Source: Bacteroidaceae bacterium (lineage in GTDB: Bacteria; Bacteroidota; Bacteroidia; Bacteroidales; Bacteroidaceae). Taken from it: 59,205 bases of DNA. The notes under the pieces were generated by a model. It ran no database searches. It was not told the DNA's origin and saw only the letters and a list, made by a program, of their open reading frames with translations. The first letter of the stretch is position 1. Each line of letters starts with the position of its first letter. Position numbers and translations under genes: made by a program. Where the stretch lies: the NCBI GenBank assembly GCA_017617235.1, contig JAFZWQ010000011.1, positions 1 through 59,205 of the forward strand, given 5' to 3'. Positions 1 to 59,205 of this stretch are shown in pieces.

Positions 1-249
1 CTCTGGGCTTTCGGAGCCGTGGAGCTGGATATAATCGAGGTCGTAATCTTCGGCAATCCTCTTGATGGTCTCAGCATCCTCATTGACGAAGACGCCGACT
101 CGCTTGCATTGCGTAGGCAGATAGGCGGGTCGTTCGCTGACGTAGCGACTGGACTTGGGCCAGAAGATAAAGCCCATCATGTCGATGCCGAGTGCCTCGA
201 CCTCACGGATATTCTCCGCCTCACGCATACCACAGACCTTAATAATCAT
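1..249 (-). CDS. trpF: TrpF, phosphoribosylanthranilate isomerase (partial, cut by window edge)
   Basis: The reverse strand reads MIIKVCGMREAENIREVEAL and continues with GFIFWPKSSRYV, VGVFVNED and DYIQLHGSE. These are the N-terminal beta-barrel strands of TrpF, including the cysteine of KVCGMR that serves as general base in the family. The enzyme isomerises N-(5-phosphoribosyl)anthranilate to CdRP, the third step of tryptophan synthesis, in the cytoplasm. Only the first 83 codons are in the window. An in-frame ATG 12 bases upstream (base 261) would add MSKR; the internal ATG is chosen because the family normally starts right at the first strand. It is the last visible gene of the trp operon, directly after trpC; trpA would be expected beyond the edge. 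Confidence 0.93.
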   Translation of the reverse strand, partial: MIIKVCGMREAENIREVEALGIDMMGFIFWPKSSRYVSERPAYLPTQCKRVGVFVNEDAETIKRIAEDYDLDYIQLHGSESPE

Positions 250-250
250 T

Positions 251-287
251 CTTTTCGACATTTCGATATTTCGTTATTTCGATATGA
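251..287. repeat. TTTCGATA-type microrepeat in the trpC-trpF spacer
   Basis: The short spacer is built from repeats of about 8-9 bases around the core ATTTCGAT/TTTCGATA. A similar run fills the trpD-trpC spacer near 1074-1103. It has no coding sense. Confidence 0.6.
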
Positions 288-1071
288 CGTCGCAGATAAA
301 CTTCCCTAGTGCCTTGCCCGGATCAGCAGTCTTCATGAAGTTCTCGCCAATCAGGAAACCTCGGAAACCTGCCTGACGGAGTGCCTTGACGGTATCAGGA
401 TTCGAGATGCCGCTTTCGCTGACCTTGACAGCATCCTTGGGCAGAAGTTCTGCCAAACGGAAAGAGTTCTGGACATCAGTTACAAACGACCCCAAGTTGC
501 GGTTGTTGATGCCACACATGTCGGGTTCCAGTTCTGCATATTCCAGTTCGGGTTCACTGTGCATCTCGAGCAACACTTCGAGTCCTAACTCATGCGCACT
601 GTGCAGGAGCGTTTTGCACTCCTGTTTCGACAGGTCGGCGGCAATCAACAGTACGGCACTGGCACCACAGAGACGGGCCTGAAACAGTTGGTACTCGTCG
701 ATGACGAAGTTCTTATATAAGACAGGTATCTGGACGCCAGCATGACGAGCCGTCTTAATGAATTCGTCGCTGCCGCCAAAATACTTCTCGTCGGTTAAGA
801 TACTTAAGGCGGAAGCACCGTTCTGCTGGTAACTTAGTGGTATGATGTCAGCTTGGCCTTCTTCCTTAATCCAGCCTTTCGAGGGCGACTTGCGCTTAAA
901 CTCAGCGATGATGCCGGAGTCAGAAGTCGTCAGGGCATGCGACATCGAGGCTACGCTGAAGTCGAGCAGCGGCTCTACACGACGGTGTATCTCCTGTTCG
1001 CTCAACTCCTGCTTAAAGCGCTCTACCTCCAGCCGCTTGTGGGCAACGATCTCTTGTAGGATATCCTTCAT
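274..1071 (-). CDS. trpC: TrpC, indole-3-glycerol-phosphate synthase
   Basis: The 265-residue length is normal for a monofunctional TrpC. It closes the CdRP ring to indole-3-glycerol phosphate with loss of CO2. Visible signatures, in order: IIAEFKRKSPSKG near residue 55 (catalytic lysine region), LSILTDEKYFGGS, VLYKNFVIDEYQ (second catalytic lysine), VLLIAADL, LGLEVLLEMH, GINNRNL, SESGI and GFLIGENF (phosphate binding). It is a separate gene rather than the TrpC-TrpF fusion of enterobacteria. It lies between trpD and trpF in the same minus-strand operon, and both flanking spacers carry TTTCGATA microrepeats. Confidence 0.97.
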   Translation of the reverse strand: MKDILQEIVAHKRLEVERFKQELSEQEIHRRVEPLLDFSVASMSHALTTSDSGIIAEFKRKSPSKGWIKEEGQADIIPLSYQQNGASALSILTDEKYFGGSDEFIKTARHAGVQIPVLYKNFVIDEYQLFQARLCGASAVLLIAADLSKQECKTLLHSAHELGLEVLLEMHSEPELEYAELEPDMCGINNRNLGSFVTDVQNSFRLAELLPKDAVKVSESGISNPDTVKALRQAGFRGFLIGENFMKTADPGKALGKFICDVISK

Positions 1072-1073
1072 TT

Positions 1074-1103
1074 CTTCGATGTTTCGATATTTCGAGATTT
1101 CGA
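1074..1103. repeat. TTTCGATA-type microrepeat in the trpD-trpC spacer
   Basis: The core TTTCGATATTTCGAGATTTC is the same microrepeat family as in the trpC-trpF spacer. It fills the short gap between trpC (ATG at 1071) and the trpD stop. Confidence 0.6.
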
Positions 1104-2114
1104 CTAACTATTTAACTCGACAAACTTCTTGAAGGTCTTCAGGGCACTGCCGCTGTCAATACTCTCGCGGGCAATAGCGATACACTCCTCAATGGTCTTC
1201 TCGCCCTTCTCGAGTACCTGGATACCGAAGGCGGCGTTGGCCAGCACGATATTTTTCTGGGCAGGCAGGGCGCGATTCTCGAGCACAGAGTCGAAGATGG
1301 CTGCAGCCTCTTCCTCTGTAGCGCCACCGACGAGTTCCTCGGGTTTGGCAATCTCAAAACCAAGATCCTTGGGTGAGAAGATACGCTCGTAGCTCTTGGT
1401 GGTCACTTTGAAGTCGCCTGTCAGCGAAATCTCATCGTAGCCATCGATGGAGTTCACAATACCATAGTCGATGCCGATCTTCTGATACACCTGATGGTAG
1501 AGGCGCATCTGGTCGAGGTTGGCAACGCCCAACAGCTGACACTTAGGCTGACTGGGATTGACCAGCGGACCAAGAAGATTGAAAATCGTAGGGAACTGCA
1601 ATGCCTTACGGATAGGCCCCACAAACTTCATGGCTTTGGCGAAGAGCTGGGCGTGAAGATAGACAATACCTGCCTCGTCGAGCGAGCGGTTCAGACGGTC
1701 GATGTCGTCGGTGAATTTGATGCCGTGGTGCTGGATGACGTTCGATGCTCCTGACACCGAAGTGGCGGCATAGTTGCCGTGCTTGGCCACCTTGTAGCCG
1801 GCTCCGGCGATGACGAAGCAGCTGGTGGTCGAGATGTTAAACGTGTTCTTGCGGTCGCCGCCGGTGCCGACAACGTCGATGTAGCGGTCGGCGTTGAGGA
1901 TGGCGGGCACGCCCGTCTCCAGGATACCGTCGCGGAAGCCGAGCAGCTCGTCGACGGTGACGCCGCGCATCTGCAGAGCCGTCAGCAGGGCGGTAATCTG
2001 CTCCGTGGGGTACTCGCTCTGAGTGATACCAATCAGAATGTTCTTCATTTCTTCACGGGAGAGTTCCTCGTGGTTCAGCATCCTGTTCAGGATGTCTTTC
2101 ATTGTCTGTGCCAT
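1104..2114 (-). CDS. trpD: TrpD, anthranilate phosphoribosyltransferase
   Basis: A 336-residue monofunctional TrpD that joins anthranilate to PRPP. The PRPP-binding signature DVVGTGGDRKNTFNIST is near residue 80, followed by KHGNYAATSVSGASNV; an N-terminal helical region of about 70 residues precedes them. The YLHAQLFAKAMK and LGPLVNP segments are also typical. It lacks the glutaminase domain fused to TrpD in enterobacteria; that function is carried by the separate upstream trpG. The trpG-trpD spacer is unusually long for this operon (258 bases) and is occupied by a 41-bp tandem repeat array. Confidence 0.97.
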   Translation of the reverse strand: MAQTMKDILNRMLNHEELSREEMKNILIGITQSEYPTEQITALLTALQMRGVTVDELLGFRDGILETGVPAILNADRYIDVVGTGGDRKNTFNISTTSCFVIAGAGYKVAKHGNYAATSVSGASNVIQHHGIKFTDDIDRLNRSLDEAGIVYLHAQLFAKAMKFVGPIRKALQFPTIFNLLGPLVNPSQPKCQLLGVANLDQMRLYHQVYQKIGIDYGIVNSIDGYDEISLTGDFKVTTKSYERIFSPKDLGFEIAKPEELVGGATEEEAAAIFDSVLENRALPAQKNIVLANAAFGIQVLEKGEKTIEECIAIARESIDSGSALKTFKKFVELNS

Positions 2115-2152
2115 ATTGCTATTTGTTTTGAATTTGTTACTTTTTGGGTTGT

Positions 2153-2370
2153 CCGAAGTTCGGACGATGCCGGAAGTATCTCGCTGACGTTTCCCGAAGT
2201 TCGGACGATGCCGGAAGTATCTCGCTGACGTTTTCCGAGTTTCGGACGCTGTCGAAAGTGTCTCGCTGACGTTTTCCGAGGTTCGGACGATGTCGGAAAT
2301 GTCTTGCTGACTTTTTCCGAGTTTCGGACGCAGTCGGAAATGTCTCGCTGACGTTTTCCGAGGTTCGGCG
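2153..2370. repeat. 41-bp tandem repeat array between trpG and trpD
   Basis: Unit starts fall at 2153, 2194, 2235, 2276, 2317 and 2358, an exact 41-base period giving about 5.3 copies. Each unit opens with the dyad CCGA(a/g)nTTCGG; the first copy is the perfect palindrome GTCCGAAGTTCGGAC. It ends with a TCTCGCTGACGTTT-like segment. The period is not a multiple of three and no real protein is read. The array begins right after the trpG stop and ends about 38 bases before the trpD start, so it is transcribed within the operon. Confidence 0.95.
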
Positions 2371-2372
2371 AG

Positions 2373-2936
2373 CTACAGAAACAGCCAGTTCTGAATCATG
2401 CGTCGCCCGTCGGGGGTCAGCACGCTCTCGGGATGGAATTGGATGCCCCGGACGTTCAGCTCGCGATGGCGGAGCGCCATGATCTGTCCCTCGTCGCTCT
2501 CGGCGGTGATTTCGAGACAGTCGGGCAGTCCTTCGCGAGAGACCACCCACGAGTGGTAGCGGCCGACGGTAAACTCCTTCGAGATGCCAGAGAAGAGCGC
2601 GTCGTCGCTCGTGAGATGACAGGGCGTCGCCACCCCGTGGAACACGTCGCTCAGGTTCTCGAGCTTACCGCCGAAGGCCTCGCCGATGGCCTGATGGCCC
2701 AGGCAGACGCCCAAGATGGGCTTCTTGCCGGCGTACGTCTTGATGACATCGAGCAGAAGACCTGCCTCGGAAGGAATGCCGGGGCCTGGCGAGAGGATGA
2801 TCTTGCTGAACTCCTCCAGCTGCGACAGTTCGAACTGGTCGTTGCGATAGACGGTGACCTCAGCGCCCAGTTCCTTGACCAAATGACTCAAGTTGTATGT
2901 AAACGAGTCGTAATTATCGATGATGACTATTTTCAT
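2373..2936 (-). CDS. trpG: TrpG, anthranilate synthase glutamine amidotransferase subunit
   Basis: A 187-residue class I glutamine amidotransferase that supplies ammonia to TrpE. It opens with MKIVIIDNYDSFTYNL. The oxyanion motif is LSPGPGIP (about 49-55), the nucleophile is Cys78 in GVCLGHQAIGE, and the His168/Glu170 pair sits in IQFHPES. RYHSWVV is also characteristic. It lies downstream of trpE in the minus-strand operon, as expected for a two-subunit complex. The sequence cannot exclude a shared role in para-aminobenzoate synthesis (PabA function), which some organisms assign to one TrpG. Confidence 0.96.
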   Translation of the reverse strand: MKIVIIDNYDSFTYNLSHLVKELGAEVTVYRNDQFELSQLEEFSKIILSPGPGIPSEAGLLLDVIKTYAGKKPILGVCLGHQAIGEAFGGKLENLSDVFHGVATPCHLTSDDALFSGISKEFTVGRYHSWVVSREGLPDCLEITAESDEGQIMALRHRELNVRGIQFHPESVLTPDGRRMIQNWLFL

Positions 2937-2967
2937 ATTCGTGTAATCCGTTAAATTCGTGGTTAAA
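2937..2967. repeat. ATTCGTGTAATT-type spacer repeat (trpE-trpG)
   Basis: The spacer reads ATTCGTGTAATC, then TTAAATTCGTGGTTAAA. Nearly the same sequence fills the trpB-trpE spacer at 4406-4436, so the same repeat occupies two spacers of one operon. Confidence 0.65.
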
Positions 2968-2972
2968 GAGAA

Positions 2973-4403
2973 TTACATGTCCTCGGCCATGATGATGGCG
3001 CGGCGCAGGGCACCGAGTTTGTTGTTCACTTCCTGCAGTTCGTATTCCTCGTCGCTCTTGGCCACGATGCCGCCGCCGGCCTGGAACCACAGCTCGCCGT
3101 TGCGCGAGACGAAGGTGCGGATGGTGATGGCCTGGTTCAGGCTTCCGTCGAGGCCGATGTAGCCGATGCAGCCACCGTAAGCACCGCGGTTGTGGGGCTC
3201 GTACTCGGAGATGAGCTGCATGGCGCGAACCTTCGGCGCACCAGAGAGCGTGCCGGCCGGGAAGGTGTCGATGAAGGCCTTGATGGGGTCGGCGCCCTCG
3301 TCGAGCTCGCCGGATACGCGGGATACGAGGTGGATGACGTGCGAGTAATACTGCAGGTCCTTGTAGAAGTCGACCTTCACGCCGTGGCAGTTCCTCGAAA
3401 GGTCGTTACGGGCCAGGTCAACCAGCATCACGTGTTCGGCATTCTCCTTTGGATCGTTCCTCAGATATTCTGCTCCCTTGCGGTCGGCCTCCGCATCGCC
3501 CGTACGCTTCGTGGTGCCAGCGATAGGGTCGATGTAGGCGCGGAACTTAGCCCCTGTGCCCGACGGTTTTCCGTCGGGTGTGACGGCCTCAATCCGGCAG
3601 TGCGTCTCGGGGCTGCTTCCGAATATCCTGAACCCGCCGAAGTCGAAGTAGAACAGATAGGGCGAGGGGTTGATGCTGCGCAGGGCGCGATAGAGCTTGA
3701 AGTCGTCGCCCTCGTACTTCTGGACGAAACGGCGGCTGAGCACAATCTGGAACACGTCGCCACGCAGACAGTGCTGGATGCCCTTGCGGATATTGGCTTT
3801 GTGCTCCTCGTCGGTCAGCGGACTCGTCGTCTCGCCCACGGGATGGAAGTCGTAAGCCTTCACGTTGGCCTTGTTCATGGCGCGCATCACGTCGTCGAGC
3901 TTTGCCTCGCCGTCGAGCGACACAATCTTCAGCGTGTTATTAAAGTGGTCGAACACAATCACCACCTTATATAATATATAGAGCAGGTCGGGGGCGTCGT
4001 TCTTCGCCTGCGTCTCGTCCTTCACGTTGATGTCCTCGAAATAGCGCACAGCATTGAAGCTGGTGTAGCCGAAGAGTCCGCAGATCTTGGCGTCGTCGCC
4101 CTCGACATGAATGCGGTCGATGAGTTGGTGGATAGCCTTGTCCGAGCGATACTCCTTGTTCACCTCGTGCTGGAATGTCGTGCCGTCAGGATAGGTGATG
4201 GTAGCCACGCCGTGACCAATCGCCACGCTGGCCATAGGCTCGATGCCGATAAACGAGCGCGAATTGTTAGAGTCGTGATAATCGGAGCTCTCCATCAGCG
4301 CGCTCTGCGGATAGAGGTCGCGCAGTCGCATATACACGCCCACTGGGGTGTACAGATCCGCGAGGATCGTCTTACTGGTTGTCGTATATTTAAAAGTTTC
4401 CAT
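2973..4403 (-). CDS. trpE: TrpE, anthranilate synthase component I
   Basis: A 476-residue chorismate-utilising enzyme that makes anthranilate from chorismate, with ammonia from TrpG. The N-terminal LMESSDYHD segment matches the family's feedback site (LLES in enterobacteria). The C-terminal catalytic domain shows VFQIVLSRRF, YLFYFDF, IFGSSPETHCR, PIAGTTKRTGDAEADRKG, EHVMLVDLARNDLSR, FPAGTLSGAPKVRAMQLI and GAYGGCIGYIG. The last carries the chorismate-binding residues. Retention of the feedback motif suggests tryptophan inhibition in addition to leader attenuation. It lies between trpB and trpG. Confidence 0.97.
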   Translation of the reverse strand: METFKYTTTSKTILADLYTPVGVYMRLRDLYPQSALMESSDYHDSNNSRSFIGIEPMASVAIGHGVATITYPDGTTFQHEVNKEYRSDKAIHQLIDRIHVEGDDAKICGLFGYTSFNAVRYFEDINVKDETQAKNDAPDLLYILYKVVIVFDHFNNTLKIVSLDGEAKLDDVMRAMNKANVKAYDFHPVGETTSPLTDEEHKANIRKGIQHCLRGDVFQIVLSRRFVQKYEGDDFKLYRALRSINPSPYLFYFDFGGFRIFGSSPETHCRIEAVTPDGKPSGTGAKFRAYIDPIAGTTKRTGDAEADRKGAEYLRNDPKENAEHVMLVDLARNDLSRNCHGVKVDFYKDLQYYSHVIHLVSRVSGELDEGADPIKAFIDTFPAGTLSGAPKVRAMQLISEYEPHNRGAYGGCIGYIGLDGSLNQAITIRTFVSRNGELWFQAGGGIVAKSDEEYELQEVNNKLGALRRAIIMAEDM

Positions 4404-4405
4404 AA

Positions 4406-4436
4406 AATTCGTGTAATTAGTGAAATTCGTGGTTTA
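4406..4436. repeat. ATTCGTGTAATT-type spacer repeat (trpB-trpE)
   Basis: Contains ATTCGTGTAATTAGTGAAAT followed by TCGTGGTTTAA, closely matching 2937-2967. The trpB stop codon at 4434-4436 lies inside the repeat. Confidence 0.65.
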
Positions 4437-5639
4437 AAAATTCCCGTATTCCTTTGCCATCGCCTTGTTCTTCAAATACGTTTCCACGTCCTTGTCGCCA
4501 CGGCCGCTCACCGTCAGCACGACGACGTCGCTGGGCTTAAACGTGAGTTTCTTCAGTGCTGCAATGGCGTGGGCACTCTCGATGGCGGGGATGATGCCCT
4601 CCATGCGGGTGAGCTCGTAGCCGCCATAGATGGCCTCATCGTCGTTGATGCTCAACACCTGCGTGCGGCCCTTCTTGGCCATGTTGCAGTGCATGGGTCC
4701 AACACCAGGGTAGTCGAGGCCGGCGCTAATTGTAAACGCCTCTTGGATCTGGCCGTCCTCGTTCTGCATCACCAGCATCTTGGCACCGTGCAGGATTCCA
4801 GTGGTACCCTTGTGGATGGTGGCTGCGGTATAATCGGTCTGCCATCCGTGTCCACCAGCTTCTGCCAGAACTATCTTTACTCTTTCATCGTCCATATAGT
4901 GATAGATGGTACCTGCTGCATTCGAACCGCCGCCGATACAGGCGATGAGATAGTCAGGATAGTCGCGACCAATCTTTTCCTCCAACTGCCATTTGATCTC
5001 CTCGCTGATGACGCTCTGCATACGGGCCACAAGGTCAGGGTAGGGATGTGGTCCCATCGTCGAACCGACGATATAGAAAGTATCAGCGGGATGACAGCAC
5101 CAGTCGCGGATAGCCTCAGAGCAGGCGTCGCTCAGCGTCATATTGCCCGTGCGGACGGGATGTACCTCGGCACCCAGCATCTTCATGCGCTCCACGTTGG
5201 TGTGCTGGCGCTCCACATCGGTAGCGCCCATAAACACCTCGCACTTCATGTTCATCAGCGCACACACCGTTGCCGTAGCCACCCCGTGTTGTCCGGCTCC
5301 CGTCTCAGCGATGATACGGGTCTTGCCCATCTTCTTGGCTAGTAGAATCTGTCCGATGGTGTTGTTGATCTTGTGGGCACCCGTGTGGTTCAGGTCCTCA
5401 CGCTTCAAGTACATCTGACAGCCGTATTTTTCGCTCATGCGCTTGGCAAAGTAGAGTGGTGAAGGACGTCCCACATAGTCCTTCAACAGCGCATGATACT
5501 CCTGCTTGAACTCATCACTCTCTATGATAGGCAGATAAGCCTCCTGCAGGTCGTGCACGCACTTGTAAAGAATCTCAGGCACATAAGCACCACCGAACTC
5601 TCCGTAAAAACCTCTCTCGTCAACCTGATAGTTTTGCAT
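4434..5639 (-). CDS. trpB: TrpB, tryptophan synthase beta chain
   Basis: A 401-residue PLP enzyme condensing indole with serine to tryptophan. Evidence: GFYGEFGGAYVPEIL near the start, the PLP lysine (Lys90) in HTGAHKINNTIGQ, the catalytic Glu in AETGAGQHGVATA, the phosphate loop CIGGGSNAAG, and SAGLDYPGVGP. This is the TrpB1 type that works with TrpA. It is the first structural gene after the attenuator. The order trpB-E-G-D-C-F places the beta chain first, as in other Bacteroidia, unlike the E. coli order. Confidence 0.98.
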   Translation of the reverse strand: MQNYQVDERGFYGEFGGAYVPEILYKCVHDLQEAYLPIIESDEFKQEYHALLKDYVGRPSPLYFAKRMSEKYGCQMYLKREDLNHTGAHKINNTIGQILLAKKMGKTRIIAETGAGQHGVATATVCALMNMKCEVFMGATDVERQHTNVERMKMLGAEVHPVRTGNMTLSDACSEAIRDWCCHPADTFYIVGSTMGPHPYPDLVARMQSVISEEIKWQLEEKIGRDYPDYLIACIGGGSNAAGTIYHYMDDERVKIVLAEAGGHGWQTDYTAATIHKGTTGILHGAKMLVMQNEDGQIQEAFTISAGLDYPGVGPMHCNMAKKGRTQVLSINDDEAIYGGYELTRMEGIIPAIESAHAIAALKKLTFKPSDVVVLTVSGRGDKDVETYLKNKAMAKEYGNF

Positions 5640-5691
5640 ACGTCGTATTCTATTATATATTCAAATCGTACATTATCATATAGTAAATATC

Positions 5692-5721
5692 AAAGGCCCG
5701 TCGCAAGAACGACAGGCCTTT
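5692..5721 (-). terminator. trp attenuator: intrinsic terminator with competing antiterminator
   Basis: On the minus strand, 5710-5721 and 5692-5703 form a 12-bp stem (one G-U pair) with a 6-base loop, followed by a T-rich stretch before trpB. A competing stem can form between GATAGCC (5755-5761) and GGCCTGTC (5711-5718, one bulge), which removes the terminator's 5' arm. GTGGC at the last Trp codon (5791-5795) can in turn pair with GCCGC (5753-5757) and sequester the antiterminator. Together these give the 1:2, 2:3 and 3:4 alternatives of ribosome-mediated attenuation. Confidence 0.8.
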
Positions 5722-5764
5722 AACGTTTTTCTAATCCCTTTCCTTCGGGTACGCGGCTATCTTC

Positions 5765-5824
5765 TCACGATTTTTGGAATCTTGAGCTACGCCACCACCA
5801 ATAGTTGTTCATAAGGGTTTTCAT
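5765..5824 (-). CDS. trpL: TrpL, tryptophan operon leader peptide with Trp-Trp-Trp
   Basis: A 19-codon frame in the trp leader, MKTLMNNYWWWRSSRFQKS, carries three consecutive TGG codons at 5792-5800 just ahead of the attenuator hairpins. It begins about 25 bases after the -7 element. Scarcity of charged tRNA-Trp would stall the ribosome on these codons and favour the antiterminator, allowing trpB-E-G-D-C-F transcription. The placement and the Trp run make a chance frame very unlikely. A second ATG five codons in is possible and would keep all Trp codons. Confidence 0.88.
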   Translation of the reverse strand: MKTLMNNYWWWRSSRFQKS

Positions 5825-5849
5825 TGCTGTTTTAATTACATTTCGACTG

Positions 5850-5880
5850 CAAAGTTATTTATTTCCTTTCAATCTTCAAA
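5850..5880 (-). promoter_or_regulatory. trp operon promoter
   Basis: On the minus strand TTTG (5877-5880) is followed after exactly 19 bases by TAACTTTG (5850-5857), a perfect match to the Bacteroidota consensus TTTG-N19-TAnnTTTG. Transcription would start about 7 bases downstream and include the TrpL frame. Confidence 0.88.
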
Positions 5881-5897
5881 ATATTTGCCCAAAAATT

Positions 5898-7235
5898 TTA
5901 CGATTCGTCAGAAACTCGTACTCCTTTCAGTGTGGCACTTGAGGCTTCAGTGATGCGTACACGCACCGTCTCGCCAATATGAAGACCTTCGCGGTCGACG
6001 ATGACCACCTTGTTCTGTTCTGTGCGACCAAACAATTGCTCGCGTGAACGCTTGCTGACACCTTCCAACAATACATCGTATTCCTTACCGATGCAACGCT
6101 GGTTACTCTCTGCAGAGAGTTGATTCTGCAGGGCGATAAGTTCATTAAGTCGACGGATTTTCACATCCTCCGATACATCGTCGGCCAAGTGTTTGCTGGC
6201 ATAGGTACCTGGACGTTCGCTGTATTTGAACATAAATGCAGAATCGTACTGGCACTCACGCATCAGTGAAAGCGACAGCTGGTGATCTTCCTCCGTCTCG
6301 CCACTGTATCCGGCAAAGATGTCAGTACTGAGACCACAATCGGGTACAATGCGACGGATAGCGGCCACACGATCTAAATACCATTCGCGAGTGTACTTGC
6401 GGTTCATACGCTTCAGCACCTCGTTCGAGCCACTCTGCACAGGCAGATGGATGTGACGGCAGACATTGGGTTCTTCGGCTATCACACGAAGGGTTTCATC
6501 GCTCATGTCCTTAGGATGACTGGTGGTAAAACGGACGCGCATCTCTGGCACGGCACGAGCCACCATCCGCAATAAGTCAGGGAACAAAATCTCATTGGTC
6601 TCATGGGATGTATTAGCCCTATAGGAGTTTACATTTTGTCCCAGGAGGGTGACTTCTTTGTAGCCACGGTCGCGAAGGTCACGGACCTCACGCAGGATGC
6701 TTTCGACATCTCGACTGCGTTCGCGACCTCGGGTATAAGGAACGATGCAATAGTGACAGAAGTTGTTACATCCACGCATAATGCTCACGAATCCACCGAT
6801 ATGGGGCCCGCAGATACGTTGGGGCACCACATCACGATAGGTCTCCGTAAGAGATAGTTCGACATCGATGGCCTTCTGTCCCAGTTCCACTTGGGCAATC
6901 AGGTCGGGCAGCGACATATAGGCATCGGGACCTGCAACGAGGTCCACCCCATGCTCGTTAATGAGCGACTCGCGGACACGTTCCGCCATACATCCCAGCA
7001 CACCCAGAATCAGTCGCTTTTGGCGACGGCGCTGCACGGAATGGTAGTATTCCAATCGCGAAAGGATTTTCTGCTCTGCATTGTCACGCACAGAACAGGT
7101 GTTTAGGAACACGGCATCGGCGTCTTCTTCCTTTTCGCACAGTTCATATCCTGCCATTCCCATCACGGAGGCAACGACTTCGCTGTCTGCCACGTTCATC
7201 TGGCAGCCGTATGTCTCTATCAGCAGTTTTTTCAT
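5898..7235 (-). CDS. miaB: MiaB, tRNA-2-methylthio-N6-dimethylallyladenosine synthase
   Basis: A 445-residue radical-SAM methylthiotransferase that modifies A37 of tRNAs reading UNN codons. The N-terminal UPF0004 domain has Cys11, Cys47 and Cys82 for the auxiliary iron-sulfur cluster (YGCQMN, NTCSVR, GCMAER). The radical-SAM motif CNNFCHYC (Cys156, Cys160, Cys163) is followed by IVPYTRGRERSR, the pattern of MiaB rather than RimO or MtaB. A C-terminal TRAM domain covers roughly 380-440. Only six bases separate it from the upstream GH97 gene, so it is probably co-transcribed with the glycoside hydrolases. Confidence 0.95.
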   Translation of the reverse strand: MKKLLIETYGCQMNVADSEVVASVMGMAGYELCEKEEDADAVFLNTCSVRDNAEQKILSRLEYYHSVQRRRQKRLILGVLGCMAERVRESLINEHGVDLVAGPDAYMSLPDLIAQVELGQKAIDVELSLTETYRDVVPQRICGPHIGGFVSIMRGCNNFCHYCIVPYTRGRERSRDVESILREVRDLRDRGYKEVTLLGQNVNSYRANTSHETNEILFPDLLRMVARAVPEMRVRFTTSHPKDMSDETLRVIAEEPNVCRHIHLPVQSGSNEVLKRMNRKYTREWYLDRVAAIRRIVPDCGLSTDIFAGYSGETEEDHQLSLSLMRECQYDSAFMFKYSERPGTYASKHLADDVSEDVKIRRLNELIALQNQLSAESNQRCIGKEYDVLLEGVSKRSREQLFGRTEQNKVVIVDREGLHIGETVRVRITEASSATLKGVRVSDES

Positions 7236-7241
7236 TCCTTA

Positions 7242-9194
7242 TTATTCGATGACCGCAGCCCAACCACCGTTCTTTACCATCTTTACTTCGACGGTACTGT
7301 TGCGGTTGACACTCTGCTGAACCTTATTGTAGTGCATAGCCTGGTAGCCAGCATTCAAACCATCCTTGTAAGCAGTCAAACGATGCTGCCCATCGCTCAG
7401 GAAGTCGAGCTTCAGATTGAAAGTGCGTTCTTCTTCGCCGTTGCATATACCACCAATGAACCACTTATTGCCTTTACGCTTTGCCACAATGACGTATTTG
7501 CCAGCATCGGCTGCCAATGCACGAGTCTCGTCCCAAGTGGTGGGCACAGACGCTATGTAGCGTGTGCAGTCGTCGTTCTGGTAATAACGAGTAGGATTGT
7601 CGGCCAACATCTGAATGCTACTCTCCAGCACTACGTATAGTGCCATCTGAAAAGCACGAGTACCCATGGCGCCCGAGTTGGGACGACTGGCGTGGTACTG
7701 CTGGGGCTGCATGTTGTTCATGCCACCAGGGGTAAAGTCCGCAGCACCCACAGCATTACGGATGAAGGGGATGTAAGTGGTGTTCTCCGGACGGCAGCTT
7801 CCCATCTGCTCCAATCCACGCACACCTTCATACGACATCAGGTTGGGATACTCATACTCCAGACCTGCAGGAGTGAAGGCTCCATGCCAGTCAATCATGA
7901 TGTGATATTTGGCAGCCTCGGCAGTAACCTTCTTATAGAAGTTTACCATCCACTGGTCGGCATGATCCATAAAGTCAATCTTCACAGCAGGAATGCCCCA
8001 CTCGGCATAGGTCTTGAAGAGGGTATCGAGGTGATTGAGGGCAGTGAGCCAGGGGAGCCACAGCACAATCTTCACACCTTTGGCGTTGCAGTACTTAATG
8101 AGTTCAGGCAGACGCAATTCATCGTTACCCTGGAAGGGGTCGCGAGTACTCTTGGCCCAACCCTCGTCGAGCAGAATATATTCGATACCGTACTTAGCAG
8201 CGAAATCAGCAAAGTACTTGTATGTCTCGAAATTACAGCCAGCCTTGAAGTCCACATCGGGACCAAAGGGAGCGGCACCGTTCCACCATTCCCACGAGAA
8301 CTTGCCAGGCTTAATCCAACTGGTATCTGTTAGTACACTGCGGCGTGCCAGCTGTACAGGAACAGTTTGTTCGATAATTCCCTTGGAATCCGTCACAACG
8401 ACAAAACGCCATGGGAAGGCACGCGTACCCTGGGTCTTGGCGATGAAATCGCCTTCTTTGGTGATTTTCTCGCCACGGTCGCCCCATGGCTCCCACTCTA
8501 CAGGATACTTGGGGAAGGTACTGGTGATACCGTCCTTGTAAGTCAGGAACAGGTGAGGATAGTCATCGAGGTCGCTCTCGCCGATGAGCAACTGAGTATC
8601 GTCAGCAGCAGAGAGCAAGGCAGGAGAAGTGGCCAGATAAGCATCCTTTTTCCACTCTTCGATGCTCTTGTGCTGATAAGCTTCCTCGTGCGAGGTGTTG
8701 AAGGAACTGCATACCTGAATGTGGGCAGTGAACCCTTCGACAGGATGGATTGTGAACTTCTCGTTCTTCACCTCCACTTCGCCCTTGAACTTGGTAACGA
8801 AGCGGTGTGCAACGGCATTGTTCATGACACGCAGCAACACCTGGTACGTTCCGTAATCGATGGTGGCTTCCGTATAATCGTCTTGAATGGTCGAGAACTT
8901 CAGGGGTACAACGGGCTTAATGGTCTGACTTACCTTGCGTACCTTGATACTTTTGGGCGCATTCTTGTCGTCCAATGTCTGATTACCGACGGTGAGTGAA
9001 ATACCGTCCTCGAGATACACAGAACGGTCTTGGCGTTGTACGCTCCAGGCGAGTTGACCTTTACCTGTGTAAAGATTCACAACAAGATTGCCATCGGGCG
9101 ATGCAATCTTAGTGATTTTAGCAGCTGCATGACCTGCACTGGTAAGGCTTGTGGCTATCAGCAACGCAAAAAATTTCTTGAAAAAGCTTTTCAT
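7242..9194 (-). CDS. GH97 glycoside hydrolase (alpha-galactosidase/alpha-glucosidase type), secreted
   Basis: 650 residues with a Sec signal peptide (MKSFFKKFFALLIATS.., cut near AGHAAA). It has the three-part GH97 build: N-terminal beta-supersandwich to about 280, a TIM barrel, and a C-terminal beta domain. Barrel marks include WEWWNGAAPFG, YILLDEGWA, VLWLPWL, VKIDFMDHADQW and IDWHGAFTPAG. Asp407 of VKIDFMD and Glu456 of MSYEG correspond in position to the nucleophile and acid/base of the retaining GH97 alpha-galactosidase type, so this subgroup is favoured over the inverting SusB type. It follows GH125 by 15 bases. It probably acts in the periplasm on alpha-linked sugars; the exact substrate is inferred. 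Confidence 0.9.
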   Translation of the reverse strand: MKSFFKKFFALLIATSLTSAGHAAAKITKIASPDGNLVVNLYTGKGQLAWSVQRQDRSVYLEDGISLTVGNQTLDDKNAPKSIKVRKVSQTIKPVVPLKFSTIQDDYTEATIDYGTYQVLLRVMNNAVAHRFVTKFKGEVEVKNEKFTIHPVEGFTAHIQVCSSFNTSHEEAYQHKSIEEWKKDAYLATSPALLSAADDTQLLIGESDLDDYPHLFLTYKDGITSTFPKYPVEWEPWGDRGEKITKEGDFIAKTQGTRAFPWRFVVVTDSKGIIEQTVPVQLARRSVLTDTSWIKPGKFSWEWWNGAAPFGPDVDFKAGCNFETYKYFADFAAKYGIEYILLDEGWAKSTRDPFQGNDELRLPELIKYCNAKGVKIVLWLPWLTALNHLDTLFKTYAEWGIPAVKIDFMDHADQWMVNFYKKVTAEAAKYHIMIDWHGAFTPAGLEYEYPNLMSYEGVRGLEQMGSCRPENTTYIPFIRNAVGAADFTPGGMNNMQPQQYHASRPNSGAMGTRAFQMALYVVLESSIQMLADNPTRYYQNDDCTRYIASVPTTWDETRALAADAGKYVIVAKRKGNKWFIGGICNGEEERTFNLKLDFLSDGQHRLTAYKDGLNAGYQAMHYNKVQQSVNRNSTVEVKMVKNGGWAAVIE

Positions 9195-9209
9195 ATCGAA
9201 TGTTATGTG

Positions 9210-10688
9210 TTAGGATTTTTTCTGAATGGTATTGAGTAAATTTACCTTGCCGTCGGCAATCAGCTTCAGGATGAGTTCGCCGAAGAGGGTATTCTGCCAA
9301 GCAAACCACGAACGGGTGTAGTTGGCAGCATCGTTCTTGTTGAACGACTCGTGCATAAAGCCCGTACCGTTATCCGTATCCACCAACATCTGCAGGCATT
9401 CGCGAATCTCGGCATCGTTGGTCGAGGTAAAGGCACGCATCATGATACTCATGGGCCAAACCATATCGTATCCGCAGTGGGGGCCACCGATTCCTTCGCC
9501 AGCCTTGCCTTTAAAGAAGTAGGGATTATCCTGACTCCATACAAAGCGACGGGTGTTTTGGTAAATGGGGTCTTTCACAGAAACATCGCCCAGATAAGCC
9601 ATAGCCAGCAGGCTCGGCACGTTGGCGTCGTCCATGAGCAAGTGATTGCCAAAGCCATCGACCTCGAAAGCATAAATCTTGCCATACTTGGGATGGTTGT
9701 AGACAGCATACTGCTTCAAGGCGGTCTCTACCTCGTCTGCCAAATCGGTGCAAGACTTGGCCAAAGCGGTATCTTTATTCACCTTTGTCAGAATCTTGGC
9801 GGCATTACGCAACTGGTGTACAGCCATAAAGTTCGAGGGAATGAGGAACAGGAAAGTAGTGGCATCGTCGCTGGGACGGAAAGCCGAAGCGATAAGACCT
9901 ACAGGATTCACAGGAGCACCCCAACCGCCATTGCACATGGTGTCGAGTTGGCGTTCGGTGCGTCGCTGGAATTTGTACTTGCCGTTATTTTCTTTACGCT
10001 GCTGGTCGCGGAAGGTGGCGAGAATCTTTGTGATGGCTTCCTTCCACACATCGCCAAAGATGCTGTCGTCGCCCGTTATCAGCCAATAGTAGTAGGCCAA
10101 ACGGATGGGATAGCAGAGCGAGTCTATCTCGTACTTACGCTCGTGCAGGTGGGGATTCATATCTGTAAGGTCGCTGGCCCAGTGACTGCCAGTGGGACCC
10201 ATGTTAAACGCATTTGCATAGGGGTCGACGCAAATCAACTTCAACTGGCGCAGGATGGTTCCACGCACCATTTGGCGGATACCCTTATCCTTCTTGGCGA
10301 ACTGAACGTAAGGCCATACCTGGGCACCCGAGTCGCGCAACCACATGGCGTGAATATCGCCGGTATAGACGAAGGTGTCGTCGTCGCCATCTTCAGTTGT
10401 AGAATAGTGCACGGTGGTGTCCAACGTGTTGGGGAAACAGTTCTCGAACATCCAAGCCAGGTAGGGAGCATCCTTGAGCAGGCGCTTTACCTCCTCGATT
10501 TTCTTTTCAATCGTCTCTGAACGGAACAAACGTTTTTCAGGGGCAGGACGCCTGGAAACCTGAATGTTGTCGGCAGGCAGAGCAATCTGTTGGGCAAACG
10601 ACATGTTATCGTCGTCGGGCCTGCTGGCGGCACGCGATGCGGTTACACACATTACGGCAACCAACACAAAAAATAGTTTCTTTTGCAT
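9210..10688 (-). CDS. GH125 exo-alpha-1,6-mannosidase, secreted
   Basis: 492 residues with an N-terminal signal peptide (MQKKLFFVLVAVMCVTASRA). GH125 marks: TGDIHAMWLRDSGAQVWPY near 109-127, the RPSDDATTF segment (candidate acid Asp275), GGPHCGYDMVWPMS, and GFMHESF (candidate base Glu447) followed by RSWFAWQNTLFGELI. The family removes alpha-1,6-linked mannose from N-glycan-type or yeast mannans. It is first in a GH125-GH97-miaB transcription unit, suggesting co-expression with the galactosidase-like enzyme for a mixed alpha-linked host or fungal glycan. No SusC/SusD pair is nearby. Confidence 0.93.
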   Translation of the reverse strand: MQKKLFFVLVAVMCVTASRAASRPDDDNMSFAQQIALPADNIQVSRRPAPEKRLFRSETIEKKIEEVKRLLKDAPYLAWMFENCFPNTLDTTVHYSTTEDGDDDTFVYTGDIHAMWLRDSGAQVWPYVQFAKKDKGIRQMVRGTILRQLKLICVDPYANAFNMGPTGSHWASDLTDMNPHLHERKYEIDSLCYPIRLAYYYWLITGDDSIFGDVWKEAITKILATFRDQQRKENNGKYKFQRRTERQLDTMCNGGWGAPVNPVGLIASAFRPSDDATTFLFLIPSNFMAVHQLRNAAKILTKVNKDTALAKSCTDLADEVETALKQYAVYNHPKYGKIYAFEVDGFGNHLLMDDANVPSLLAMAYLGDVSVKDPIYQNTRRFVWSQDNPYFFKGKAGEGIGGPHCGYDMVWPMSIMMRAFTSTNDAEIRECLQMLVDTDNGTGFMHESFNKNDAANYTRSWFAWQNTLFGELILKLIADGKVNLLNTIQKKS

Positions 10689-10741
10689 CTTCTTCTTTAT
10701 TATTTGGGGTTAAAACACTGTTCCTAAGGCGATAATCCTTA

Positions 10742-10749
10742 CAAAATTA
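10742..10749 (-). promoter_or_regulatory. Probable -7 element for the GH125-GH97-miaB unit
   Basis: TAATTTTG on the minus strand matches TAnnTTTG, 54 bases before the GH125 start. The -33 position holds only TTGG, so the promoter is less certain than others here. Confidence 0.5.
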
Positions 10750-10810
10750 CGAAATATCGAAAAACCTTCCAATAAATTTAACACCTTATAACACCTAATC
10801 TATCCGAAAA

Positions 10811-10842
10811 TTTGCGTTTTCGCTCGGTTTGCAGTAACTTTG
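10811..10842 (+). promoter_or_regulatory. Promoter of the antiporter/exonuclease-family operon
   Basis: TTTG (10811) is followed after 20 bases by TAACTTTG (10835-10842), 37 bases before the antiporter start. It is divergent from the GH125 promoter. Confidence 0.75.
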
Positions 10843-10879
10843 CCTGCGAATTAAATCATACCTTATTTATATATAGTAT

Positions 10880-12190
10880 ATGATACACGAAATTCCAGCT
10901 TGGATGCTCATTCCCTTTGCAGTACAGTTACTGTGCATTGCCGTATTTCCTCTGACGAAAATCGGAGAATGGTGGGAACATAACCTTCACAAACTATACA
11001 TCTCGTTGCTCTTGGGTGTGCCCGTTGGCGCTTGGCTGTGCTTGAACGGCATGTCGCACGAGCTAGAGCATCAGATGATTTACGACTACGTGCCCTTTAT
11101 CTTGTTGCTGATGGCGCTGTTCGTGACCACCGGGGGCATCTGCATCCGAGGCGACATGCGTGCCACACCCACCACAAACACCCAGATTATGGCATTGGGT
11201 TGGGTGCTGGCCTCGTTCATGGGTACCACGGGAGCTGCTATGTTGCTCATCCGTCTGCTGTTGCAAACCATCAGCCAGCGCCAGTATAAAGCCCACACGG
11301 TGATGTTCTTCATTGCCATTGTGGCCAACTGCGGTGGGTTGCTTACCCCGCTGGGCGATCCTCCACTTTTCCTGCTGTTCCAGAAGGGTGCTCCCTTCGG
11401 ATGGTTCATGTCCATGCTGCCCGAATGGGCTGTAACAGGCGTGTTGCTGCTGGGCATCTACTGGTTGGTGGACAACTACTATTACAAGAAGGAACCCTGG
11501 CATTTGTTGTCTGCGGACTACCGCGAACAGACGAAAGTTACGGCTACGGGCCTCATCAATATCCTATGGCTGCTGTGCGTCGTTGCCAGCACTATGTTCA
11601 TCAACCCATCCTACATCCCTGCCATGGGTGCCGAGGATGCTCCCTGGTATCTGCGTTTGCTGCGCGAATGGGCCTTCATCCTTATTATCATCCTGTCGAT
11701 GCTTACCACCAAGCAGAAGGTTCGCAAGGACAATAGTTTCTCGTGGACACCCATCCTGGAAGTGGCCTGCGTTTTCTGCGGCATCTTTGCTACCATGACA
11801 CCTGCCCTGATGTTCCTCGAACAACATCCGCTGCCTGTCGAACATCCCTGGGAGTTTGTCTATGCCACTGGCTCGTTGTCAGCATTCCTTGACAATGCCC
11901 CAACGGCAATGGTATTCCACGCCACAGCCACCACCCTTCCCGCTTCCACCGCCGCTGTGGCAGCAGGTACTGCCGTAGCCGGCATTAGCGAGGCTTTCCT
12001 GCGTGCCATCTGCATGGGTGCTGTCTTCTTCGGAGCCATGACCTACATCGGCAACGGGCCCAACTTTATGGTCAAGAGCATCGCCGAGGAAAGCGGCATC
12101 AAGATGCCCTCGTTTTTTGGCTACATGTTGAAGTTCTCCATCATCGTCCTGCTGCCCATCTATGTCATCGTCCAACTCCTCTTCCTTTAA
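10880..12190 (+). CDS. Ion-transporter-superfamily membrane protein, probable Na+/H+ antiporter
   Basis: 436 residues with about 11-12 hydrophobic segments, so an inner-membrane protein. The motif ANCGGLLTPLGDPPLFLLF (about 149-167) and the later LSAFLDNAPTAMVF and MTYIGNGPNFMVK repeat the two re-entrant, substrate-binding half-motifs of the NhaD/ArsB/citrate (IT) superfamily. Bacteroidota members with G(D/N)PPLF and DNAPT motifs are usually annotated as sodium:proton antiporters; arsenite or dicarboxylate transport is an alternative that sequence alone does not exclude. It has its own promoter and is followed after 15 bases by a secreted nuclease-fold gene, so they are probably one operon. 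Confidence 0.75.
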   Translation: MIHEIPAWMLIPFAVQLLCIAVFPLTKIGEWWEHNLHKLYISLLLGVPVGAWLCLNGMSHELEHQMIYDYVPFILLLMALFVTTGGICIRGDMRATPTTNTQIMALGWVLASFMGTTGAAMLLIRLLLQTISQRQYKAHTVMFFIAIVANCGGLLTPLGDPPLFLLFQKGAPFGWFMSMLPEWAVTGVLLLGIYWLVDNYYYKKEPWHLLSADYREQTKVTATGLINILWLLCVVASTMFINPSYIPAMGAEDAPWYLRLLREWAFILIIILSMLTTKQKVRKDNSFSWTPILEVACVFCGIFATMTPALMFLEQHPLPVEHPWEFVYATGSLSAFLDNAPTAMVFHATATTLPASTAAVAAGTAVAGISEAFLRAICMGAVFFGAMTYIGNGPNFMVKSIAEESGIKMPSFFGYMLKFSIIVLLPIYVIVQLLFL

Positions 12191-12205
12191 GACTCTGATT
12201 ATATC

Positions 12206-14299
12206 ATGAAAACAAAGTTAATAGCATTCAGCCTTATGCTGCTGACAGTCTGTGCGCTACAGGCCCAGGAACTCGTCGTGGGAACCTACAACATCCGATA
12301 CAAGAATTCCAGCGATACCGATGCTGGAAACGGTTGGAACACCAGGCGCACCTACCTCATTAACTTTGTTAACTTCCAGGATCCCGACCTGCTGGGCGTA
12401 CAGGAAGCACTGCCTGCACAGATGACCGACTTGGCAAATGGTCTGAAAGGTTATGGATATGTCGGCGTGGGACGTAACGACGGCATCAACAGCGGCGAAT
12501 ATTCCGCCATCTTCTATCGCAAGGCGCGTATGGTGCTGTTGGACTATGGTAACTTCTGGTTGAGCGACACGCCCAATACACCCTCGAAAGGATTTGTGAG
12601 CAAGGGAGGCTCGAACACTTATTACCGCATCTGTTCGTGGGGCAAGTTCTTCGACAAAGCCGCCAATACGGTTGTCTATCACTTCAACACCCACATGGAC
12701 CTCGACGAGATAAACCGCCAGCAATCCTATTACCTGATAAAGAAGAAGATTCAGGAGATTGCGGGCAGCACGAATGCTCCTATTCTCATATCGGGCGACT
12801 TCAATGCCGTGCAGACCTCGGAAGCATACAAACTGTTCTACAATTCAGGATTCCTTTATGACTGTTTCGTTCGTGCCAAGCAGAAGTTCATAACCAATGG
12901 CACCTGTCCTGGCTTCAATGCAGGCAACTATAGCTTGGTCAGCGGAGAGTTCCGACGCATCGACCATATCTTTGTTACCAAGGTCTTCAATGTCGAGCAC
13001 TATGGTGTGCTAAACCCTTGTTACTACTCCACCTCCGGCACGGCCGACTTTGCCGAAAGAGCGTATTCCGACCATAGCCCCGTGATAGTGAAACTTTCCT
13101 ACAGAAGAACCAATACGGACGAACTGAACACAGATGTTCCGACCCTTTCCGGCGGTATTTACCAAATCACTACGGCAAAGGAACTGCAAACTTTTGCAAA
13201 CATCGTCAACGGATTGGGAGGATTCGAACAGAATGCCAATGTCAACGCTACCCTGAGGGCAGACATCGACATGGCGGAAATAAAAGGCTGGGTGCCCATA
13301 GGAAGCGGTACCACCCCATTCACGGGCACATTCAATGGCCTGGGACATTCCATCCAGAACCTGGTCGTCGATACACATAGGAGTTATTCGGGCCTGTTTG
13401 GTAACACGTCTGGGGCCACCATCCGCAGTTTCAGCATCAGCGGCAAACTATCTGTCGGAGAAGAGACCAGCGAGCACGGCATCGTGGGATATGCCTCGAA
13501 CACAAACATCCGGGATGTGCATTCGGCACTAGACATCACCATTGGCAAGGCAAACGCAGAAACGAAACACGTGGGTGGCATTGCCGGCACTATGGCTGCT
13601 AGCAGCAAAATCAACCGATGCTCGTTCCAGGGCACACTCAAAGATGCCGGATCAAACACCATAGGTGGCATTGTGGGTTATGCCGACCAAAGCGCCAACA
13701 ACATCTTGAATTGCCTGAACTGCGGCACAGTACAATCCAAGGGGGCTGCAACGAACACGGGTGGCATACTGGGCTATGTGAACTATGACGGATTCAAGAT
13801 TTCCAACTGTTTAAACGCGGGCAGCGTAACGGGCAACGAGGCCTATGCCGGACAGATTATCGGACGGCAGATGAAGGCCATGTCCACGCTGCCCAAAGTG
13901 CTCTATTATCTGGACGGAGACAATCTGACGGCTTTCGGTTCAGGCACAGATGCCAGTTCTAATACAGGTGCAACAGCCGTTAGTTCCGAACAGCTGGCAA
14001 GCGGCGAGGTTTGTTACCAGCTGAACGGTAGCCAGACGAGTATCAACTGGTATCAGACGCTCCCCAGTTTGGATGCAACCATTGAGGCTGACCCCTACCC
14101 AGTGCTCTTCGACAGCCATCTGCGCGTATGGTTCTACAATGGGGTGTACACCAACGAAAACCCGGATGGCATTCATTCCATCGCCAAGGGACAAGGGACT
14201 GGGGATAATGCCAAGATTTACAATCTAATAGGCCAGCGACTCAGTAAGATGCAGAAAGGAATCAACATGGTTAACGGCAAAAAACTCATCAGAAAATGA
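12206..14299 (+). CDS. Secreted endonuclease/exonuclease/phosphatase-family protein with GLUG-like repeats
   Basis: 697 residues with a signal peptide (to about 20, ALQA|QE). Residues 22-300 are an EEP-fold domain with an intact active site: Asn29 (GTYNIR), Glu67 (GVQE), His163 (NTHMD), Asp198/Asn200 (SGDFN), Asp253/His254 (RIDHIF) and Asp289/His290 (YSDHSP). Residues about 310-560 hold GLUG-like repeats (FTGTFNGLGHSIQNLVV, YSGLFG, HVGGIAG, IGGIVG, TGGILG). The protein ends in IYNLIGQRLSKMQKGINMVNG plus basic residues, a C-terminal pattern shared with other exported proteins here and probably a sorting or anchoring tail. Substrate unknown (nucleic acid, phospholipid or phosphoester). Its stop overlaps the next start (ATGA). 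Confidence 0.85.
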   Translation: MKTKLIAFSLMLLTVCALQAQELVVGTYNIRYKNSSDTDAGNGWNTRRTYLINFVNFQDPDLLGVQEALPAQMTDLANGLKGYGYVGVGRNDGINSGEYSAIFYRKARMVLLDYGNFWLSDTPNTPSKGFVSKGGSNTYYRICSWGKFFDKAANTVVYHFNTHMDLDEINRQQSYYLIKKKIQEIAGSTNAPILISGDFNAVQTSEAYKLFYNSGFLYDCFVRAKQKFITNGTCPGFNAGNYSLVSGEFRRIDHIFVTKVFNVEHYGVLNPCYYSTSGTADFAERAYSDHSPVIVKLSYRRTNTDELNTDVPTLSGGIYQITTAKELQTFANIVNGLGGFEQNANVNATLRADIDMAEIKGWVPIGSGTTPFTGTFNGLGHSIQNLVVDTHRSYSGLFGNTSGATIRSFSISGKLSVGEETSEHGIVGYASNTNIRDVHSALDITIGKANAETKHVGGIAGTMAASSKINRCSFQGTLKDAGSNTIGGIVGYADQSANNILNCLNCGTVQSKGAATNTGGILGYVNYDGFKISNCLNAGSVTGNEAYAGQIIGRQMKAMSTLPKVLYYLDGDNLTAFGSGTDASSNTGATAVSSEQLASGEVCYQLNGSQTSINWYQTLPSLDATIEADPYPVLFDSHLRVWFYNGVYTNENPDGIHSIAKGQGTGDNAKIYNLIGQRLSKMQKGINMVNGKKLIRK

Positions 14300-15087
14300 A
14301 ACGCACACTCACACTCATCTTTATATCCCTGATAGCCGCCTGCGCCATTGCCCAGGATCTCTATATCGGCACATTCTATGTCACCACTACTGACGAAGAA
14401 AAGCTCTATGGCGACGGGGGCGATAAATGGGAAAACCGCCAAACCGCCATCTGCGACATGTTCAATTTCGAGCAACCCGATGTGCTGGGACTGCAATCGA
14501 TGACAGAAACCCAGTTCGCCAATATCTGCAAGCGCATGACATCCTATGTCGCTGCCGAAGACATTCTCTACAACAAGAACGCGATACAACTGGATACCTG
14601 CGGCCTAGTCAGCGAAATGCCCGAGGGGAGCACCTGTTCGTGGGCAAAGTTGCAAAAGGACGGGAATGCCTTCTACGTCTTCAATGTATGCTTCCCCACC
14701 AATACCAGCGTTGGCAAAACAGCAGCGACACGCGTCATTACGGCCATTGGAGAAATCAATACAGATGGCCTGCCCTGCCTCATTGTGGGCGACCTGGGTT
14801 CCGACGAGACGAAAGCCCCATACACCCAGCTGAATGCCCAATACCTCGACAGCTACAAGAAATCACCCGTCGTCAGCGCAGAATACGGCACACGCAACAA
14901 TTTTGACCTGGCTGCCAACCATTCATCCGAACGCTACGACTTCATCTTCGCCTCCACTGCCATCACCATCCGGGCCTACGGGCAACTGCAATACGCCTAC
15001 TACACCAAGGATTCCAGCGGCTCGTACAAGCGTCGCCTGCCATCGACACATTTCCCCGTCATGGCCAAAGTAACCCTCCCCCAGTAA
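14296..15087 (+). CDS. Secreted degenerate EEP-fold paralogue (predicted pseudo-enzyme)
   Basis: 263 residues with a signal peptide (MKRTLTLIFISLIAACAIAQ). It aligns collinearly with the upstream EEP domain: GTFYVT against GTYNIR, PDVLGLQS against PDLLGVQE, FNVCFPT against FNTHMD, VGDLG against SGDFN, RYDFIF against RIDHIF, STHFP against YSDHSP. Most catalytic positions are changed (Asn to Tyr28, Glu to Ser68, His to Cys132, Asn to Gly168, His to Phe216, Asp to Thr251), while Asp166, Asp215 and His252 remain. The frame is clean, so it is unlikely to be a decayed gene. It is translationally coupled (ATGA overlap) to the intact paralogue, which suggests a binding or regulatory partner. Confidence 0.8.
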   Translation: MKRTLTLIFISLIAACAIAQDLYIGTFYVTTTDEEKLYGDGGDKWENRQTAICDMFNFEQPDVLGLQSMTETQFANICKRMTSYVAAEDILYNKNAIQLDTCGLVSEMPEGSTCSWAKLQKDGNAFYVFNVCFPTNTSVGKTAATRVITAIGEINTDGLPCLIVGDLGSDETKAPYTQLNAQYLDSYKKSPVVSAEYGTRNNFDLAANHSSERYDFIFASTAITIRAYGQLQYAYYTKDSSGSYKRRLPSTHFPVMAKVTLPQ

Positions 15088-15126
15088 CCTCCCAATCCTA
15101 TCCACGGAGGATTACTAATCCTTGGC

Positions 15127-15206
15127 GCGGAGCGTTGCAACGCTAGGCGGGTAGGGATAGTAACGCTTGGCTTGTCACACAGCTGTGTGTCAAGAGGAGG
15201 GATGTG
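15127..15206. repeat. 80-bp dispersed palindromic element, copy A
   Basis: It matches 39533-39612 at 76 of 80 positions in the same orientation. It contains the perfect palindrome AGCGTTGCAACGCT and a near-perfect palindrome around CACACAGCTGTGTG. It lies in the 153-base gap between two convergent genes. Confidence 0.93.
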
Positions 15207-15240
15207 ACGCTCCGACGGAGGGGATGTGTGGTTTCCGCAG

Positions 15241-16014
15241 TTAGGGATTGCCGATGCGCTGGAGGGCTGGCTTGATGTCGCGATTGTAATCGGTACCCAT
15301 GGCTGCCACGCGACCTCGCGGGTCGACAAGAATCAGGTATGGAATATTGCGGATGCCGTATTTGGATACCAGCGGTCCGGCCCATCCCCGATTGTCGCAA
15401 TAGGTTTTCCAACGCACCGTATCCTCGATGGATTCGGTGGTTTTGTTGTTTCGTGGGTCGATATCGAGGCTGTAGGTGAAGGCATGCAGGCTGTCGGGAT
15501 ATTGCTGCAGGGCCTGACGGGTGTAGTAGTTGACGGTGGATGAACCGTGTTTCCAATTGGCCCAGAAACTGATCAGGAGCCATTGGCCACGGGGTTGCTT
15601 TATGATTTTGGATTTGGGGAGAGGCTTGCCCACCGTCAGGGGGTGGCGACCCTGTTTGGGTGCAGGGGTAATCACGGAGTCGGCTCCCTCGACACGTTCA
15701 TTGCCCAGACTGAGGGCATCGCCCTTGATGCGGACGTCGCTGCCCCCACGGGCCATAAAGCTGAGTGTGGAGAAATTGGGGTAGAGGATGACCCAGGTGT
15801 AGGGTTCTGGGCTGTCATCTACAGGGATTTCATAGGTGAACTTGCCCTTGACGACGTGTAAAGTGTCGATGGTTGACAGGCCTCCGTCGGGGCTGTATAT
15901 GAGCAAGTCGGCCTGGGGCAGATTTTCGTATGTTCCCTTAATACGCAATCTTCCTTTTTGCGGCTCACATGCCGCAAAAAGGAAGACTGCAATCAGAGGA
16001 AGAAATTTCTTCAT
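15241..16014 (-). CDS. Lipoprotein with DUF4369-like N-terminus and cysteine-less thioredoxin-like domain
   Basis: 257 residues with a lipoprotein signal (LFAAC, Cys16). Residues 20-110 resemble the DUF4369 beta domain common in Bacteroidota AhpC/TlpA lipoproteins (GRLRIKGTYENLPQADLLIYS). From about 125 the fold is thioredoxin/TlpA-like (GQWLLISFWANWKHGSSTVN, YGIRNIPYLILVDPRGRVAA, with the cis-proline in NIPY). The CxxC active site is replaced by WKHGS, so no dithiol chemistry is expected. Its ATG overlaps the stop of the upstream lipoprotein gene (TAATG), implying coupling. It may act as a structural or binding partner in the cell envelope. Confidence 0.8.
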   Translation of the reverse strand: MKKFLPLIAVFLFAACEPQKGRLRIKGTYENLPQADLLIYSPDGGLSTIDTLHVVKGKFTYEIPVDDSPEPYTWVILYPNFSTLSFMARGGSDVRIKGDALSLGNERVEGADSVITPAPKQGRHPLTVGKPLPKSKIIKQPRGQWLLISFWANWKHGSSTVNYYTRQALQQYPDSLHAFTYSLDIDPRNNKTTESIEDTVRWKTYCDNRGWAGPLVSKYGIRNIPYLILVDPRGRVAAMGTDYNRDIKPALQRIGNP

Positions 16015-17705
16015 TATTTTACCAGAGAGGCGATGGTGCTGGCGAACTGAGCGAACTCGAGGTCGTCCTTGGCACGAGCCTTGAGAGAGGCATCCTTGTC
16101 GATGGCCTGACGCAGGTTGTTGACCACACCGGCGGCATCACCTGTACGGGCAGCAAGGATGGCCTGCAGGTAGGCTGTGGTGGCATCGGCGTTCTTAATC
16201 TTCGAGAGGGTCTGACGGGCTGCAGCATAGTCCTTTGCCAGGAGCTGTGCCAAAGCTGCCGTGTTGGTGTTGGCGCCTTCGAGGTTCTGGACAGCCTGGG
16301 CATAGTTGCCCTTGGCCAGATTGTAGCAGCCAAGTACTTCATTGTAGGTGTTGGCACCAAAGCCCTGAGCCAGATAAGACTCGGCCTGGGCCAGATTGCC
16401 CTTGCGCAGTTCCATGAGGGCGAGGTTGGTGTTGACTTCGGCAGCACGCGAGTTCACCTTCTTGGCCTGAGCCAGATAGTCGGCAGCAGCAGCATAGTCG
16501 CCCTGTGCATAGGCCACCTGTGCCTGGTTGTTGAGGGCACGATAGTCGTTGGGATAGAGGCGCTGGATGGTCTGGTTCCAATCCTTCTGCTCGGCAGGAG
16601 TCTCGACAAGCATGGTGGCACCATAAACGAGTTCCTCGAGGCTGAGTTTGGAAGCATCCTGCTTGTACTGGTTCAGGATTTCCTCGTCGCTGCGACCAAT
16701 AATCTCGTAGTTGACAATGAGGCGGGCACGACGCAACTCGGGCATGATGCCGTCCTTGATGTCAGTATAGATGGCACTCATGTTGCGAATCTGCTGTTCG
16801 CGCTCCTCAGGATCCTTGTACATCGAGAGCACGCTGAGGATGATGTTCTTGTCCTGCAAGTTGCTGGCACTCACCAGTTCCTGGAAACCGTCCCAGTCCT
16901 CGGCGGTGTAGCGGGTGTTGATGTCGGCATCCATCTTAATCTTCTTCAGCTCCTGCTTCAGATAGTCGGCGCTGACGTTCTGACGACGCTCAGCCAGTTT
17001 CTCGTTGAAGGAGTAGCGACCATCGGGAGAGGCATAGGCACTGACCTCGATGGCATCGAGAGCACGGCCTTCGGCATCGTCGTTGATTTCCTTCAGTACA
17101 GCCACCAGATCCTTGATGCTTACGCTCTGCAGTTCGCTGGTACGCAGGTTAGACTGGGCGATGAGGAACTTGATGTTGGCTTCCTGCTTCTGTTCGATGA
17201 CACGCTGGAAGTTATCGGGAGCCACAGCAGCATTGGCACCATCGAGGCAGCGCGAGAGCAAGTCCTCGGTAGCCAGCACACCATAGCCAATCTTGACATC
17301 GGGCATCTGCTTTACCTTCTTCTTGAGCTTGGCCTCGAACGTCATGTAAAGGTCGCTGCGAAGCATCTCGGGAGTATAGCGGAAGTTGGCCTTCATGTTA
17401 TAGGTGCCGCCCAACTTGTAGTTGACATCGGTACCGTTGCCTTCAATCTTCTCGCCCTGATAGGTTACGCTCTGGGCACTGGTTTCACCAGCAGCATAGC
17501 GCAGAACAGGAGTGGCCGTAATCTGGGCCTTTTTCTTCATGAACTTCTCAGGGAAAGTTACTGTAATCTGTGCAGGAACCTCGCTACCGGTCTCCACCAG
17601 GGGAGTGGGGGTAACCTTAAAGTTGTCGGAAGTGAGTTTTCCCAACTTGCTGCAACCAGTAAGCATGAGTGCGGCTGCAGCCGTCAAAAGAATGGTCTTT
17701 TTCAT
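16014..17705 (-). CDS. Outer-membrane lipoprotein with OmpA-like segment and TPR repeats
   Basis: 563 residues starting at MKKTILLTAAAALMLTGCSK, a lipoprotein signal with Cys18. An upstream in-frame start (17777) is rejected because the consensus promoter at 17750-17780 lies inside it. The N-terminal half is a beta domain (VTPTPLVETGSEVPAQITVT). The middle contains IEVSAYASPDGRYSFNEKLA, ERRQNVSADYLKQELK, which resembles an OmpA-type peptidoglycan-binding segment. The C-terminal 180 residues form TPR-like helices rich in Ala (YRALNNQAQVAYAQGDYAAA and similar). The family is common in Bacteroidia without assigned function. An envelope scaffold linking outer membrane and peptidoglycan is inferred. 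Confidence 0.8.
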   Translation of the reverse strand: MKKTILLTAAAALMLTGCSKLGKLTSDNFKVTPTPLVETGSEVPAQITVTFPEKFMKKKAQITATPVLRYAAGETSAQSVTYQGEKIEGNGTDVNYKLGGTYNMKANFRYTPEMLRSDLYMTFEAKLKKKVKQMPDVKIGYGVLATEDLLSRCLDGANAAVAPDNFQRVIEQKQEANIKFLIAQSNLRTSELQSVSIKDLVAVLKEINDDAEGRALDAIEVSAYASPDGRYSFNEKLAERRQNVSADYLKQELKKIKMDADINTRYTAEDWDGFQELVSASNLQDKNIILSVLSMYKDPEEREQQIRNMSAIYTDIKDGIMPELRRARLIVNYEIIGRSDEEILNQYKQDASKLSLEELVYGATMLVETPAEQKDWNQTIQRLYPNDYRALNNQAQVAYAQGDYAAAADYLAQAKKVNSRAAEVNTNLALMELRKGNLAQAESYLAQGFGANTYNEVLGCYNLAKGNYAQAVQNLEGANTNTAALAQLLAKDYAAARQTLSKIKNADATTAYLQAILAARTGDAAGVVNNLRQAIDKDASLKARAKDDLEFAQFASTIASLVK

Positions 17706-17749
17706 CTTTATTACTATATGTTTTTGTATTGCTTTTCTATAATGCGCTG

Positions 17750-17780
17750 CAAAGGTACACATTTCTTGCGAAAACACAAA
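17750..17780 (-). promoter_or_regulatory. Promoter of the OmpA/TPR lipoprotein unit
   Basis: TTTG (17777-17780), 19 bases, then TACCTTTG (17750-17757) on the minus strand: a perfect consensus. It fixes the downstream gene start at 17705. Confidence 0.88.
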
Positions 17781-17819
17781 AGCATGTACTCTTAAACTAT
17801 GTGAAAAACAGGCGATATG

Positions 17820-19046
17820 CTATTGCGTATAAACCAGCGTGACGAGCTGGGCAGGGTCGAAGGTATCGCGGGCAATATCCCACAGCTGTTGCGAGGTGAG
17901 CGCATCTATCTCCTGACAGAATTGTTCCAACGTCTGCGTCTGACCCAGATGAAGCAAGCGACGTCCCATGCTGATAGCCACATTCTCGCCATTCTCCCAC
18001 GACAGAGCCGCCTGACCCTGCAACTGGCGCTTGGCAGCAGCCAGCTGACTGTCGGACAAAGGTGCATCCAACAGACTGGAAAGTTCGCGCGAAACCAACC
18101 GGCAGCATTTGTCAACATCGTCGTGGTCGCATCCAAAATAGGTGGTCCAGACGCCCGTATCGGTGTATCCTGTCAGACTGCTCTCGACGGTATAGACCAA
18201 GCCGCGCCGCTCGCGCAACGCCACATTGAGGCGCGAGTTCATACCTGGTCCGCCCAGGATGTTATTCAGCAGATACAAACCCCTGTAACGAGGGTCGCCC
18301 ATCGCATAGGTGGGACATCCCACAATGACGTGGGCCTGGTGTGTATCTTTTTTTAATTGAAAGTTAGAAGTTGAAAGTTGAGAATGTGGAAAAGTACGCC
18401 GCTTGTGGGAATCCATAGAGTGGGCCTCAGCCTGGCATAGGCGAAGAGCCATGCGTTCCACTTCGCGAAGCGTAATGTCGCCATAGACGAACAGCACCAT
18501 GCTGCTGGGATGATAGAGCCTACGGACGAAACGTTGGAGGTCGGCCGTTTGGTACTGGCGCAAGCGCTCGGCATCGCCCAGAATGTTGTATCCCAGCGGA
18601 TGACCTTGAAAGAGCAGGGCCTCGAAGTCGTCGTAAATAAGTTCGGATGGCGAATCATTGTAACTCTCGATTTCATCGATTACCACCTCCACCTCGCGTT
18701 CTATTTCGCTCTGCGGATATGTACTTGAAAGGGTGATGTCGAACAGAAGGTCGAGGGCACGCGAAAGATGCTGGCGTAGCGTGCTGCAATAGTACACGGT
18801 ATGTTCCTTGCCCGTATAGGCATTCAGGTCGCCACCCACAGCCTCCATGCGATTGATGATGTGCCACGCACGGCGGCGTTGGGTTCCTTTGAAGGACATA
18901 TGCTCGATGAAATGGGCCATTCCGGATTCATCGGGCTGCTGGTCGCGCGTACCGGCATTGATGGCCAGACCACAATAAACGACCTGTCCGGGTCGCTGGT
19001 CGACCACCACTTTTAGACCATTATCGAGAGTTGTGGTTTCTATCAT
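17820..19046 (-). CDS. M16 family (inverzincin) zinc protease
   Basis: 408 residues, the size of the single-subunit processing-peptidase type. The inverted zinc motif is HFIEHM (His45, Glu48, His49), with the third ligand region EVVIDEIESYNDSP (about Glu125). The second half has LLNNILGGPGMNSRLNVALRERRGLVYTV, the substrate-binding C-terminal domain. There is no signal peptide, so it is probably cytoplasmic. Residues 221-233 (HSQLSTSNFQLKK) are encoded by a simple repeat built on GAAAGTTAGAAGTTGAAAG (18357-18381) and look like an acquired linker between the two halves. It is last in the dapB-lepB-wbqC-M16 series. Confidence 0.92.
   Translation of the reverse strand: MIETTTLDNGLKVVVDQRPGQVVYCGLAINAGTRDQQPDESGMAHFIEHMSFKGTQRRRAWHIINRMEAVGGDLNAYTGKEHTVYYCSTLRQHLSRALDLLFDITLSSTYPQSEIEREVEVVIDEIESYNDSPSELIYDDFEALLFQGHPLGYNILGDAERLRQYQTADLQRFVRRLYHPSSMVLFVYGDITLREVERMALRLCQAEAHSMDSHKRRTFPHSQLSTSNFQLKKDTHQAHVIVGCPTYAMGDPRYRGLYLLNNILGGPGMNSRLNVALRERRGLVYTVESSLTGYTDTGVWTTYFGCDHDDVDKCCRLVSRELSSLLDAPLSDSQLAAAKRQLQGQAALSWENGENVAISMGRRLLHLGQTQTLEQFCQEIDALTSQQLWDIARDTFDPAQLVTLVYTQ
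18357..18381. repeat. GAAAGTTAGAAGTTGAAAG microrepeat inside the M16 protease gene
   Basis: Short direct repeats of (GAA)AGTTGA type lie in frame in the coding region between the two protease domains, encoding the low-complexity linker. The same style of repeat is otherwise found in spacers of this window. Confidence 0.55.
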
Positions 19047-19065
19047 AGGGTTATTTGAGTCTTTT

Positions 19066-19084
19066 GGGCCTTATGGGCCTTATG
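19066..19084. repeat. GGGCCTTAT tandem spacer repeat (wbqC-M16)
   Basis: Two GGGCCTTAT units in tandem sit in the short spacer; the wbqC stop codon at 19080-19082 falls within the repeat. Confidence 0.5.
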
Positions 19085-19628
19085 AAATTAAATACAGTAG
19101 TGCCTCGGGGCCAAGGTTGAACAGAAGATCCACAATACTGAGGTCGGGCATAAACCCGTTGCGGTCGCTGAACAATTGGTAATATGGTTTCTGGCCTGGC
19201 AAAGGCAAATGGTCAACGGCTAAAGGCTTGCCATTTGCTACCAATCCTATTTCTTTGCAGACAAGGTCCTGCAAGGCCTGGTTATAATCGACCAGGAACT
19301 CCCACTTCTTTTCGTAAAAAGGGGCGAATTCATCGGCATAAAACTCGAAGAAAGGCGTGCGACGATAACTGCTCACCAATGCGTTCCAATGCAGATGCCG
19401 CCAATTCCCATGGTCGCTGATTCGGATGTCACGCATGGGAGTGTGATAGGGCACAAACTTCACCACAGGAATGGTGAGGGCTAAAGGACCGTTGGGCGAA
19501 GCAATATAGCAACGATTTCGAACTGTCTGCTTGCGGTAGGGCTCATCGAGGTCGATGCTGACCGTTTCGCTCTGCGCCAACTGGGCATAGTACGAAATGG
19601 GAGCAAGGTAGTAGGAGGGAAAGGCCAT
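19080..19628 (-). CDS. WbqC-like family protein
   Basis: A 182-residue protein matching the WbqC family: PSYYLAPISYYAQLAQSETV, RNRCYIASPNGPLALTIPVV, DHGNWRHLHWNALVSSYRRTPFF (family core), YADEFAPFYE and PDLSIVDLLFNLGPEALLYL. The family occurs in O-antigen and sugar-modification clusters, but the biochemical role is not established. The start is taken at the ATG overlapping the lepB stop (TGATG); a GTG one codon earlier is possible. Tight coupling to lepB is common in Bacteroidia and gives no clear functional clue. Confidence 0.88.
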   Translation of the reverse strand: MAFPSYYLAPISYYAQLAQSETVSIDLDEPYRKQTVRNRCYIASPNGPLALTIPVVKFVPYHTPMRDIRISDHGNWRHLHWNALVSSYRRTPFFEFYADEFAPFYEKKWEFLVDYNQALQDLVCKEIGLVANGKPLAVDHLPLPGQKPYYQLFSDRNGFMPDLSIVDLLFNLGPEALLYLIS

Positions 19629-21073
19629 CACTTGATATTATCCACCCAGCGGAAGAGACGCTTCCAACGGATGCCACCATTGAAAATGCCATAGTCGGGG
19701 CTCTTGGAGAACCAAATCATGATGGGCTTACCCACGATATGATCTTCGGGAACAAAACCCCAGAAGCGGGAATCGGCCGAGCAATGTCGATTGTCGCCTT
19801 GCATCCAGTAGTAGTCCATCTTGAAGGTGTACGAGGTTGCCTTCTTTCCATTTATGAGGATATCGCCCTGGTCGTTTACTTCCAGCGTATTGCCCTCGTA
19901 TTCCTTTATGCAACGCTCATAAATGGGCAAATTGTCGAGGTTCAGGGTTATCGAGGCACCTTTGGCAGGAATCCAGATGGGACCGTAGTTATCGACGGTC
20001 CAACCCTTGTTGCCATTCAGAGGATAGAGGTCTTCCCTGCCTTGTTCAAACAGCGAAACCTTTCCAATCAGGTCGGTGCGCTGACGCATGGCCTCGACCA
20101 TCTTCTGCGTCAGGGGGCAAACGCCACTTGTGTAAAGGTCGCGATAATCGGCAAACGAAAGGCCTATTTCACGGATAAAATCCTCAGGCAGAGAACCTTG
20201 TACGAGTTCTACCTGATATTGATATTGTACATTATCGGGTTCCTTGTTGGCCTTGCCATCGAGGTAAATGATACGGTTCTTGATTTCCAGCGTCTGTCCG
20301 GGCAGGCCCACACAGCGTTTTACATAGTTCTCGCGACGGTCGACAGGACGACTGGTGATATCGCCAAACATCTGGCGGTTCTCTTTCATATATTCGGCAC
20401 CCATCCGACGCACCTGTTTGAAGTAGTTGTGCCGTGAGAGGGCATCCATGCTGTCGAGTTCCACTTCACCAAAATTCTGCTGATAAATTTGTCGCCCCAT
20501 GTCGTAACAGATACTATAGTAATCTGCATTTTGATGTGCCAGCGCTACGGTATCGCCTGAGGGATAGTTGAAGACCACAATATCGTTGAGCGTGACTTTT
20601 TTAGGCGAAATACGCTTATATTCCCATTGGGGCCATTCGATGTAACTCTGTACTTCACCAAAGGGTAGGGTGTGCTGACAAAGGGGCATCGAAAGGGGCG
20701 TCATCGGAGCACGGGCTCCATAGGCTGTCTTGGAGACATACAGATAGTCGCCCACCAGAAGACTCTTTTCCAAACTACTCGATGGAATGGTGTAATTCTG
20801 GAAGAAATAGATGTTGACGAAATATACGGCAACGAGGGCAAATACGATGGCATCGACCCAACTCATGATGGTACGAGTGATGGGATTCTCGAGTTCTTTC
20901 CACCAACCCCAGTTTACCTTGCGGGTAACATAGGCATCGAACACGAAGGGAATGGTCAGGTAGCCCCACCACGAGGCGCGAATCCAAATGAGAAAGGCGA
21001 TAAGGGCAATGCTGAAACCTATGCCATAGGCCCAATCTTTCCAAGTGAGTTTCTTCTCTTCTATATTTTTCAT
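19628..21073 (-). CDS. lepB: Signal peptidase I (large Bacteroidota form)
   Basis: 481 residues, longer than typical LepB because of insertions in the periplasmic part. It has two N-terminal membrane segments (about 15-32 and 72-92). The catalytic Ser100 is in YTIPSSSLEKSLLVGDY, the catalytic Lys252 in RRENYVKRCVGLPGQ, and the C-terminal box is YWMQGDNRHCSADSRFWG FVPEDHIVGK. It cleaves signal peptides of exported proteins on the outer face of the inner membrane. It sits between dapB (10-base gap) and wbqC (overlap), a conserved Bacteroidia arrangement. Confidence 0.96.
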   Translation of the reverse strand: MKNIEEKKLTWKDWAYGIGFSIALIAFLIWIRASWWGYLTIPFVFDAYVTRKVNWGWWKELENPITRTIMSWVDAIVFALVAVYFVNIYFFQNYTIPSSSLEKSLLVGDYLYVSKTAYGARAPMTPLSMPLCQHTLPFGEVQSYIEWPQWEYKRISPKKVTLNDIVVFNYPSGDTVALAHQNADYYSICYDMGRQIYQQNFGEVELDSMDALSRHNYFKQVRRMGAEYMKENRQMFGDITSRPVDRRENYVKRCVGLPGQTLEIKNRIIYLDGKANKEPDNVQYQYQVELVQGSLPEDFIREIGLSFADYRDLYTSGVCPLTQKMVEAMRQRTDLIGKVSLFEQGREDLYPLNGNKGWTVDNYGPIWIPAKGASITLNLDNLPIYERCIKEYEGNTLEVNDQGDILINGKKATSYTFKMDYYWMQGDNRHCSADSRFWGFVPEDHIVGKPIMIWFSKSPDYGIFNGGIRWKRLFRWVDNIK

Positions 21074-21083
21074 ACCGAATGTC

Positions 21084-21839
21084 TTAGAAATTGAACAAAT
21101 CGCTCATTGTCAGGAGGCCTGTGTGCTGGGCGGTATATTCGGCAGCCAATACAGCCCCAAGGGCAAAGCCGCGACGGCTGTGTGCGTCGTGGGTAATCGT
21201 AATCTTGTCGGCTTCGGAATCCCATGTAATGCTGTGGATGCCTGGAACCTCGTCGCGACGAATGCTGTCGATACGTAACTGGTCGGCGGGAACATCCAGG
21301 GTTCCTTCGACAGAACCGTCGGGTTGTGTCAGCTGACCAAACTGCCAGTTTGAAAGGCGGTCGACCTCGGCCACCAGTTCTTCGGCCAGTGTGATGGCTG
21401 TGCCGCTGGGATGATCGAGTTTATGGATATGGTGCACCTCCTCGAGGGTGGGACGATAGGCATCGAACTGGTTCATGATACGAGCCAGGTAACGATTGAC
21501 GGCACGGAAAATGGTAACACCCAGGCTGAAATTCGAACTCCAGAAAAGGGTTTGTCCACCTTCGGTACACATGCGCTTTACCTCTTCACCATGCTGAGGA
21601 ATCCAACCTGTCGAGCCGCTGACCACCTTCACATTGTGACGGAAAGCTTTCAGATAGTTGTCGTAAGCCACATGAGGAGCAGTAAATTCAATGGCTACAT
21701 CAGCACTTTTGAACTGGGGAGAATCGAAATCCTGTTGGTTGTCGATATCAATGACACACACAATCTCATGACCACGGCTCAGGGCTATTTCTTCTATCAT
21801 TTTACCCATCTTACCGTATCCAATCAAGGCAATTTTCAT
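21084..21839 (-). CDS. dapB: DapB, 4-hydroxy-tetrahydrodipicolinate reductase
   Basis: 251 residues starting MKIALIGYGKMGKMIEE. It reduces HTPA in lysine and meso-diaminopimelate synthesis, thus feeding peptidoglycan. NAD(P) binding is by GYGKMG; the substrate motif is EVHHIHKLDHPSGTA with catalytic His and Lys. An ATG four codons upstream (21851) exists, but the TATCTTTG element at 21863-21870 would leave almost no leader, so the internal ATG is preferred. It heads the dapB-lepB-wbqC-M16 unit. Confidence 0.95.
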   Translation of the reverse strand: MKIALIGYGKMGKMIEEIALSRGHEIVCVIDIDNQQDFDSPQFKSADVAIEFTAPHVAYDNYLKAFRHNVKVVSGSTGWIPQHGEEVKRMCTEGGQTLFWSSNFSLGVTIFRAVNRYLARIMNQFDAYRPTLEEVHHIHKLDHPSGTAITLAEELVAEVDRLSNWQFGQLTQPDGSVEGTLDVPADQLRIDSIRRDEVPGIHSITWDSEADKITITHDAHSRRGFALGAVLAAEYTAQHTGLLTMSDLFNF

Positions 21840-21862
21840 ATCTTTTGGCATAAAATTTTGTG

Positions 21863-21899
21863 CAAAGATAGGTAATTCGGCGCAAAAAGCGTACTTTTG
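21863..21899. promoter_or_regulatory. Divergent -7 elements for dapB (minus) and DUF2851 (plus)
   Basis: TATCTTTG (21863-21870, minus) and TACTTTTG (21892-21899, plus) both fit TAnnTTTG, only 21 bases apart and back to back. Neither has an ideal TTTG at -33, so the two polymerase sites may overlap and compete. Confidence 0.6.
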
Positions 21900-21923
21900 T
21901 TAGGTATTTTTAAGATTTATACC

Positions 21924-23225
21924 GTGGAGAAACTACTTCATTACGTCTGGAAGCATAAACTTCTGCCATTGAAAGCACTACTCACGACCGATGGGCAGGA
22001 GTTGGAAATCATAGACCCCGGACTGACCAACACAAATGCAGGTCCGGATTTCTTCAATGCCAAGATACGCATTGGCGAAACGCTGTGGGCTGGAAATGTG
22101 GAGATACATTTGAAGTCGAGCGACTGGTACCGTCACGGGCACGATACGGACGAAGCCTATGACAATGTAGTTCTGCATGTAGCATCGGTGATTGATAGCG
22201 AGGTGACGACAGTTTCTGGCAAACGGCTTCCACAGTTGCAACTGGACATTCCTGCCGACCTGCACCTGCGATACGAAAACCTGAAAAAGACTGAGGACTA
22301 TCCACGCTGTTTCCGTATCATTCCACACATCGACACTTTCAAGACACATTCGTGGATGGACACTCTGGTTGTGGAACGACTGGAGGAAAGAGCACAACAG
22401 GTAGAACAACGTCTTGCCAAAACCCAGGGGAACTGGGAATGGGCCTTGTTCGTAACGTTAGCCCGCAATTTTGGTTTCGGACTGAATGGCGATGCCTTCG
22501 AAACCTGGGCACAGCGCATCCCATTGGACAAAACGGGCAAGCATCGCGACGAACTGTTCCAAATTGAGGCAGTTTTCCTGGGTATGGCTGGATTGTTGGA
22601 GACAGCCAGTCTGCCAAACAACTCAAAGGCAGACCCCTATTTCACACAACTGCAAAACGAATTTGCATACCAACGCCGTCTGTTCGACCTTTCCGCCATC
22701 ATGCCCTACCAGCAATGGAAATATCTGAGGTTGAGGCCGCAGAACTTCCCACACCTTCGACTGGCAGAACTGGCGTGGATGTACCACAAGGGCTGTGTAA
22801 GCCTGTCGCGACTGAAGGATGCCATAATGAAAGATAACAGTCTGGATGAACTCAGACAAATCATCGTGGCCGAAACATCGCCTTATTGGCACGAACACCT
22901 GATGTTTGGCTGTCCTATTCCGAAGCGCACGCTACACCTGAGTCGAGCATCGCAAAACCTGATTATCATCAATACCGTGGTGCCAGTGCTCTACACTTAT
23001 GCCATGAGTCATAACGATTATGAATTGCGCGAACGGGTGCTGGACCTGCTACGTGAACTGCCAGCCGAACAAAACTACATCCTGCGCCAATGGGAGGCCT
23101 GTGGACTGAAGGTGAGCACGGCAGCCGATAGTCAGGCATTGATACAATTGAAGAAACAATACTGTGACCGACACGACTGCCTGCGTTGCAGTTTCGGTTA
23201 CGAATATCTGAGCTCCAAATTATGA
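21924..23225 (+). CDS. DUF2851 family protein
   Basis: 433 residues beginning at GTG with EKLLHYVWKHKLLPLKAL, then IDPGLTNTNAGPDFFNAKIR, WAGNVEIHLKSSDWYRHGHD and NVVLHVASV, the DUF2851 signature found across Bacteroidota. A TTG frame extension to 21897 is rejected because it overlaps the promoter element. The C-terminus has a cysteine cluster (CDRHDCLRCSFGYEYL). Function is unknown. The NAGPDFFNAK/VEIHLKSSDW part has the look of a PD-(D/E)xK-type nuclease core, but this is inference. It overlaps the next start (ATGA) and leads an operon with a thioesterase and dprA. Confidence 0.88.
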   Translation: MEKLLHYVWKHKLLPLKALLTTDGQELEIIDPGLTNTNAGPDFFNAKIRIGETLWAGNVEIHLKSSDWYRHGHDTDEAYDNVVLHVASVIDSEVTTVSGKRLPQLQLDIPADLHLRYENLKKTEDYPRCFRIIPHIDTFKTHSWMDTLVVERLEERAQQVEQRLAKTQGNWEWALFVTLARNFGFGLNGDAFETWAQRIPLDKTGKHRDELFQIEAVFLGMAGLLETASLPNNSKADPYFTQLQNEFAYQRRLFDLSAIMPYQQWKYLRLRPQNFPHLRLAELAWMYHKGCVSLSRLKDAIMKDNSLDELRQIIVAETSPYWHEHLMFGCPIPKRTLHLSRASQNLIIINTVVPVLYTYAMSHNDYELRERVLDLLRELPAEQNYILRQWEACGLKVSTAADSQALIQLKKQYCDRHDCLRCSFGYEYLSSKL

Positions 23226-23608
23226 CACACGAAATCAAAATGAAGGTACGCGACTATGAATGCGACCTGCAGGGCATTGTAAACAACGCCAACTATCAAC
23301 ACTATACAGAACATGCCCGACACGAGATGCTGCTGGGGTTGGGGGCTTCTTTTGCCGACCTACACCAAAGGGGCATAGATGCCGTAGTGGCACGCATCAC
23401 ATTGGCCTATAAGACCCCGTTGCATAGTCAGGACGAATTTGCCGTTCGTACCCGAGTGGAAAAAGAAGGTGTACGCTATGTCTTTCATCAGGACATTGTA
23501 CGTCTGCCCGACGAAAAGCTGGCCTGTCGCGCCAAGGTGGATATCGTGGCCGTTGTCAATGGTGAGCTGGCAGCAACATGCCCGGAACTGGACCAATTCT
23601 TTAGCTAA
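23222..23608 (+). CDS. Acyl-CoA thioesterase, 4HBT hot-dog family
   Basis: 128 residues. YECDLQGIVNNANYQHYTEHARHEML is the 4-hydroxybenzoyl-CoA thioesterase/YbgC signature with the catalytic Asp followed by QGIVNNANY; later ITLAYKTPLHSQDEFAVRTRV and the final strand CRAKVDIVAVV fit the hot-dog fold. It hydrolyses acyl-CoA thioesters; the specific acyl group cannot be read. The ATG overlaps the stop of the DUF2851 gene, so translation is coupled. dprA follows after four bases. Confidence 0.9.
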   Translation: MTHEIKMKVRDYECDLQGIVNNANYQHYTEHARHEMLLGLGASFADLHQRGIDAVVARITLAYKTPLHSQDEFAVRTRVEKEGVRYVFHQDIVRLPDEKLACRAKVDIVAVVNGELAATCPELDQFFS

Positions 23609-23612
23609 AGAT

Positions 23613-24725
23613 ATGAACGAACAAGAGATAATATATAGTATGGCGTTGACACGCCTGCTGCCTTACCAGTCGCAGGTACAACAGACATTACTGGATGTTG
23701 CAGGATCGGCAACCGCCCTGTATGAGGCACATAGCGACCTGAAACAAATTATGCCAGAAGCATCGGACCGATTGGTCAGCACGGTGTCTCGAATGGGCGA
23801 ATACTTGAAGCGAGCCGAAGAAGAACTGGAATTTGCCAACAAAAAGCATATCCGCATCATTCTCCGCGATGATGTGGACTACCCAGCTCGACTGCGCGAA
23901 TGTCCCGATGCACCCATAGTCGTCTTTTATCGTGGAAATGCCGACCTGAACTGCCGACATATTCTGAGCATTGTGGGCACACGCCAGGCCACAGAATACG
24001 GACACGACTTTTGTGCCCATTTTCTGCACGACCTGGCCCAACTGTGTCCTGATGTCCTGGTCGTGAGCGGATTGGCCTACGGCATCGATATCTGTGCCCA
24101 TCGTCAGTCGCTGGCCAATCATTTGCCGACTATTGGCGTATTGGCCCATGGACTGGATCAAATCTACCCCCGCATACATCGGCAAACTGCCATTGACATG
24201 CTGACTCACGGCGGACTGCTAACGGAGTTTATGAGCGGGAGTACGGCCGAGAAACTGAATTTCGTAAGCCGCAACCGCATTGTGGCAGGAATGTCCGATG
24301 CGGTAGTGGTCGTGGAAAGTGCAGAACAGGGTGGAAGCCTCATCACGGCAGAACTGGGTGAGGATTACGGACGCGATGTATTTGCTGTTCCTGGTCGGAT
24401 AGGCGATGCCGTATCGGCAGGCTGTAACATGCTGATTCGTAACAATCGTGCCAGCCTGTTGCTATCGGCACAGGATTTTGTGGAGTCCATAGGTTGGGTG
24501 ACTAAAGAGGACGTAAATCGCCCAATTCAACGGGAATTATTCCCTGAACTGACAGAAGAAGAGATGCGCATTTACAATGCCCTGAAGGGGTCGGAAGGAA
24601 AGCACTTGAATACATTGACGGTGGAAACAAATCTGCCCATCGGTCGGTTGAGCAGTTTGCTTTTCGATATGGAGATGCGAGGCATTGTGCGTCTGCTCAG
24701 TGGCGGAAGCTACCGGTTGGTGTAA
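23613..24725 (+). CDS. dprA: DprA, DNA-processing protein
   Basis: 370 residues starting MNEQEIIYSMALTRLL; a longer upstream frame lies within the thioesterase gene and is rejected. The Rossmann core is clear: HILSIVGTRQATEYG, VVSGLAYGIDICAHR, TIGVLAHGLDQIYPRIHR, NFVSRNRIVAGMSDAVVVVE, EQGGSLITAELGEDYGRDVFAVPG. The C-terminal winged helix is TEEEMRIYNALKGSEGKHLN..RLSSLLFDMEMRGIVRLLSG. DprA loads RecA on incoming single-stranded DNA during transformation; here it may indicate competence or general DNA processing. Confidence 0.96.
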   Translation: MNEQEIIYSMALTRLLPYQSQVQQTLLDVAGSATALYEAHSDLKQIMPEASDRLVSTVSRMGEYLKRAEEELEFANKKHIRIILRDDVDYPARLRECPDAPIVVFYRGNADLNCRHILSIVGTRQATEYGHDFCAHFLHDLAQLCPDVLVVSGLAYGIDICAHRQSLANHLPTIGVLAHGLDQIYPRIHRQTAIDMLTHGGLLTEFMSGSTAEKLNFVSRNRIVAGMSDAVVVVESAEQGGSLITAELGEDYGRDVFAVPGRIGDAVSAGCNMLIRNNRASLLLSAQDFVESIGWVTKEDVNRPIQRELFPELTEEEMRIYNALKGSEGKHLNTLTVETNLPIGRLSSLLFDMEMRGIVRLLSGGSYRLV

Positions 24726-24726
24726 A

Positions 24727-25383
24727 TCATTCTACAACGGCACGCAATAGAATAACGTCTTGCAAGGGACGGTCTGTTTTATCAGTAGCTACGGCCTGTA
24801 TCTGCTTCAACACTTTCATGCCATCTATGATGTGGCCAAAGACGGTATAGGTGCCGTCTAGATGGGGTGAACCGCCATGCTGAAGATATGCCTCCCACAT
24901 CTCGCGATTCATTTCTATGCCTTTCTCGTCGAGCATCCCACGCACCTTACCCAGAGCATTCTCGCTCCACGATTGACCATATACGATATAGAATTGCGAA
25001 CCTGACGAACGCATCTCCGGATTCACATCATCGCTCTCGCGAGCTGCAGCCAAGGCTCCCCGCACATGAAAGAGCCAGGGCAGACGGAATTCGGCAGGCA
25101 AGGTATAGTCGATGGAATCGCGTGTTTTTATTAAACTACATGGGTCACCACCCTGAATCATAAAGTTCTTGATAACACGATGAAACAGCGTGCTGTCCAA
25201 CCTTCCTTCGCGAGCCAATCGCAGAAAATTGTCGCGATGGCGAGGCGTTTCATCACTCAACTCAACACGTATCACACCCATTGTAGTCTCCAGTCGCACT
25301 ACTGCAGGCTTGGGCTTCTTGGCCATAGCACCTAATTGGCACAAAACCAGGAAAAACAGGATGATTAGCGTGCGTTGCCTCAT
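24727..25383 (-). CDS. Cyclophilin-type peptidyl-prolyl isomerase, exported
   Basis: 218 residues with an N-terminal signal peptide (LFFLVLCQLGAMA). Core motifs FHRVIKNFMIQGGDP, GSQFYIVYG and HLDGTYTVFGHIIDGMKVL identify the cyclophilin domain; the FHR arginine of the active site is present. An insertion around 140-165 (KVRGMLDEKGIEMNREMWEA) is characteristic of Bacteroidota periplasmic members. It probably assists folding of exported proteins. It is convergent with dprA (one base apart) and follows the GH30 gene by nine bases, so it is likely in the same transcript as the GH30 enzyme. Confidence 0.93.
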   Translation of the reverse strand: MRQRTLIILFFLVLCQLGAMAKKPKPAVVRLETTMGVIRVELSDETPRHRDNFLRLAREGRLDSTLFHRVIKNFMIQGGDPCSLIKTRDSIDYTLPAEFRLPWLFHVRGALAAARESDDVNPEMRSSGSQFYIVYGQSWSENALGKVRGMLDEKGIEMNREMWEAYLQHGGSPHLDGTYTVFGHIIDGMKVLKQIQAVATDKTDRPLQDVILLRAVVE

Positions 25384-25392
25384 ATGCTATAA

Positions 25393-27864
25393 TTATTTGA
25401 TGACTACTTTTCTGCCATTTACAATATAAATGCCCTTGACAAGTCGGCTTCGCATCGCATTTTCGCCAGGAACCAGTCGGCCAGAAAGGTCGTAGACATT
25501 GGAATGGCTGGCTGACGTGGGTTTAGCCGAATCTGCATACGGTCCGATAATGCCATCGGCAATGTGAGAGCTACTCAGGGGGAAGAGCATCCACTGACGA
25601 TGTGTGGGCGTGGTGTTCGAACTTTCGTCATACTGCCATATACCGACCGTAGTGCCAGCAGACGACGAAGCATTGGTGAGGTCGAATCCGTGACTACGTC
25701 CTCGACTGGCCAGAACCTTGAAGTAGGGATAATCCACCTCATCGATGTAGAATCCTTGTTCATTGGCATTTCCGGTTTGTGCAGTAAGCGAGGAACTGCT
25801 GCTGGCCCGATGTGCTGTAAGTTGTAAACCTAATGCATTTCGGAAACCATAGGTTCCATCGCCTTTGTCGATAAGTGTCCAACGTTGGGCATCTCCATAA
25901 TCGATGTTCTCTATTGTCACCTTGCTGCCTGTAGCCGATACGGCACGAGTGGTCTCCTGACGCGGAATAATGAGGTATTCGCAACCATTGCTGAGCAAAT
26001 CTTCGATTCCCGTATTGGCTGAACGAGCCGGAATAACCAATGTGGTGATGCTCTGGGCAGGCATAGATAGGGTGAGGGTGCTGCCATTGAGTTTGACACT
26101 ACTGAGAGCGCTGGTCAGATTCTCGCTGCCCGAGGTACGATAAGCACGTATGCTGCTGCGGGCAGGCACGCTGAAGAAAAGTGAGAGGTCAACAATGTGT
26201 GTCGCTGCGGCTCCTTCGTTCAGACAAACCAGCACCAAAGTGTCGCGGTCGGCATTCACGGCAGCCAACGATTGCGGACATAGCGACGTTACGATGTCGT
26301 AGCCGCGTTTGATGAATCGCGAACATTGCTGGCGTACGTAGTAGTTCTTCACCTTCGAATAGGTCTGGTCGGCAAAACTGCCACGAATGGTACACCACTG
26401 GTCGTTGGCTTCCTCCATGTATTGCCAATCAATCCACGCCTCGGGTTGGATGTAACGCATGTCGTCGATGAGCCGTTGTGCCATAGCGAGGTTTCCTCCG
26501 ATGCCATTGCCGCCGGAACCTGTTTCGCTCATCCACAGGTCCTTGCCTGTCTCGTGTGCCAATTGACAGAAACGTGCACGGTCGACATTGCTGCCCGAAT
26601 AGGTATGCGTGTTCCATTGTCCCACCAACTGGTCGGCACCTGCCGAGATGAAACGTTTGAAGCCGTCGACAGCTAATCCCACATTCGTTTCATCGGCTGC
26701 CGAAATAACGGTGTTGAGTCCTGACTCTCGCAGAATAGGTTCAAGCACACGTACGAATTTTATCTGCGAATCGTAATCGAAATGGCATCCCTCCTGCGGC
26801 CCGTTGGCATACCAGAAACCCGTAACCGACTCATTGAAAGGCTCTAATGTTTTGAACTCGATGCCATATTCATCTTTATAATATTTGCATACGTCCACAA
26901 GATAGTGCGCGAACTCCTCATAATATTCAGGTTTCAGGTTGTCCTTGCCGCCATCGACATTACCACTGCAGCAGCCGCTGTAGGTCATGTAGTAGGGACA
27001 AGAGTTACTGAAGGCCTCGAACACGGCATCTGGACGCTTTTCCTTGATTTTGAGCATAATCTTGCGCTGGGCAGCATCGCGGTCCCAATGGTATTCATCG
27101 TTGGTAGAATCCTTGAATCCCTCCATTTCGGCACGCAGACCCTTGCCCTTTCCCATGTGATGAGGCTCGCAATTACGGTTTTCTGGGTCGTCGCCACCAC
27201 CGATGTTATAGCGGAAATGACTATAGTTGAGTCCTGTCGGGCTGACCAGCCACGTAATAATCTCGTCAATCTTACTGTCCGGCCATTTGCCGCATTGTCC
27301 GGCCCACCAACACAACGAGACACCCCAACCATCGAAATGCTGGCGCACAATCAGTGGGTTTACCATATATCGAGCCGTGTCAGCCGGTGGGTTTGCCTTC
27401 ACATCGTCGCTGAAATACCACATGTGTTTGGCGTCCGAACCGCTCTTGTCGCTAAATACCTTCGAATGTGCATCGTTGCTGTCGGTACCCAGGTACTTGC
27501 TGTTGGCCTTGCAACGCAGTTTTACGAACTGTCCCGTAGCCTGTTCGATGGTAAACTTGGTAGCATCGGACGATGGGTCGGCAACAAACGTCGTATTCCA
27601 CTGATTAGCTTGCGAAAGGAACTGCTGTTCATCGCCAACTTGTATGTTGTAATAGCCCTGTCCATCGGGTGTAATGGTAAGTTTCTGAGGATTACTCTTG
27701 CTGGAAGCCTCTATCCATCCGCCTCCGTCGGTTCCCATTTCCAGATGGTTTCCGCTACTGTGCATCACATACACCTGTGTGGCTTCCGAGAAACTGGTTT
27801 GTGCCCATACCATCGTATTCATCAGGCAGCAAGCCATTACTGCAAAAAATCGTCCCTTTACCAT
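25393..27864 (-). CDS. GH30-family glycoside hydrolase with flanking ricin-type lectin-like domains, secreted
   Basis: 823 residues. Signal peptide, then a beta-trefoil-like region (35-155, with repeated YYNIQVG/FVKLRC style strands). A GH30 barrel follows, starting HFDGWGVSLCWWAGQCGKWP near 177, the pattern of the endo-beta-1,6-galactanase-like branch. Catalytic candidates are Glu345 in LEPFNES (acid/base) and Glu447 in LWMSETGSGG (nucleophile). A second trefoil-like region (645-775) precedes a tail ending VYDLSGRLVPG...VKGIYIVNGRKVVIK, a sorting-type pattern. Likely acts on a beta-1,6-galactan such as arabinogalactan side chains; the substrate is inferred. Confidence 0.87.
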   Translation of the reverse strand: MVKGRFFAVMACCLMNTMVWAQTSFSEATQVYVMHSSGNHLEMGTDGGGWIEASSKSNPQKLTITPDGQGYYNIQVGDEQQFLSQANQWNTTFVADPSSDATKFTIEQATGQFVKLRCKANSKYLGTDSNDAHSKVFSDKSGSDAKHMWYFSDDVKANPPADTARYMVNPLIVRQHFDGWGVSLCWWAGQCGKWPDSKIDEIITWLVSPTGLNYSHFRYNIGGGDDPENRNCEPHHMGKGKGLRAEMEGFKDSTNDEYHWDRDAAQRKIMLKIKEKRPDAVFEAFSNSCPYYMTYSGCCSGNVDGGKDNLKPEYYEEFAHYLVDVCKYYKDEYGIEFKTLEPFNESVTGFWYANGPQEGCHFDYDSQIKFVRVLEPILRESGLNTVISAADETNVGLAVDGFKRFISAGADQLVGQWNTHTYSGSNVDRARFCQLAHETGKDLWMSETGSGGNGIGGNLAMAQRLIDDMRYIQPEAWIDWQYMEEANDQWCTIRGSFADQTYSKVKNYYVRQQCSRFIKRGYDIVTSLCPQSLAAVNADRDTLVLVCLNEGAAATHIVDLSLFFSVPARSSIRAYRTSGSENLTSALSSVKLNGSTLTLSMPAQSITTLVIPARSANTGIEDLLSNGCEYLIIPRQETTRAVSATGSKVTIENIDYGDAQRWTLIDKGDGTYGFRNALGLQLTAHRASSSSSLTAQTGNANEQGFYIDEVDYPYFKVLASRGRSHGFDLTNASSSAGTTVGIWQYDESSNTTPTHRQWMLFPLSSSHIADGIIGPYADSAKPTSASHSNVYDLSGRLVPGENAMRSRLVKGIYIVNGRKVVIK

Positions 27865-27907
27865 AATATATAGTAGTTTTATTTTTCTATTTTATCCGTC
27901 TTGGGTG

Positions 27908-27915
27908 CAAATATA
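27908..27915 (-). promoter_or_regulatory. Possible -7 element upstream of GH30
   Basis: TATATTTG on the minus strand, 44 bases before the GH30 start. No clear TTTG is found at -33, so the EamA-GH30-cyclophilin genes could equally be read from the EamA promoter. Confidence 0.45.
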
Positions 27916-27970
27916 TAAAAATCCTCCATCTCTGCCTAACAGACACGAATCTTTTTTAGCCAACGCTTGC

Positions 27971-28894
27971 TTATTCGCCAAGAAAGAACAGGCTGACTCC
28001 TATGACTGAAATGACGGCACCGAAAAAGGCTCGCCAGGTTATCTTCTCATGGAAGAGCCATCGTGAAGGCAGTAGAATAATAATGGGTGTCATCGCCATC
28101 AACGTCGAAGCGATGCCCGCAGCGGTATATTGAACAGCCATCAGCGAGAATCCTACACCGACGAAGGGACCGAAAATGGTAGTAGCAAGGGCTATGCTCA
28201 TGCCTTTCTTATCATATACGGCCTTGCGAAAACGTGCCATTTCACCGCGAAAATATAGCAAGAAGGAAAACCCAATAATGCCCGCTATACAGCGAAAGAA
28301 GTTCGCGCTGAAAGGGATTAGCCATTCGGGCATTTCGGTGGAAACGTCATAATGGTCCATTCCGATTTTGCTCAACACCAATCCGACGCCCTGACATACA
28401 GCTGCACCGATAGCGAAAAGCACGCCGTTAAGGGGAAGTTTCAACGATACCCGATGGTGCTCTCCTCTTCCCAGCACGGAAATGCCGATACCGAACAGCG
28501 TCACCAACATGGCCACAATGCTCATTATCGTCATTTGCTGTCCAAGCGTTATCCACGCCATCAATGCTGCTGCCAGTGGGGCAAGTGTCATAAACAACTG
28601 ACCGAAACGCGAGCCGATGATGATGTAGCATTGGTACAGACAGAAATCGCCAATAACATATCCTACGATACCCGAAAGCAGCATCCAACCGATGGCTTCT
28701 GTAGGAACACCAACAGGCAGCATATGCCCCGTTACCACACCAAACAAAACCAGGGAAAACAGCAAAGCCAGCGACATACGCAACACGTTCAATGTCAGGT
28801 TTCCTAGACGCTTGCTGCCGAATTCGCTCAACAGCGCTGTTGCCGTCCACGAGAACGCCACACCAATAGATATCAGTTCACCTATGTAAGCCAT
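27971..28894 (-). CDS. EamA/DMT-superfamily transporter
   Basis: 307 residues starting MAYIGELISIGVAFSWTATA; an upstream extension is rejected because it overlaps the promoter at 28930-28961. About ten membrane segments in two EamA halves: SGIVGYVIGDFCLYQCYIIIG in the first, and FGPFVGVGFSLMAVQYTAAGIASTLMAMTPIIILL..ITWRAFFGAVISVIGVSLFF in the second. Likely an inner-membrane metabolite exporter of unknown substrate. It is divergent from the GH29 gene. Confidence 0.88.
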   Translation of the reverse strand: MAYIGELISIGVAFSWTATALLSEFGSKRLGNLTLNVLRMSLALLFSLVLFGVVTGHMLPVGVPTEAIGWMLLSGIVGYVIGDFCLYQCYIIIGSRFGQLFMTLAPLAAALMAWITLGQQMTIMSIVAMLVTLFGIGISVLGRGEHHRVSLKLPLNGVLFAIGAAVCQGVGLVLSKIGMDHYDVSTEMPEWLIPFSANFFRCIAGIIGFSFLLYFRGEMARFRKAVYDKKGMSIALATTIFGPFVGVGFSLMAVQYTAAGIASTLMAMTPIIILLPSRWLFHEKITWRAFFGAVISVIGVSLFFLGE

Positions 28895-28929
28895 TGTCCT
28901 GTATTGGGTTCCTTTGGGTTTTCGAAGTG

Positions 28930-28961
28930 CAAAAGTATAATATATCCGACTAATAGCCAAA
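28930..28961 (-). promoter_or_regulatory. Promoter of the EamA transporter gene
   Basis: TTTG (28958-28961), 20 bases, TACTTTTG (28930-28937) on the minus strand. The -33 box lies just 16 bases from that of the divergent GH29 promoter. Confidence 0.78.
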
Positions 28962-28976
28962 CAATTTGCTGCCAAA

Positions 28977-29008
28977 TTTGGATATGCAAGGTGTTCTTGC
29001 TATCTTTG
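28977..29008 (+). promoter_or_regulatory. Promoter of the GH29 gene
   Basis: TTTG (28977-28980), 20 bases, TATCTTTG (29001-29008), about 40 bases before the chosen start. Confidence 0.82.
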
Positions 29009-29047
29009 CATCACGGAATATAAACCTTTGGCCATATGAGATATATC

Positions 29048-30796
29048 ATGAAGAAAAATGTATTAGCAATGGTGCTGGCGTGCACGGTATTCTGCAGCAG
29101 CTGGGCACAAAAGACAGTAAAACCTTTACCTTGCGGACCAGTTCCGTCGGATATTCAGTTGCAATGGCAGGATATGGAGATGTATGCTTTTATCCACTAT
29201 TCGTTGAATACCTATACCGACCAGGAATGGGGTTTCGGTAATGAGGATTTGCAGCTGTTCAACCCCTCGAACCTTGACTGCCGCCAATGGGCTCGCGTCT
29301 GCAAGCAATCAGGCATGAATGGTATCATCTTCACGGCTAAGCACCACTGTGGTTTCTGCATGTGGCCCTCGGAATATACCGAGTATTCCGTCAAAAACAC
29401 GCCCTGGAAGAATGGTAAGGGCGATGTTGTGCGCGAATTGGCTGATGCCTGTCGCAAGGAAGGACTGAAGTTCGCCGTCTACCTATCGCCATGGGATCGC
29501 AACCATCCCGAATATGGTCGTCCAGCTTATGTCACCTACTTCCGCAACCAGTTGCGCGAACTGCTTACCCAATATGGCGACATCTTCGAGGTATGGTTCG
29601 ATGGGGCTAATGGCGGCGATGGTTGGTATGGAGGTGCTAACGAACGCAGGCAAATCACCAAAGATTACTATGGTTGGCCCGAGACCTTTAAGATGATTCG
29701 CGAGTTACAGCCCAAGTGCGTCATCTGGAGCGATGCAGGTGGCGACCGTGGCGACCTGCGTTGGGTGGGCACAGAAGGCGGATTCATCGGCGAAACCAAC
29801 TGGAGTCTGGTGCCTCGCGAGGGACGTTTGGACTATCGGCTGCTCCACTATGGTGCGGAAGATGGTGAGTTGTGGGTTGCCGGTGAAACGAATACCAGCA
29901 TTCGCCCCGGATGGTTCTACCATACGCCCGAGGACGAACAGGTGAAGAGCCTGTCGAAACTGATGGACACCTATTATAAATCGGTGGGTCGCAACTCGTG
30001 TCTGCTGCTCAATTTCCCCGTCATGCCTAATGGTCGCATCCATCCCACGGACAGCTTACGCGGCCTTGCTTTCAATAAGATGATTCACGAGGTGTTCAAG
30101 AAAGATTTGGCGAAAAAGGGAAAGGTGAAAAAAGAAAATTCAACCTTTACTATTCAATGGAAGAAACCTACCACTTTCAACCGCTTCGTGGCTGAGGAAG
30201 ATATCCGTTACGGACAGCGCGTGAAGAAATTTGCACTCGAAGCCGAGGTTGATGGGAAGTGGCAGCCACTGAAGGACGAATTGGTTCAGGATGGCGATGG
30301 GCTGACCACCATCGGTCATCGTCGCGTCATCTGTTTCCCCACAGTCAGCGCTACCAGCCTGCGCTTCACCATTCTTGATGCAAAGTGCGATCCCATCATC
30401 ACCCGCACTTCTGTCTATTTGGCGCCTGAACTAACGGCAGAAATCCCCAATTCGGGAGAGAAATACAGCAGTAATCTCCACTATTTCTTCAGCAATCCGC
30501 GCCAGATGATGATTGACTGGGAGTCGGAACAGACCATCTCCTCCTTCCGCTACCTTCCGCTTCAGGATACCCGCGAAGGACTGGTTACCCACTACTCCCT
30601 CTGGGCATCGTCCGACTGGCAGCATTGGACGAAGGTGGCCTCTGGCGAATTCTCGAACATTGTGAACAATCCCATCTGGCAGACCATCAAGTTCCCGCCA
30701 GTCAAAGCCAGGATTCTGCGATTCGATGCCGACCGCATAGCCGAGGGCGACCGCATGTCCTTTAGCGACATCGAAGTCGTAACACCCGCTAAATAA
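29048..30796 (+). CDS. GH29 alpha-L-fucosidase, secreted, with C-terminal F5/8-type domain
   Basis: 582 residues from MKKNVLAMVLACTVFCSSWAQ, a signal peptide; an ATG four codons earlier is possible. The catalytic barrel shows MYAFIHYSLNTYTDQEWGFG, IIFTAKHHCGFCMWPSEYTEYSV, and the nucleophile Asp (residue 185) in FEVWFDGANGGDGWYGG. GETNTSIRPGWFYH holds the likely acid/base Glu of the GH29-B type, which prefers branched alpha-1,3/1,4-fucose in Lewis or blood-group glycans. After about residue 350 a discoidin/CBM32-like beta domain follows (FNRFVAEEDIRYGQRVKKFA and a second sandwich to the end). No SusC/D pair is adjacent. Confidence 0.93.
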   Translation: MKKNVLAMVLACTVFCSSWAQKTVKPLPCGPVPSDIQLQWQDMEMYAFIHYSLNTYTDQEWGFGNEDLQLFNPSNLDCRQWARVCKQSGMNGIIFTAKHHCGFCMWPSEYTEYSVKNTPWKNGKGDVVRELADACRKEGLKFAVYLSPWDRNHPEYGRPAYVTYFRNQLRELLTQYGDIFEVWFDGANGGDGWYGGANERRQITKDYYGWPETFKMIRELQPKCVIWSDAGGDRGDLRWVGTEGGFIGETNWSLVPREGRLDYRLLHYGAEDGELWVAGETNTSIRPGWFYHTPEDEQVKSLSKLMDTYYKSVGRNSCLLLNFPVMPNGRIHPTDSLRGLAFNKMIHEVFKKDLAKKGKVKKENSTFTIQWKKPTTFNRFVAEEDIRYGQRVKKFALEAEVDGKWQPLKDELVQDGDGLTTIGHRRVICFPTVSATSLRFTILDAKCDPIITRTSVYLAPELTAEIPNSGEKYSSNLHYFFSNPRQMMIDWESEQTISSFRYLPLQDTREGLVTHYSLWASSDWQHWTKVASGEFSNIVNNPIWQTIKFPPVKARILRFDADRIAEGDRMSFSDIEVVTPAK

Positions 30797-30812
30797 TATA
30801 GTAATTCTATCG

Positions 30813-31937
30813 TTATATCCTTTCCAACCAACGAGATAGGAACACATTGTATATAGTATAGGTCGTAGATTGCAGACCAACAATCGGCAGGATAAGCTCC
30901 TTCTCCACCAAAGCCTCAAGCAGCCGTTTTGAGTTTGAAGGAGTGCCTATCTTGTATTTGGAGATAAACTCACTTGCCGTCGGTTGCTCCACAACGCCCT
31001 CTTTGGCCACAGCATGCAGGAAATTCCATTGAGCGCGGGTAAGTATGCTGCGCCATTGCATAAAGGTTTCCGTATTTGTTGTCAAGATGAGATCAATGGC
31101 ACGATAGACGTCCAGCATGGTCGCATTCTTGCGGCATTGCATGAATACTGTGTTGCACAAAGTTTGCGTGTAGAACGTATGAATTCGTGTCCAATCAAGA
31201 ATATAGTCGATAGCTTCACGGGTGATAGTCTTACCGCTCTCTGTGAATTTTTCCTCGATAAAATTTGCGTATGTCTCTCTGTCAATCTTATCAAGATAGA
31301 CATGCCGGGTACTTTCGTAAAAAGGACTACGTGCATCTGTGAACATCTCTGCCATAATATGTTTCTTGCTGCCACAGAAAATGAATTGCACGTTTTTCAA
31401 GGGTTGGACATACGAACGGAGCAGAGCTTCCATGTTCACCCCTTCGTATTCGCGTATCTGCTGAAACTCATCAATGGCCAGCAGCACGCGCGTCTCTTGT
31501 GCTTCCAAAAAGTTGAAAATGCTCTGAATGCTGGCCTTCTTTTCTTGTTCGTTCGCAAAGGTGAAGGATAGTTTTGCCTTATGCGTGATAGTATCGTAGG
31601 TCAGCACGGGACGGATATTGCTGATACTTTTAAGCAATTTCTTCAGCACAGAACCTTTATTCAGCACATCAGCCAGCCCTTCCGTCAGTTTCTCAATGAA
31701 ATCTTCAAGGTTTTGTGTAGCATAAATGTCGATATAGAAGGTCTGCAATGGCAATTTTAGGTCTTTTATCTCATCAAAAGTACGATAAATTAGCCCCGTT
31801 TTGCCGTATCTTCGAGGAGAGATTAGGCTGATATTCGAGCCATTCTGAATGTAATCACAGATTATCTGTAATTCATTTTTTCTATCACAAAACGTTGATT
31901 TTGAGAGATAAGGAATCAAAACAAAAGGGTTTTCCAT
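30813..31937 (-). CDS. AAA ATPase with C-terminal winged helix (archaeal-type ATPase family)
   Basis: 374 residues from ATG (MENPFVLIPYLSKSTFCDRK); a GTG three codons earlier is less likely. It has a variant P-loop SPRRYGKTGL, Walker B LLAIDEFQQI, sensor FIFCGSKKH and an arginine-rich RSPFYESTRHVYLDKI, followed by a winged-helix C-terminus (QWNFLHAVAKEGVVEQPTA..). This is the ATPase-2/DUF234-like group often found as solitary genes in Bacteroidota and in mobile regions. Role unknown; a link to defence, DNA transactions or chaperoning is speculative. It has its own consensus promoter and is not in an operon. Confidence 0.88.
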   Translation of the reverse strand: MENPFVLIPYLSKSTFCDRKNELQIICDYIQNGSNISLISPRRYGKTGLIYRTFDEIKDLKLPLQTFYIDIYATQNLEDFIEKLTEGLADVLNKGSVLKKLLKSISNIRPVLTYDTITHKAKLSFTFANEQEKKASIQSIFNFLEAQETRVLLAIDEFQQIREYEGVNMEALLRSYVQPLKNVQFIFCGSKKHIMAEMFTDARSPFYESTRHVYLDKIDRETYANFIEEKFTESGKTITREAIDYILDWTRIHTFYTQTLCNTVFMQCRKNATMLDVYRAIDLILTTNTETFMQWRSILTRAQWNFLHAVAKEGVVEQPTASEFISKYKIGTPSNSKRLLEALVEKELILPIVGLQSTTYTIYNVFLSRWLERI

Positions 31938-31964
31938 AGTTGTCACAATTATAATTTTACGCTA

Positions 31965-31995
31965 CAAAGTTACTACTTTTTTTGTGTAACGCAAA
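31965..31995 (-). promoter_or_regulatory. Promoter of the AAA ATPase gene
   Basis: TTTG (31992-31995), exactly 19 bases, TAACTTTG (31965-31972) on the minus strand: perfect consensus, 28 bases before the ATG. Confidence 0.88.
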
Positions 31996-32116
31996 ATAGG
32001 TAGTGACTTTTCTTCACCAAAACGACCAAATTCTGTGGCTCCATTGCGTTCTGTTTCATCGCCTTACTTTTTCAATTCGCAATTCGCGAATCGCGAATCA
32101 CACACCATGAAGTTAC

Positions 32117-32149
32117 AAAAAGAGACCGCTATCCATCGCGGACAGCGGC
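32117..32149 (-). terminator. Intrinsic terminator of the secreted-protein/small-peptide cassette
   Basis: On the minus strand, CCGCTGTCC and GGATAGCGG form a stem with one A-C mismatch and a short loop (32126-32148), followed by TCTCTTTTTG. Two further hairpins precede it: 32203-32218 (AGCCC/GGGCT) directly at the peptide gene's stop, and 32178-32191 (CGTGC-ATAA-GCACG). Confidence 0.82.
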
Positions 32150-32216
32150 CTCCAAAACAAAAATTACTCAAATCACTCGTGCTTATGCACGGTGCGGGTC
32201 AAAGCCCACTTAGGGG

Positions 32217-32399
32217 CTAAAAGTCTTCATCAAAATCGTCTCCAGTTCCCCAAATGTCCCAGCTGTTATCGACGTGAGTATCGAAGGTGCTCTTCTGACC
32301 ATCTCCGAAGCCAACGTCTGGATTGCTGACCGTAAGAATAGATATTGTGGGCACAGTTTTGACGATTGTTATCTGCGGCTGTATATATGTTTTTTTCAT
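32217..32399 (-). CDS. Small acidic peptide of the MKKTY(I/M)xP type, unknown function
   Basis: 60 codons. It opens with MKKTYIQPQITIVKTVPTIS, a conserved-looking N-terminus with no classical signal peptide. A variable Gly/Asp-rich part follows (NPDVGFGDGQKSTFDTHVDN), then an acidic Trp-containing tail (SWDIWGTGDDFDEDF). It lies 17 bases downstream of the secreted protein gene and is closed by hairpins and a terminator, so it belongs to that cassette. As a recollection rather than a database result, small frames with this N-terminus occur repeatedly in Prevotella. The layout (conserved head, variable tail) would fit a leader-core precursor or a small envelope peptide, but no maturation gene is adjacent. 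Confidence 0.7.
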   Translation of the reverse strand: MKKTYIQPQITIVKTVPTISILTVSNPDVGFGDGQKSTFDTHVDNSWDIWGTGDDFDEDF

Positions 32400-32416
32400 A
32401 ATCGTATCCTCCTTTC

Positions 32417-34231
32417 TTACTTAACCAAAATCTTCTTACCATTTACGATGTTGATGCCCTTCTGCATACGGCTCAGACGACGACCTGTCATATCGAAGAT
32501 GGCTTGAATATCCTCGGCACCAACCTTTTCAACTGTCTCTATACCGGTCTCGCTGTCCACGAACACAAAGGTAAAACCCTTGACACCGCTGCCAGTTCCA
32601 ACTGAACCAACTGGTAGGTAAGCCTTTCCTGCAGGCAATGTGCAAGCACTATTAGAATAGAATTTATCACCCGATAGACCATAGATTTCGTTTGCTGCGA
32701 AGTATTCAGGAGCAGTGGTCCCTTTGAGTAAATTACCTGAAAGTTCAGTAGAGCTGTCGACTGACTTGATATTTACAGTTGTCGATGCAGAACCCTTCAA
32801 CAGGATACCTTGACCACCCTTGATGCTGCCCGTAATTTGCGAGAAGGTGATGACACCCGTGCTGCTGTTAGCTTCTGTAACCTGCCAAGCTGTGAATCCT
32901 TTATCTTCAGCATTAGCCTTCGAGAAATCGAGAGGATACTGAGAGCAGAAAGTTGCATAGCCGCTATCATTCAACTTGGCCTTAATGAGTTCACCCTTAC
33001 TTACCACCACTTCATCAAGGAAGAAACGTGAATTACTTTTGTTCTTTCCTGCAAAAGTCAACTTGGTATCAGCGGTTGCTCCCTTAATTGCAACTGCATA
33101 ATTGTTAAATTCACCTTTTGTCATAGATACTGATGACTCACTGAGAGTACCACCTCCTGTTACAGATAGGATTAAGTCCGTCTGTTCTGACGAACCATCC
33201 CAAGCAGCAGCTTTGAATTCCACAATCATATTACCGGCTTGTCCAAAAGCAGGTGTAGTAGCTGATCCTTTAGTACTACTTGCGCCCAGTTTTATACATT
33301 TATTTGCACCTCCTTGAGATGTATAAGACCAACCCGTTTGGTCAGAAGTGACAGAAGCAAATGTAAGTGATCCGCTCCATTTTCCATCGTTACCACCTTC
33401 GCCATTTGTTTTATCCCAAGTCTCTGACCAAACTTTCACAGGAGCGGCTGGAGCCGTTGTTCCACCTGCAGGAGCAGTTACGGTCAGCGTGTATGTTTCG
33501 TTCGTTGCAGCTTTGTAGTCTCCGTTTGCAGGGGCACTAATTGTGATAGTAGCTGTACCTACAGCCTTCGGAGTGAAGGTGATTGTCTTAGGAGAAGTAC
33601 TTATAGAAACAGTTGCTATATCGGGAACAACAGTTGCACTCATGGTGCCAGTATAACCATCAGTAAGTGAATGCCCAACAGATATCGGAGTGCCGTATGT
33701 CGTTGAGCCGCTGGTGGATGCGAGGCCTATTGAAGTATCTATGGTTGGGTCACCGCCACTAGGAATGCCTGTTACAGAATAATTGCGTAAACGAATTCCT
33801 TTCCCGGTTGGAGCATATAACTGAATTTTAAAATTAACGCTAATATCACCTAAAGAAATAGGAGAGTCTGTGCTAATATAAGAATTTGAAGTTGGAGTTG
33901 CAGTGGTTTTCTCTACAATAACTGCATTTGTGGATGCATTGAGAATCCGAATTGTCAAAGGGTGATTTGTTCCACTTCCAAAAGTTGCCACTGTATATGT
34001 AAAAGACAACGATGTGTGAGGGCCAAACGATGACGAAGTCATAGTACCATTGTCAAATTTCAAATACGAACCGCCATCAACAGTTCCAGATGTAGTCCAT
34101 CCTGTTGGAACAGTATAATCACTTGTGCCAGACCCAGAAACTAAGGTCACAGGATCCGTTGCCCATGCGGAGGTTACCCCGGCTATCATGCAGCATAGCA
34201 GGAGGAGGGTTTTTAATAAAAGTTTTTTCAT
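32417..34231 (-). CDS. Secreted multidomain protein with Ig-like region and C-terminal sorting-type tail
   Basis: 604 residues. Signal peptide ending VTSAWA. The N-terminal domain (30-155) is a beta-sandwich. An Ig-like (BIG/MBG-type) repeat is near 165-255 (ASTSGSTTYGTPISVGHSL, VGTATITISAPANGDYKAAT). A carbohydrate-binding or cleaved-adhesin-like sandwich is near 265-420 (VWSETWDKTNGEGGNDGKWS..FFLDEVVVSKG), then a domain with GYATFCSQYPLDFS. It ends IFDMTGRRLSRMQKGINIVNG plus KKILVK. No catalytic motif is seen; a surface or periplasmic binding role is inferred. It is preceded by a long structured leader RNA and followed by the small peptide gene. Confidence 0.82.
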   Translation of the reverse strand: MKKLLLKTLLLLCCMIAGVTSAWATDPVTLVSGSGTSDYTVPTGWTTSGTVDGGSYLKFDNGTMTSSSFGPHTSLSFTYTVATFGSGTNHPLTIRILNASTNAVIVEKTTATPTSNSYISTDSPISLGDISVNFKIQLYAPTGKGIRLRNYSVTGIPSGGDPTIDTSIGLASTSGSTTYGTPISVGHSLTDGYTGTMSATVVPDIATVSISTSPKTITFTPKAVGTATITISAPANGDYKAATNETYTLTVTAPAGGTTAPAAPVKVWSETWDKTNGEGGNDGKWSGSLTFASVTSDQTGWSYTSQGGANKCIKLGASSTKGSATTPAFGQAGNMIVEFKAAAWDGSSEQTDLILSVTGGGTLSESSVSMTKGEFNNYAVAIKGATADTKLTFAGKNKSNSRFFLDEVVVSKGELIKAKLNDSGYATFCSQYPLDFSKANAEDKGFTAWQVTEANSSTGVITFSQITGSIKGGQGILLKGSASTTVNIKSVDSSTELSGNLLKGTTAPEYFAANEIYGLSGDKFYSNSACTLPAGKAYLPVGSVGTGSGVKGFTFVFVDSETGIETVEKVGAEDIQAIFDMTGRRLSRMQKGINIVNGKKILVK

Positions 34232-34289
34232 GTCTTTTTATTTTTAGGTTTATAATCAGTTTCTCAATTCGCGAGTCTGTACAAACCCT

Positions 34290-34482
34290 TAAATAAAAAG
34301 AATGTGCGCAGACCCAACATCTCCCGTCCAGGTCTTGCACAACCTATACCATCGATTGCTGAAGCCTGCGCACAAGGCGCATAGCTCCAATGATGGTATT
34401 TTAGCTCATATTTCCTTTCTGAGGTGCAAGTTCGGACGGGAATTGAGCAAATAAAATGTGTACTTCCGCCGAAGTACGCTGA
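34290..34482 (-). ncRNA. Structured leader or small RNA with a rod-like fold and a competing pre-U-tract stem
   Basis: Downstream of a consensus promoter the minus-strand transcript begins with the hairpin TACTTC-GGCG-GAAGTA (34461-34476). A long rod follows: 34434-34440 with 34323-34329 (7 bp), 34424-34430 with 34334-34340 (7 bp), 34388-34398 with 34347-34358 (11 bp, one bulge), 34384-34387 with 34361-34365, and 34377-34381 with 34367-34371 (apical). An exclusive alternative pairs 34366-34374 with 34303-34311 (9 bp), directly before TTCTTTTTATTT, like a terminator. It may be an attenuating leader of the secreted-protein gene or a separate 6S-like small RNA of about 190 bases. I recognise no known family. 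Confidence 0.62.
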
Positions 34483-34514
34483 CAAAGATACGATTAAGCG
34501 AACGAATACGCAAA
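34483..34514 (-). promoter_or_regulatory. Promoter of the structured RNA / secreted-protein cassette
   Basis: TTTG (34511-34514), 20 bases, TATCTTTG (34483-34490) on the minus strand, about 250 bases before the secreted protein's ATG; this implies a long leader. Confidence 0.82.
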
Positions 34515-34650
34515 TTTATTTGCAGTTTTCTGAGCGTGAGTATCTAAAAACGTCGTTTAAAGGTACGAAGAAGTGAGAACAAAACAAAATAAAAAAAGGA
34601 AAAATGTTGAAAAAGGGATAAGTGTTTACATGGACACAAAAAACCTGCAC

Positions 34651-34953
34651 CTAGAGGATGCTCTTTGTCATCGGGCGGCGAACAAACCAGATGCTATGCA
34701 GATGATCAGGCATCAGGCTGTATTGCAAGACCTGTATTTCAGGGTGAAAAATGGGTAGTGAACGCTGACAATCCAGCAATGCTTGCCCCAACTCCGTGCG
34801 TTCCACCCACGCCTGAGCAGGATTGTTGTTGGGGATGACTAGCTTACCCAACAAAGCCTCTCTCGAGGGAATCGTCAGCGTCACATGATAGATACCAACA
34901 CCTCTCCATGACGTGCCCTCTTCCTGCCATTGCCATCTCGCATACTCCGTCAT
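34651..34953 (-). pseudogene. REP-associated tyrosine transposase (Y1_Tnp), N-terminal fragment
   Basis: 100 codons resembling the start of a Bacteroidota Y1/REP transposase: RWQWQEEGTSWRGVGIYHVTLTIPSRE, LGQALLD, and the HUH motif in YSLMPDHLHSIWFVRRPM. The frame then stops after TKSIL. The family is usually 200-300 residues and needs the catalytic tyrosine on a helix after the HUH motif, which is missing. It is therefore a truncated remnant. It marks the left side of the mobile-looking region 34.6-39.9 kb. Confidence 0.75.
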
Positions 34954-35127
34954 AGTGCTATGTCTTATTCTGTTCCTATATCAAAACAACTAATACTATT
35001 CATTCCAAAACCCTGCTGTAAGTTGACGGATGCAGTCCTACTCCTGATTTTAGTTGTCATGGTGCAAAAGTAAACAAATTTCTGGGATTATGCAATTGTC
35101 TTGCCCTGAAAACAGTTTACTTCGAAA

Positions 35128-35240
35128 AGATACTAACATACTAACATCGGGAGGGCAGAATGTCGATAAATAAAGGGCTGAATAGGCGTTGCACCTTGCA
35201 GAGATACTAACATAGAAACTAACATGACACTAACATCATG
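35128..35240. repeat. Iteron-like ACTAACAT repeat tract (left)
   Basis: Five exact ACTAACAT octamers in two clusters, separated by a unit with CGATAAATAAAGGG. A diverged tract of similar layout lies at 39262-39360. It resembles replication-initiator or regulator binding iterons. Confidence 0.65.
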
Positions 35241-35369
35241 TTGACATAAAACCTGCCTTCGTCAGGATGGTGCCAAAGTCGTATTTACCATTAAATTTCT
35301 TGGTATCAGGTTTTTATGTTTGTAAGACCAAAAGGTTTTAGATTTTGCAGATAATTTATAGCGAAAAAC

Positions 35370-35400
35370 TTGCAAACGGAACAAATTTTTCGTATCTTTG
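35370..35400 (+). promoter_or_regulatory. Promoter of the VapE-like gene
   Basis: TATCTTTG at 35393-35400, with TTGC at the -33 position (20-base spacing), 33 bases before the ATG. Confidence 0.65.
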
Positions 35401-35432
35401 CAGTAAGTTTTAAACATTAATTATTAAAGAAT

Positions 35433-36548
35433 ATGACCAATCAATTGATTTTGAACGGAGAGGCAATGAATGCCTCCCAAGAGGGACTGCTCGAAGCAGA
35501 GTCGTTCCTGAGTGAGAATTATCTTTTCCGTCGCAACGTGCTGAACGGGAAAATCGAGTTTGCAACCAAAGAGGAAGGCGAGGAGGAACCGCAGTTCCGA
35601 ACGCTGACGCAGCAGGCGCTGAACAGTATCGTGCTGAGGGCCAAGCGCGAGAACATCTGCGAGGGTTCCAATCCGAAGTCGGACATCCAGGAGTACATCA
35701 ACTCCGAGGAGGTTCCCACCTTCAGTCCCATCAGGGATTTCCTGGACAACCTGCCCGCTTGGAACGGACACAACCACGTGGCTGCCCTGTTCAACCGCAT
35801 TCCTGGAGTCACCAGCGAACAGTTGTCGTACCTCTGCATCTGGTTCCGTTCCGCCGTTGCCCACTGGGAACAGATGGACGTGCTGCACGGCAACGAGTGC
35901 GTGCCCACCCTGATTGGTTCGCAGGGTTGTGGAAAGACGACGTTCATCCGACGTATGCTTCCCCCACACCTGCGTCCCTACTATCTGGATCACCTGAACC
36001 TTTCGAACAAGTTCGACAAGGAGATGGCGCTGACGAACAACCTGCTGGTGAACCTCGATGAGCTGGACGCCATCCGTCCCAGCCAGCATGCTGCCCTGAA
36101 GCAGACGCTGTCGAAGAGCAAGGTGAACGGGCGCCCCATCTACGGAGCCTCGCAGGAGGATCGTGCGCGCTACGCCTCGTTCGTGGCAACGACGAACAAC
36201 CAGCACCCCCTGACGGATGCAACGGGCAGCCGTCGCTATATCTGCATCCGGATTCCAGACGGGCAGTATATAGATAATGTAGGGGACATCGACTACGGAC
36301 AGCTCTATGCCCAGGTGATGTACGAGCTGCACGAGCAGGAGGCACCCTACTGGTTCAACAATCAGGAGGTGGCCCGCATCCAGCAGCTGAACATCGAGTT
36401 CACGCAGAAGAAGGACATTTCCGAGATGATTCCCACCTGCTTCCGCAAGCCCAAGGAAGGGGAAGCGGCAACGACGATGAACAGCCAGCAGATGCTGGAG
36501 GTGATACAGTCGAAGTACCCCAGCCTCCAGATACTCTGTAAAGTCTAA
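35433..36548 (+). CDS. VapE-like (virulence-associated E) P-loop helicase/primase-type protein, C-terminally disrupted
   Basis: 371 codons. The N-terminal part has SENYLFRRNVLNGKIEFAT. The family core shows PIRDFLDNLPAWNGHNHVAALF, P-loop LIGSQGCGKTTFIRRMLP (162-170), Walker B LLVNLDELDAI, LKQTLSKSKVNGRPIYG, and RYASFVATTNNQHPLTDATG SRRYICI. These are SF3-like proteins of prophages, plasmids and integrative elements. The family's C-terminal winged-helix is cut: the frame ends at KYPSLQILCKV, at a junction with the start of a reverse-strand PLD-like gene. It may be a remnant, but the ATPase core is intact. Confidence 0.85.
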   Translation: MTNQLILNGEAMNASQEGLLEAESFLSENYLFRRNVLNGKIEFATKEEGEEEPQFRTLTQQALNSIVLRAKRENICEGSNPKSDIQEYINSEEVPTFSPIRDFLDNLPAWNGHNHVAALFNRIPGVTSEQLSYLCIWFRSAVAHWEQMDVLHGNECVPTLIGSQGCGKTTFIRRMLPPHLRPYYLDHLNLSNKFDKEMALTNNLLVNLDELDAIRPSQHAALKQTLSKSKVNGRPIYGASQEDRARYASFVATTNNQHPLTDATGSRRYICIRIPDGQYIDNVGDIDYGQLYAQVMYELHEQEAPYWFNNQEVARIQQLNIEFTQKKDISEMIPTCFRKPKEGEAATTMNSQQMLEVIQSKYPSLQILCKV

Positions 36549-36746
36549 TGAACTCTCACCACCACGATTTATTTCGTCATCATTAATAATAAGTTCAACA
36601 GACACACCGCTTTGTCGTTTTAAGATTAGAGGCTGTAATAGCAACTCATTCGTGAACCACGCCACAGCAATCTTTATAGACTCCTTCGCCTTAAATAGCT
36701 CCAACTGTATGGCATTCTGTATTTTAGTATCTACGTGCTTAATCAT
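36515..36746 (-). pseudogene. PLD-like phosphodiesterase/nuclease, N-terminal fragment only
   Basis: From ATG 36746 the minus strand reads MIKHVDTKIQNAIQLELFKA KESIKIAVAWFTNELLLQPLI, then GVSVELIINDDEINRGGESSLDF. This is the start of the PLD-domain protein family common in Bacteroidota restriction and mobile regions. Beyond about 36.54 kb the frame only continues as antisense of the VapE-like gene, and the HKD catalytic motif is absent. The gene was therefore truncated by the same junction that ends VapE. Confidence 0.78.
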
Positions 36747-36828
36747 ATTACTTTATCAAGAATTTCGTTCCTTATAATACATGTTTTGACATCAGAATAA
36801 TATATAGTCTTATTCCGAAAATCAAATG

Positions 36829-37110
36829 TCACCTAATATTTTCCAATTTTTGATATAGTTCTGCTGGTGTATTGGCACTTAACATCGATGCCAACATCTC
36901 CATGTAACTATCTTGATTGGGCCCACCTATCTCTAAATCAAAAGATTCTTGATTGAAACCTTGTAATTCTTCGTTTGCTATTACATCTACCAGATAAATA
37001 CCTGGTTCGATTTCATGCTTGATTAGTTTATTTGCGTTTAAGTCACAAATAAACTCTTGATCAATAAAAAGCTTACAACCTTTATCTGCTATTATTTTAA
37101 GTGTGGCCAT
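36829..37110 (-). CDS. Small PEGA-like domain protein
   Basis: 93 residues: MATLKIIADKGCKLFIDQEF, then CDLNANKLIKHEIEPGIYLVDV, the short beta pattern of PEGA-like domains that start many WG-repeat and signalling proteins in Bacteroidota. The rest (FDLEIGGPNQDSYMEMLASM) is helical. Function unknown. It lies 49 bases downstream of an AT-rich membrane protein gene on the same strand; the pair may work together. Confidence 0.6.
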   Translation of the reverse strand: MATLKIIADKGCKLFIDQEFICDLNANKLIKHEIEPGIYLVDVIANEELQGFNQESFDLEIGGPNQDSYMEMLASMLSANTPAELYQKLENIR

Positions 37111-37159
37111 ACTAGTGAAGGTAAAGACATATATTAGGAGGTAATTTTAGCTTTTTAAT

Positions 37160-37981
37160 TCATTGTTTCTTGACAACGATCTGTCGTCTTTTATAATTAT
37201 CTCTTTGTTTTGTATTAAAGTATGTTTTTGAGTTCCATAAATCTTTCCAATATAATGGCTTGCGTGTTATTTGTTTACATTCATTCTTGGGAATAACCCT
37301 TATAGAATCTATTGACTTGTCATAGATGAAGAAATAATCAAGACTACCACCTATGTAATAATAATGATCAATGTCAGAGAGGTCATATGTCTTTTCAGAA
37401 TAGATAAAAGACAATCTATCTACAAGTGCAGTATTATCTCGATAAGACAATCTTTTTTCAATTGGAAGTCCTAACGAGAAAAATAATAAACAAAAAATAA
37501 AAAACCATATAAGTACTTTTTTGTTTCTTCTATATAAATATACTATCAATAATATAAAATAAAAAATAGAAAAAAAGCCAAAACAACTTTGATATATCAA
37601 AGAAATCATCAACGAGAAGAATAGAAAGAAAGAGACTTTAATAATAATTATAAGCACTGAAGAACATGTTGATTCTCCATTAGGCAAAATACTAAGTAAT
37701 AACAATAAAGGAATTAATATAATAAAAGGAACAAATACTTCTGCAAAATTAACAAAGATATCTGTCAAGGTATAAAATTCAAGAATGTTTATACCGAATA
37801 ATCCATATTGCAATATTGAATGAACAATAGAGCAAACAAAAAGAAGACTTAATATCCATTCTTTATTCTTTTTGAATAACTCCCAATGTCCTTTCATATA
37901 TTGAGTCTCTTGGGTAATCTCTTCAACAGTAGCCTTATTCAACAAATGTTCTCTTTCACTTTTCTTCTTTATTTTATTCAT
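37160..37981 (-). CDS. AT-rich hypothetical membrane protein
   Basis: 273 residues, unrecognised. A charged N-terminus (MNKIKKKSEREHLLNKATVE) is followed by 4-5 hydrophobic segments (EWILSLLFVCSIVHSILQYG; FVPFIILIPLLLLLSIL; VLIIIIKVSFFLFFSLMISL; FFSIFYFILLIVYLY; VLIWFFIFCLLFF). The C-terminal soluble part contains DLSDIDHYYYIGGSLDYFF and many basic residues. The coding sequence is far richer in A and T than the flanking core genes, with AAT/ATA-type codons, which suggests recent transfer. It is probably co-transcribed with the PEGA-like gene downstream. Confidence 0.6.
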   Translation of the reverse strand: MNKIKKKSEREHLLNKATVEEITQETQYMKGHWELFKKNKEWILSLLFVCSIVHSILQYGLFGINILEFYTLTDIFVNFAEVFVPFIILIPLLLLLSILPNGESTCSSVLIIIIKVSFFLFFSLMISLIYQSCFGFFSIFYFILLIVYLYRRNKKVLIWFFIFCLLFFSLGLPIEKRLSYRDNTALVDRLSFIYSEKTYDLSDIDHYYYIGGSLDYFFIYDKSIDSIRVIPKNECKQITRKPLYWKDLWNSKTYFNTKQRDNYKRRQIVVKKQ

Positions 37982-38403
37982 AATCTCAATATTCTAGAAT
38001 TTCCTAAATACGGAATAGCGCCTATAAAACCAACGTATTCTTACTAGGCCACATGGCTTAAAATCTTCAAATGCTGTTTCCTGCGATTTAAGGTGTCTAA
38101 GAGATATGTTTTCATGTTGTCTTATTCAAATTATCAGTTATTTCCGTCTTTCATTTAAGGTTATGGCAAAGATAGAAATTAATTACGAGTTAGGAATTAC
38201 GAATTACGAAAAATTTTATTTCGATTGTACAAAATGCCCCGCTGGGTGTATGAAACATTATTTAAATACGAGTTCCGAATTACGAGTTCTTGTGCAATGC
38301 AAGCTCAATTTTTCATTTTAGGAGCGCATAATTTTGCATTTTATTCGATTTTGACTATCTTTACAGCCGAATAAGTGTAAAAAGGACTTGAACACAATGC
38401 GGT
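37982..38403. other. Gene-free stretch with ATTACGA microrepeats
   Basis: No credible gene. It holds (GA)ATTACGA-type repeats at 38175-38217 and 38266-38290 and a weak promoter-like TATCTTTA (38356-38363) before the kinase-like gene. The rest is AT-rich without visible structure. Confidence 0.6.
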
Positions 38404-39207
38404 ATGGACCGAATACAGCAAATATATGATATTATAGCCAAAGAGGGTTTTGCCGGCATTGCATTACAGAGTATTGACAACTACGTTAAGGATATACAGA
38501 ATGGGACAGAAGATTTTCCTAGATTCAATTTATCAGAGCATGCAGGACTCTGCACAGCAGGTGCGCCTCTCATTGGGGCGTCCATCGTCGCATGCTACGC
38601 GAGAGCAAGCCTTACAGCAGGTTGCGATGCTCAAGGCAGCAAAGGAGAAGGCCCTGCAAGTTGGGTAATCGACGAACGTCAGGAACAGCTCATTGAGCAA
38701 TGGGCCAAGGCTGCAGATCTGTGGGTGGAGAATTCTGAGCAGCTTCTAATAGAAACATTTGGCCCCAAGATTGCCCAAGGAGCAGAGGCAAAAGTGTATT
38801 ATCGTGAGGGCGACACTTCTGTGGTTAAAGAGCGAGCTTCTATCTATTCCACTACACAAAAAGCTCTTGATGCCATTGTCCTCCACAATTACCTGTTCCC
38901 AGAAACTGCCATGAAAGTGATTGGCTACACACGCGACAGCGATGGACTGCTGCGCATCGTGCTTACACAACCCTATGTAAATTGCAGACGATTAGCAACT
39001 AAGGAAGAGATTGATAATATGGTGGCTGCCAAGGGCTTTAGGGATAACTGGAACGGCCAAGGCGTTAACTATATCTCTGACCGCCTGGCCCTCGAAGATA
39101 TGCACCCAGCAAATGTCTTCATTGACGAGATTACCGAAAGTCCTATATGTATTGACTGCATAGTGAAGTTCGTCAATACAAAGCATAGTACCTTAGACCT
39201 ACCCTAA
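38404..39207 (+). CDS. Kinase-fold protein of the 'putative polyvalent protein kinase' type
   Basis: 267 residues. The N-terminal 95 residues are mixed and Ala/Gly rich (FNLSEHAGLCTAGAPLIGAS). From about 95: QLIEQWAKAADLWV, then a kinase-like core with EAKVYYREGDTSVVKERA (ATP-binding Lys), LRIVLTQPYV (hinge), LALEDMHPANVFID (catalytic-loop-like, D-x-H-x-x-N) and ICIDCIVKF (metal-binding Asp). This pattern matches the polyvalent kinase domain found on phage and conjugative elements, perhaps delivered or acting on host proteins. It has no neighbour in an operon. Whether the N-terminal part is intact is unclear. Confidence 0.68.
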   Translation: MDRIQQIYDIIAKEGFAGIALQSIDNYVKDIQNGTEDFPRFNLSEHAGLCTAGAPLIGASIVACYARASLTAGCDAQGSKGEGPASWVIDERQEQLIEQWAKAADLWVENSEQLLIETFGPKIAQGAEAKVYYREGDTSVVKERASIYSTTQKALDAIVLHNYLFPETAMKVIGYTRDSDGLLRIVLTQPYVNCRRLATKEEIDNMVAAKGFRDNWNGQGVNYISDRLALEDMHPANVFIDEITESPICIDCIVKFVNTKHSTLDLP

Positions 39208-39261
39208 CATATACCCCTGTATCACAGAATTCAATAATCGAAAGGCCAAGAGAGGTAGGTG

Positions 39262-39360
39262 TGGGGTAGATGTCAGGTAGATGTTGGAGAAACACCTAAC
39301 GCGGGTTGAGGACCGATGAATAAAGGGATGTGTGGCCATCAGGGTAGATGTTAGCATCTT
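39262..39360. repeat. Iteron-like GGTAGATGT tract (right)
   Basis: GGTAGATGT at 39265, 39276 and 39343, with CGATGAATAAAGGG (39314-39327) between, the counterpart of CGATAAATAAAGGG at 35164. It appears to be a diverged copy of the left tract. Confidence 0.55.
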
Positions 39361-39370
39361 TTTGCAAAAC

Positions 39371-39488
39371 AAGTGAAGTTAAGAAGTTAAGATATTAAGA
39401 ATTTCATTACATTTTACTTAATTATACTATATTTTTAGAATTTGCACTAAAAATATTAACTTCTTAACTTCTTAACTTATTAACTTCG
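39371..39488. repeat. Inverted pair of AAGTTAAG/CTTAACTT microrepeats
   Basis: Runs of (AAGTTAAG)n at 39371-39399 and (CTTAACTT)n at 39456-39488 are complementary and could form a long AT-rich hairpin around a 55-base loop. Confidence 0.6.
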
Positions 39489-39532
39489 TACCCCATCTTC
39501 CCGTCTGCTGCAACAGCGTCACAACGCTAAGG

Positions 39533-39612
39533 GCGGAGCGTTGCAACGCTGGGCGGGTAGGGATAGTATCGCTTCGCTTGTCACACAGCTGTGTGTCAAG
39601 AGGAGGAATGTG
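39533..39612. repeat. 80-bp dispersed palindromic element, copy B
   Basis: 76 of 80 positions match 15127-15206. AGCGTTGCAACGCT and CACACAGCTGTGTG palindromes are preserved exactly; the four differences all lie outside these two cores. Confidence 0.93.
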
Positions 39613-39613
39613 T

Positions 39614-39714
39614 CGCGGGGGCCCTATGATTGACTTTGTCGATCCCATTCCGCTTGCCGCGGGGGCCCTATGATTGACTTTGTCGATCCCATTCCGCTTG
39701 CCGCGGGGGCCCTT
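39614..39714. repeat. 44-bp tandem repeat
   Basis: Unit starts at 39614, 39658 and 39702 (44-base period, about 2.3 copies), opening with CGCGGGGGCCC and ending ATTCCGCTTGC. The two full copies appear identical, suggesting recent duplication. It directly abuts copy B of the 80-bp element. Confidence 0.9.
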
Positions 39715-39866
39715 GCAACCAGAGATGATTACTGAGGGGATTGCGCAATGCGCTACCTTTCTTTATTTAAGTATAACCCAACCTCAAACAAGTTTGGCTC
39801 GGGCCATACTTAAATAAAGAGGACACCCCTTTTCGGATGTCCCCTTCAGTAACCATCTCTGGTTGC
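39715..39866. repeat. Nested inverted repeats abutting the tRNA-Ser 3' end
   Basis: The outer arms 39715-39739 and 39841-39866 are near-perfect inverse copies (GCAACCAGAGATG.. against ..CATCTCTGGTTGC). Inside lies a perfect 14-bp inverted repeat, CTTTATTTAAGTAT (39761-39774) and ATACTTAAATAAAG (39806-39819). The right outer arm touches the last base of the tRNA gene. Confidence 0.85.
39821..39843 (-). terminator. Probable tRNA-Ser terminator
   Basis: On the minus strand GGACATCC-GAAAAG-GGGTGTCC forms an 8-bp stem (one G-U pair) followed by TCTTTATTT, 23 bases after the tRNA 3' end. Confidence 0.75.
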
Positions 39867-39953
39867 GGAGAGACTGGGATTCGAACCCAGGGTACAGTCG
39901 CCCGTACGCCGCATTTCGAGTGCGGTCCATTCGACCACTCTGGCATCTCTCCG
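39866..39953 (-). tRNA. tRNA-Ser (anticodon CGA)
   Basis: 88 bases. The acceptor stem CGGAGAG/CTCTCCG, anticodon stem CCGCA/TGCGG with loop CTCGAAA (anticodon CGA, reading UCG), long variable arm (GCGTACGGGCGACTGTACC) and T-arm GGGTTCGAATCCC define a class II tRNA-Ser. No CCA is encoded. It is divergent from rfbA and bounds the mobile-looking region, a usual integration-prone location. Confidence 0.96.
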
Positions 39954-40011
39954 AATTGCGGCTGCAAAAATACGATAATAAATTAAAAATTAAAAATTAA
40001 AAAGTAAAAAT

Positions 40012-40043
40012 TTTCACGATAACTACATTTTTTAGTATATTTG
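40012..40043 (+). promoter_or_regulatory. Promoter of rfbA
   Basis: TATATTTG at 40036-40043 with TTTC at the -33 position (20-base spacing), 35 bases before the start. Confidence 0.65.
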
Positions 40044-40078
40044 CGACCTAATATTATATATAAAGCAAGGAAAAGGCT

Positions 40079-40984
40079 ATGAAAGGAATCGTATTGGCGG
40101 GGGGGAGTGGCACCCGACTGTATCCCATTACCAAGGGAGTGTCGAAGCAGATGCTGCCCATCTACGACAAACCTATGATATATTATCCCATCAGCGTGCT
40201 GATGACGGCAGGCATTCGCGAGATTCTGATTATCTCCACACCTTACGACCTGCCGGGTTTCCGTCGTTTGTTGGGCGATGGCAGCGACTATGGTGTACGC
40301 TTCGAGTATGCCGAGCAGCCAAGTCCCGACGGTTTGGCACAGGCCTTCATCATTGGGCGCGACTTTATCGGGGACGATGCCGCATGTCTGGTGCTGGGTG
40401 ACAACATCTTCCACGGGGCAGGTTTCTCGCAACTGTTGCACCAGGCCGTAAGTACGGCAGAGGAGGAAGGTAAGGCGACCGTATTCGGCTACTGGGTGAG
40501 TGACCCCGAACGCTACGGTGTGGCCGAGTTCGACAAACAGGGCAACTGCCTCAGCATCGAGGAGAAACCCAAGGAACCCAAGTCGAACTATGCTGTGGTA
40601 GGCCTTTACTTCTATCCGAACAAAGTGGTGGATGTGGCAGCCAACATCAAGCCCTCGGCACGTGGCGAACTGGAGATAACGACGGTAAACCAGCAGTTCC
40701 TGGCAGACGGTGAGTTGAAGGTGCTCACGCTGGGTCGCGGCTTTGCGTGGCTCGACACGGGTACCCACGATTCGCTCAGCGAGGCCTCTACCTACATCGA
40801 GGTGCTGGAAAAACGTCAGGGCCTGAAGGTGGCGTGTCTGGAAGGCATTGCCTACCGCAAGGGCTGGATTAGTGAAGAAAAGATGCGCGAGTTGGCACAG
40901 CCCATGCTCAAGAATCAGTACGGGCAATACCTGCTGAAGGTGATCGATGATGTCCGCCGTTTCGGCCGCGAGGAACTGGATTAG
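40079..40984 (+). CDS. rfbA: RfbA, glucose-1-phosphate thymidylyltransferase
   Basis: 301 residues. It makes dTDP-glucose from dTTP and glucose-1-phosphate, the first step of dTDP-L-rhamnose synthesis for surface polysaccharides. Motifs: [35 protein letters not shown] (nucleotide binding), [71 protein letters not shown] and [12 protein letters not shown]. The other pathway genes lie convergently downstream (rfbB, rfbD); rfbC is not in the window. Confidence 0.97.
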
Positions 40985-41047
40985 AACGGCAAAGGGCAAA
41001 CGGCAAAGGGCAAACGTTAATCTTTAGCCATTAGCCTTTCGCCTTTA
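40985..41047. repeat. GGC(A/T)AA(A/C/G)-type heptamer tract, rfbA-rfbD gap
   Basis: Repeated AACGGCAAAGGGCAAACGGC (plus) and its complement TAGCCTTTCGCCTTT occur together, so the gap is an imperfect inverted repeat. The rfbD stop and last residues (IKAKG) lie in it. Confidence 0.7.
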
Positions 41048-41987
41048 TGGCCAGATTACGAATACAAATCTGAAGACTCGCCGTCCAATAGGGGACAGAA
41101 ACGCCGAAGGTCTCTTTTATTTTTGTTTTATCGAGAACGGAGAAAGCGGGGCGACGAACGGGGCTGGGGAATTCGCTACTGTGACATGGCAAAATTTCGC
41201 AAGATGCGTGAGGCCCAAAACTTTCAACGTTTTCAGGCGTTTCAAGTTCTGATGCTATTTGCTGGATGGTTTTAGCAAAGTCGTACCAACTGCATACCCC
41301 TTCGTTCGAGTAATGATAAATTCCCGAGGACACCACCTCGCCCTTAGCCTTTTGCCCTTTGTCTTTAGCCAGAATTACGGCAATAGCTTCGGCCAGGTCG
41401 TGGGCGTAGGTGGGAGTGCCTACCTGATCAAATACTACCTTCAATTGTGGCTTGGTAGCCGTCAGGTTCAGCATGGTCTTCACGAAGTTCTTACCATATT
41501 CGCTGTAGAGCCAAGCCGTGCGCAGGATGACATAACGACAGCCCGAACCGATAATGTTCTGTTCACCCTCTAATTTCGTTCGTCCATAGACGCCCGTGGG
41601 TGTACCTTTCTGGTCTTCGCGACAGGGCGTGTTGTATGGGTCGCCGCCAAACACGTAGTCGGTACTGATGTGCACCAGCAATCCCCCAACACGCTGCATA
41701 GCCTCTGCCAGGATGCGGGGTGCTTCGGCATTCAAACGGCGGCACAACACATCGTCTGTCTCTGCCTTATCGACATTGGTATAAGCGGCACAATTTACGA
41801 TGGAATCGATGTTTTTTGCATCTACAATATGATTTACGGCCTTGGCATCCGTCATATCGAGCAGGGTGGTTTCCACATCTTCGGCTTCCACCACATCGGT
41901 GAAGATGTAGTGATCTTCGCTGTGCTGGCTAACGAGTCTTATCGACCTTCCCAGCTGTCCGTTTGCACCAGTTACTAATATGTTCAT
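41031..41987 (-). CDS. rfbD: RfbD, dTDP-4-dehydrorhamnose reductase
   Basis: 318 residues; the last step of dTDP-L-rhamnose synthesis. NADPH binding by MNILVTGANGQLGRSIR; SDR catalytic YGRTKLEGE (Tyr, Lys); HISTDYVFGG; VILRTAWLYSEYGKNFVKTM; VFDQVGTPTYAHDLAEAI. Residues about 212-218 (KDKGQKAKGE) are encoded by the same GGC-AAA heptamer repeat that fills the neighbouring spacers (41335-41372), as is the C-terminus (IKAKG). It looks as if spacer repeats have entered the coding sequence. It lies downstream of rfbB on the minus strand. Confidence 0.94.
   Translation of the reverse strand: MNILVTGANGQLGRSIRLVSQHSEDHYIFTDVVEAEDVETTLLDMTDAKAVNHIVDAKNIDSIVNCAAYTNVDKAETDDVLCRRLNAEAPRILAEAMQRVGGLLVHISTDYVFGGDPYNTPCREDQKGTPTGVYGRTKLEGEQNIIGSGCRYVILRTAWLYSEYGKNFVKTMLNLTATKPQLKVVFDQVGTPTYAHDLAEAIAVILAKDKGQKAKGEVVSSGIYHYSNEGVCSWYDFAKTIQQIASELETPENVESFGPHASCEILPCHSSEFPSPVRRPAFSVLDKTKIKETFGVSVPYWTASLQICIRNLAIKAKG
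41335..41372. repeat. Heptamer tract inside rfbD
   Basis: GCCCTTAGCCTTTTGCCCTT and TGTCTTTAGCC repeat the spacer family within the coding sequence and keep the frame. Confidence 0.7.
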
Positions 41988-41997
41988 TCTTTTTGGG

Positions 41998-42038
41998 AGG
42001 GGCTAACGGCGAACGTTAATTTTTAGCCATTTGCCTTT
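41998..42038. repeat. Heptamer tract, rfbB-rfbD gap
   Basis: Contains GGCTAACGGCGAACG and TAGCCATTTGCCTTT, again both orientations of the same family. Confidence 0.65.
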
Positions 42039-42041
42039 CAA

Positions 42042-43172
42042 TTATCTTCCTTTATACATATCGTCGTAGTACTTCTCATACTCGCCGCTGGTAATGCGAT
42101 CCATCCATTCCTGATGGTCGAGGTACCAACGGACAGTCTTCTCGATACCTTCCTCGAATTGCAGACTGGGTTCCCAACCCAATTCACGTTGCAGCTTGCG
42201 CGAGTCGATGGCATAGCGCAAGTCATGTCCGGCACGATCGGTAACATAGGTAATGAGGTCCATATCTTCGCCTTCCTTGCGGCCCAGGATGCGGTCTACG
42301 GTGTTAATGACAACCTTGATGATGTCTATGTTCTTCCACTCGTTGAAACCGCCGATGTTGTAGGTTTCGGCAATCTTCCCCTTATGGAAAATCAGGTCGA
42401 TAGCGCGGGCGTGATCCTCTACATAGAGCCAGTCGCGCACGTTCTCTCCCTTACCATATACGGGCAGGGGTTTGCGATGACGGATATTGTTGATAAACAG
42501 CGGTATCAACTTTTCGGGGAACTGATAGGGACCGTAGTTGTTCGAGCAATTGGTAACGATGGTGGGCAGACCGTAGGTATCATGGAATGCACGCACAAAG
42601 TGGTCACTTGAAGCTTTCGATGCCGAATACGGGGAATGGGGCATGTACTTCAGGTCTTCGGTGAAGAACTTCTCGCCATAAGCCGGATGAGAGTCGGCAG
42701 AAGCCTTGGTGGTGAAGGGAGCAGGAATGCCTTCGGGATGTGTCATTTCCAGGGCCCCATACACCTCGTCGGTGGAAATATGGTAGAAACGCTTACCTTC
42801 GTACTTCTCGGGCAGACTTTCCCAATACAGCTTGGCAGCCTGCAATAGGCTGAGTGTACCCATCACATTGGTACGGGCAAAGGTGAAGGGGTCCTTGATA
42901 CTGCGGTCTACATGACTTTCGGCAGCCAGATGGATGATGCCGTCGACCTGCTCGTCCTGCAAAAGTTTGTAGAAAGCCTCGAAGTCGCAGATGTCCATCC
43001 TAACGAACTTGTAGTTGGGAGCCTGCTCCACGTCCTTCAGGTTTTCCAGATTTCCGGCATAGGTCAGTTTGTCCAAGCAGATAATCTTGTACTCGGGATA
43101 CTTGTTCACAAAAAGTCTAACTACATGACTTCCAATAAATCCGGCACCACCGGTAATAATAATGCTTTGCAT
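42042..43172 (-). CDS. rfbB: RfbB, dTDP-glucose 4,6-dehydratase
   Basis: 376 residues; converts dTDP-glucose to the 4-keto-6-deoxy sugar. NAD binding by IIITGGAGFIGSHVVR; LAAESHVDRSI; HISTDEVYG (catalytic Thr-Asp-Glu); YSASKASSDHFVRAFH (Tyr and Lys); NCSNNYGPYQFPEKLIP; RDWLYVEDHARAI. Typical RmlB length. It is first in the rfbB-rfbD pair on the minus strand, converging on rfbA. Confidence 0.97.
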   Translation of the reverse strand: MQSIIITGGAGFIGSHVVRLFVNKYPEYKIICLDKLTYAGNLENLKDVEQAPNYKFVRMDICDFEAFYKLLQDEQVDGIIHLAAESHVDRSIKDPFTFARTNVMGTLSLLQAAKLYWESLPEKYEGKRFYHISTDEVYGALEMTHPEGIPAPFTTKASADSHPAYGEKFFTEDLKYMPHSPYSASKASSDHFVRAFHDTYGLPTIVTNCSNNYGPYQFPEKLIPLFINNIRHRKPLPVYGKGENVRDWLYVEDHARAIDLIFHKGKIAETYNIGGFNEWKNIDIIKVVINTVDRILGRKEGEDMDLITYVTDRAGHDLRYAIDSRKLQRELGWEPSLQFEEGIEKTVRWYLDHQEWMDRITSGEYEKYYDDMYKGR

Positions 43173-43196
43173 AGGCTAATTTCTAATGGTAAAAGG

Positions 43197-43440
43197 CTAA
43201 AGCTTTTTATCGTTGTTATTTAAATATTCTAATAATTTATATAATTGAGATGATATTCTTATTGGCATCTGACCCCGACTCATAACCTTCCGCTATATTG
43301 TTCATAATACTTACCGCAGCACGCTGTATTTGATCGCGAAAGCTCCAATCTTTATTGTCAGCCATTAAGTCGTAAATGGCGTTGACAAAAACTCTGGCAT
43401 TTTGCCAAACTCTCAGCGATTCAAATTCTCTTTTATCCAT
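43197..43440 (-). pseudogene. Four-helix-bundle (23S rRNA IVS-type) protein, internally deleted
   Basis: MDKREFESLRVWQNARVFVN, then RDQIQRAAVSIMNNIAEGYES, matches the first two-thirds of the family (usually about 115-125 residues). The frame then runs into DANKNIISII and stops, while another frame reads PIRISSQLYKLLEYLNN, which resembles the family's C-terminal helix. An internal deletion with frameshift is the simplest explanation. Confidence 0.72.
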
Positions 43441-43454
43441 TTCTTTTTTATTTC

Positions 43455-43541
43455 TTTCGTCCTTCTCCCTTCTCCCTTTGCCTTTTGCCCTTTGCCTTTT
43501 GCCTTTTGCCCTTAGCCTTTAGCCGTTCGCCCTTAGCCTTC
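43455..43541. repeat. Longest heptamer tract (CCCTTTGCCTTTTGCC type)
   Basis: About 85 bases of (GCCYTTW)n: GCCCTTTGCCTTTTGCC, GCCCTTAGCCTTTAGCC and related units. It ends on the stop codon of the first deoxynucleoside kinase. Confidence 0.85.
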
Positions 43542-44156
43542 TATCGGGAAGAGACCGTAGAGGTTGGCATCGATGCCGTCGGTGATGGTCTGGAAGGCCT
43601 TAGGGTCGTCGCCAAACTTGCAGGTATCGCCATCCACGATAAGCAACGGCCCTTTGTAGGTGCTAATCCATTCTTCGTATAACTCGTTGAGCCCCTGCAG
43701 GTAGTCGATTTGTATCGACTGTTCGTAGGCTCTTCCACGCTTCTGAATCTGGTACACCAAGTTCGATATGCTGCTGCGGATGTAAATCATCAGGTCGGGC
43801 AGTTTCACAAGCGACATCATCAGATTGAAGAGCTCGCTGTAGTTGGCAAAATCGCGGTCGCTCATCAGTCCCTTGTTGTGCAGGTTCGGGGCAAAGATGC
43901 AGGCATCCTCGAATATGGTGCGGTCCTGGATGATGTAGTCCTTTGATTTCGATATTTCCACTACATCGCGGAAACGCTTGTTGAGGAAATAGATTTGCAG
44001 GTTGAACGACCATCGTGCCATGTCGGCGTAGTAGTCCTCGAGGTATGGGTTATTGTCGACGGGCTCGAACTGGGGTGTCCAGCCGTAGCGCTTGGCTAGC
44101 ATTTTGGTCAGTGTGGTCTTTCCACAACCGATATTTCCGGCAATCGCGATATGCAT
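43533..44156 (-). CDS. Deoxynucleoside kinase, copy 1
   Basis: 207 residues. P-loop MHIAIAGNIGCGKTTLTKML, NNPYLEDYYADMARWSFNLQIYFL, the ERS-like DRTIFEDACIFA, MIYIRSSISNLVYQIQKRGRAYEQSI (LID region with Arg residues) and LNELYEEW. It phosphorylates salvaged deoxynucleosides. The Dck/Dgk-type family in Bacteroidota often occurs as a two-gene tandem whose members differ in specificity, possibly forming a heterodimer. It follows the second copy on the same strand. Confidence 0.93.
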   Translation of the reverse strand: MHIAIAGNIGCGKTTLTKMLAKRYGWTPQFEPVDNNPYLEDYYADMARWSFNLQIYFLNKRFRDVVEISKSKDYIIQDRTIFEDACIFAPNLHNKGLMSDRDFANYSELFNLMMSLVKLPDLMIYIRSSISNLVYQIQKRGRAYEQSIQIDYLQGLNELYEEWISTYKGPLLIVDGDTCKFGDDPKAFQTITDGIDANLYGLFPIEG

Positions 44157-44189
44157 GATATAGATTTACTATTTAACGATTTACTATTT

Positions 44190-44227
44190 ACTATTTTTGT
44201 CTAACGTTTGCCTTTTGTCTTTAGCCC
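44190..44227. repeat. Heptamer tract between the two kinase genes
   Basis: GTCTAACGTTTGCCTTTTGT and CTTTAGCC; the stop codon of copy 2 lies within the GGCTAAAG unit. Confidence 0.65.
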
Positions 44228-44847
44228 TCTATGGGGAAGAGTCCGAAGAGCAGGCTGTCTATTTGTTGGATTATTTGTTTCAGGTCTTCTTTGCGGTGCA
44301 GGTAGTCGAGGGTGTTGACATCGATGGTGAGAACCCGACCTGGGTATTTCTGGTAAATGAACTCTTCGTAGAGCTCGTTCAACCCCTGCAGATACTCGAT
44401 TTGGATGGTCTGTTCGTAGTCGCGGCCACGTTTTTGGATATTCTCTACCAAGTGGGAAATATCAGCACGCAGATAAATCATCAGGTCCGGAATGCGCAAC
44501 TGGGTAAGCATCTGCTCGAATAGCTCCATATAGGTCTCGTAGTCGCGGTCGCTGAGTTGCCCCATCTTGCGATTGTTGGCTGTAAAAACATACACTCCTT
44601 CATAGATGCTGCGATCCTGAATGATAGTCTTGGGGCTCTTATCGATATCGAGGCAGTCCTTGAAACGTTCCTTCAAGAAGTAAACTTCCAGGTTGAAAGC
44701 CCATCGCTGGATGTCGCTGTAATAGTCCTCGAGATAGGGATTATGCGCCACAGCTTCGAAACGTGGCTCCCAGTCGTAGTGCTTGGCCAACAAGTTCGTG
44801 AGTGTGGTCTTTCCGCTTCCGATGTTTCCTGCAATTACGATGTGCAT
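44221..44847 (-). CDS. Deoxynucleoside kinase, copy 2
   Basis: 208 residues, clearly paralogous to the next gene: MHIVIAGNIGSGKTTLTNLL, HNPYLEDYYSDIQRWAFNLEVYFL, DRSIYEGVYVFTANN (canonical DRS), MIYLRADISHLVENIQKRGRDYEQTI, LNELYEEF, and the same C-terminus LFPIEG. Substrate-pocket positions differ from copy 1 (DRS versus DRT; EGVYVF versus EDACIF), consistent with divided purine or pyrimidine specificity. A -7 element TATCTTTG (44873-44880, minus) lies 26 bases upstream. Confidence 0.93.
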   Translation of the reverse strand: MHIVIAGNIGSGKTTLTNLLAKHYDWEPRFEAVAHNPYLEDYYSDIQRWAFNLEVYFLKERFKDCLDIDKSPKTIIQDRSIYEGVYVFTANNRKMGQLSDRDYETYMELFEQMLTQLRIPDLMIYLRADISHLVENIQKRGRDYEQTIQIEYLQGLNELYEEFIYQKYPGRVLTIDVNTLDYLHRKEDLKQIIQQIDSLLFGLFPIEG

Positions 44848-44888
44848 GGCTCCTCTTTCTCGATTTATGGGTCAAAGATACGAAAAAA

Positions 44889-44920
44889 TTGGATTAATTC
44901 GTAATTTATTCGTACTTTTG
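44889..44920 (+). promoter_or_regulatory. Promoter of mtnN
   Basis: TACTTTTG at 44913-44920 with TTGG at -33 (20-base spacing), 22 bases before the start; divergent from the kinase promoter element at 44873-44880. Confidence 0.6.
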
Positions 44921-44942
44921 TGAAAGATAAAACAAAGAACGA

Positions 44943-45638
44943 ATGAAGATAGGCGTAATCGTAGCCATGTCGGTCGAGTTCCGACAGTTGGTTAAGCTGA
45001 TGGAAGAGTCTCGTAAAGAGACTGCGGGAGGACTGGAGTTCACCGTGGGACGGATTGGCGGGAACGAAGTGGTATTGCTGCAATGTGGCATCGGAAAGGT
45101 GAATGCAGCTATGGGCGTAACCCTGATGATTGAGCATTACAGACCGCAGTGCGTGGTGTCGACAGGTTGTGCCGGCGGTATTGATGAGCGTTTAGCGGTG
45201 ATGGATGCGGTGGTAAGCCGTCAGCTAGCCTACCACGATGTGGACTGTGGTGTGGGACTCGGTTGCACTCCAGGCCAGGTGCAGGGCTTGCCGGAACGTT
45301 TTGAGGGTGACAGCCACCTGTTGGAGTCAGCATTGTCCGTAGAGGGTGAGACAAAGATTCATGCAGGGCTCATTCTGACGGGCGACCAGTTCATCACACG
45401 TCGCGAAACGTTGGATGGCATCAAGCGTCAGTTCTCCGACGGGTTGGCTGTGGACATGGAGAGTGCAGCCATTGCCCAGGTTTGCTATCTACAAAAAGTA
45501 CCCTTCATCTCCTTCCGTGTCATCAGTGACACACCCGGAGCCGAAGGGCATCAACAGCAATATGAAGATTTCTGGGGCGCAATGGCCGACCGTTCGTTCG
45601 GCATCACGCGCGATTTCCTGACTAAGGTTTCCAGATAA
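44943..45638 (+). CDS. mtnN: 5'-methylthioadenosine/S-adenosylhomocysteine nucleosidase
   Basis: 231 residues. MKIGVIVAMSVEFRQLVKLM, GIGKVNAAMGVTLMIEHY, VVSTGCAGGID, LILTGDQFI, and the nucleoside-binding VDMESAAIAQVCYL with catalytic Asp near ISDTPG. It cleaves adenine from MTA and SAH in methyl recycling. The last 17 bases overlap the 3' end of the convergent RecQ-C-terminal-like gene. Confidence 0.95.
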   Translation: MKIGVIVAMSVEFRQLVKLMEESRKETAGGLEFTVGRIGGNEVVLLQCGIGKVNAAMGVTLMIEHYRPQCVVSTGCAGGIDERLAVMDAVVSRQLAYHDVDCGVGLGCTPGQVQGLPERFEGDSHLLESALSVEGETKIHAGLILTGDQFITRRETLDGIKRQFSDGLAVDMESAAIAQVCYLQKVPFISFRVISDTPGAEGHQQQYEDFWGAMADRSFGITRDFLTKVSR

Positions 45639-46353
45639 GACGTACGAGGCGGATTTCCTCAGGACGATAAACACCGTAGAATTCGTCGAAGGCCTTTTCC
45701 AAATTGCCATCTACTTCGTCGAAGTAGTCGAGCAGTTCTTCTTGACACTCCTTTTCCATAACTTCATCGACGAAATAGGTGATGTCGAACTTTGTGCCAC
45801 GTTCTACTAAGTGGTCCAAGCTGTCAAGAACTTCATCGAATCCCAATTGCATTTGCTCGGCATAGTCGTCGAGGGGAATTTTGCGGTCTATGGCCTGAAT
45901 CAGGTGAATCATCTGTTGCGAACGCGCCGTAGAGGAGGGCATAGCGATGGTGGTGTCGTCTTCTTCCTCGTCCTTGTCGCTGAGTGCACTCTCCACCAGG
46001 CTGTCCAACAAAGCGTTGTCGTTTTCCCCAGGTTCTACATCGTCGTTCTCTTCCTTTAATAGGAAACTGGTGGGATTTTTACGGAAGCGTTCGCCTTTGG
46101 CAGTAATATGGAACCCATCGTCCGAGAATTTCAGCATCTTTTCGTCAAGGGCCTGGTCGATGACGAGGTTGTAGTGTGCATCCTCGCGTTTATCGCCACA
46201 GCCAAACGACTCCAAAGTATCGAGCCCCTTCTCTGTTATGGCCTTGCTTTCGTTGCCCCTTACGTAGTCTATAAGGCACTGTCTGTCAAGATGTTGTTTC
46301 TTTAGTTCGTGCAGGGTATCAAGTATGGTTTTTAATGATTCTTTTGCGTCCAT
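45622..46353 (-). CDS. Free-standing RecQ C-terminal module (RQC-like plus HTH_40-like)
   Basis: 243 residues. The N-terminal half (about 10-100: LKKQHLDRQCLIDYVRGNES, LDTLESFGCGDKREDAHYNL, GFHITAKGERFRKNPTSFLL) resembles the RQC winged helix of Bacteroidota RecQ. The C-terminal half (150-243: IQAIDRKIPLDDYAEQMQLG, FDITYFVDEVMEKECQEELL, DEFYGVYRPEEIRLVRLIW) resembles the extreme C-terminus of those RecQ proteins. The helicase motor and HRDC domain are absent, and an acidic linker (EENDDVEPGEND, DKDEEEDD) joins the parts. It is intact and in frame. A DNA-structure-binding accessory protein is inferred. Confidence 0.8.
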   Translation of the reverse strand: MDAKESLKTILDTLHELKKQHLDRQCLIDYVRGNESKAITEKGLDTLESFGCGDKREDAHYNLVIDQALDEKMLKFSDDGFHITAKGERFRKNPTSFLLKEENDDVEPGENDNALLDSLVESALSDKDEEEDDTTIAMPSSTARSQQMIHLIQAIDRKIPLDDYAEQMQLGFDEVLDSLDHLVERGTKFDITYFVDEVMEKECQEELLDYFDEVDGNLEKAFDEFYGVYRPEEIRLVRLIWKP

Positions 46354-46454
46354 TTAATGTGTGTTATTTGAATTCCGGGGCGAAGTTAATACAAAGTATG
46401 GCATATAACCAAATATTTCGCTAATATTTTTTCAATCATTCAGGAAAATTTTTG

Positions 46455-46462
46455 TATCTTTG
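46455..46462 (+). promoter_or_regulatory. -7 element of the purH-mre operon
   Basis: TATCTTTG 42 bases before the IMP cyclohydrolase start; the -33 region is only T-rich. Confidence 0.55.
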
Positions 46463-46503
46463 TCCGCGATTTTCGCACGCGTATATATAAAGAGCATAAG
46501 TTT

Positions 46504-47094
46504 ATGGAAAAAAAGAGAATAGGCAAGGCCTTGGTAAGTGTCTACCACAAGGATGGTTTGGACGAAATCTTGCGTACGTTGCATGCCCAGGGCGTGGAAC
46601 TGTTGAGTACCGGTGGTACACAGTCTTTCATTGAAAGTCTGGGCATTCCCTGTCAGAAAGTTGAGGATGTAACAGGTTATCCCAGCATCCTTGGTGGCCG
46701 AGTAAAAACCTTGCACCCGAAGGTGTTCGGTGGCATCTTGGGCCGTCGTGCCTTGGTGGGCGACCAGCAGGAGATGCAGAAGTACGAAATTCCCGAAATA
46801 GACCTGGTGATAGTAGACCTTTATCCCTTTGAGGATACCGTGAAAAGCGGTGCCAGTGAGGCTGACATTATCGAAAAAATAGATATCGGTGGCATCTCCC
46901 TTATCCGTGCCGCTGCTAAGAACTTCCAGGACGTTGTGATTGTACCCTCAAAGGCTCAGTATGGCCGCCTGGCAGAAATTCTGAGTGAGCAGGGTGCTGA
47001 GACGACCTTGGAGCAGCGCCGTTGGTTCGCCACGCAGGCTTTTGCTGTGAGCAGCCACTATGACACTGCCATTCACAGCTGGTTTGAGAAATAA
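46504..47094 (+). CDS. purH: IMP cyclohydrolase, single-domain PurH N-terminal type
   Basis: 196 residues equal to the MGS-fold IMP cyclohydrolase half of PurH: ALVSVYHKDGLDEILRTL, ELLSTGGTQSFIESLG, VEDVTGYPSILGGRVKTLHP (catalytic region), VIVDLYPFE, EKIDIGGISLIRAAAKNF. The AICAR transformylase half present in the usual 500-residue PurH is missing; the frame ends cleanly at WFEK and mreB follows. It closes FAICAR to IMP, so the formyltransfer step must be encoded elsewhere. Its place directly before mreB is conserved in Bacteroidia. Confidence 0.9.
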   Translation: MEKKRIGKALVSVYHKDGLDEILRTLHAQGVELLSTGGTQSFIESLGIPCQKVEDVTGYPSILGGRVKTLHPKVFGGILGRRALVGDQQEMQKYEIPEIDLVIVDLYPFEDTVKSGASEADIIEKIDIGGISLIRAAAKNFQDVVIVPSKAQYGRLAEILSEQGAETTLEQRRWFATQAFAVSSHYDTAIHSWFEK

Positions 47095-47152
47095 ATGGCG
47101 AACGGCAAACGGCAAAAGTCGTTAGCCTTTAGCCCTTAGCCTTTAGCCCAAA
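47095..47152. repeat. Heptamer tract, purH-mreB gap
   Basis: CGAACGGCAAACGGCAAAAG followed by TTAGCCTTTAGCCCTTAGCC: both orientations, able to form a hairpin between purH and mreB. Confidence 0.75.
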
Positions 47153-47168
47153 TAAATAGATAAATGAT

Positions 47169-48194
47169 ATGAAGTGGTTTTCATTGAGTAAAGAAATAGC
47201 CATGGACCTGGGAACGGCCAACACCATCATCATCTCGAATGGGAAGATTGTGGTGGACCAGCCCAGTGTAGTGGCTCTTGACCGCAGAACCGACCGTATG
47301 ATAGCTGTCGGTGAGCGTGCCAAGGAAATGCACGAAAAGACGAACTCCGACATTCGCACCGTGCGCCCCCTGCGCAATGGCGTGATTGCGGATTTTGATG
47401 CCTGCGAGAAGATGATTCGCGGACTCATAAGCATGGTACATACAGGACACAGCCTCTTTAGCCCATCATTGAAAATGGTAATCGGTGTGCCCAGTGGCAG
47501 TACCGAAGTGGAATTGCGTGCCGTACGTGATAGTGCCGAACATGCCGGAGGTCGCGAAGTATACCTCATTTACGAGCCCATGGCAGCTGCTATCGGTATC
47601 GGTTTGGATGTGTTGGCACCTCAGGGAAACATGGTGGTGGACATTGGTGGCGGTAGCACAGAGATTGCCGTTATCTCGCTGGGTGGTATTGTGGTAAACA
47701 TGAGTCAACGTGTGGCCGGTGACGACCTTACTGCCGATATTCAGGACTACATGAGCCGTCAGCATAACCTCCGTGTATCGGAACGTATGGCAGAGCGCAT
47801 CAAGATTAATGTGGGTGCCGCATTAGCTGATCTGGGTGAAAATGCTCCCGAAGACTATGTGGTATATGGACCGAACCGTATTACAGCCCTGCCTATGGAG
47901 GTGCCCGTTTGCTATCAGGAGATTGCTCACTGTCTGGAAAAGACGATAGCAAAGATTGAGGCTGCCGTGCTGAACGCGCTCGAGGCAACACCTCCCGAAT
48001 TGTATGCCGACATCGTCCACAACGGTATTTGGCTTACCGGCGGTGGTGCACAGTTGCGCGGACTTGACAAGCGACTGACTGACAAAATTAACATCCCCTT
48101 CCATGTTGCCGAAGACCCCTTGCACAGTGTAGCTAAGGGTACGGGCGTAGCACTCAAGAATATTCACGCATTCTCATTCTTGATGTCGAAGTAA
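47169..48194 (+). CDS. mreB: MreB, rod-shape-determining actin homologue
   Basis: 341 residues of the actin-like ATPase that positions the cell-wall elongation machinery: AMDLGTANTIIISNGKIVVDQPSVVA, VIGVPSGSTEVELRAVRDSAEHAGGREVYLIYEPMAAAIG, MVVDIGGGSTEIAVISLGGIV, IWLTGGGAQLRGLDKRL, AKGTGVALKNI. It is first of the mreBCD-mrdA-rodA cluster. mreC begins immediately after its stop. Confidence 0.97.
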   Translation: MKWFSLSKEIAMDLGTANTIIISNGKIVVDQPSVVALDRRTDRMIAVGERAKEMHEKTNSDIRTVRPLRNGVIADFDACEKMIRGLISMVHTGHSLFSPSLKMVIGVPSGSTEVELRAVRDSAEHAGGREVYLIYEPMAAAIGIGLDVLAPQGNMVVDIGGGSTEIAVISLGGIVVNMSQRVAGDDLTADIQDYMSRQHNLRVSERMAERIKINVGAALADLGENAPEDYVVYGPNRITALPMEVPVCYQEIAHCLEKTIAKIEAAVLNALEATPPELYADIVHNGIWLTGGGAQLRGLDKRLTDKINIPFHVAEDPLHSVAKGTGVALKNIHAFSFLMSK

Positions 48195-49019
48195 GTGAAC
48201 ACCCTGTTAGACAGAATAAGGACGTGGGGGCACTGGATTGTCTTTCTCCTGTTAGAGATGACGAGCCTAGTGCTCCTGCTTCGTTTTAATGCCTATCAGG
48301 GGAGTGTTTGGTTTACGCAAGCCAATGCTGTTGTAGGGCGAGTATTGGAACAACAGAACCGCATTATCGCCTATACCCAGCTTAGGGAGGTGAACCGAGA
48401 GTTGACAGAAACTAACATCGACCTGCAGAACGAGGTTGACGTGTTGCGTCATCGCTTGCAAATACTCGAACACGATTCCAGTCAGACCGAGCGGGAACTG
48501 TCGGCACGATTAGCTGGTATACGGCGCATCCCTGCCCAAGTCATCAACAACAGTATTCGCGACAGGGACAACTACATCACCATCAACCGCGGTTCAGCCG
48601 ATGGCGTGCGGACGGAGATGGGAGTAGTATGTGGTACGGGCATCGTTGGCATCGTTTGCGAAACGGGTCGGCATTTTTCCATCGTGCTGCCTGTGCTGAA
48701 CTCGAACAGCAGTGTCAGCTGCAGGCTGAAACGTACGGAGTACTTCGGTTATCTGAAATGGGAGGGCGGAAATCCGCTACGTGCCTTCATCGACGATATT
48801 CCACGCCATGCCAAAGTGCAGAAAGGCGAGATGGTGGAGACGAGCGGATATAGCAGTGTCTTTCCAGCAGGTATTTTTGTAGGACGTGTGAAGCGGGTAC
48901 TGAACTCCGAGGACGGTCTGTCCTATAAGTTGGAAATTGGTTTGAGTACCGATTTTGCCCGTCTGCGGGAGGTGAGTGTGATTGATTGGGCAAGTGAAAA
49001 TAATTCAGCGGAAGAATGA
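48195..49019 (+). CDS. mreC: MreC, rod-shape-determining scaffold
   Basis: 274 residues from a GTG adjoining the mreB stop. One N-terminal membrane segment (HWIVFLLLEMTSLVLLLRF), a coiled coil (about 60-105), then the MreC beta domains: VINNSIRDRDNYITINRGSADGV, GVVCGTGIVGIVCETG, VLNSNSSVSCRLKRTEYFGYLKW, VETSGYSSVFPAGIFVG. It links MreB to PBP2/RodA in the periplasm. The end overlaps mreD (ATGA). Confidence 0.94.
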   Translation: MNTLLDRIRTWGHWIVFLLLEMTSLVLLLRFNAYQGSVWFTQANAVVGRVLEQQNRIIAYTQLREVNRELTETNIDLQNEVDVLRHRLQILEHDSSQTERELSARLAGIRRIPAQVINNSIRDRDNYITINRGSADGVRTEMGVVCGTGIVGIVCETGRHFSIVLPVLNSNSSVSCRLKRTEYFGYLKWEGGNPLRAFIDDIPRHAKVQKGEMVETSGYSSVFPAGIFVGRVKRVLNSEDGLSYKLEIGLSTDFARLREVSVIDWASENNSAEE

Positions 49020-49519
49020 TACTGGTTTTACTGAAACGGTTGTTGCAGATGCTGGTCCTGGTGGTTGTTCAGGTGATGGTATGTAACCGCATTCACCTCA
49101 TGGGCTATGCCACTCCCATGCTGTACGTATTATTCCTGGTATATTTCCCCCTGAATAGTAATCGCATCGGGAATATGGTTTGGGCATTTTTGCTGGGACT
49201 GATTATCGATGCTTTCTCGAATACGCCTGGCGAGGCCACGGGAGCACTTACGCTAACGGCCTTTGTCCAGTGGCCGCTGTTACAAGCTTCGGCTCCGAAG
49301 GAATGCCTCGAGGATATGGTTCCCTCTTACAAGACCATGGGCCGATGGAATCATATCCGTTATGTATTTGTGTTGGTGTTGGTGCACCACACGGCTTTTT
49401 ATGTGTTGGAGAGTTTCTCCTTCTTCCACTTCACCGAACTGTTGATTACCTATGGGTCGAGCCTTTTGCTCACCTTCGTCATGATTTTGATTCTGGAGAC
49501 ATTGCGCCATGGAAAATAA
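49016..49519 (+). CDS. mreD: MreD, rod-shape-determining membrane protein
   Basis: 167 residues with about five membrane segments (LVVVQVMVCNRIHL; MLYVLFLVYFPL; MVWAFLLGLIIDAFS; YVFVLVLVHHTAFYVL; LLLTFVMILILETL). ATPMLYVLFLVYFPLNSNRI and LGLIIDAFSNTPG are the MreD pattern of Bacteroidota. Its start overlaps mreC and its end overlaps mrdA by 11 bases. Confidence 0.92.
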   Translation: MILVLLKRLLQMLVLVVVQVMVCNRIHLMGYATPMLYVLFLVYFPLNSNRIGNMVWAFLLGLIIDAFSNTPGEATGALTLTAFVQWPLLQASAPKECLEDMVPSYKTMGRWNHIRYVFVLVLVHHTAFYVLESFSFFHFTELLITYGSSLLLTFVMILILETLRHGK

Positions 49520-51359
49520 CCTCATGTACAGCAATCGCAAGTACGTGTTGGGGTTTATAGCCACCGGCATCGTCTTGGTCTATCTGGTGCGCCTTTTTAC
49601 GCTTCAGCTCATGAGCGATGACTTTAAGCGAAATGCCGACTCAAATGCTTTCCTCAAGCGCATCCAGTACCCTGCACGTGGTGCCATGCGGGACCGTACA
49701 GGTAAGCTGTTGGTTTATAACCAACCCGCCTACGATATTATGGTAGTGATGTCGGAGATGAATGATGTAGATACATTGGACCTGTGCGAAAGCCTGGGTA
49801 TTACCCGCGAAATCTTCGATCAGCGCATGGAGGAAATCAAGGACCGCAACCGTAATCCCGGTTACAGCAGTTACACCCAACAGCTGTTTATGAACCAATT
49901 GTCGGCCGAGGAATTTTCGACGTTCCAGGAGAAACTGTTCCGCTTCCCCGGGTTCTATATTCAAAAGCGTAGCATCCGGCAATATGCTTATCCCAATGCT
50001 GCCCATATTCTGGGTGATGTAGGTGAGGTAAGTCCGGCCGACATTGAGGCTGATGATTATTACCAGAGTGGTGACTATATAGGTAAACTGGGCGTGGAGC
50101 GCAGTTACGAGAAACAGTTGCGTGGCGAAAAGGGTGTGGAGATTTTATTGCGTGATGCTCGAGGACGCATTAAAGGAAATTACCAGAATGGAAAGTTCGA
50201 CCGTGCCCCCATTCCAGGTAAGAACCTGACGCTGAGCATTGATTTGGAATTGCAGCAGTTGGGCGAGCGCCTGATGCAAGGTAAGTTGGGTAGCATCGTG
50301 GCTATCGAACCTTCCACGGGTGAGGTGCTCTGTATGGTTTCGTCGCCCACCTACGACCCGCGTATCATGGTGGGCCGACAGCGTGGTAAGAACAACCGCA
50401 TTCTGACTAACGACCCCATGAAGCCACTGCTGAATCGTGCCATCATGGGAACATATCCCCCAGGTTCCACCTTCAAGACTAGCCAGGCACTGACTTTCCT
50501 TGAGGAAGGTATCATTACCCCCCAGACCTCGTATCCGTGTAGCGGAGGTTTCCGTTTCGGACGATTGAAAGTGGGTTGTCATGGTCATGCTTCGCCCATC
50601 CCTCTTATTCCCACCATTGCCACTTCGTGTAATGGCTATTTCTGCTGGGGACTCTACTATATGCTGGGCAATCGTAAGAAGTATGCTACCGTGCAGGAGG
50701 CTATGACGACGTGGAAGGACTATATGGTAAGTATGGGATTCGGCTATCCGCTGGGTATTGACCTGCCGGGCGAGAAACGTGGACTGATCCCCAATGCTGA
50801 CTTCTACGATAAACATCTGGGAAAGTCGTGGAGTGCGCTGAGTATTATCTCTATCGCCATAGGGCAGGGCGAGGTAACCCTGACACCGCTGCAGATTGCC
50901 AACTTGGGGGCCACCATTGCCAATCGCGGATACTACATTACGCCGCATGTGGTGAAGGAGGTGCAGGGCGAGGAGATAGATACCTTGTACAAGACCCGTC
51001 ACTACACCAAAGTGTCGCGCCAGAACTACGAGACTGTAGTTGCAGGCATGCGGCAGGCTGTAGTCGGAGGTACGTGCCGTTCGGCTAACAACGAGTGGTA
51101 CGAGGTGTGTGGAAAGACGGGAACGGCACAGAATCGTGGACACGACCATTCTGTATTCATGGGCTTTGCTCCGAGGGAGAATCCCCAAATTGCCGTTGCT
51201 GTATACGTCGAGAATGGTGGTTGGGGTGCTACCTATGGTGTTCCCTTCGGTGCCCTGATAATGGAAAAGTTCATTAATGGAAAGCTCTCAGAAGCAAGTG
51301 AAGCGAAGGCCGAGGCCTTTGCCAATAGAACCATAAATTATGGCAACAGCGAACGATAA
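49509..51359 (+). CDS. mrdA: MrdA, penicillin-binding protein 2
   Basis: 616 residues; transpeptidase of rod-shape elongation. An N-terminal membrane anchor (14-33), then the dimerisation domain with RIQYPARGAMRDRTGKLLVYNQPAYDIMV. The transpeptidase motifs are Ser320-x-x-Lys323 in GTYPPGSTFKTSQ, Ser373-x-Asn375 in ATSCNGYF, and KTGTAQ (536-541). It overlaps mreD at the start and rodA at the end (20 bases), as expected for obligate partners. Confidence 0.97.
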   Translation: MENNLMYSNRKYVLGFIATGIVLVYLVRLFTLQLMSDDFKRNADSNAFLKRIQYPARGAMRDRTGKLLVYNQPAYDIMVVMSEMNDVDTLDLCESLGITREIFDQRMEEIKDRNRNPGYSSYTQQLFMNQLSAEEFSTFQEKLFRFPGFYIQKRSIRQYAYPNAAHILGDVGEVSPADIEADDYYQSGDYIGKLGVERSYEKQLRGEKGVEILLRDARGRIKGNYQNGKFDRAPIPGKNLTLSIDLELQQLGERLMQGKLGSIVAIEPSTGEVLCMVSSPTYDPRIMVGRQRGKNNRILTNDPMKPLLNRAIMGTYPPGSTFKTSQALTFLEEGIITPQTSYPCSGGFRFGRLKVGCHGHASPIPLIPTIATSCNGYFCWGLYYMLGNRKKYATVQEAMTTWKDYMVSMGFGYPLGIDLPGEKRGLIPNADFYDKHLGKSWSALSIISIAIGQGEVTLTPLQIANLGATIANRGYYITPHVVKEVQGEEIDTLYKTRHYTKVSRQNYETVVAGMRQAVVGGTCRSANNEWYEVCGKTGTAQNRGHDHSVFMGFAPRENPQIAVAVYVENGGWGATYGVPFGALIMEKFINGKLSEASEAKAEAFANRTINYGNSER

Positions 51360-52818
51360 GCAACGTAGCATATTGGCCTCCCTGGACTGGTTGACCATCG
51401 TCATCTATATCGCCCTGCTGGGGTTGGGATGGATGAGTGTGTGTGGTGCAACCTACGACTTCGGACAGGCTGGCAATTTCTTCGACTTGGATACACGTAG
51501 CGGCATGCAGATTATGTGGATTGGCACATCTTTCGTGTTGGCTGCTTTGTTGCTGAGCATCGATGAACGTTTTTACGATGTTTTTGCCTACGTGCTGTAT
51601 GCCGGTTTCATGCTCTTGTTGTTGGCTACGCCTTTCCTAGCGCACGATATCAAGGGCTCTATGTCGTGGATTAAGATTGGCAAATTCAGTCTGCAGCCAG
51701 CCGAGTTTGCCAAGTTTGCCACCGCACTTTGTGTGGCTAAGTATATGGGGCGAAACGATTACAGCATTGCCAAATGGTGGAAATTCCTGTTGACTTGCTT
51801 CCTCATAATGCTTCCCATGGGGCTCATTATCATGCAGAAAGAAACGGGAAGTGCCTTGGTTTACATGGCCTTTTTCCTAATGCTTTATCGCGAAGGAATG
51901 CCGGGTTCAGTACTTTTTGCAGGTGTGTCGGCAGTGGTGTATTTTGTGGTGGGAGTGCGTTTCAGCGAGGATCCGTTGTGGCATCTTCATATCATAAGTT
52001 TGGGACAGTTCCTTGTGCTCTTGCTGACGATGCTCTTTACAATTGGATTGATGCGGGTATATACCGACCGATGGGCACCGATACTGAGGGTCGCTGGTTA
52101 TGGTCTCGGACTGACTTTGGCTGCATTGTTGTTCAGCAAGTTTGTGATTCCCTTCGATATAACCTGGGTGCAGTTGGCCTTGTGTCTCGGCATGATTGCC
52201 TACCTCTTTATGTTGGCTGTAAAGCATCATAGTTCCCGATATACTCTCATTGCCATATTTGCCATCGGTTCGCTGATGCTTCACTATTCGGCTGACTTTG
52301 CGCTGAATCACGTGTTGCAACCCCACCAGCAGACACGTATCCGCGTGCTTTTGGGTACCGAGGATGACCCTCGTGGCGTTGGTTATAACGTCATTCAGGC
52401 CAAGATTGCCATTGGTTCGGGAGGCTTGCGTGGAAAGGGTTTTCTGAACGGTACGCAAACGAAACTGAAATACGTCCCTGAGCAAGAAACGGATTTCATT
52501 TTCTGTACCGTTGGCGAGGAGGAAGGTTTCCTGGGTTGTGCTGTGGTCTTATTGTTGTTTTTGGCTTTGATACTGCGACTGATACAGTTGGCTGAACGAC
52601 AACCATATGCTTCGGGACGTATCTATGGCTATTGTGTGATGAGTATTTTCTTATTCCACGTCTTCATCAACGTGGGTATGGTGTTGGGATTGACCCCGGT
52701 TATCGGAATTCCGTTGCCCTTCTTCAGTTACGGCGGTTCGTCGTTGTGGGGATTTACCCTACTGCTGTTTATTTTCCTGCGTATGGATGCGGCCCGTAAC
52801 CACTTCGTCCATAGTTAA
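51340..52818 (+). CDS. rodA: RodA, SEDS peptidoglycan glycosyltransferase
   Basis: 492 residues, polytopic (about ten or more membrane segments). SEDS signatures: AHDIKGSMSWIKIGKFSLQPAEFAKFATAL, IMQKETGSALVYMAFFLMLYREGM, the catalytic-loop region RIRVLLGTEDDPRGVGYNVIQAKIAIGSGG, GFLNGTQTKLKYVPEQETDFIF, and GLTPVIGIPLPFFSYGGSSL. It polymerises glycan strands with PBP2. An insertion of extra membrane segments between about 195 and 300 makes it longer than the E. coli protein, as usual in Bacteroidia. It converges on gldH, four bases away. Confidence 0.95.
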   Translation: MATANDKQRSILASLDWLTIVIYIALLGLGWMSVCGATYDFGQAGNFFDLDTRSGMQIMWIGTSFVLAALLLSIDERFYDVFAYVLYAGFMLLLLATPFLAHDIKGSMSWIKIGKFSLQPAEFAKFATALCVAKYMGRNDYSIAKWWKFLLTCFLIMLPMGLIIMQKETGSALVYMAFFLMLYREGMPGSVLFAGVSAVVYFVVGVRFSEDPLWHLHIISLGQFLVLLLTMLFTIGLMRVYTDRWAPILRVAGYGLGLTLAALLFSKFVIPFDITWVQLALCLGMIAYLFMLAVKHHSSRYTLIAIFAIGSLMLHYSADFALNHVLQPHQQTRIRVLLGTEDDPRGVGYNVIQAKIAIGSGGLRGKGFLNGTQTKLKYVPEQETDFIFCTVGEEEGFLGCAVVLLLFLALILRLIQLAERQPYASGRIYGYCVMSIFLFHVFINVGMVLGLTPVIGIPLPFFSYGGSSLWGFTLLLFIFLRMDAARNHFVHS

Positions 52819-52822
52819 CGCT

Positions 52823-53281
52823 TTATTTTTTTACTTCAAGTTTTACCCCGATATCTTTTATTCCGGGCAGCACTTCGCGTATCATGATGTGGCGCAGGCA
52901 AACTTGACCTTTTTGGCCTTTTTGCATATGCAAGGTAGTCAGGAGGGTATCTGCCTGTACCAGGCTCAAACCTTTGCCTGTGGGGCGCCCATCCTTATCG
53001 GTGGTTCGGAAATATAAGGTATCGAGATAACTAGCCGTAGGGTGGTGCAGGGAGGTCTCGGCTACAATCCATAGTCCCTGATATGGGAAGAGTTCGTTGT
53101 AGCGCAGTCCGAGACTTATATGGTAGTCGCCATCTTCGGGGATGGTGGGCAGTTCATATTGGATGGTGTCTGTACGGCTCCAACCATTGTCGTCCACGGG
53201 TTCATAGTGGTGATAGATGGTGCTTTGTGTACAAGCAGCTATCATCACTATCATGCTAAGCAACAAAGTCTTAGTTCTCAC
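52823..53281 (-). CDS. gldH: GldH-like lipoprotein
   Basis: 152 residues. Lipoprotein signal MRTKTLLLSMIVMIAAC (Cys17). IYHHYEPVDDNGWSRTDTIQ YELPTIPEDGDYHISLGLRY, YPYQGLW and the end GIKDIGVKL match the GldH family first linked to gliding and type IX secretion functions in Flavobacterium; in non-gliding Bacteroidia its role is unsettled. It overlaps the preceding ricT-like gene by 11 bases, a widely conserved pairing. Confidence 0.9.
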   Translation of the reverse strand: MRTKTLLLSMIVMIAACTQSTIYHHYEPVDDNGWSRTDTIQYELPTIPEDGDYHISLGLRYNELFPYQGLWIVAETSLHHPTASYLDTLYFRTTDKDGRPTGKGLSLVQADTLLTTLHMQKGQKGQVCLRHIMIREVLPGIKDIGVKLEVKK

Positions 53282-54395
53282 CCTTCTCGTTTTTATGTTC
53301 TCTCTTTTCGCCTCTTCCGTCCTTGTGCTTTTTCTTCTTTTTCTTTTTGTCGAAACGGTGCAGGTCGTCCTGGGCTGCCAGGTCTACTGGACGTACGGGC
53401 AGTTTCTTTCCACCTTCCTCCAGACTGTCGGGTTTCTCGCCTCGACGATTCATTTCAATGATGTCCAAAGCTCGCTGGGCGGGGATGGTAGTCAGGTTGG
53501 CAGCCATGCGTTTGTCGCTGCTGTAGGTAACCATATTCGAAAGGATGTCGGCCTTGAAGAAAAAGAACTCGCCATCCATGGTTTCTAACGTAATCTCGCG
53601 GCTGGGCAGTCGGCGTCCGGCTTCGATGTACTGGTCGACCTCATAGTTCATGCAGCACTTCAGCTTGGCACACTGTCCTGCCAGTTTCTGGGGGTTGAGG
53701 CTCACATCCTGGAAACGAGCAGCTGCGGTTCCTACGCTTTGGAACGAACGAATCCATGTGGCACAGCACAGTTCGCGTCCACAGGGCCCAAAGCCTCCGA
53801 TGCGTCCAGCTTCCTGACGTACGCCAATCTGTTTCATTTCGATGCGCACATGGAATAGTTCGGCCAGCACCTTGATGAGTTCGCGGAAGTCGACACGCCC
53901 TTCGGCAATGTAGTAGAAAATGGCCTTGTTGCCGTCGCCTTGGTATTCCACATCACCAATTTTCATTTCCAGCCCTAGGTCTTTGGCGGCCTGTCGGCTG
54001 CGTATCATGGTGCTGTGTTCGCGTGCTTTGGCTTCTTCGTATTTCTCCATGTCGGTGGGTCGGGCAATACGGTATATGCGCTTGATTTCCTCACCGGGTT
54101 TCATGTAGGCTTTCTTCATTTGCAGGGCTACCAGACGACCTGTCATGGTCACGATACCGATGTCGTGTCCGGGTGAGGCCTCTACGGCTACGATGTCACC
54201 TTTCTGGATAGCCAGGTGGTTGTCGTTGCGGTAATATCCCTTGCGTGTATTTTTGAACTGCACCTCTACCAGATCGGATGCGTCCTGGTTATCGGGCAGG
54301 TCGGCCAGGTAGTCGTGAACGTTCAGCTGGCATTGGTCGTGTCCGCAGCCACGTGCTGTCAGTCCTCGGTCGTTGTTTCCACAGATATATCTCAT
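53271..54395 (-). CDS. ricT: PSP1-domain protein (RicT/YaaT-like)
   Basis: 374 residues from the ATG overlapping the holB stop (MRYICGNNDRGLTARGCGHD). A longer upstream frame lies within holB and is rejected. PSP1 core: KKGDIVAVEA-type segment, LELFHVRIEMKQIGVRQEAG RIGGFGPCGRELCCATWIRSF, and GQCAKLKCCMNYEVDQY; the cysteine clusters are those of the YaaT/RicT family, which binds an iron-sulfur cluster with partners in Bacillus. A lysine-rich tail (DKKKKKKKHKDGRGEKREHK) is poorly conserved and may bind nucleic acid. It lies between holB and gldH. Confidence 0.9.
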   Translation of the reverse strand: MRYICGNNDRGLTARGCGHDQCQLNVHDYLADLPDNQDASDLVEVQFKNTRKGYYRNDNHLAIQKGDIVAVEASPGHDIGIVTMTGRLVALQMKKAYMKPGEEIKRIYRIARPTDMEKYEEAKAREHSTMIRSRQAAKDLGLEMKIGDVEYQGDGNKAIFYYIAEGRVDFRELIKVLAELFHVRIEMKQIGVRQEAGRIGGFGPCGRELCCATWIRSFQSVGTAAARFQDVSLNPQKLAGQCAKLKCCMNYEVDQYIEAGRRLPSREITLETMDGEFFFFKADILSNMVTYSSDKRMAANLTTIPAQRALDIIEMNRRGEKPDSLEEGGKKLPVRPVDLAAQDDLHRFDKKKKKKKHKDGRGEKREHKNEKGEN

Positions 54396-55570
54396 TGTTT
54401 CAGTAATATAGTTATTTTCAGCGCCAGGTCGAAGAAGACCATCTTGGCATTTACATTCTGTTCGATTTCGTTTTGACAGGCCGTCAGCTCGTCCATGATG
54501 GGGATGACGTTGCGTTCGTTGATGAACCGTGCGAAGTTCTTGGCGAAGTTCCGTTCCTCTTCGGTCATGTAGTTGAGCTGCTGGTTTTGGAAGTTGTATA
54601 TGAAGTTCTCGCGCACCAACCGCTGGCAGTAGTCGAGCATGTGTTTCTGGCGTTCGCGTCCCAGTGAACCTACTTGTTCCGACCATTGCCGCATCTCCTT
54701 GGCCTTGCGCATATAGCAGAGTCGCATCAATTCGATGAACATCTCGAAATATTCTTTCCGTTCATTGTCTTCCTCGGTTAGCTTTACGGCCTGTGTGTAG
54801 TTGCCCTGTGCAATGTGTGCAAGGTCGTGTGCCTTGGTTTGCTCTATGCCATATTCGCGAATTAGCGCTTCGGCAATGACGTCTTCGCCGAGGGCCGGTA
54901 CCATAATGCGTTGGGTGCGGCTGACGATGGTGCCCAGTACTTGGTCGGGTTCTTGGCTTACCAGGATGAAGTGTGTTTTCTGGGGAGGTTCCTCGATGAG
55001 TTTCAGCAGTTTGTTGGCTGTGGCGGCAGGCATCTTTTCGGGCAGCCAGATAACTACCACGCGATAGCTGCCCTGACTGGCTTTCAGCGAAAGTTTGTGT
55101 TGCAGGGCATCGCTCTCGCCTACATAGAACTGCAGTTGCTGGTTCTCACCCTTGAGGTCGGCCAGCCAGTCGTTGGCAGTGAAATAGGGGGTATAGTTCA
55201 GTTGTTCGCGCCACTCCGCCATGCGGTCGTCCGATACGGGTGCATCGGTGGCTTTCGTCTTGATTAGGGGGAAGGAGAAATGCAGGTCGGGATGCTGCCA
55301 GCCTTCTGTCATGTGGCAGGCGTGGCAGTGGCCGCAGGGCTGTCCCTCTTGGGGTTGCTCGCACAGCAGGTAGCGTGCCAGATGCAGGGCGATGGCCAGT
55401 TTCCCGCTGCCTGCAGGTCCGCAGAGCATCAGGGCATGGGGCAGTCGCCCCTGGTCCACCATCTCTGTCAGTTGCCTCAGGGTCTCTTCTTGACCCAGAA
55501 CCCCTCTCCCGACCTCCCCCGAGGGGGAGGAGAGATATGTCTGGCTGCCTGTATGCTTATTATCGTTCAT
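54392..55570 (-). CDS. holB: HolB, DNA polymerase III delta' subunit
   Basis: 392 residues of the clamp-loader subunit. VLGQEETLRQLTEMVDQGRLPHALMLCGPAGSGKLAIALHLARYLLC (variant P-loop), zinc-binding Cys residues (GQPCGHCHAC), IWLPEKMPAATANKLLKLIEEPPQKTHFILVSQEPD, TIVSRTQRI. Residues about 8-24 (GSQTYLSSPSGEVGRGV) are encoded by a G/C-rich palindromic repeat of the CTCCCC-TC-GGGGAG type rather than by the usual family N-terminus. It is coupled to ricT downstream and follows metF. Confidence 0.92.
   Translation of the reverse strand: MNDNKHTGSQTYLSSPSGEVGRGVLGQEETLRQLTEMVDQGRLPHALMLCGPAGSGKLAIALHLARYLLCEQPQEGQPCGHCHACHMTEGWQHPDLHFSFPLIKTKATDAPVSDDRMAEWREQLNYTPYFTANDWLADLKGENQQLQFYVGESDALQHKLSLKASQGSYRVVVIWLPEKMPAATANKLLKLIEEPPQKTHFILVSQEPDQVLGTIVSRTQRIMVPALGEDVIAEALIREYGIEQTKAHDLAHIAQGNYTQAVKLTEEDNERKEYFEMFIELMRLCYMRKAKEMRQWSEQVGSLGRERQKHMLDYCQRLVRENFIYNFQNQQLNYMTEEERNFAKNFARFINERNVIPIMDELTACQNEIEQNVNAKMVFFDLALKITILLKQ
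55493..55545. repeat. G/C palindromic repeat inside the 5' end of holB
   Basis: Centre CCTCCCCCGAGGGGGAGG (55513-55530) with AACCCCTCTCCCGA on its left. An inverted related copy lies at 55595-55627; together they bracket the holB start. Confidence 0.75.
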
Positions 55571-55594
55571 CTATACCTTTATGTCTGTATCTAC

Positions 55595-55627
55595 TCCCTC
55601 CCCTCGGGGAGGGTTTGGGGTAGGGGT
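55595..55627. repeat. G/C palindromic repeat in the metF-holB gap
   Basis: CCCTCCCCTCGGGGAGGGTT followed by TGGGGTAGGGG; the same family as 55493-55545 but in opposite orientation. Confidence 0.75.
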
Positions 55628-55630
55628 CTT

Positions 55631-56584
55631 TTAGTATATTTTATTTGCGATTTCACGTATGCTTTCTACGGCACTTACGGTGTAGAAGTGCAGGTTGGGC
55701 GCACCCTGTTGCAGCAGTTCCTTGCATTGTGCTACGGCCCATTCTATGCCCACTTGCCGCACCTCCTCGTCGCTGCTGCACTTTTGCGCCTCGTGACAGA
55801 GGGCTTCGGGCAGGTCACAATGGAAGGTCTTTGGGATTAGGTTCAATTGATCCATACGTGTCAACGGTTTGATGCCTGGCACGATAGGGATGTTGATGCC
55901 CAGTTCGCGTGCTTTCCTGACGAAGTCGAAGTACCGTTTGTTGTCGTAGAACAGCTGGGTTACGGCATATTCTGCTCCCATGGCTGCCTTTTGTCTCAGC
56001 ACCTCCATATCGGATTCCATATTGGGGGCTTCCTCGTGCTTCTCAGGATAGCAGGCCACACCGAAGTGGAACTTGGGTCCTGGGTGCTTGATGGGTGTGC
56101 CGTCGTAGAACTTTCCTTCGTTGAAATGGTTGATTTGCTCAATCAGCTCTGTGGCGTGTGCAGGACCGTCGCCTGTGGGTTCGAACATCCTTTCGTCGCG
56201 AGCCTTATCGCCCCTGAGAACCAACAGGTCGCTGATGTCCAGAAACTGCAGGTCGATGAGGGTGTATTCCAGGTCTTCGCGCGTGTTTCCGCTGCATACC
56301 AGATGGGGCACCACGGGGATGTTGTAGTGGCGCTGTATGGCTGCGGCAACGGCAATGCTGCCTGGACGGCGGCGTATGCGCTGGCGCTGCATCAGTCCGC
56401 CCTCCACCTCGTGGTAGATATATTCGCTGCGGTGGGCCGTGATGTTGATGTATCGCGGCTGGAATTCGCGCAGGCGGTCGATGGTGCGGAACAGTCCCTC
56501 TGTGCCGTTGCCCTTCAGCGGGGGCAGCACTTCGAAGGAGAAGGGCACACTGGTTTTATCTTGAATCAGTTCAATAACTTTCAT
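55631..56584 (-). CDS. metF: MetF, 5,10-methylenetetrahydrofolate reductase
   Basis: 317 residues, a flavoprotein making methyl-THF for methionine synthesis. PFSFEVLPPLKG (catalytic Glu), YINITAHRSEYIYHEVEGGL, VVPHLVCSGNTREDLEYTLI, ISDLLVLRGDKARDE (FAD-binding), FHFGVACYPEKHEEAPN, QLFYDNKRYFDFV, NIPIVPGIKPLT. It probably begins a metF-holB-ricT-gldH transcript; TATCTTTA (56605-56612, minus) is a near-consensus -7 element. Confidence 0.96.
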   Translation of the reverse strand: MKVIELIQDKTSVPFSFEVLPPLKGNGTEGLFRTIDRLREFQPRYINITAHRSEYIYHEVEGGLMQRQRIRRRPGSIAVAAAIQRHYNIPVVPHLVCSGNTREDLEYTLIDLQFLDISDLLVLRGDKARDERMFEPTGDGPAHATELIEQINHFNEGKFYDGTPIKHPGPKFHFGVACYPEKHEEAPNMESDMEVLRQKAAMGAEYAVTQLFYDNKRYFDFVRKARELGINIPIVPGIKPLTRMDQLNLIPKTFHCDLPEALCHEAQKCSSDEEVRQVGIEWAVAQCKELLQQGAPNLHFYTVSAVESIREIANKIY

Positions 56585-56654
56585 CTTTCGTTAATTTTGG
56601 GCGTAAAGATACAAATAATCTTGCGCATGGCAAAAAATATCGCTACCGAATTAG

Positions 56655-56737
56655 CGTCCCATCCCTACCCGCGGAGCGATAGTATCGCTAGGCGCTTAGC
56701 GTTGCAACGCTCCGTCGGTAGGGATAGTATCGCTCCT
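56655..56737. repeat. Mosaic relative of the 80-bp palindromic element, copy C
   Basis: AGCGTTGCAACGCT (56698-56711) followed by a GGTAGGGATAGTATCGCT segment (56717-56734) matches copies A and B. A second half-unit GCGGAGCGATAGTATCGCT (56671-56689) has the same frame with a different palindromic core. The CACACAGCTGTGTG part is missing. Confidence 0.78.
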
Positions 56738-56837
56738 TTACGCGCGTGCGTACTCGTGTTCCTTAATTATATGGTGTTGATAGGATAGCATAAAGACCCT
56801 CGTTTTTGAACTATTCTATCATTTTCGCGAATCTTTT

Positions 56838-56869
56838 CTTGCGCGTTACACAAACTTTCGCTATATTTG
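56838..56869 (+). promoter_or_regulatory. Promoter of the large secreted protein gene
   Basis: TATATTTG at 56862-56869, CTTG at -33 with 20-base spacing; about 90 bases upstream of the ATG. Confidence 0.65.
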
Positions 56870-56958
56870 TGGCGTATTGTGTGAAAATGCAACGAAAACA
56901 AACTTAAAAACCAATCTTAATTAATTAACTTTATTAACTAACCAAAAACACAAACATC

Positions 56959-59205
56959 ATGAAAAGGTTTTTACTTTCATTTGTCAGCTTGCTGATGATG
57001 TTGTGCGGAACTGCGTTTGGCGGTACCATCACCTTTGGTGATTTGGAACTAACAAACGGTACGCAGTACACTGACCCATTCGATGGAGGAGACTTCACTG
57101 TTACATTTGGAGGATCAGCCAACGATGGCAAGTACTACACAACAGGCGCAGGCATTCGAGTCTATGGAGGTGGCACAATGACAATTGCAGCCAAAACCGG
57201 AAAGCTTGCATCTTTGACAATTACCTATGATGGTAGCTACAAACCAGATGCAGCTGAAGTTGTAAGTGTAGGTACTTACGATCCAGCAACAGGCGTATGG
57301 ACTGGCAGTGATGAATCTGTCGTCTTCACTCGTCCTAGTGGTTCTGGGCATTGGCGTGTGAAGTCAATTGCAGCGACTCTTGAAGGCGCCGTTACAGTTG
57401 CTACACCCGTCATCACACCTAATGGTGGCACGTTCTTTACCCAGACGCAGGCCACTATCACTTGCGAGACTGAGGGAGCTCAGATTTTCTACACAATGAA
57501 TGGAGAAGATCCAAACTCGACCAACTCACCAATGTATGGTCGTCCTCTCCCCATCTCTGAGACTTTGACCTTGAAGGCTATCGCCGTAAAGGGCGAAGTT
57601 AAGAGCGCTGTTGCATCAGCTACTTTCACTAAGATTGAGAGCTATGCAACTCTTGCTGCGCTGAACGCTTTGGAGAACAACACCCCGTTCAATTTCACTG
57701 GCGAGGCATTTGTTGTTGCCAAACCCACTGCCAAGTATGTTTATATCCACGACAACTCTGGCAACTCTCTGATTTATGACGCTAGCGGTGAGAAGACTGC
57801 CGCCGCCGAGGTTGGCAAATACATTACTGCCAACTGGACAGGCAAGGTAAGCATCTACAACAAGTTGTTCGAACTTGTTCCCGACCAGGCTATCGCAGTG
57901 AATGCTGACCCCGCTCAGCCTGTTTTCTATCCCGAGACACCTTTCTCTGAAGAAGCCGTAAACAGCGTTATCACGCTGAAGAAGGTTGATTCATACTCTG
58001 TTAGTGGAAAGAACATCACCATTCATGTTCAAGGAGATGACAAAAACATAGATGAGGCTTACGGCACTAAAGGCTACAACCAGTTCGGAATAACCATTGC
58101 CGCCGCTGAAGGAGGCAAGCTCTACGATATCATTGGAGCTGTTGGCAAGTATAACGACCAGTTGCAGTTCTGGCCCATCGAGATTAAGGAACATGCAGAA
58201 GATGTTCCCGAACCCGATCCCGACTTCTATGTTGTTGGTAGCATGAGCGACTGGAAGATTGCCGAGGCCAACAAGATGACGATGCAGGAAATCGTTGAGA
58301 ACGAACAGCACATCAAGGAGTTCACTCTCGACATGACTCTTGCTGCTGGTGCAGAGTTTAAGGTTGCTTCCAGCACCGACGGCTCTACCGTCAAGTCATG
58401 GTTCCCCGCAGAAGGCGATAACTATGCTATTACCGAGGCTGGTGACTACACCATCTACTGCCGTCCTAACCTCGACGGTGGCGAAGGCTGGTACGCAAAG
58501 TGCCTCAAGGCCGTCAAGAAAGGTTCTTCCGATGGATTGCTGAAAAACATGGACTTCTCCTCTGTAGAGGGTTGGACTGCTGTAGTATCCGGTGAATACC
58601 GTGACTATGGTAATGGCCTGATAGGTACGTATAAGGTTTATGGCGATAATGCTGCTACAGTAGACGAGACCCATCTGGCTACCGAGTACTGCTTCGGCTT
58701 CGAGTGCCGCTGGAATACCAACTTTGCTTCCTATACTCAGGAGACTGCCGAGTTGGCCCCTGGCTTCTACAAGTTGCAGTATGACGTTGAAAACGTTAAT
58801 GGCAAAACTACCGCTGCCTCTTACGAGAACCGCTTCACGGTTACCGTAGGTGATAAGGTTTACACGGATGAGAGCATCGAGTGGATGAGAGGCAAGAGCG
58901 CCTGGACCACTCACAGCATTGTATTCGAGGTTACCGAGGCTGGTAAGGCTACTGTTAGCTTGGGTTATGGCACTGGTTCCAACAACTTTGGTTCTGCCAA
59001 TACCCCCATTCTCTATGTCAGCCACCTGTCTCTCGAAGCTACAGAGGCTCCCGATCCTACTCCCGATCCTGATGCTGCTTATGATGCTGCTATTGCTGCT
59101 ATTGGTGAGGGTGGTACCTACTTCATCTCGACCGACGTCAACGGCACGAAGTACTACATCACTGCCGGCGGTAAGCTGACGAGTGTCCGCGCCGAGGGTG
59201 CCATC
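56959..59205 (+). CDS. Large secreted multidomain protein with chitobiase-type domain (partial, open at right edge)
   Basis: 749 codons without a stop before the window ends. Signal peptide MKRFLLSFVSLLMMLCGTAFG. Residues 22-135 are a beta domain. Residues about 137-215 (ATPVITPNGGTFFTQTQATI, IFYTMNGEDPNSTNSPMYG, LTLKAIAVKG) are a chitobiase C-terminal-type (CHB_HEX_C) Ig-like domain. A nucleic-acid/OB-like or lipocalin-like stretch is near 220-415. A SusE/CBM-like segment is near 430-510 (FYVVGSMSDWKIAEANKMTM). A carbohydrate-binding sandwich follows (525-690), then a PDPTPDPD linker. No enzyme motif is visible. A surface glycan-binding or adhesin role is inferred; a sorting tail would be expected beyond the edge. 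Confidence 0.8.
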   Translation, partial: MKRFLLSFVSLLMMLCGTAFGGTITFGDLELTNGTQYTDPFDGGDFTVTFGGSANDGKYYTTGAGIRVYGGGTMTIAAKTGKLASLTITYDGSYKPDAAEVVSVGTYDPATGVWTGSDESVVFTRPSGSGHWRVKSIAATLEGAVTVATPVITPNGGTFFTQTQATITCETEGAQIFYTMNGEDPNSTNSPMYGRPLPISETLTLKAIAVKGEVKSAVASATFTKIESYATLAALNALENNTPFNFTGEAFVVAKPTAKYVYIHDNSGNSLIYDASGEKTAAAEVGKYITANWTGKVSIYNKLFELVPDQAIAVNADPAQPVFYPETPFSEEAVNSVITLKKVDSYSVSGKNITIHVQGDDKNIDEAYGTKGYNQFGITIAAAEGGKLYDIIGAVGKYNDQLQFWPIEIKEHAEDVPEPDPDFYVVGSMSDWKIAEANKMTMQEIVENEQHIKEFTLDMTLAAGAEFKVASSTDGSTVKSWFPAEGDNYAITEAGDYTIYCRPNLDGGEGWYAKCLKAVKKGSSDGLLKNMDFSSVEGWTAVVSGEYRDYGNGLIGTYKVYGDNAATVDETHLATEYCFGFECRWNTNFASYTQETAELAPGFYKLQYDVENVNGKTTAASYENRFTVTVGDKVYTDESIEWMRGKSAWTTHSIVFEVTEAGKATVSLGYGTGSNNFGSANTPILYVSHLSLEATEAPDPTPDPDAAYDAAIAAIGEGGTYFISTDVNGTKYYITAGGKLTSVRAEGAI

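Follow-up and report, generated by a model that had tools for sequence, protein, structure and literature searches.

The minus strand of a 59,205-nucleotide stretch of DNA from a Bacteroidaceae bacterium (contig JAFZWQ010000011.1 of assembly GCA_017617235.1; hereafter the window) carries a leader RNA of about 190 bases, located between a promoter and the gene of an exported protein. Two mutually exclusive helices that have one strand in common are both conserved among relatives of this RNA. Judged from its sequence and from comparison with these relatives, the RNA is probably a cis-acting transcription attenuator, representing a riboswitch-like leader class that has no match in Rfam 15. To our knowledge, few such gene-control leaders are known in Bacteroidota.

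An earlier, sequence-only reading of the locus had proposed a promoter-driven, structured leader of about 250 bases, and this is borne out by the distance from the promoter to the ATG at 34231 on the minus strand (Table 1). The promoter is of the Bacteroidota type. The strand was not decided by folding alone, because the opposite, plus strand is predicted to fold just as well (z -4.9): the minus strand was chosen on account of the promoter, the U tract, the direction of the gene and the G-U pairs found in relatives.

Table 1. Features of the leader RNA and its downstream gene in the window.
Feature	Position	Strand	Basis
Promoter: TTTG (34514-34511), 20 nt, TATCTTTG (34490-34483)	34483-34514	-	sequence
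P0, 5′ hairpin GTACTTC-GGCG-GAAGTAC	34460-34477	-	predicted fold and sequence
Conserved UUUAUUU-GCUC; GCUC pairable with GAGC 34404-34407	34445-34455	-	alignment
P1 5′ strand CCCGTCC, partner 34323-34329	34434-34440	-	covariation
P2 5′ strand CTTGCAC, partner GTGCAAG 34334-34340	34424-34430	-	covariation
P4 5′ strand, partner 34347-34353	34392-34397	-	covariation
Strand A GCTATGCGC, putative antiterminator 5′ strand	34377-34385	-	covariation
Strand B with extension, shared strand, partner A or C	34354-34374	-	sequence and alignments
P4 3′ strand	34347-34353	-	covariation
GGT...ACC mini-hairpin (34342-34344 with 34331-34333)	34331-34344	-	near and distant alignments
P1 3′ strand GGACGGG	34323-34329	-	covariation
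Strand C with extension, putative terminator 3′ strand	34303-34322	-	covariation
U-rich tract TTCTTTTTATTT directly after strand C	34291-34302	-	sequence
Second hairpin before start codon, GGTTTGTA...TATAAACC, placed by eye	34247-34287	-	weak
604-aa exported protein with T9SS-nuclease-like region	32417-34231	-	NF052644 match

The first of the two folds is a nearly continuous rod, as the same reading had anticipated. It consists of helices P1, P2 and P4 and an apical hairpin in which strand A pairs with strand B (A:B), all strands lying within 34440-34323, and energy minimisation predicts it as the most stable fold (-68.3 kcal/mol, z -4.3), with none of 200 shuffled sequences folding as well. 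In the second fold strand B pairs with strand C instead (B:C). The 9-bp stem claimed earlier is present in the sequence exactly as described: TGTGCGCAG (34374-34366) pairs with CTGCGCACA (34311-34303), followed by the U-rich tract, and bases 34366-34374 are shared with the rod. By eye, this helix extends past 9 bp through CAGCA/TGTTG. The B:C duplex of the window is predicted at -22.8 kcal/mol and the local A..B hairpin at -16.0 kcal/mol, loop cost excluded. Further along the RNA, the 3′ strand of P2 sits in the loop of the GGT...ACC mini-hairpin. The second hairpin before the start codon is a weaker feature: in 89 of 128 relatives the stretch from RNA to ATG pairs better than shuffled sequences do on average, and RNAalifold gave no consensus fold between the RNA and the ATG.

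A DNA search retrieved a 58-bp promoter block recurring in the genus together with true homologues of the RNA. Fifteen homologues form a first alignment (A1), from which a sixteenth, L018, was omitted as it diverges in its 3′ half. Two covariance models were used: R1 comprises only the P1, P2, P4 and apical A:B pairs, and R2 was built from 99 matches (100 sources were given, and L092 had none). The B:C pairing is part of no covariance model. With R1 the leader RNA was found in 70 of 121 genomes of the genus, at one to eight copies each, and in 18 of 295 sampled from the order. Within the order R2 matched genomes of 48 of 207 genera and, by count of the listing, 42 families (71 of 393 genomes); at class level it matched 9 of 295 genomes and at phylum level 9 of 395. 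Each of these R2 figures includes the own genome. All the genome counts are lower bounds, because stricter filters apply once a search covers more than 40 genomes. A DNA pattern scan of named genomes yielded at least 119 stretches. The 80 pattern matches listed come nearly all from uncultured Prevotella, Prevotellaceae, Bacteroidaceae or Bacteroidales, many of them from rumen or gut. Among the matches listed there is one clear outsider, Rhodopirellula (L227), which was rejected: it has the DNA pattern only and failed the covariance model.

Conservation was assessed on two larger collections. The near set (A2) holds 99 rows, 98 of them distinct; by count, the genus contributes 84 of the rows and other families 15. 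The distant set holds 77 rows, obtained from 82 by removal of five near relatives; median pairwise identity over all 82 rows is 45%. The locus lists contain some near-duplicates from two collections, and identical rows were counted once in the pair counts for rod and alternative on A2 and in the 82-row counts, and not in the other counts.

A helix scan of A1 without preset structure ranked P1 first, B:C second and P2 third. On A2, which was fitted to a model already holding most rod pairs, 95.6% of 2580 rod cells are paired, and 25 of 27 pairs show double-sided changes, which amount to 800 cells, compared with 247 after shuffling. The number of rod pair types does not go beyond shuffles, 70 of 500 of which reach the same number. 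The alternative fold was scored as B:C, CCAUA:UAUGG, GGY:RCC and GCUC:GAGC, a set held by no model: 96.9% of 1852 cells are paired (shuffled 93.5), with double-sided changes at 10 of 19 pairs and in 75 cells, against 5.3 and 21 when shuffled. Slid versions of the alternative leave 19-50% of cells paired; a slide by -1 gives as many double-change pairs (10) and fewer cells (44 versus 75).

Taken helix by helix, P1 and P2 are paired in 99.6% and 99.7% of near-set cells and P4 in 89.8%, each with double-sided changes in seven of seven pairs. The A:B core is paired in 98.6% of the near set and 98.8% of the distant set, and B:C in 96.8% of near-set cells, with double-sided changes in five of seven pairs. 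One pair of the GGT...ACC mini-hairpin is standard (C-G, U-A or U-G) in all 98 distinct near rows; the other two have no double-sided change, one of them failing in 13 of the 98 rows, and the mini-hairpin reaches 92% in the distant set. GCUC:GAGC is paired in 99% of near-set cells and is absent from L091 and L094; it constitutes weak evidence, as it is devoid of double-sided changes. An all-against-all covariation score places P1, P2 and P4 on top, followed at lower values, well above the spread, by GGY:RCC, A:B, B:C and CCAUA:UAUGG.

The distant set displays the same duality, as one column of strand B covaries with its partners in both A and C (columns 119-149 and 149-257). The best duplex of strand C with the 73-base middle stretch has z < -2 in 72 of 77 rows, the exceptions being L348, L355, L354, L372 and L310. 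Over the 82 rows, whose alignment was fitted to the model holding these helices, the fraction of paired cells is 98.8-98.9% for P1, P2 and A:B, and 76.4 and 78.7% for the halves of P4. The sequence-only reading had seen an attenuator architecture in the competing folds and had named covariance analysis of homologous leaders as a check: covariation was found for both folds, and it keeps both among the relatives.

The energies bear on how the two folds may relate to each other. In each of the 99 near rows the B:C duplex outscores the local A..B hairpin (means of -21.9 and -13.5 kcal/mol, loop cost excluded). When nested folds are compared, the rod has a mean of -56.3 versus -41.1 for the terminator fold and is better in 93 of 99 rows. 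Since the rod is the more stable nested fold, formation of B:C would have to rely on kinetics or timing, on a bound factor, or on a pseudoknot preserving P1, P2 and P4. The last of these raises the prospect that B:C and CCAUA:UAUGG form, as a pseudoknot with P1, P2 and P4, a compact receptor-like fold in which A is only released and termination is not switched. Among the rod helices B:C overlaps A:B alone, and GGY:RCC flanks the 3′ strand of P2 and could form a kissing-type core, both of which suit such a receptor; the U tract immediately after C and the conservation of A:B as well speak against it, and we regard it as improbable.

The strong stem and U tract expected of an attenuator are both present, although the tracts of the near set are short. 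In A2, U occupies the first four positions right after strand C in 91, 88, 93 and 83 of 99 rows, with 25% further downstream; the near-set tracts often read UUUUCUU, and distant members, inspected by eye, mostly have six or seven U after C.

Promoters are found before the RNA. Of 173 loci, 138 have the motif TAnnTTTG 30-52 nt ahead of the model start, versus 4 of 173 in a control stretch, and 61 of 76 distant loci have it 20-110 nt ahead; 126 of 139 near leaders have an exact promoter upstream of the RNA. In the interval from RNA to ATG, exact promoters number 9 in 139 near leaders (shuffled 5) and 1 in 53 distant ones (shuffled 0), and five-of-six matches 67 versus 65 shuffled in the near and 19 versus 23 in the distant leaders. 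As the promoter precedes the RNA and none is enriched between RNA and ATG, the downstream gene seems to depend on the promoter of the leader, and this position implies that it is probably reached by read-through of B:C and the U tract. In 149 of 173 loci the RNA is followed, 20-150 nt on, by an ATG frame of at least 80 codons; the median distance is 70 nt. On the 5′ side, 116 of 173 loci have a stem of at least 6 bp, corresponding to P0, within the 40 nt that precede the model, versus 56 of 173 when shuffled.

These observations also weigh upon the main rival as regards the role of the RNA, namely that it is a trans-acting small RNA whose gene lies by chance before another gene, B:C being merely its terminator. 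An own promoter, a 5′ hairpin and a terminator-like end all fit such a transcript. The recurrent downstream frame, with no promoter enriched in between, does not; a plain terminator, moreover, would not need conservation of A:B, and a single genome may carry up to eight copies before different genes. An independent small RNA is accordingly judged quite unlikely.

The promoter block itself (34483-34560, minus strand) is a repeated element, by eye partly palindromic, which has 34 matches in its own genome at E 0.01 or better, itself included; in some relatives tandem copies of it, about 75 bp apart, precede other genes. The piece of the query that matched many times was this block (query 1-58) and not the RNA, which disposes of the RNA as a repeated DNA element. 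Beside the block, an ORF at 34651-34953 (minus strand) bears a weak likeness to REP-associated tyrosine transposases (NF047646, E 0.0044, 16.9 bits against a cut-off of 80; no Pfam match) and is perhaps a transposase remnant. The window also encodes a VapE-like domain protein (PF05272) at 35433-36548 on the plus strand; VapE-like proteins are typical of mobile elements.

In principle the structure might act as DNA, as an attC-like or REP-like site for recombination or transposition of a gene cassette. The many unrelated genes that follow the RNA and the possible transposase remnant adjoining the window copy would agree with this. The promoter, the U tract and the G-U pairs on one strand are features of the RNA level, however, the window RNA had no blastn match in a plasmid collection, and the exact pattern had none in viral contigs; a DNA site is thus highly improbable.

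The gene behind the window copy encodes a 604-aa protein whose residues 265-419 match NF052644 (E 1.9e-44, 151.9 bits), short of the curated cut-off of 260; this region resembles a T9SS-dependent surface endonuclease, and the protein matched no Pfam family at 0.001. Exported-looking proteins are frequent after the leader: a crude test found them in 125 of 149 downstream frames versus 83 of 320 other long frames of the same loci, a comparison group that may include frames that are not genes. Of 71 downstream proteins in the distant set, 54 look exported, the median distance being 57 nt. Pfam searches on 146 and on 58 downstream proteins returned many unrelated families, including BspA-type leucine-rich repeats, bacterial Ig-like, lipocalin-like and T9SS sorting domains and many single cases, with no shared pathway and no hint of a ligand.

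Anti-phage genes appear behind leaders of other families, as individual cases for which no enrichment is claimed. The leader of L339/L376 precedes a ZorA gene (PADLOC, E 3e-149), followed by MotB/OmpA-like and HNH-type proteins, as in Zorya, the last two being named by eye; the Zorya-like operon occupies 439-3590 (plus strand) of L376, directly behind the leader copy. Elsewhere in the distant set, the gene after the leader encodes a type IIG enzyme in L335 and helicase or restriction-like proteins in L343 and L361, and gives a weaker methyltransferase match in L321; in L103, a near-set member of another family, the leader stands before an EcoRI-type methylase. Four of ten proteins submitted to the defence-gene check had no match.

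A leader-peptide attenuator was considered and rejected, as no short frame is conserved. An AUG stands at one column (A2 180-182, in the extension of strand C) in 88 of 99 near leaders, opening frames that vary in length and phase, and some ATG frame of at least eight codons is present in 49 of 99. Base pairing alone may explain the conserved AUG, although its place inside strand C may leave room for some role of translation.

The RNA has no counterpart among the families of Rfam 15 by model search. The sequence-only reading had recognised none, and the search gave no credible match: at gathering scores the RNA in the whole window is unmatched, the sole match being a tRNA gene at 39866-39952 (minus strand), and a 501-base stretch searched with E up to 10 returned just four chance-level matches, far below gathering. 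The RNA was equally unmatched in 20 loci (19 relatives and the copy of the window; E up to 0.05) and in a set of 12 (E up to 0.1) that added nine new ones, which amounts to 28 further loci at a limit of 0.05 or 0.1. Elsewhere in the scanned loci known families occur, among them two cobalamin riboswitches. At L095 a DUF805 RNA (RF03081; 1389-1457, minus strand) lies 43 nt downstream of a distant leader copy and before the gene, a possible instance of tandem leaders.

Two structured RNAs were tried as candidates and rejected. The model of Bacteroidales-1 (RF01693), also a structured Bacteroidales RNA of similar length (179 model positions), matches two other places of the genome and not the window locus, and is a separate RNA. 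These matches, one strong and one partial, fall at C49:85989-86131 and C31:42661-42742; being at contig ends and sharing sequence, they perhaps derive from one locus split by the assembly. 6S RNA and 6S-Flavo (RF01685) fold as long rods, and the leader shares that shape; unlike 6S, it stands before genes and has a conserved terminator-like alternative, and neither the window nor the 28 further loci matched the 6S covariance models. The earlier suggestion of a 6S-like RNA is therefore unsupported, given the lack of a match and the set distance of the RNA before a gene apparently devoid of its own promoter. No description of the leader was recognised among the papers listed, including the portions searched of PMC6414381, PMC9723704, PMC11109978 and PMC2864571. 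It was not recognised in PMC8040213 either, though that paper could conceivably contain it as an unnamed motif; in PMC8632094 the search terms for the leader found no match.

Both pairings, their conservation, the U tract and the positions of promoter and gene were computed; we infer that B:C terminates and A:B antiterminates transcription in the cell. In the mechanism proposed, transcription would begin beside P0, and in the nascent RNA P1, P2 and P4 would form around the apical hairpin A:B. The emerging strand C would then displace A and pair with B, creating a helix of about 12-20 bp right before the U tract: together these would act as an intrinsic terminator, at which polymerase would stop and an RNA of about 190 bases would be freed. 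Were A:B held, polymerase would continue into the gene about 70 bases downstream. The balance might be tipped by a small signalling molecule or a protein read at the P1/P2/GGY:RCC core, a guess made because the downstream genes share no pathway.

The strongest rival concerning this trigger is protein-controlled antitermination, whereby an RNA-binding or NusG-like protein on the conserved core lets polymerase pass the terminator. It lies within the attenuator explanation, with which its probability overlaps, and the unrelated downstream families fit a global factor. Specialised NusG paralogues serve Bacteroides capsule operons. Control of this kind is conceivable, if on balance somewhat unlikely. 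More speculative still, and doubtful, is a class-wide Bacteroidota RNA sensor of one internal signal that would attenuate changing surface lipoproteins, BspA-type proteins and anti-phage systems (Zorya, restriction-modification); the signal might be a second messenger of the nucleotide type, or might report phage attack or envelope stress.

The leader resembles transcription-attenuating riboswitches and attenuators in having an apparent terminator and antiterminator with a common strand before a gene, and differs from usual attenuators in that one class precedes many unrelated gene families. In this respect it recalls second-messenger riboswitches: the c-di-GMP classes precede many diverse, often surface-protein, genes. 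Unlike those classes, it has no Rfam match over the RNA.

As an attenuator, this leader would add to Bacteroidota, a major gut phylum, a widespread gene-control RNA class that was found neither in Rfam 15 nor in the literature searched. The conserved core and the clear A, B and C strands make the mechanism directly testable. The downstream pool of exported proteins, lipoproteins, secretion cargo and some anti-phage defence suggests a signal shared in the way these bacteria deal with hosts, neighbours and phages.
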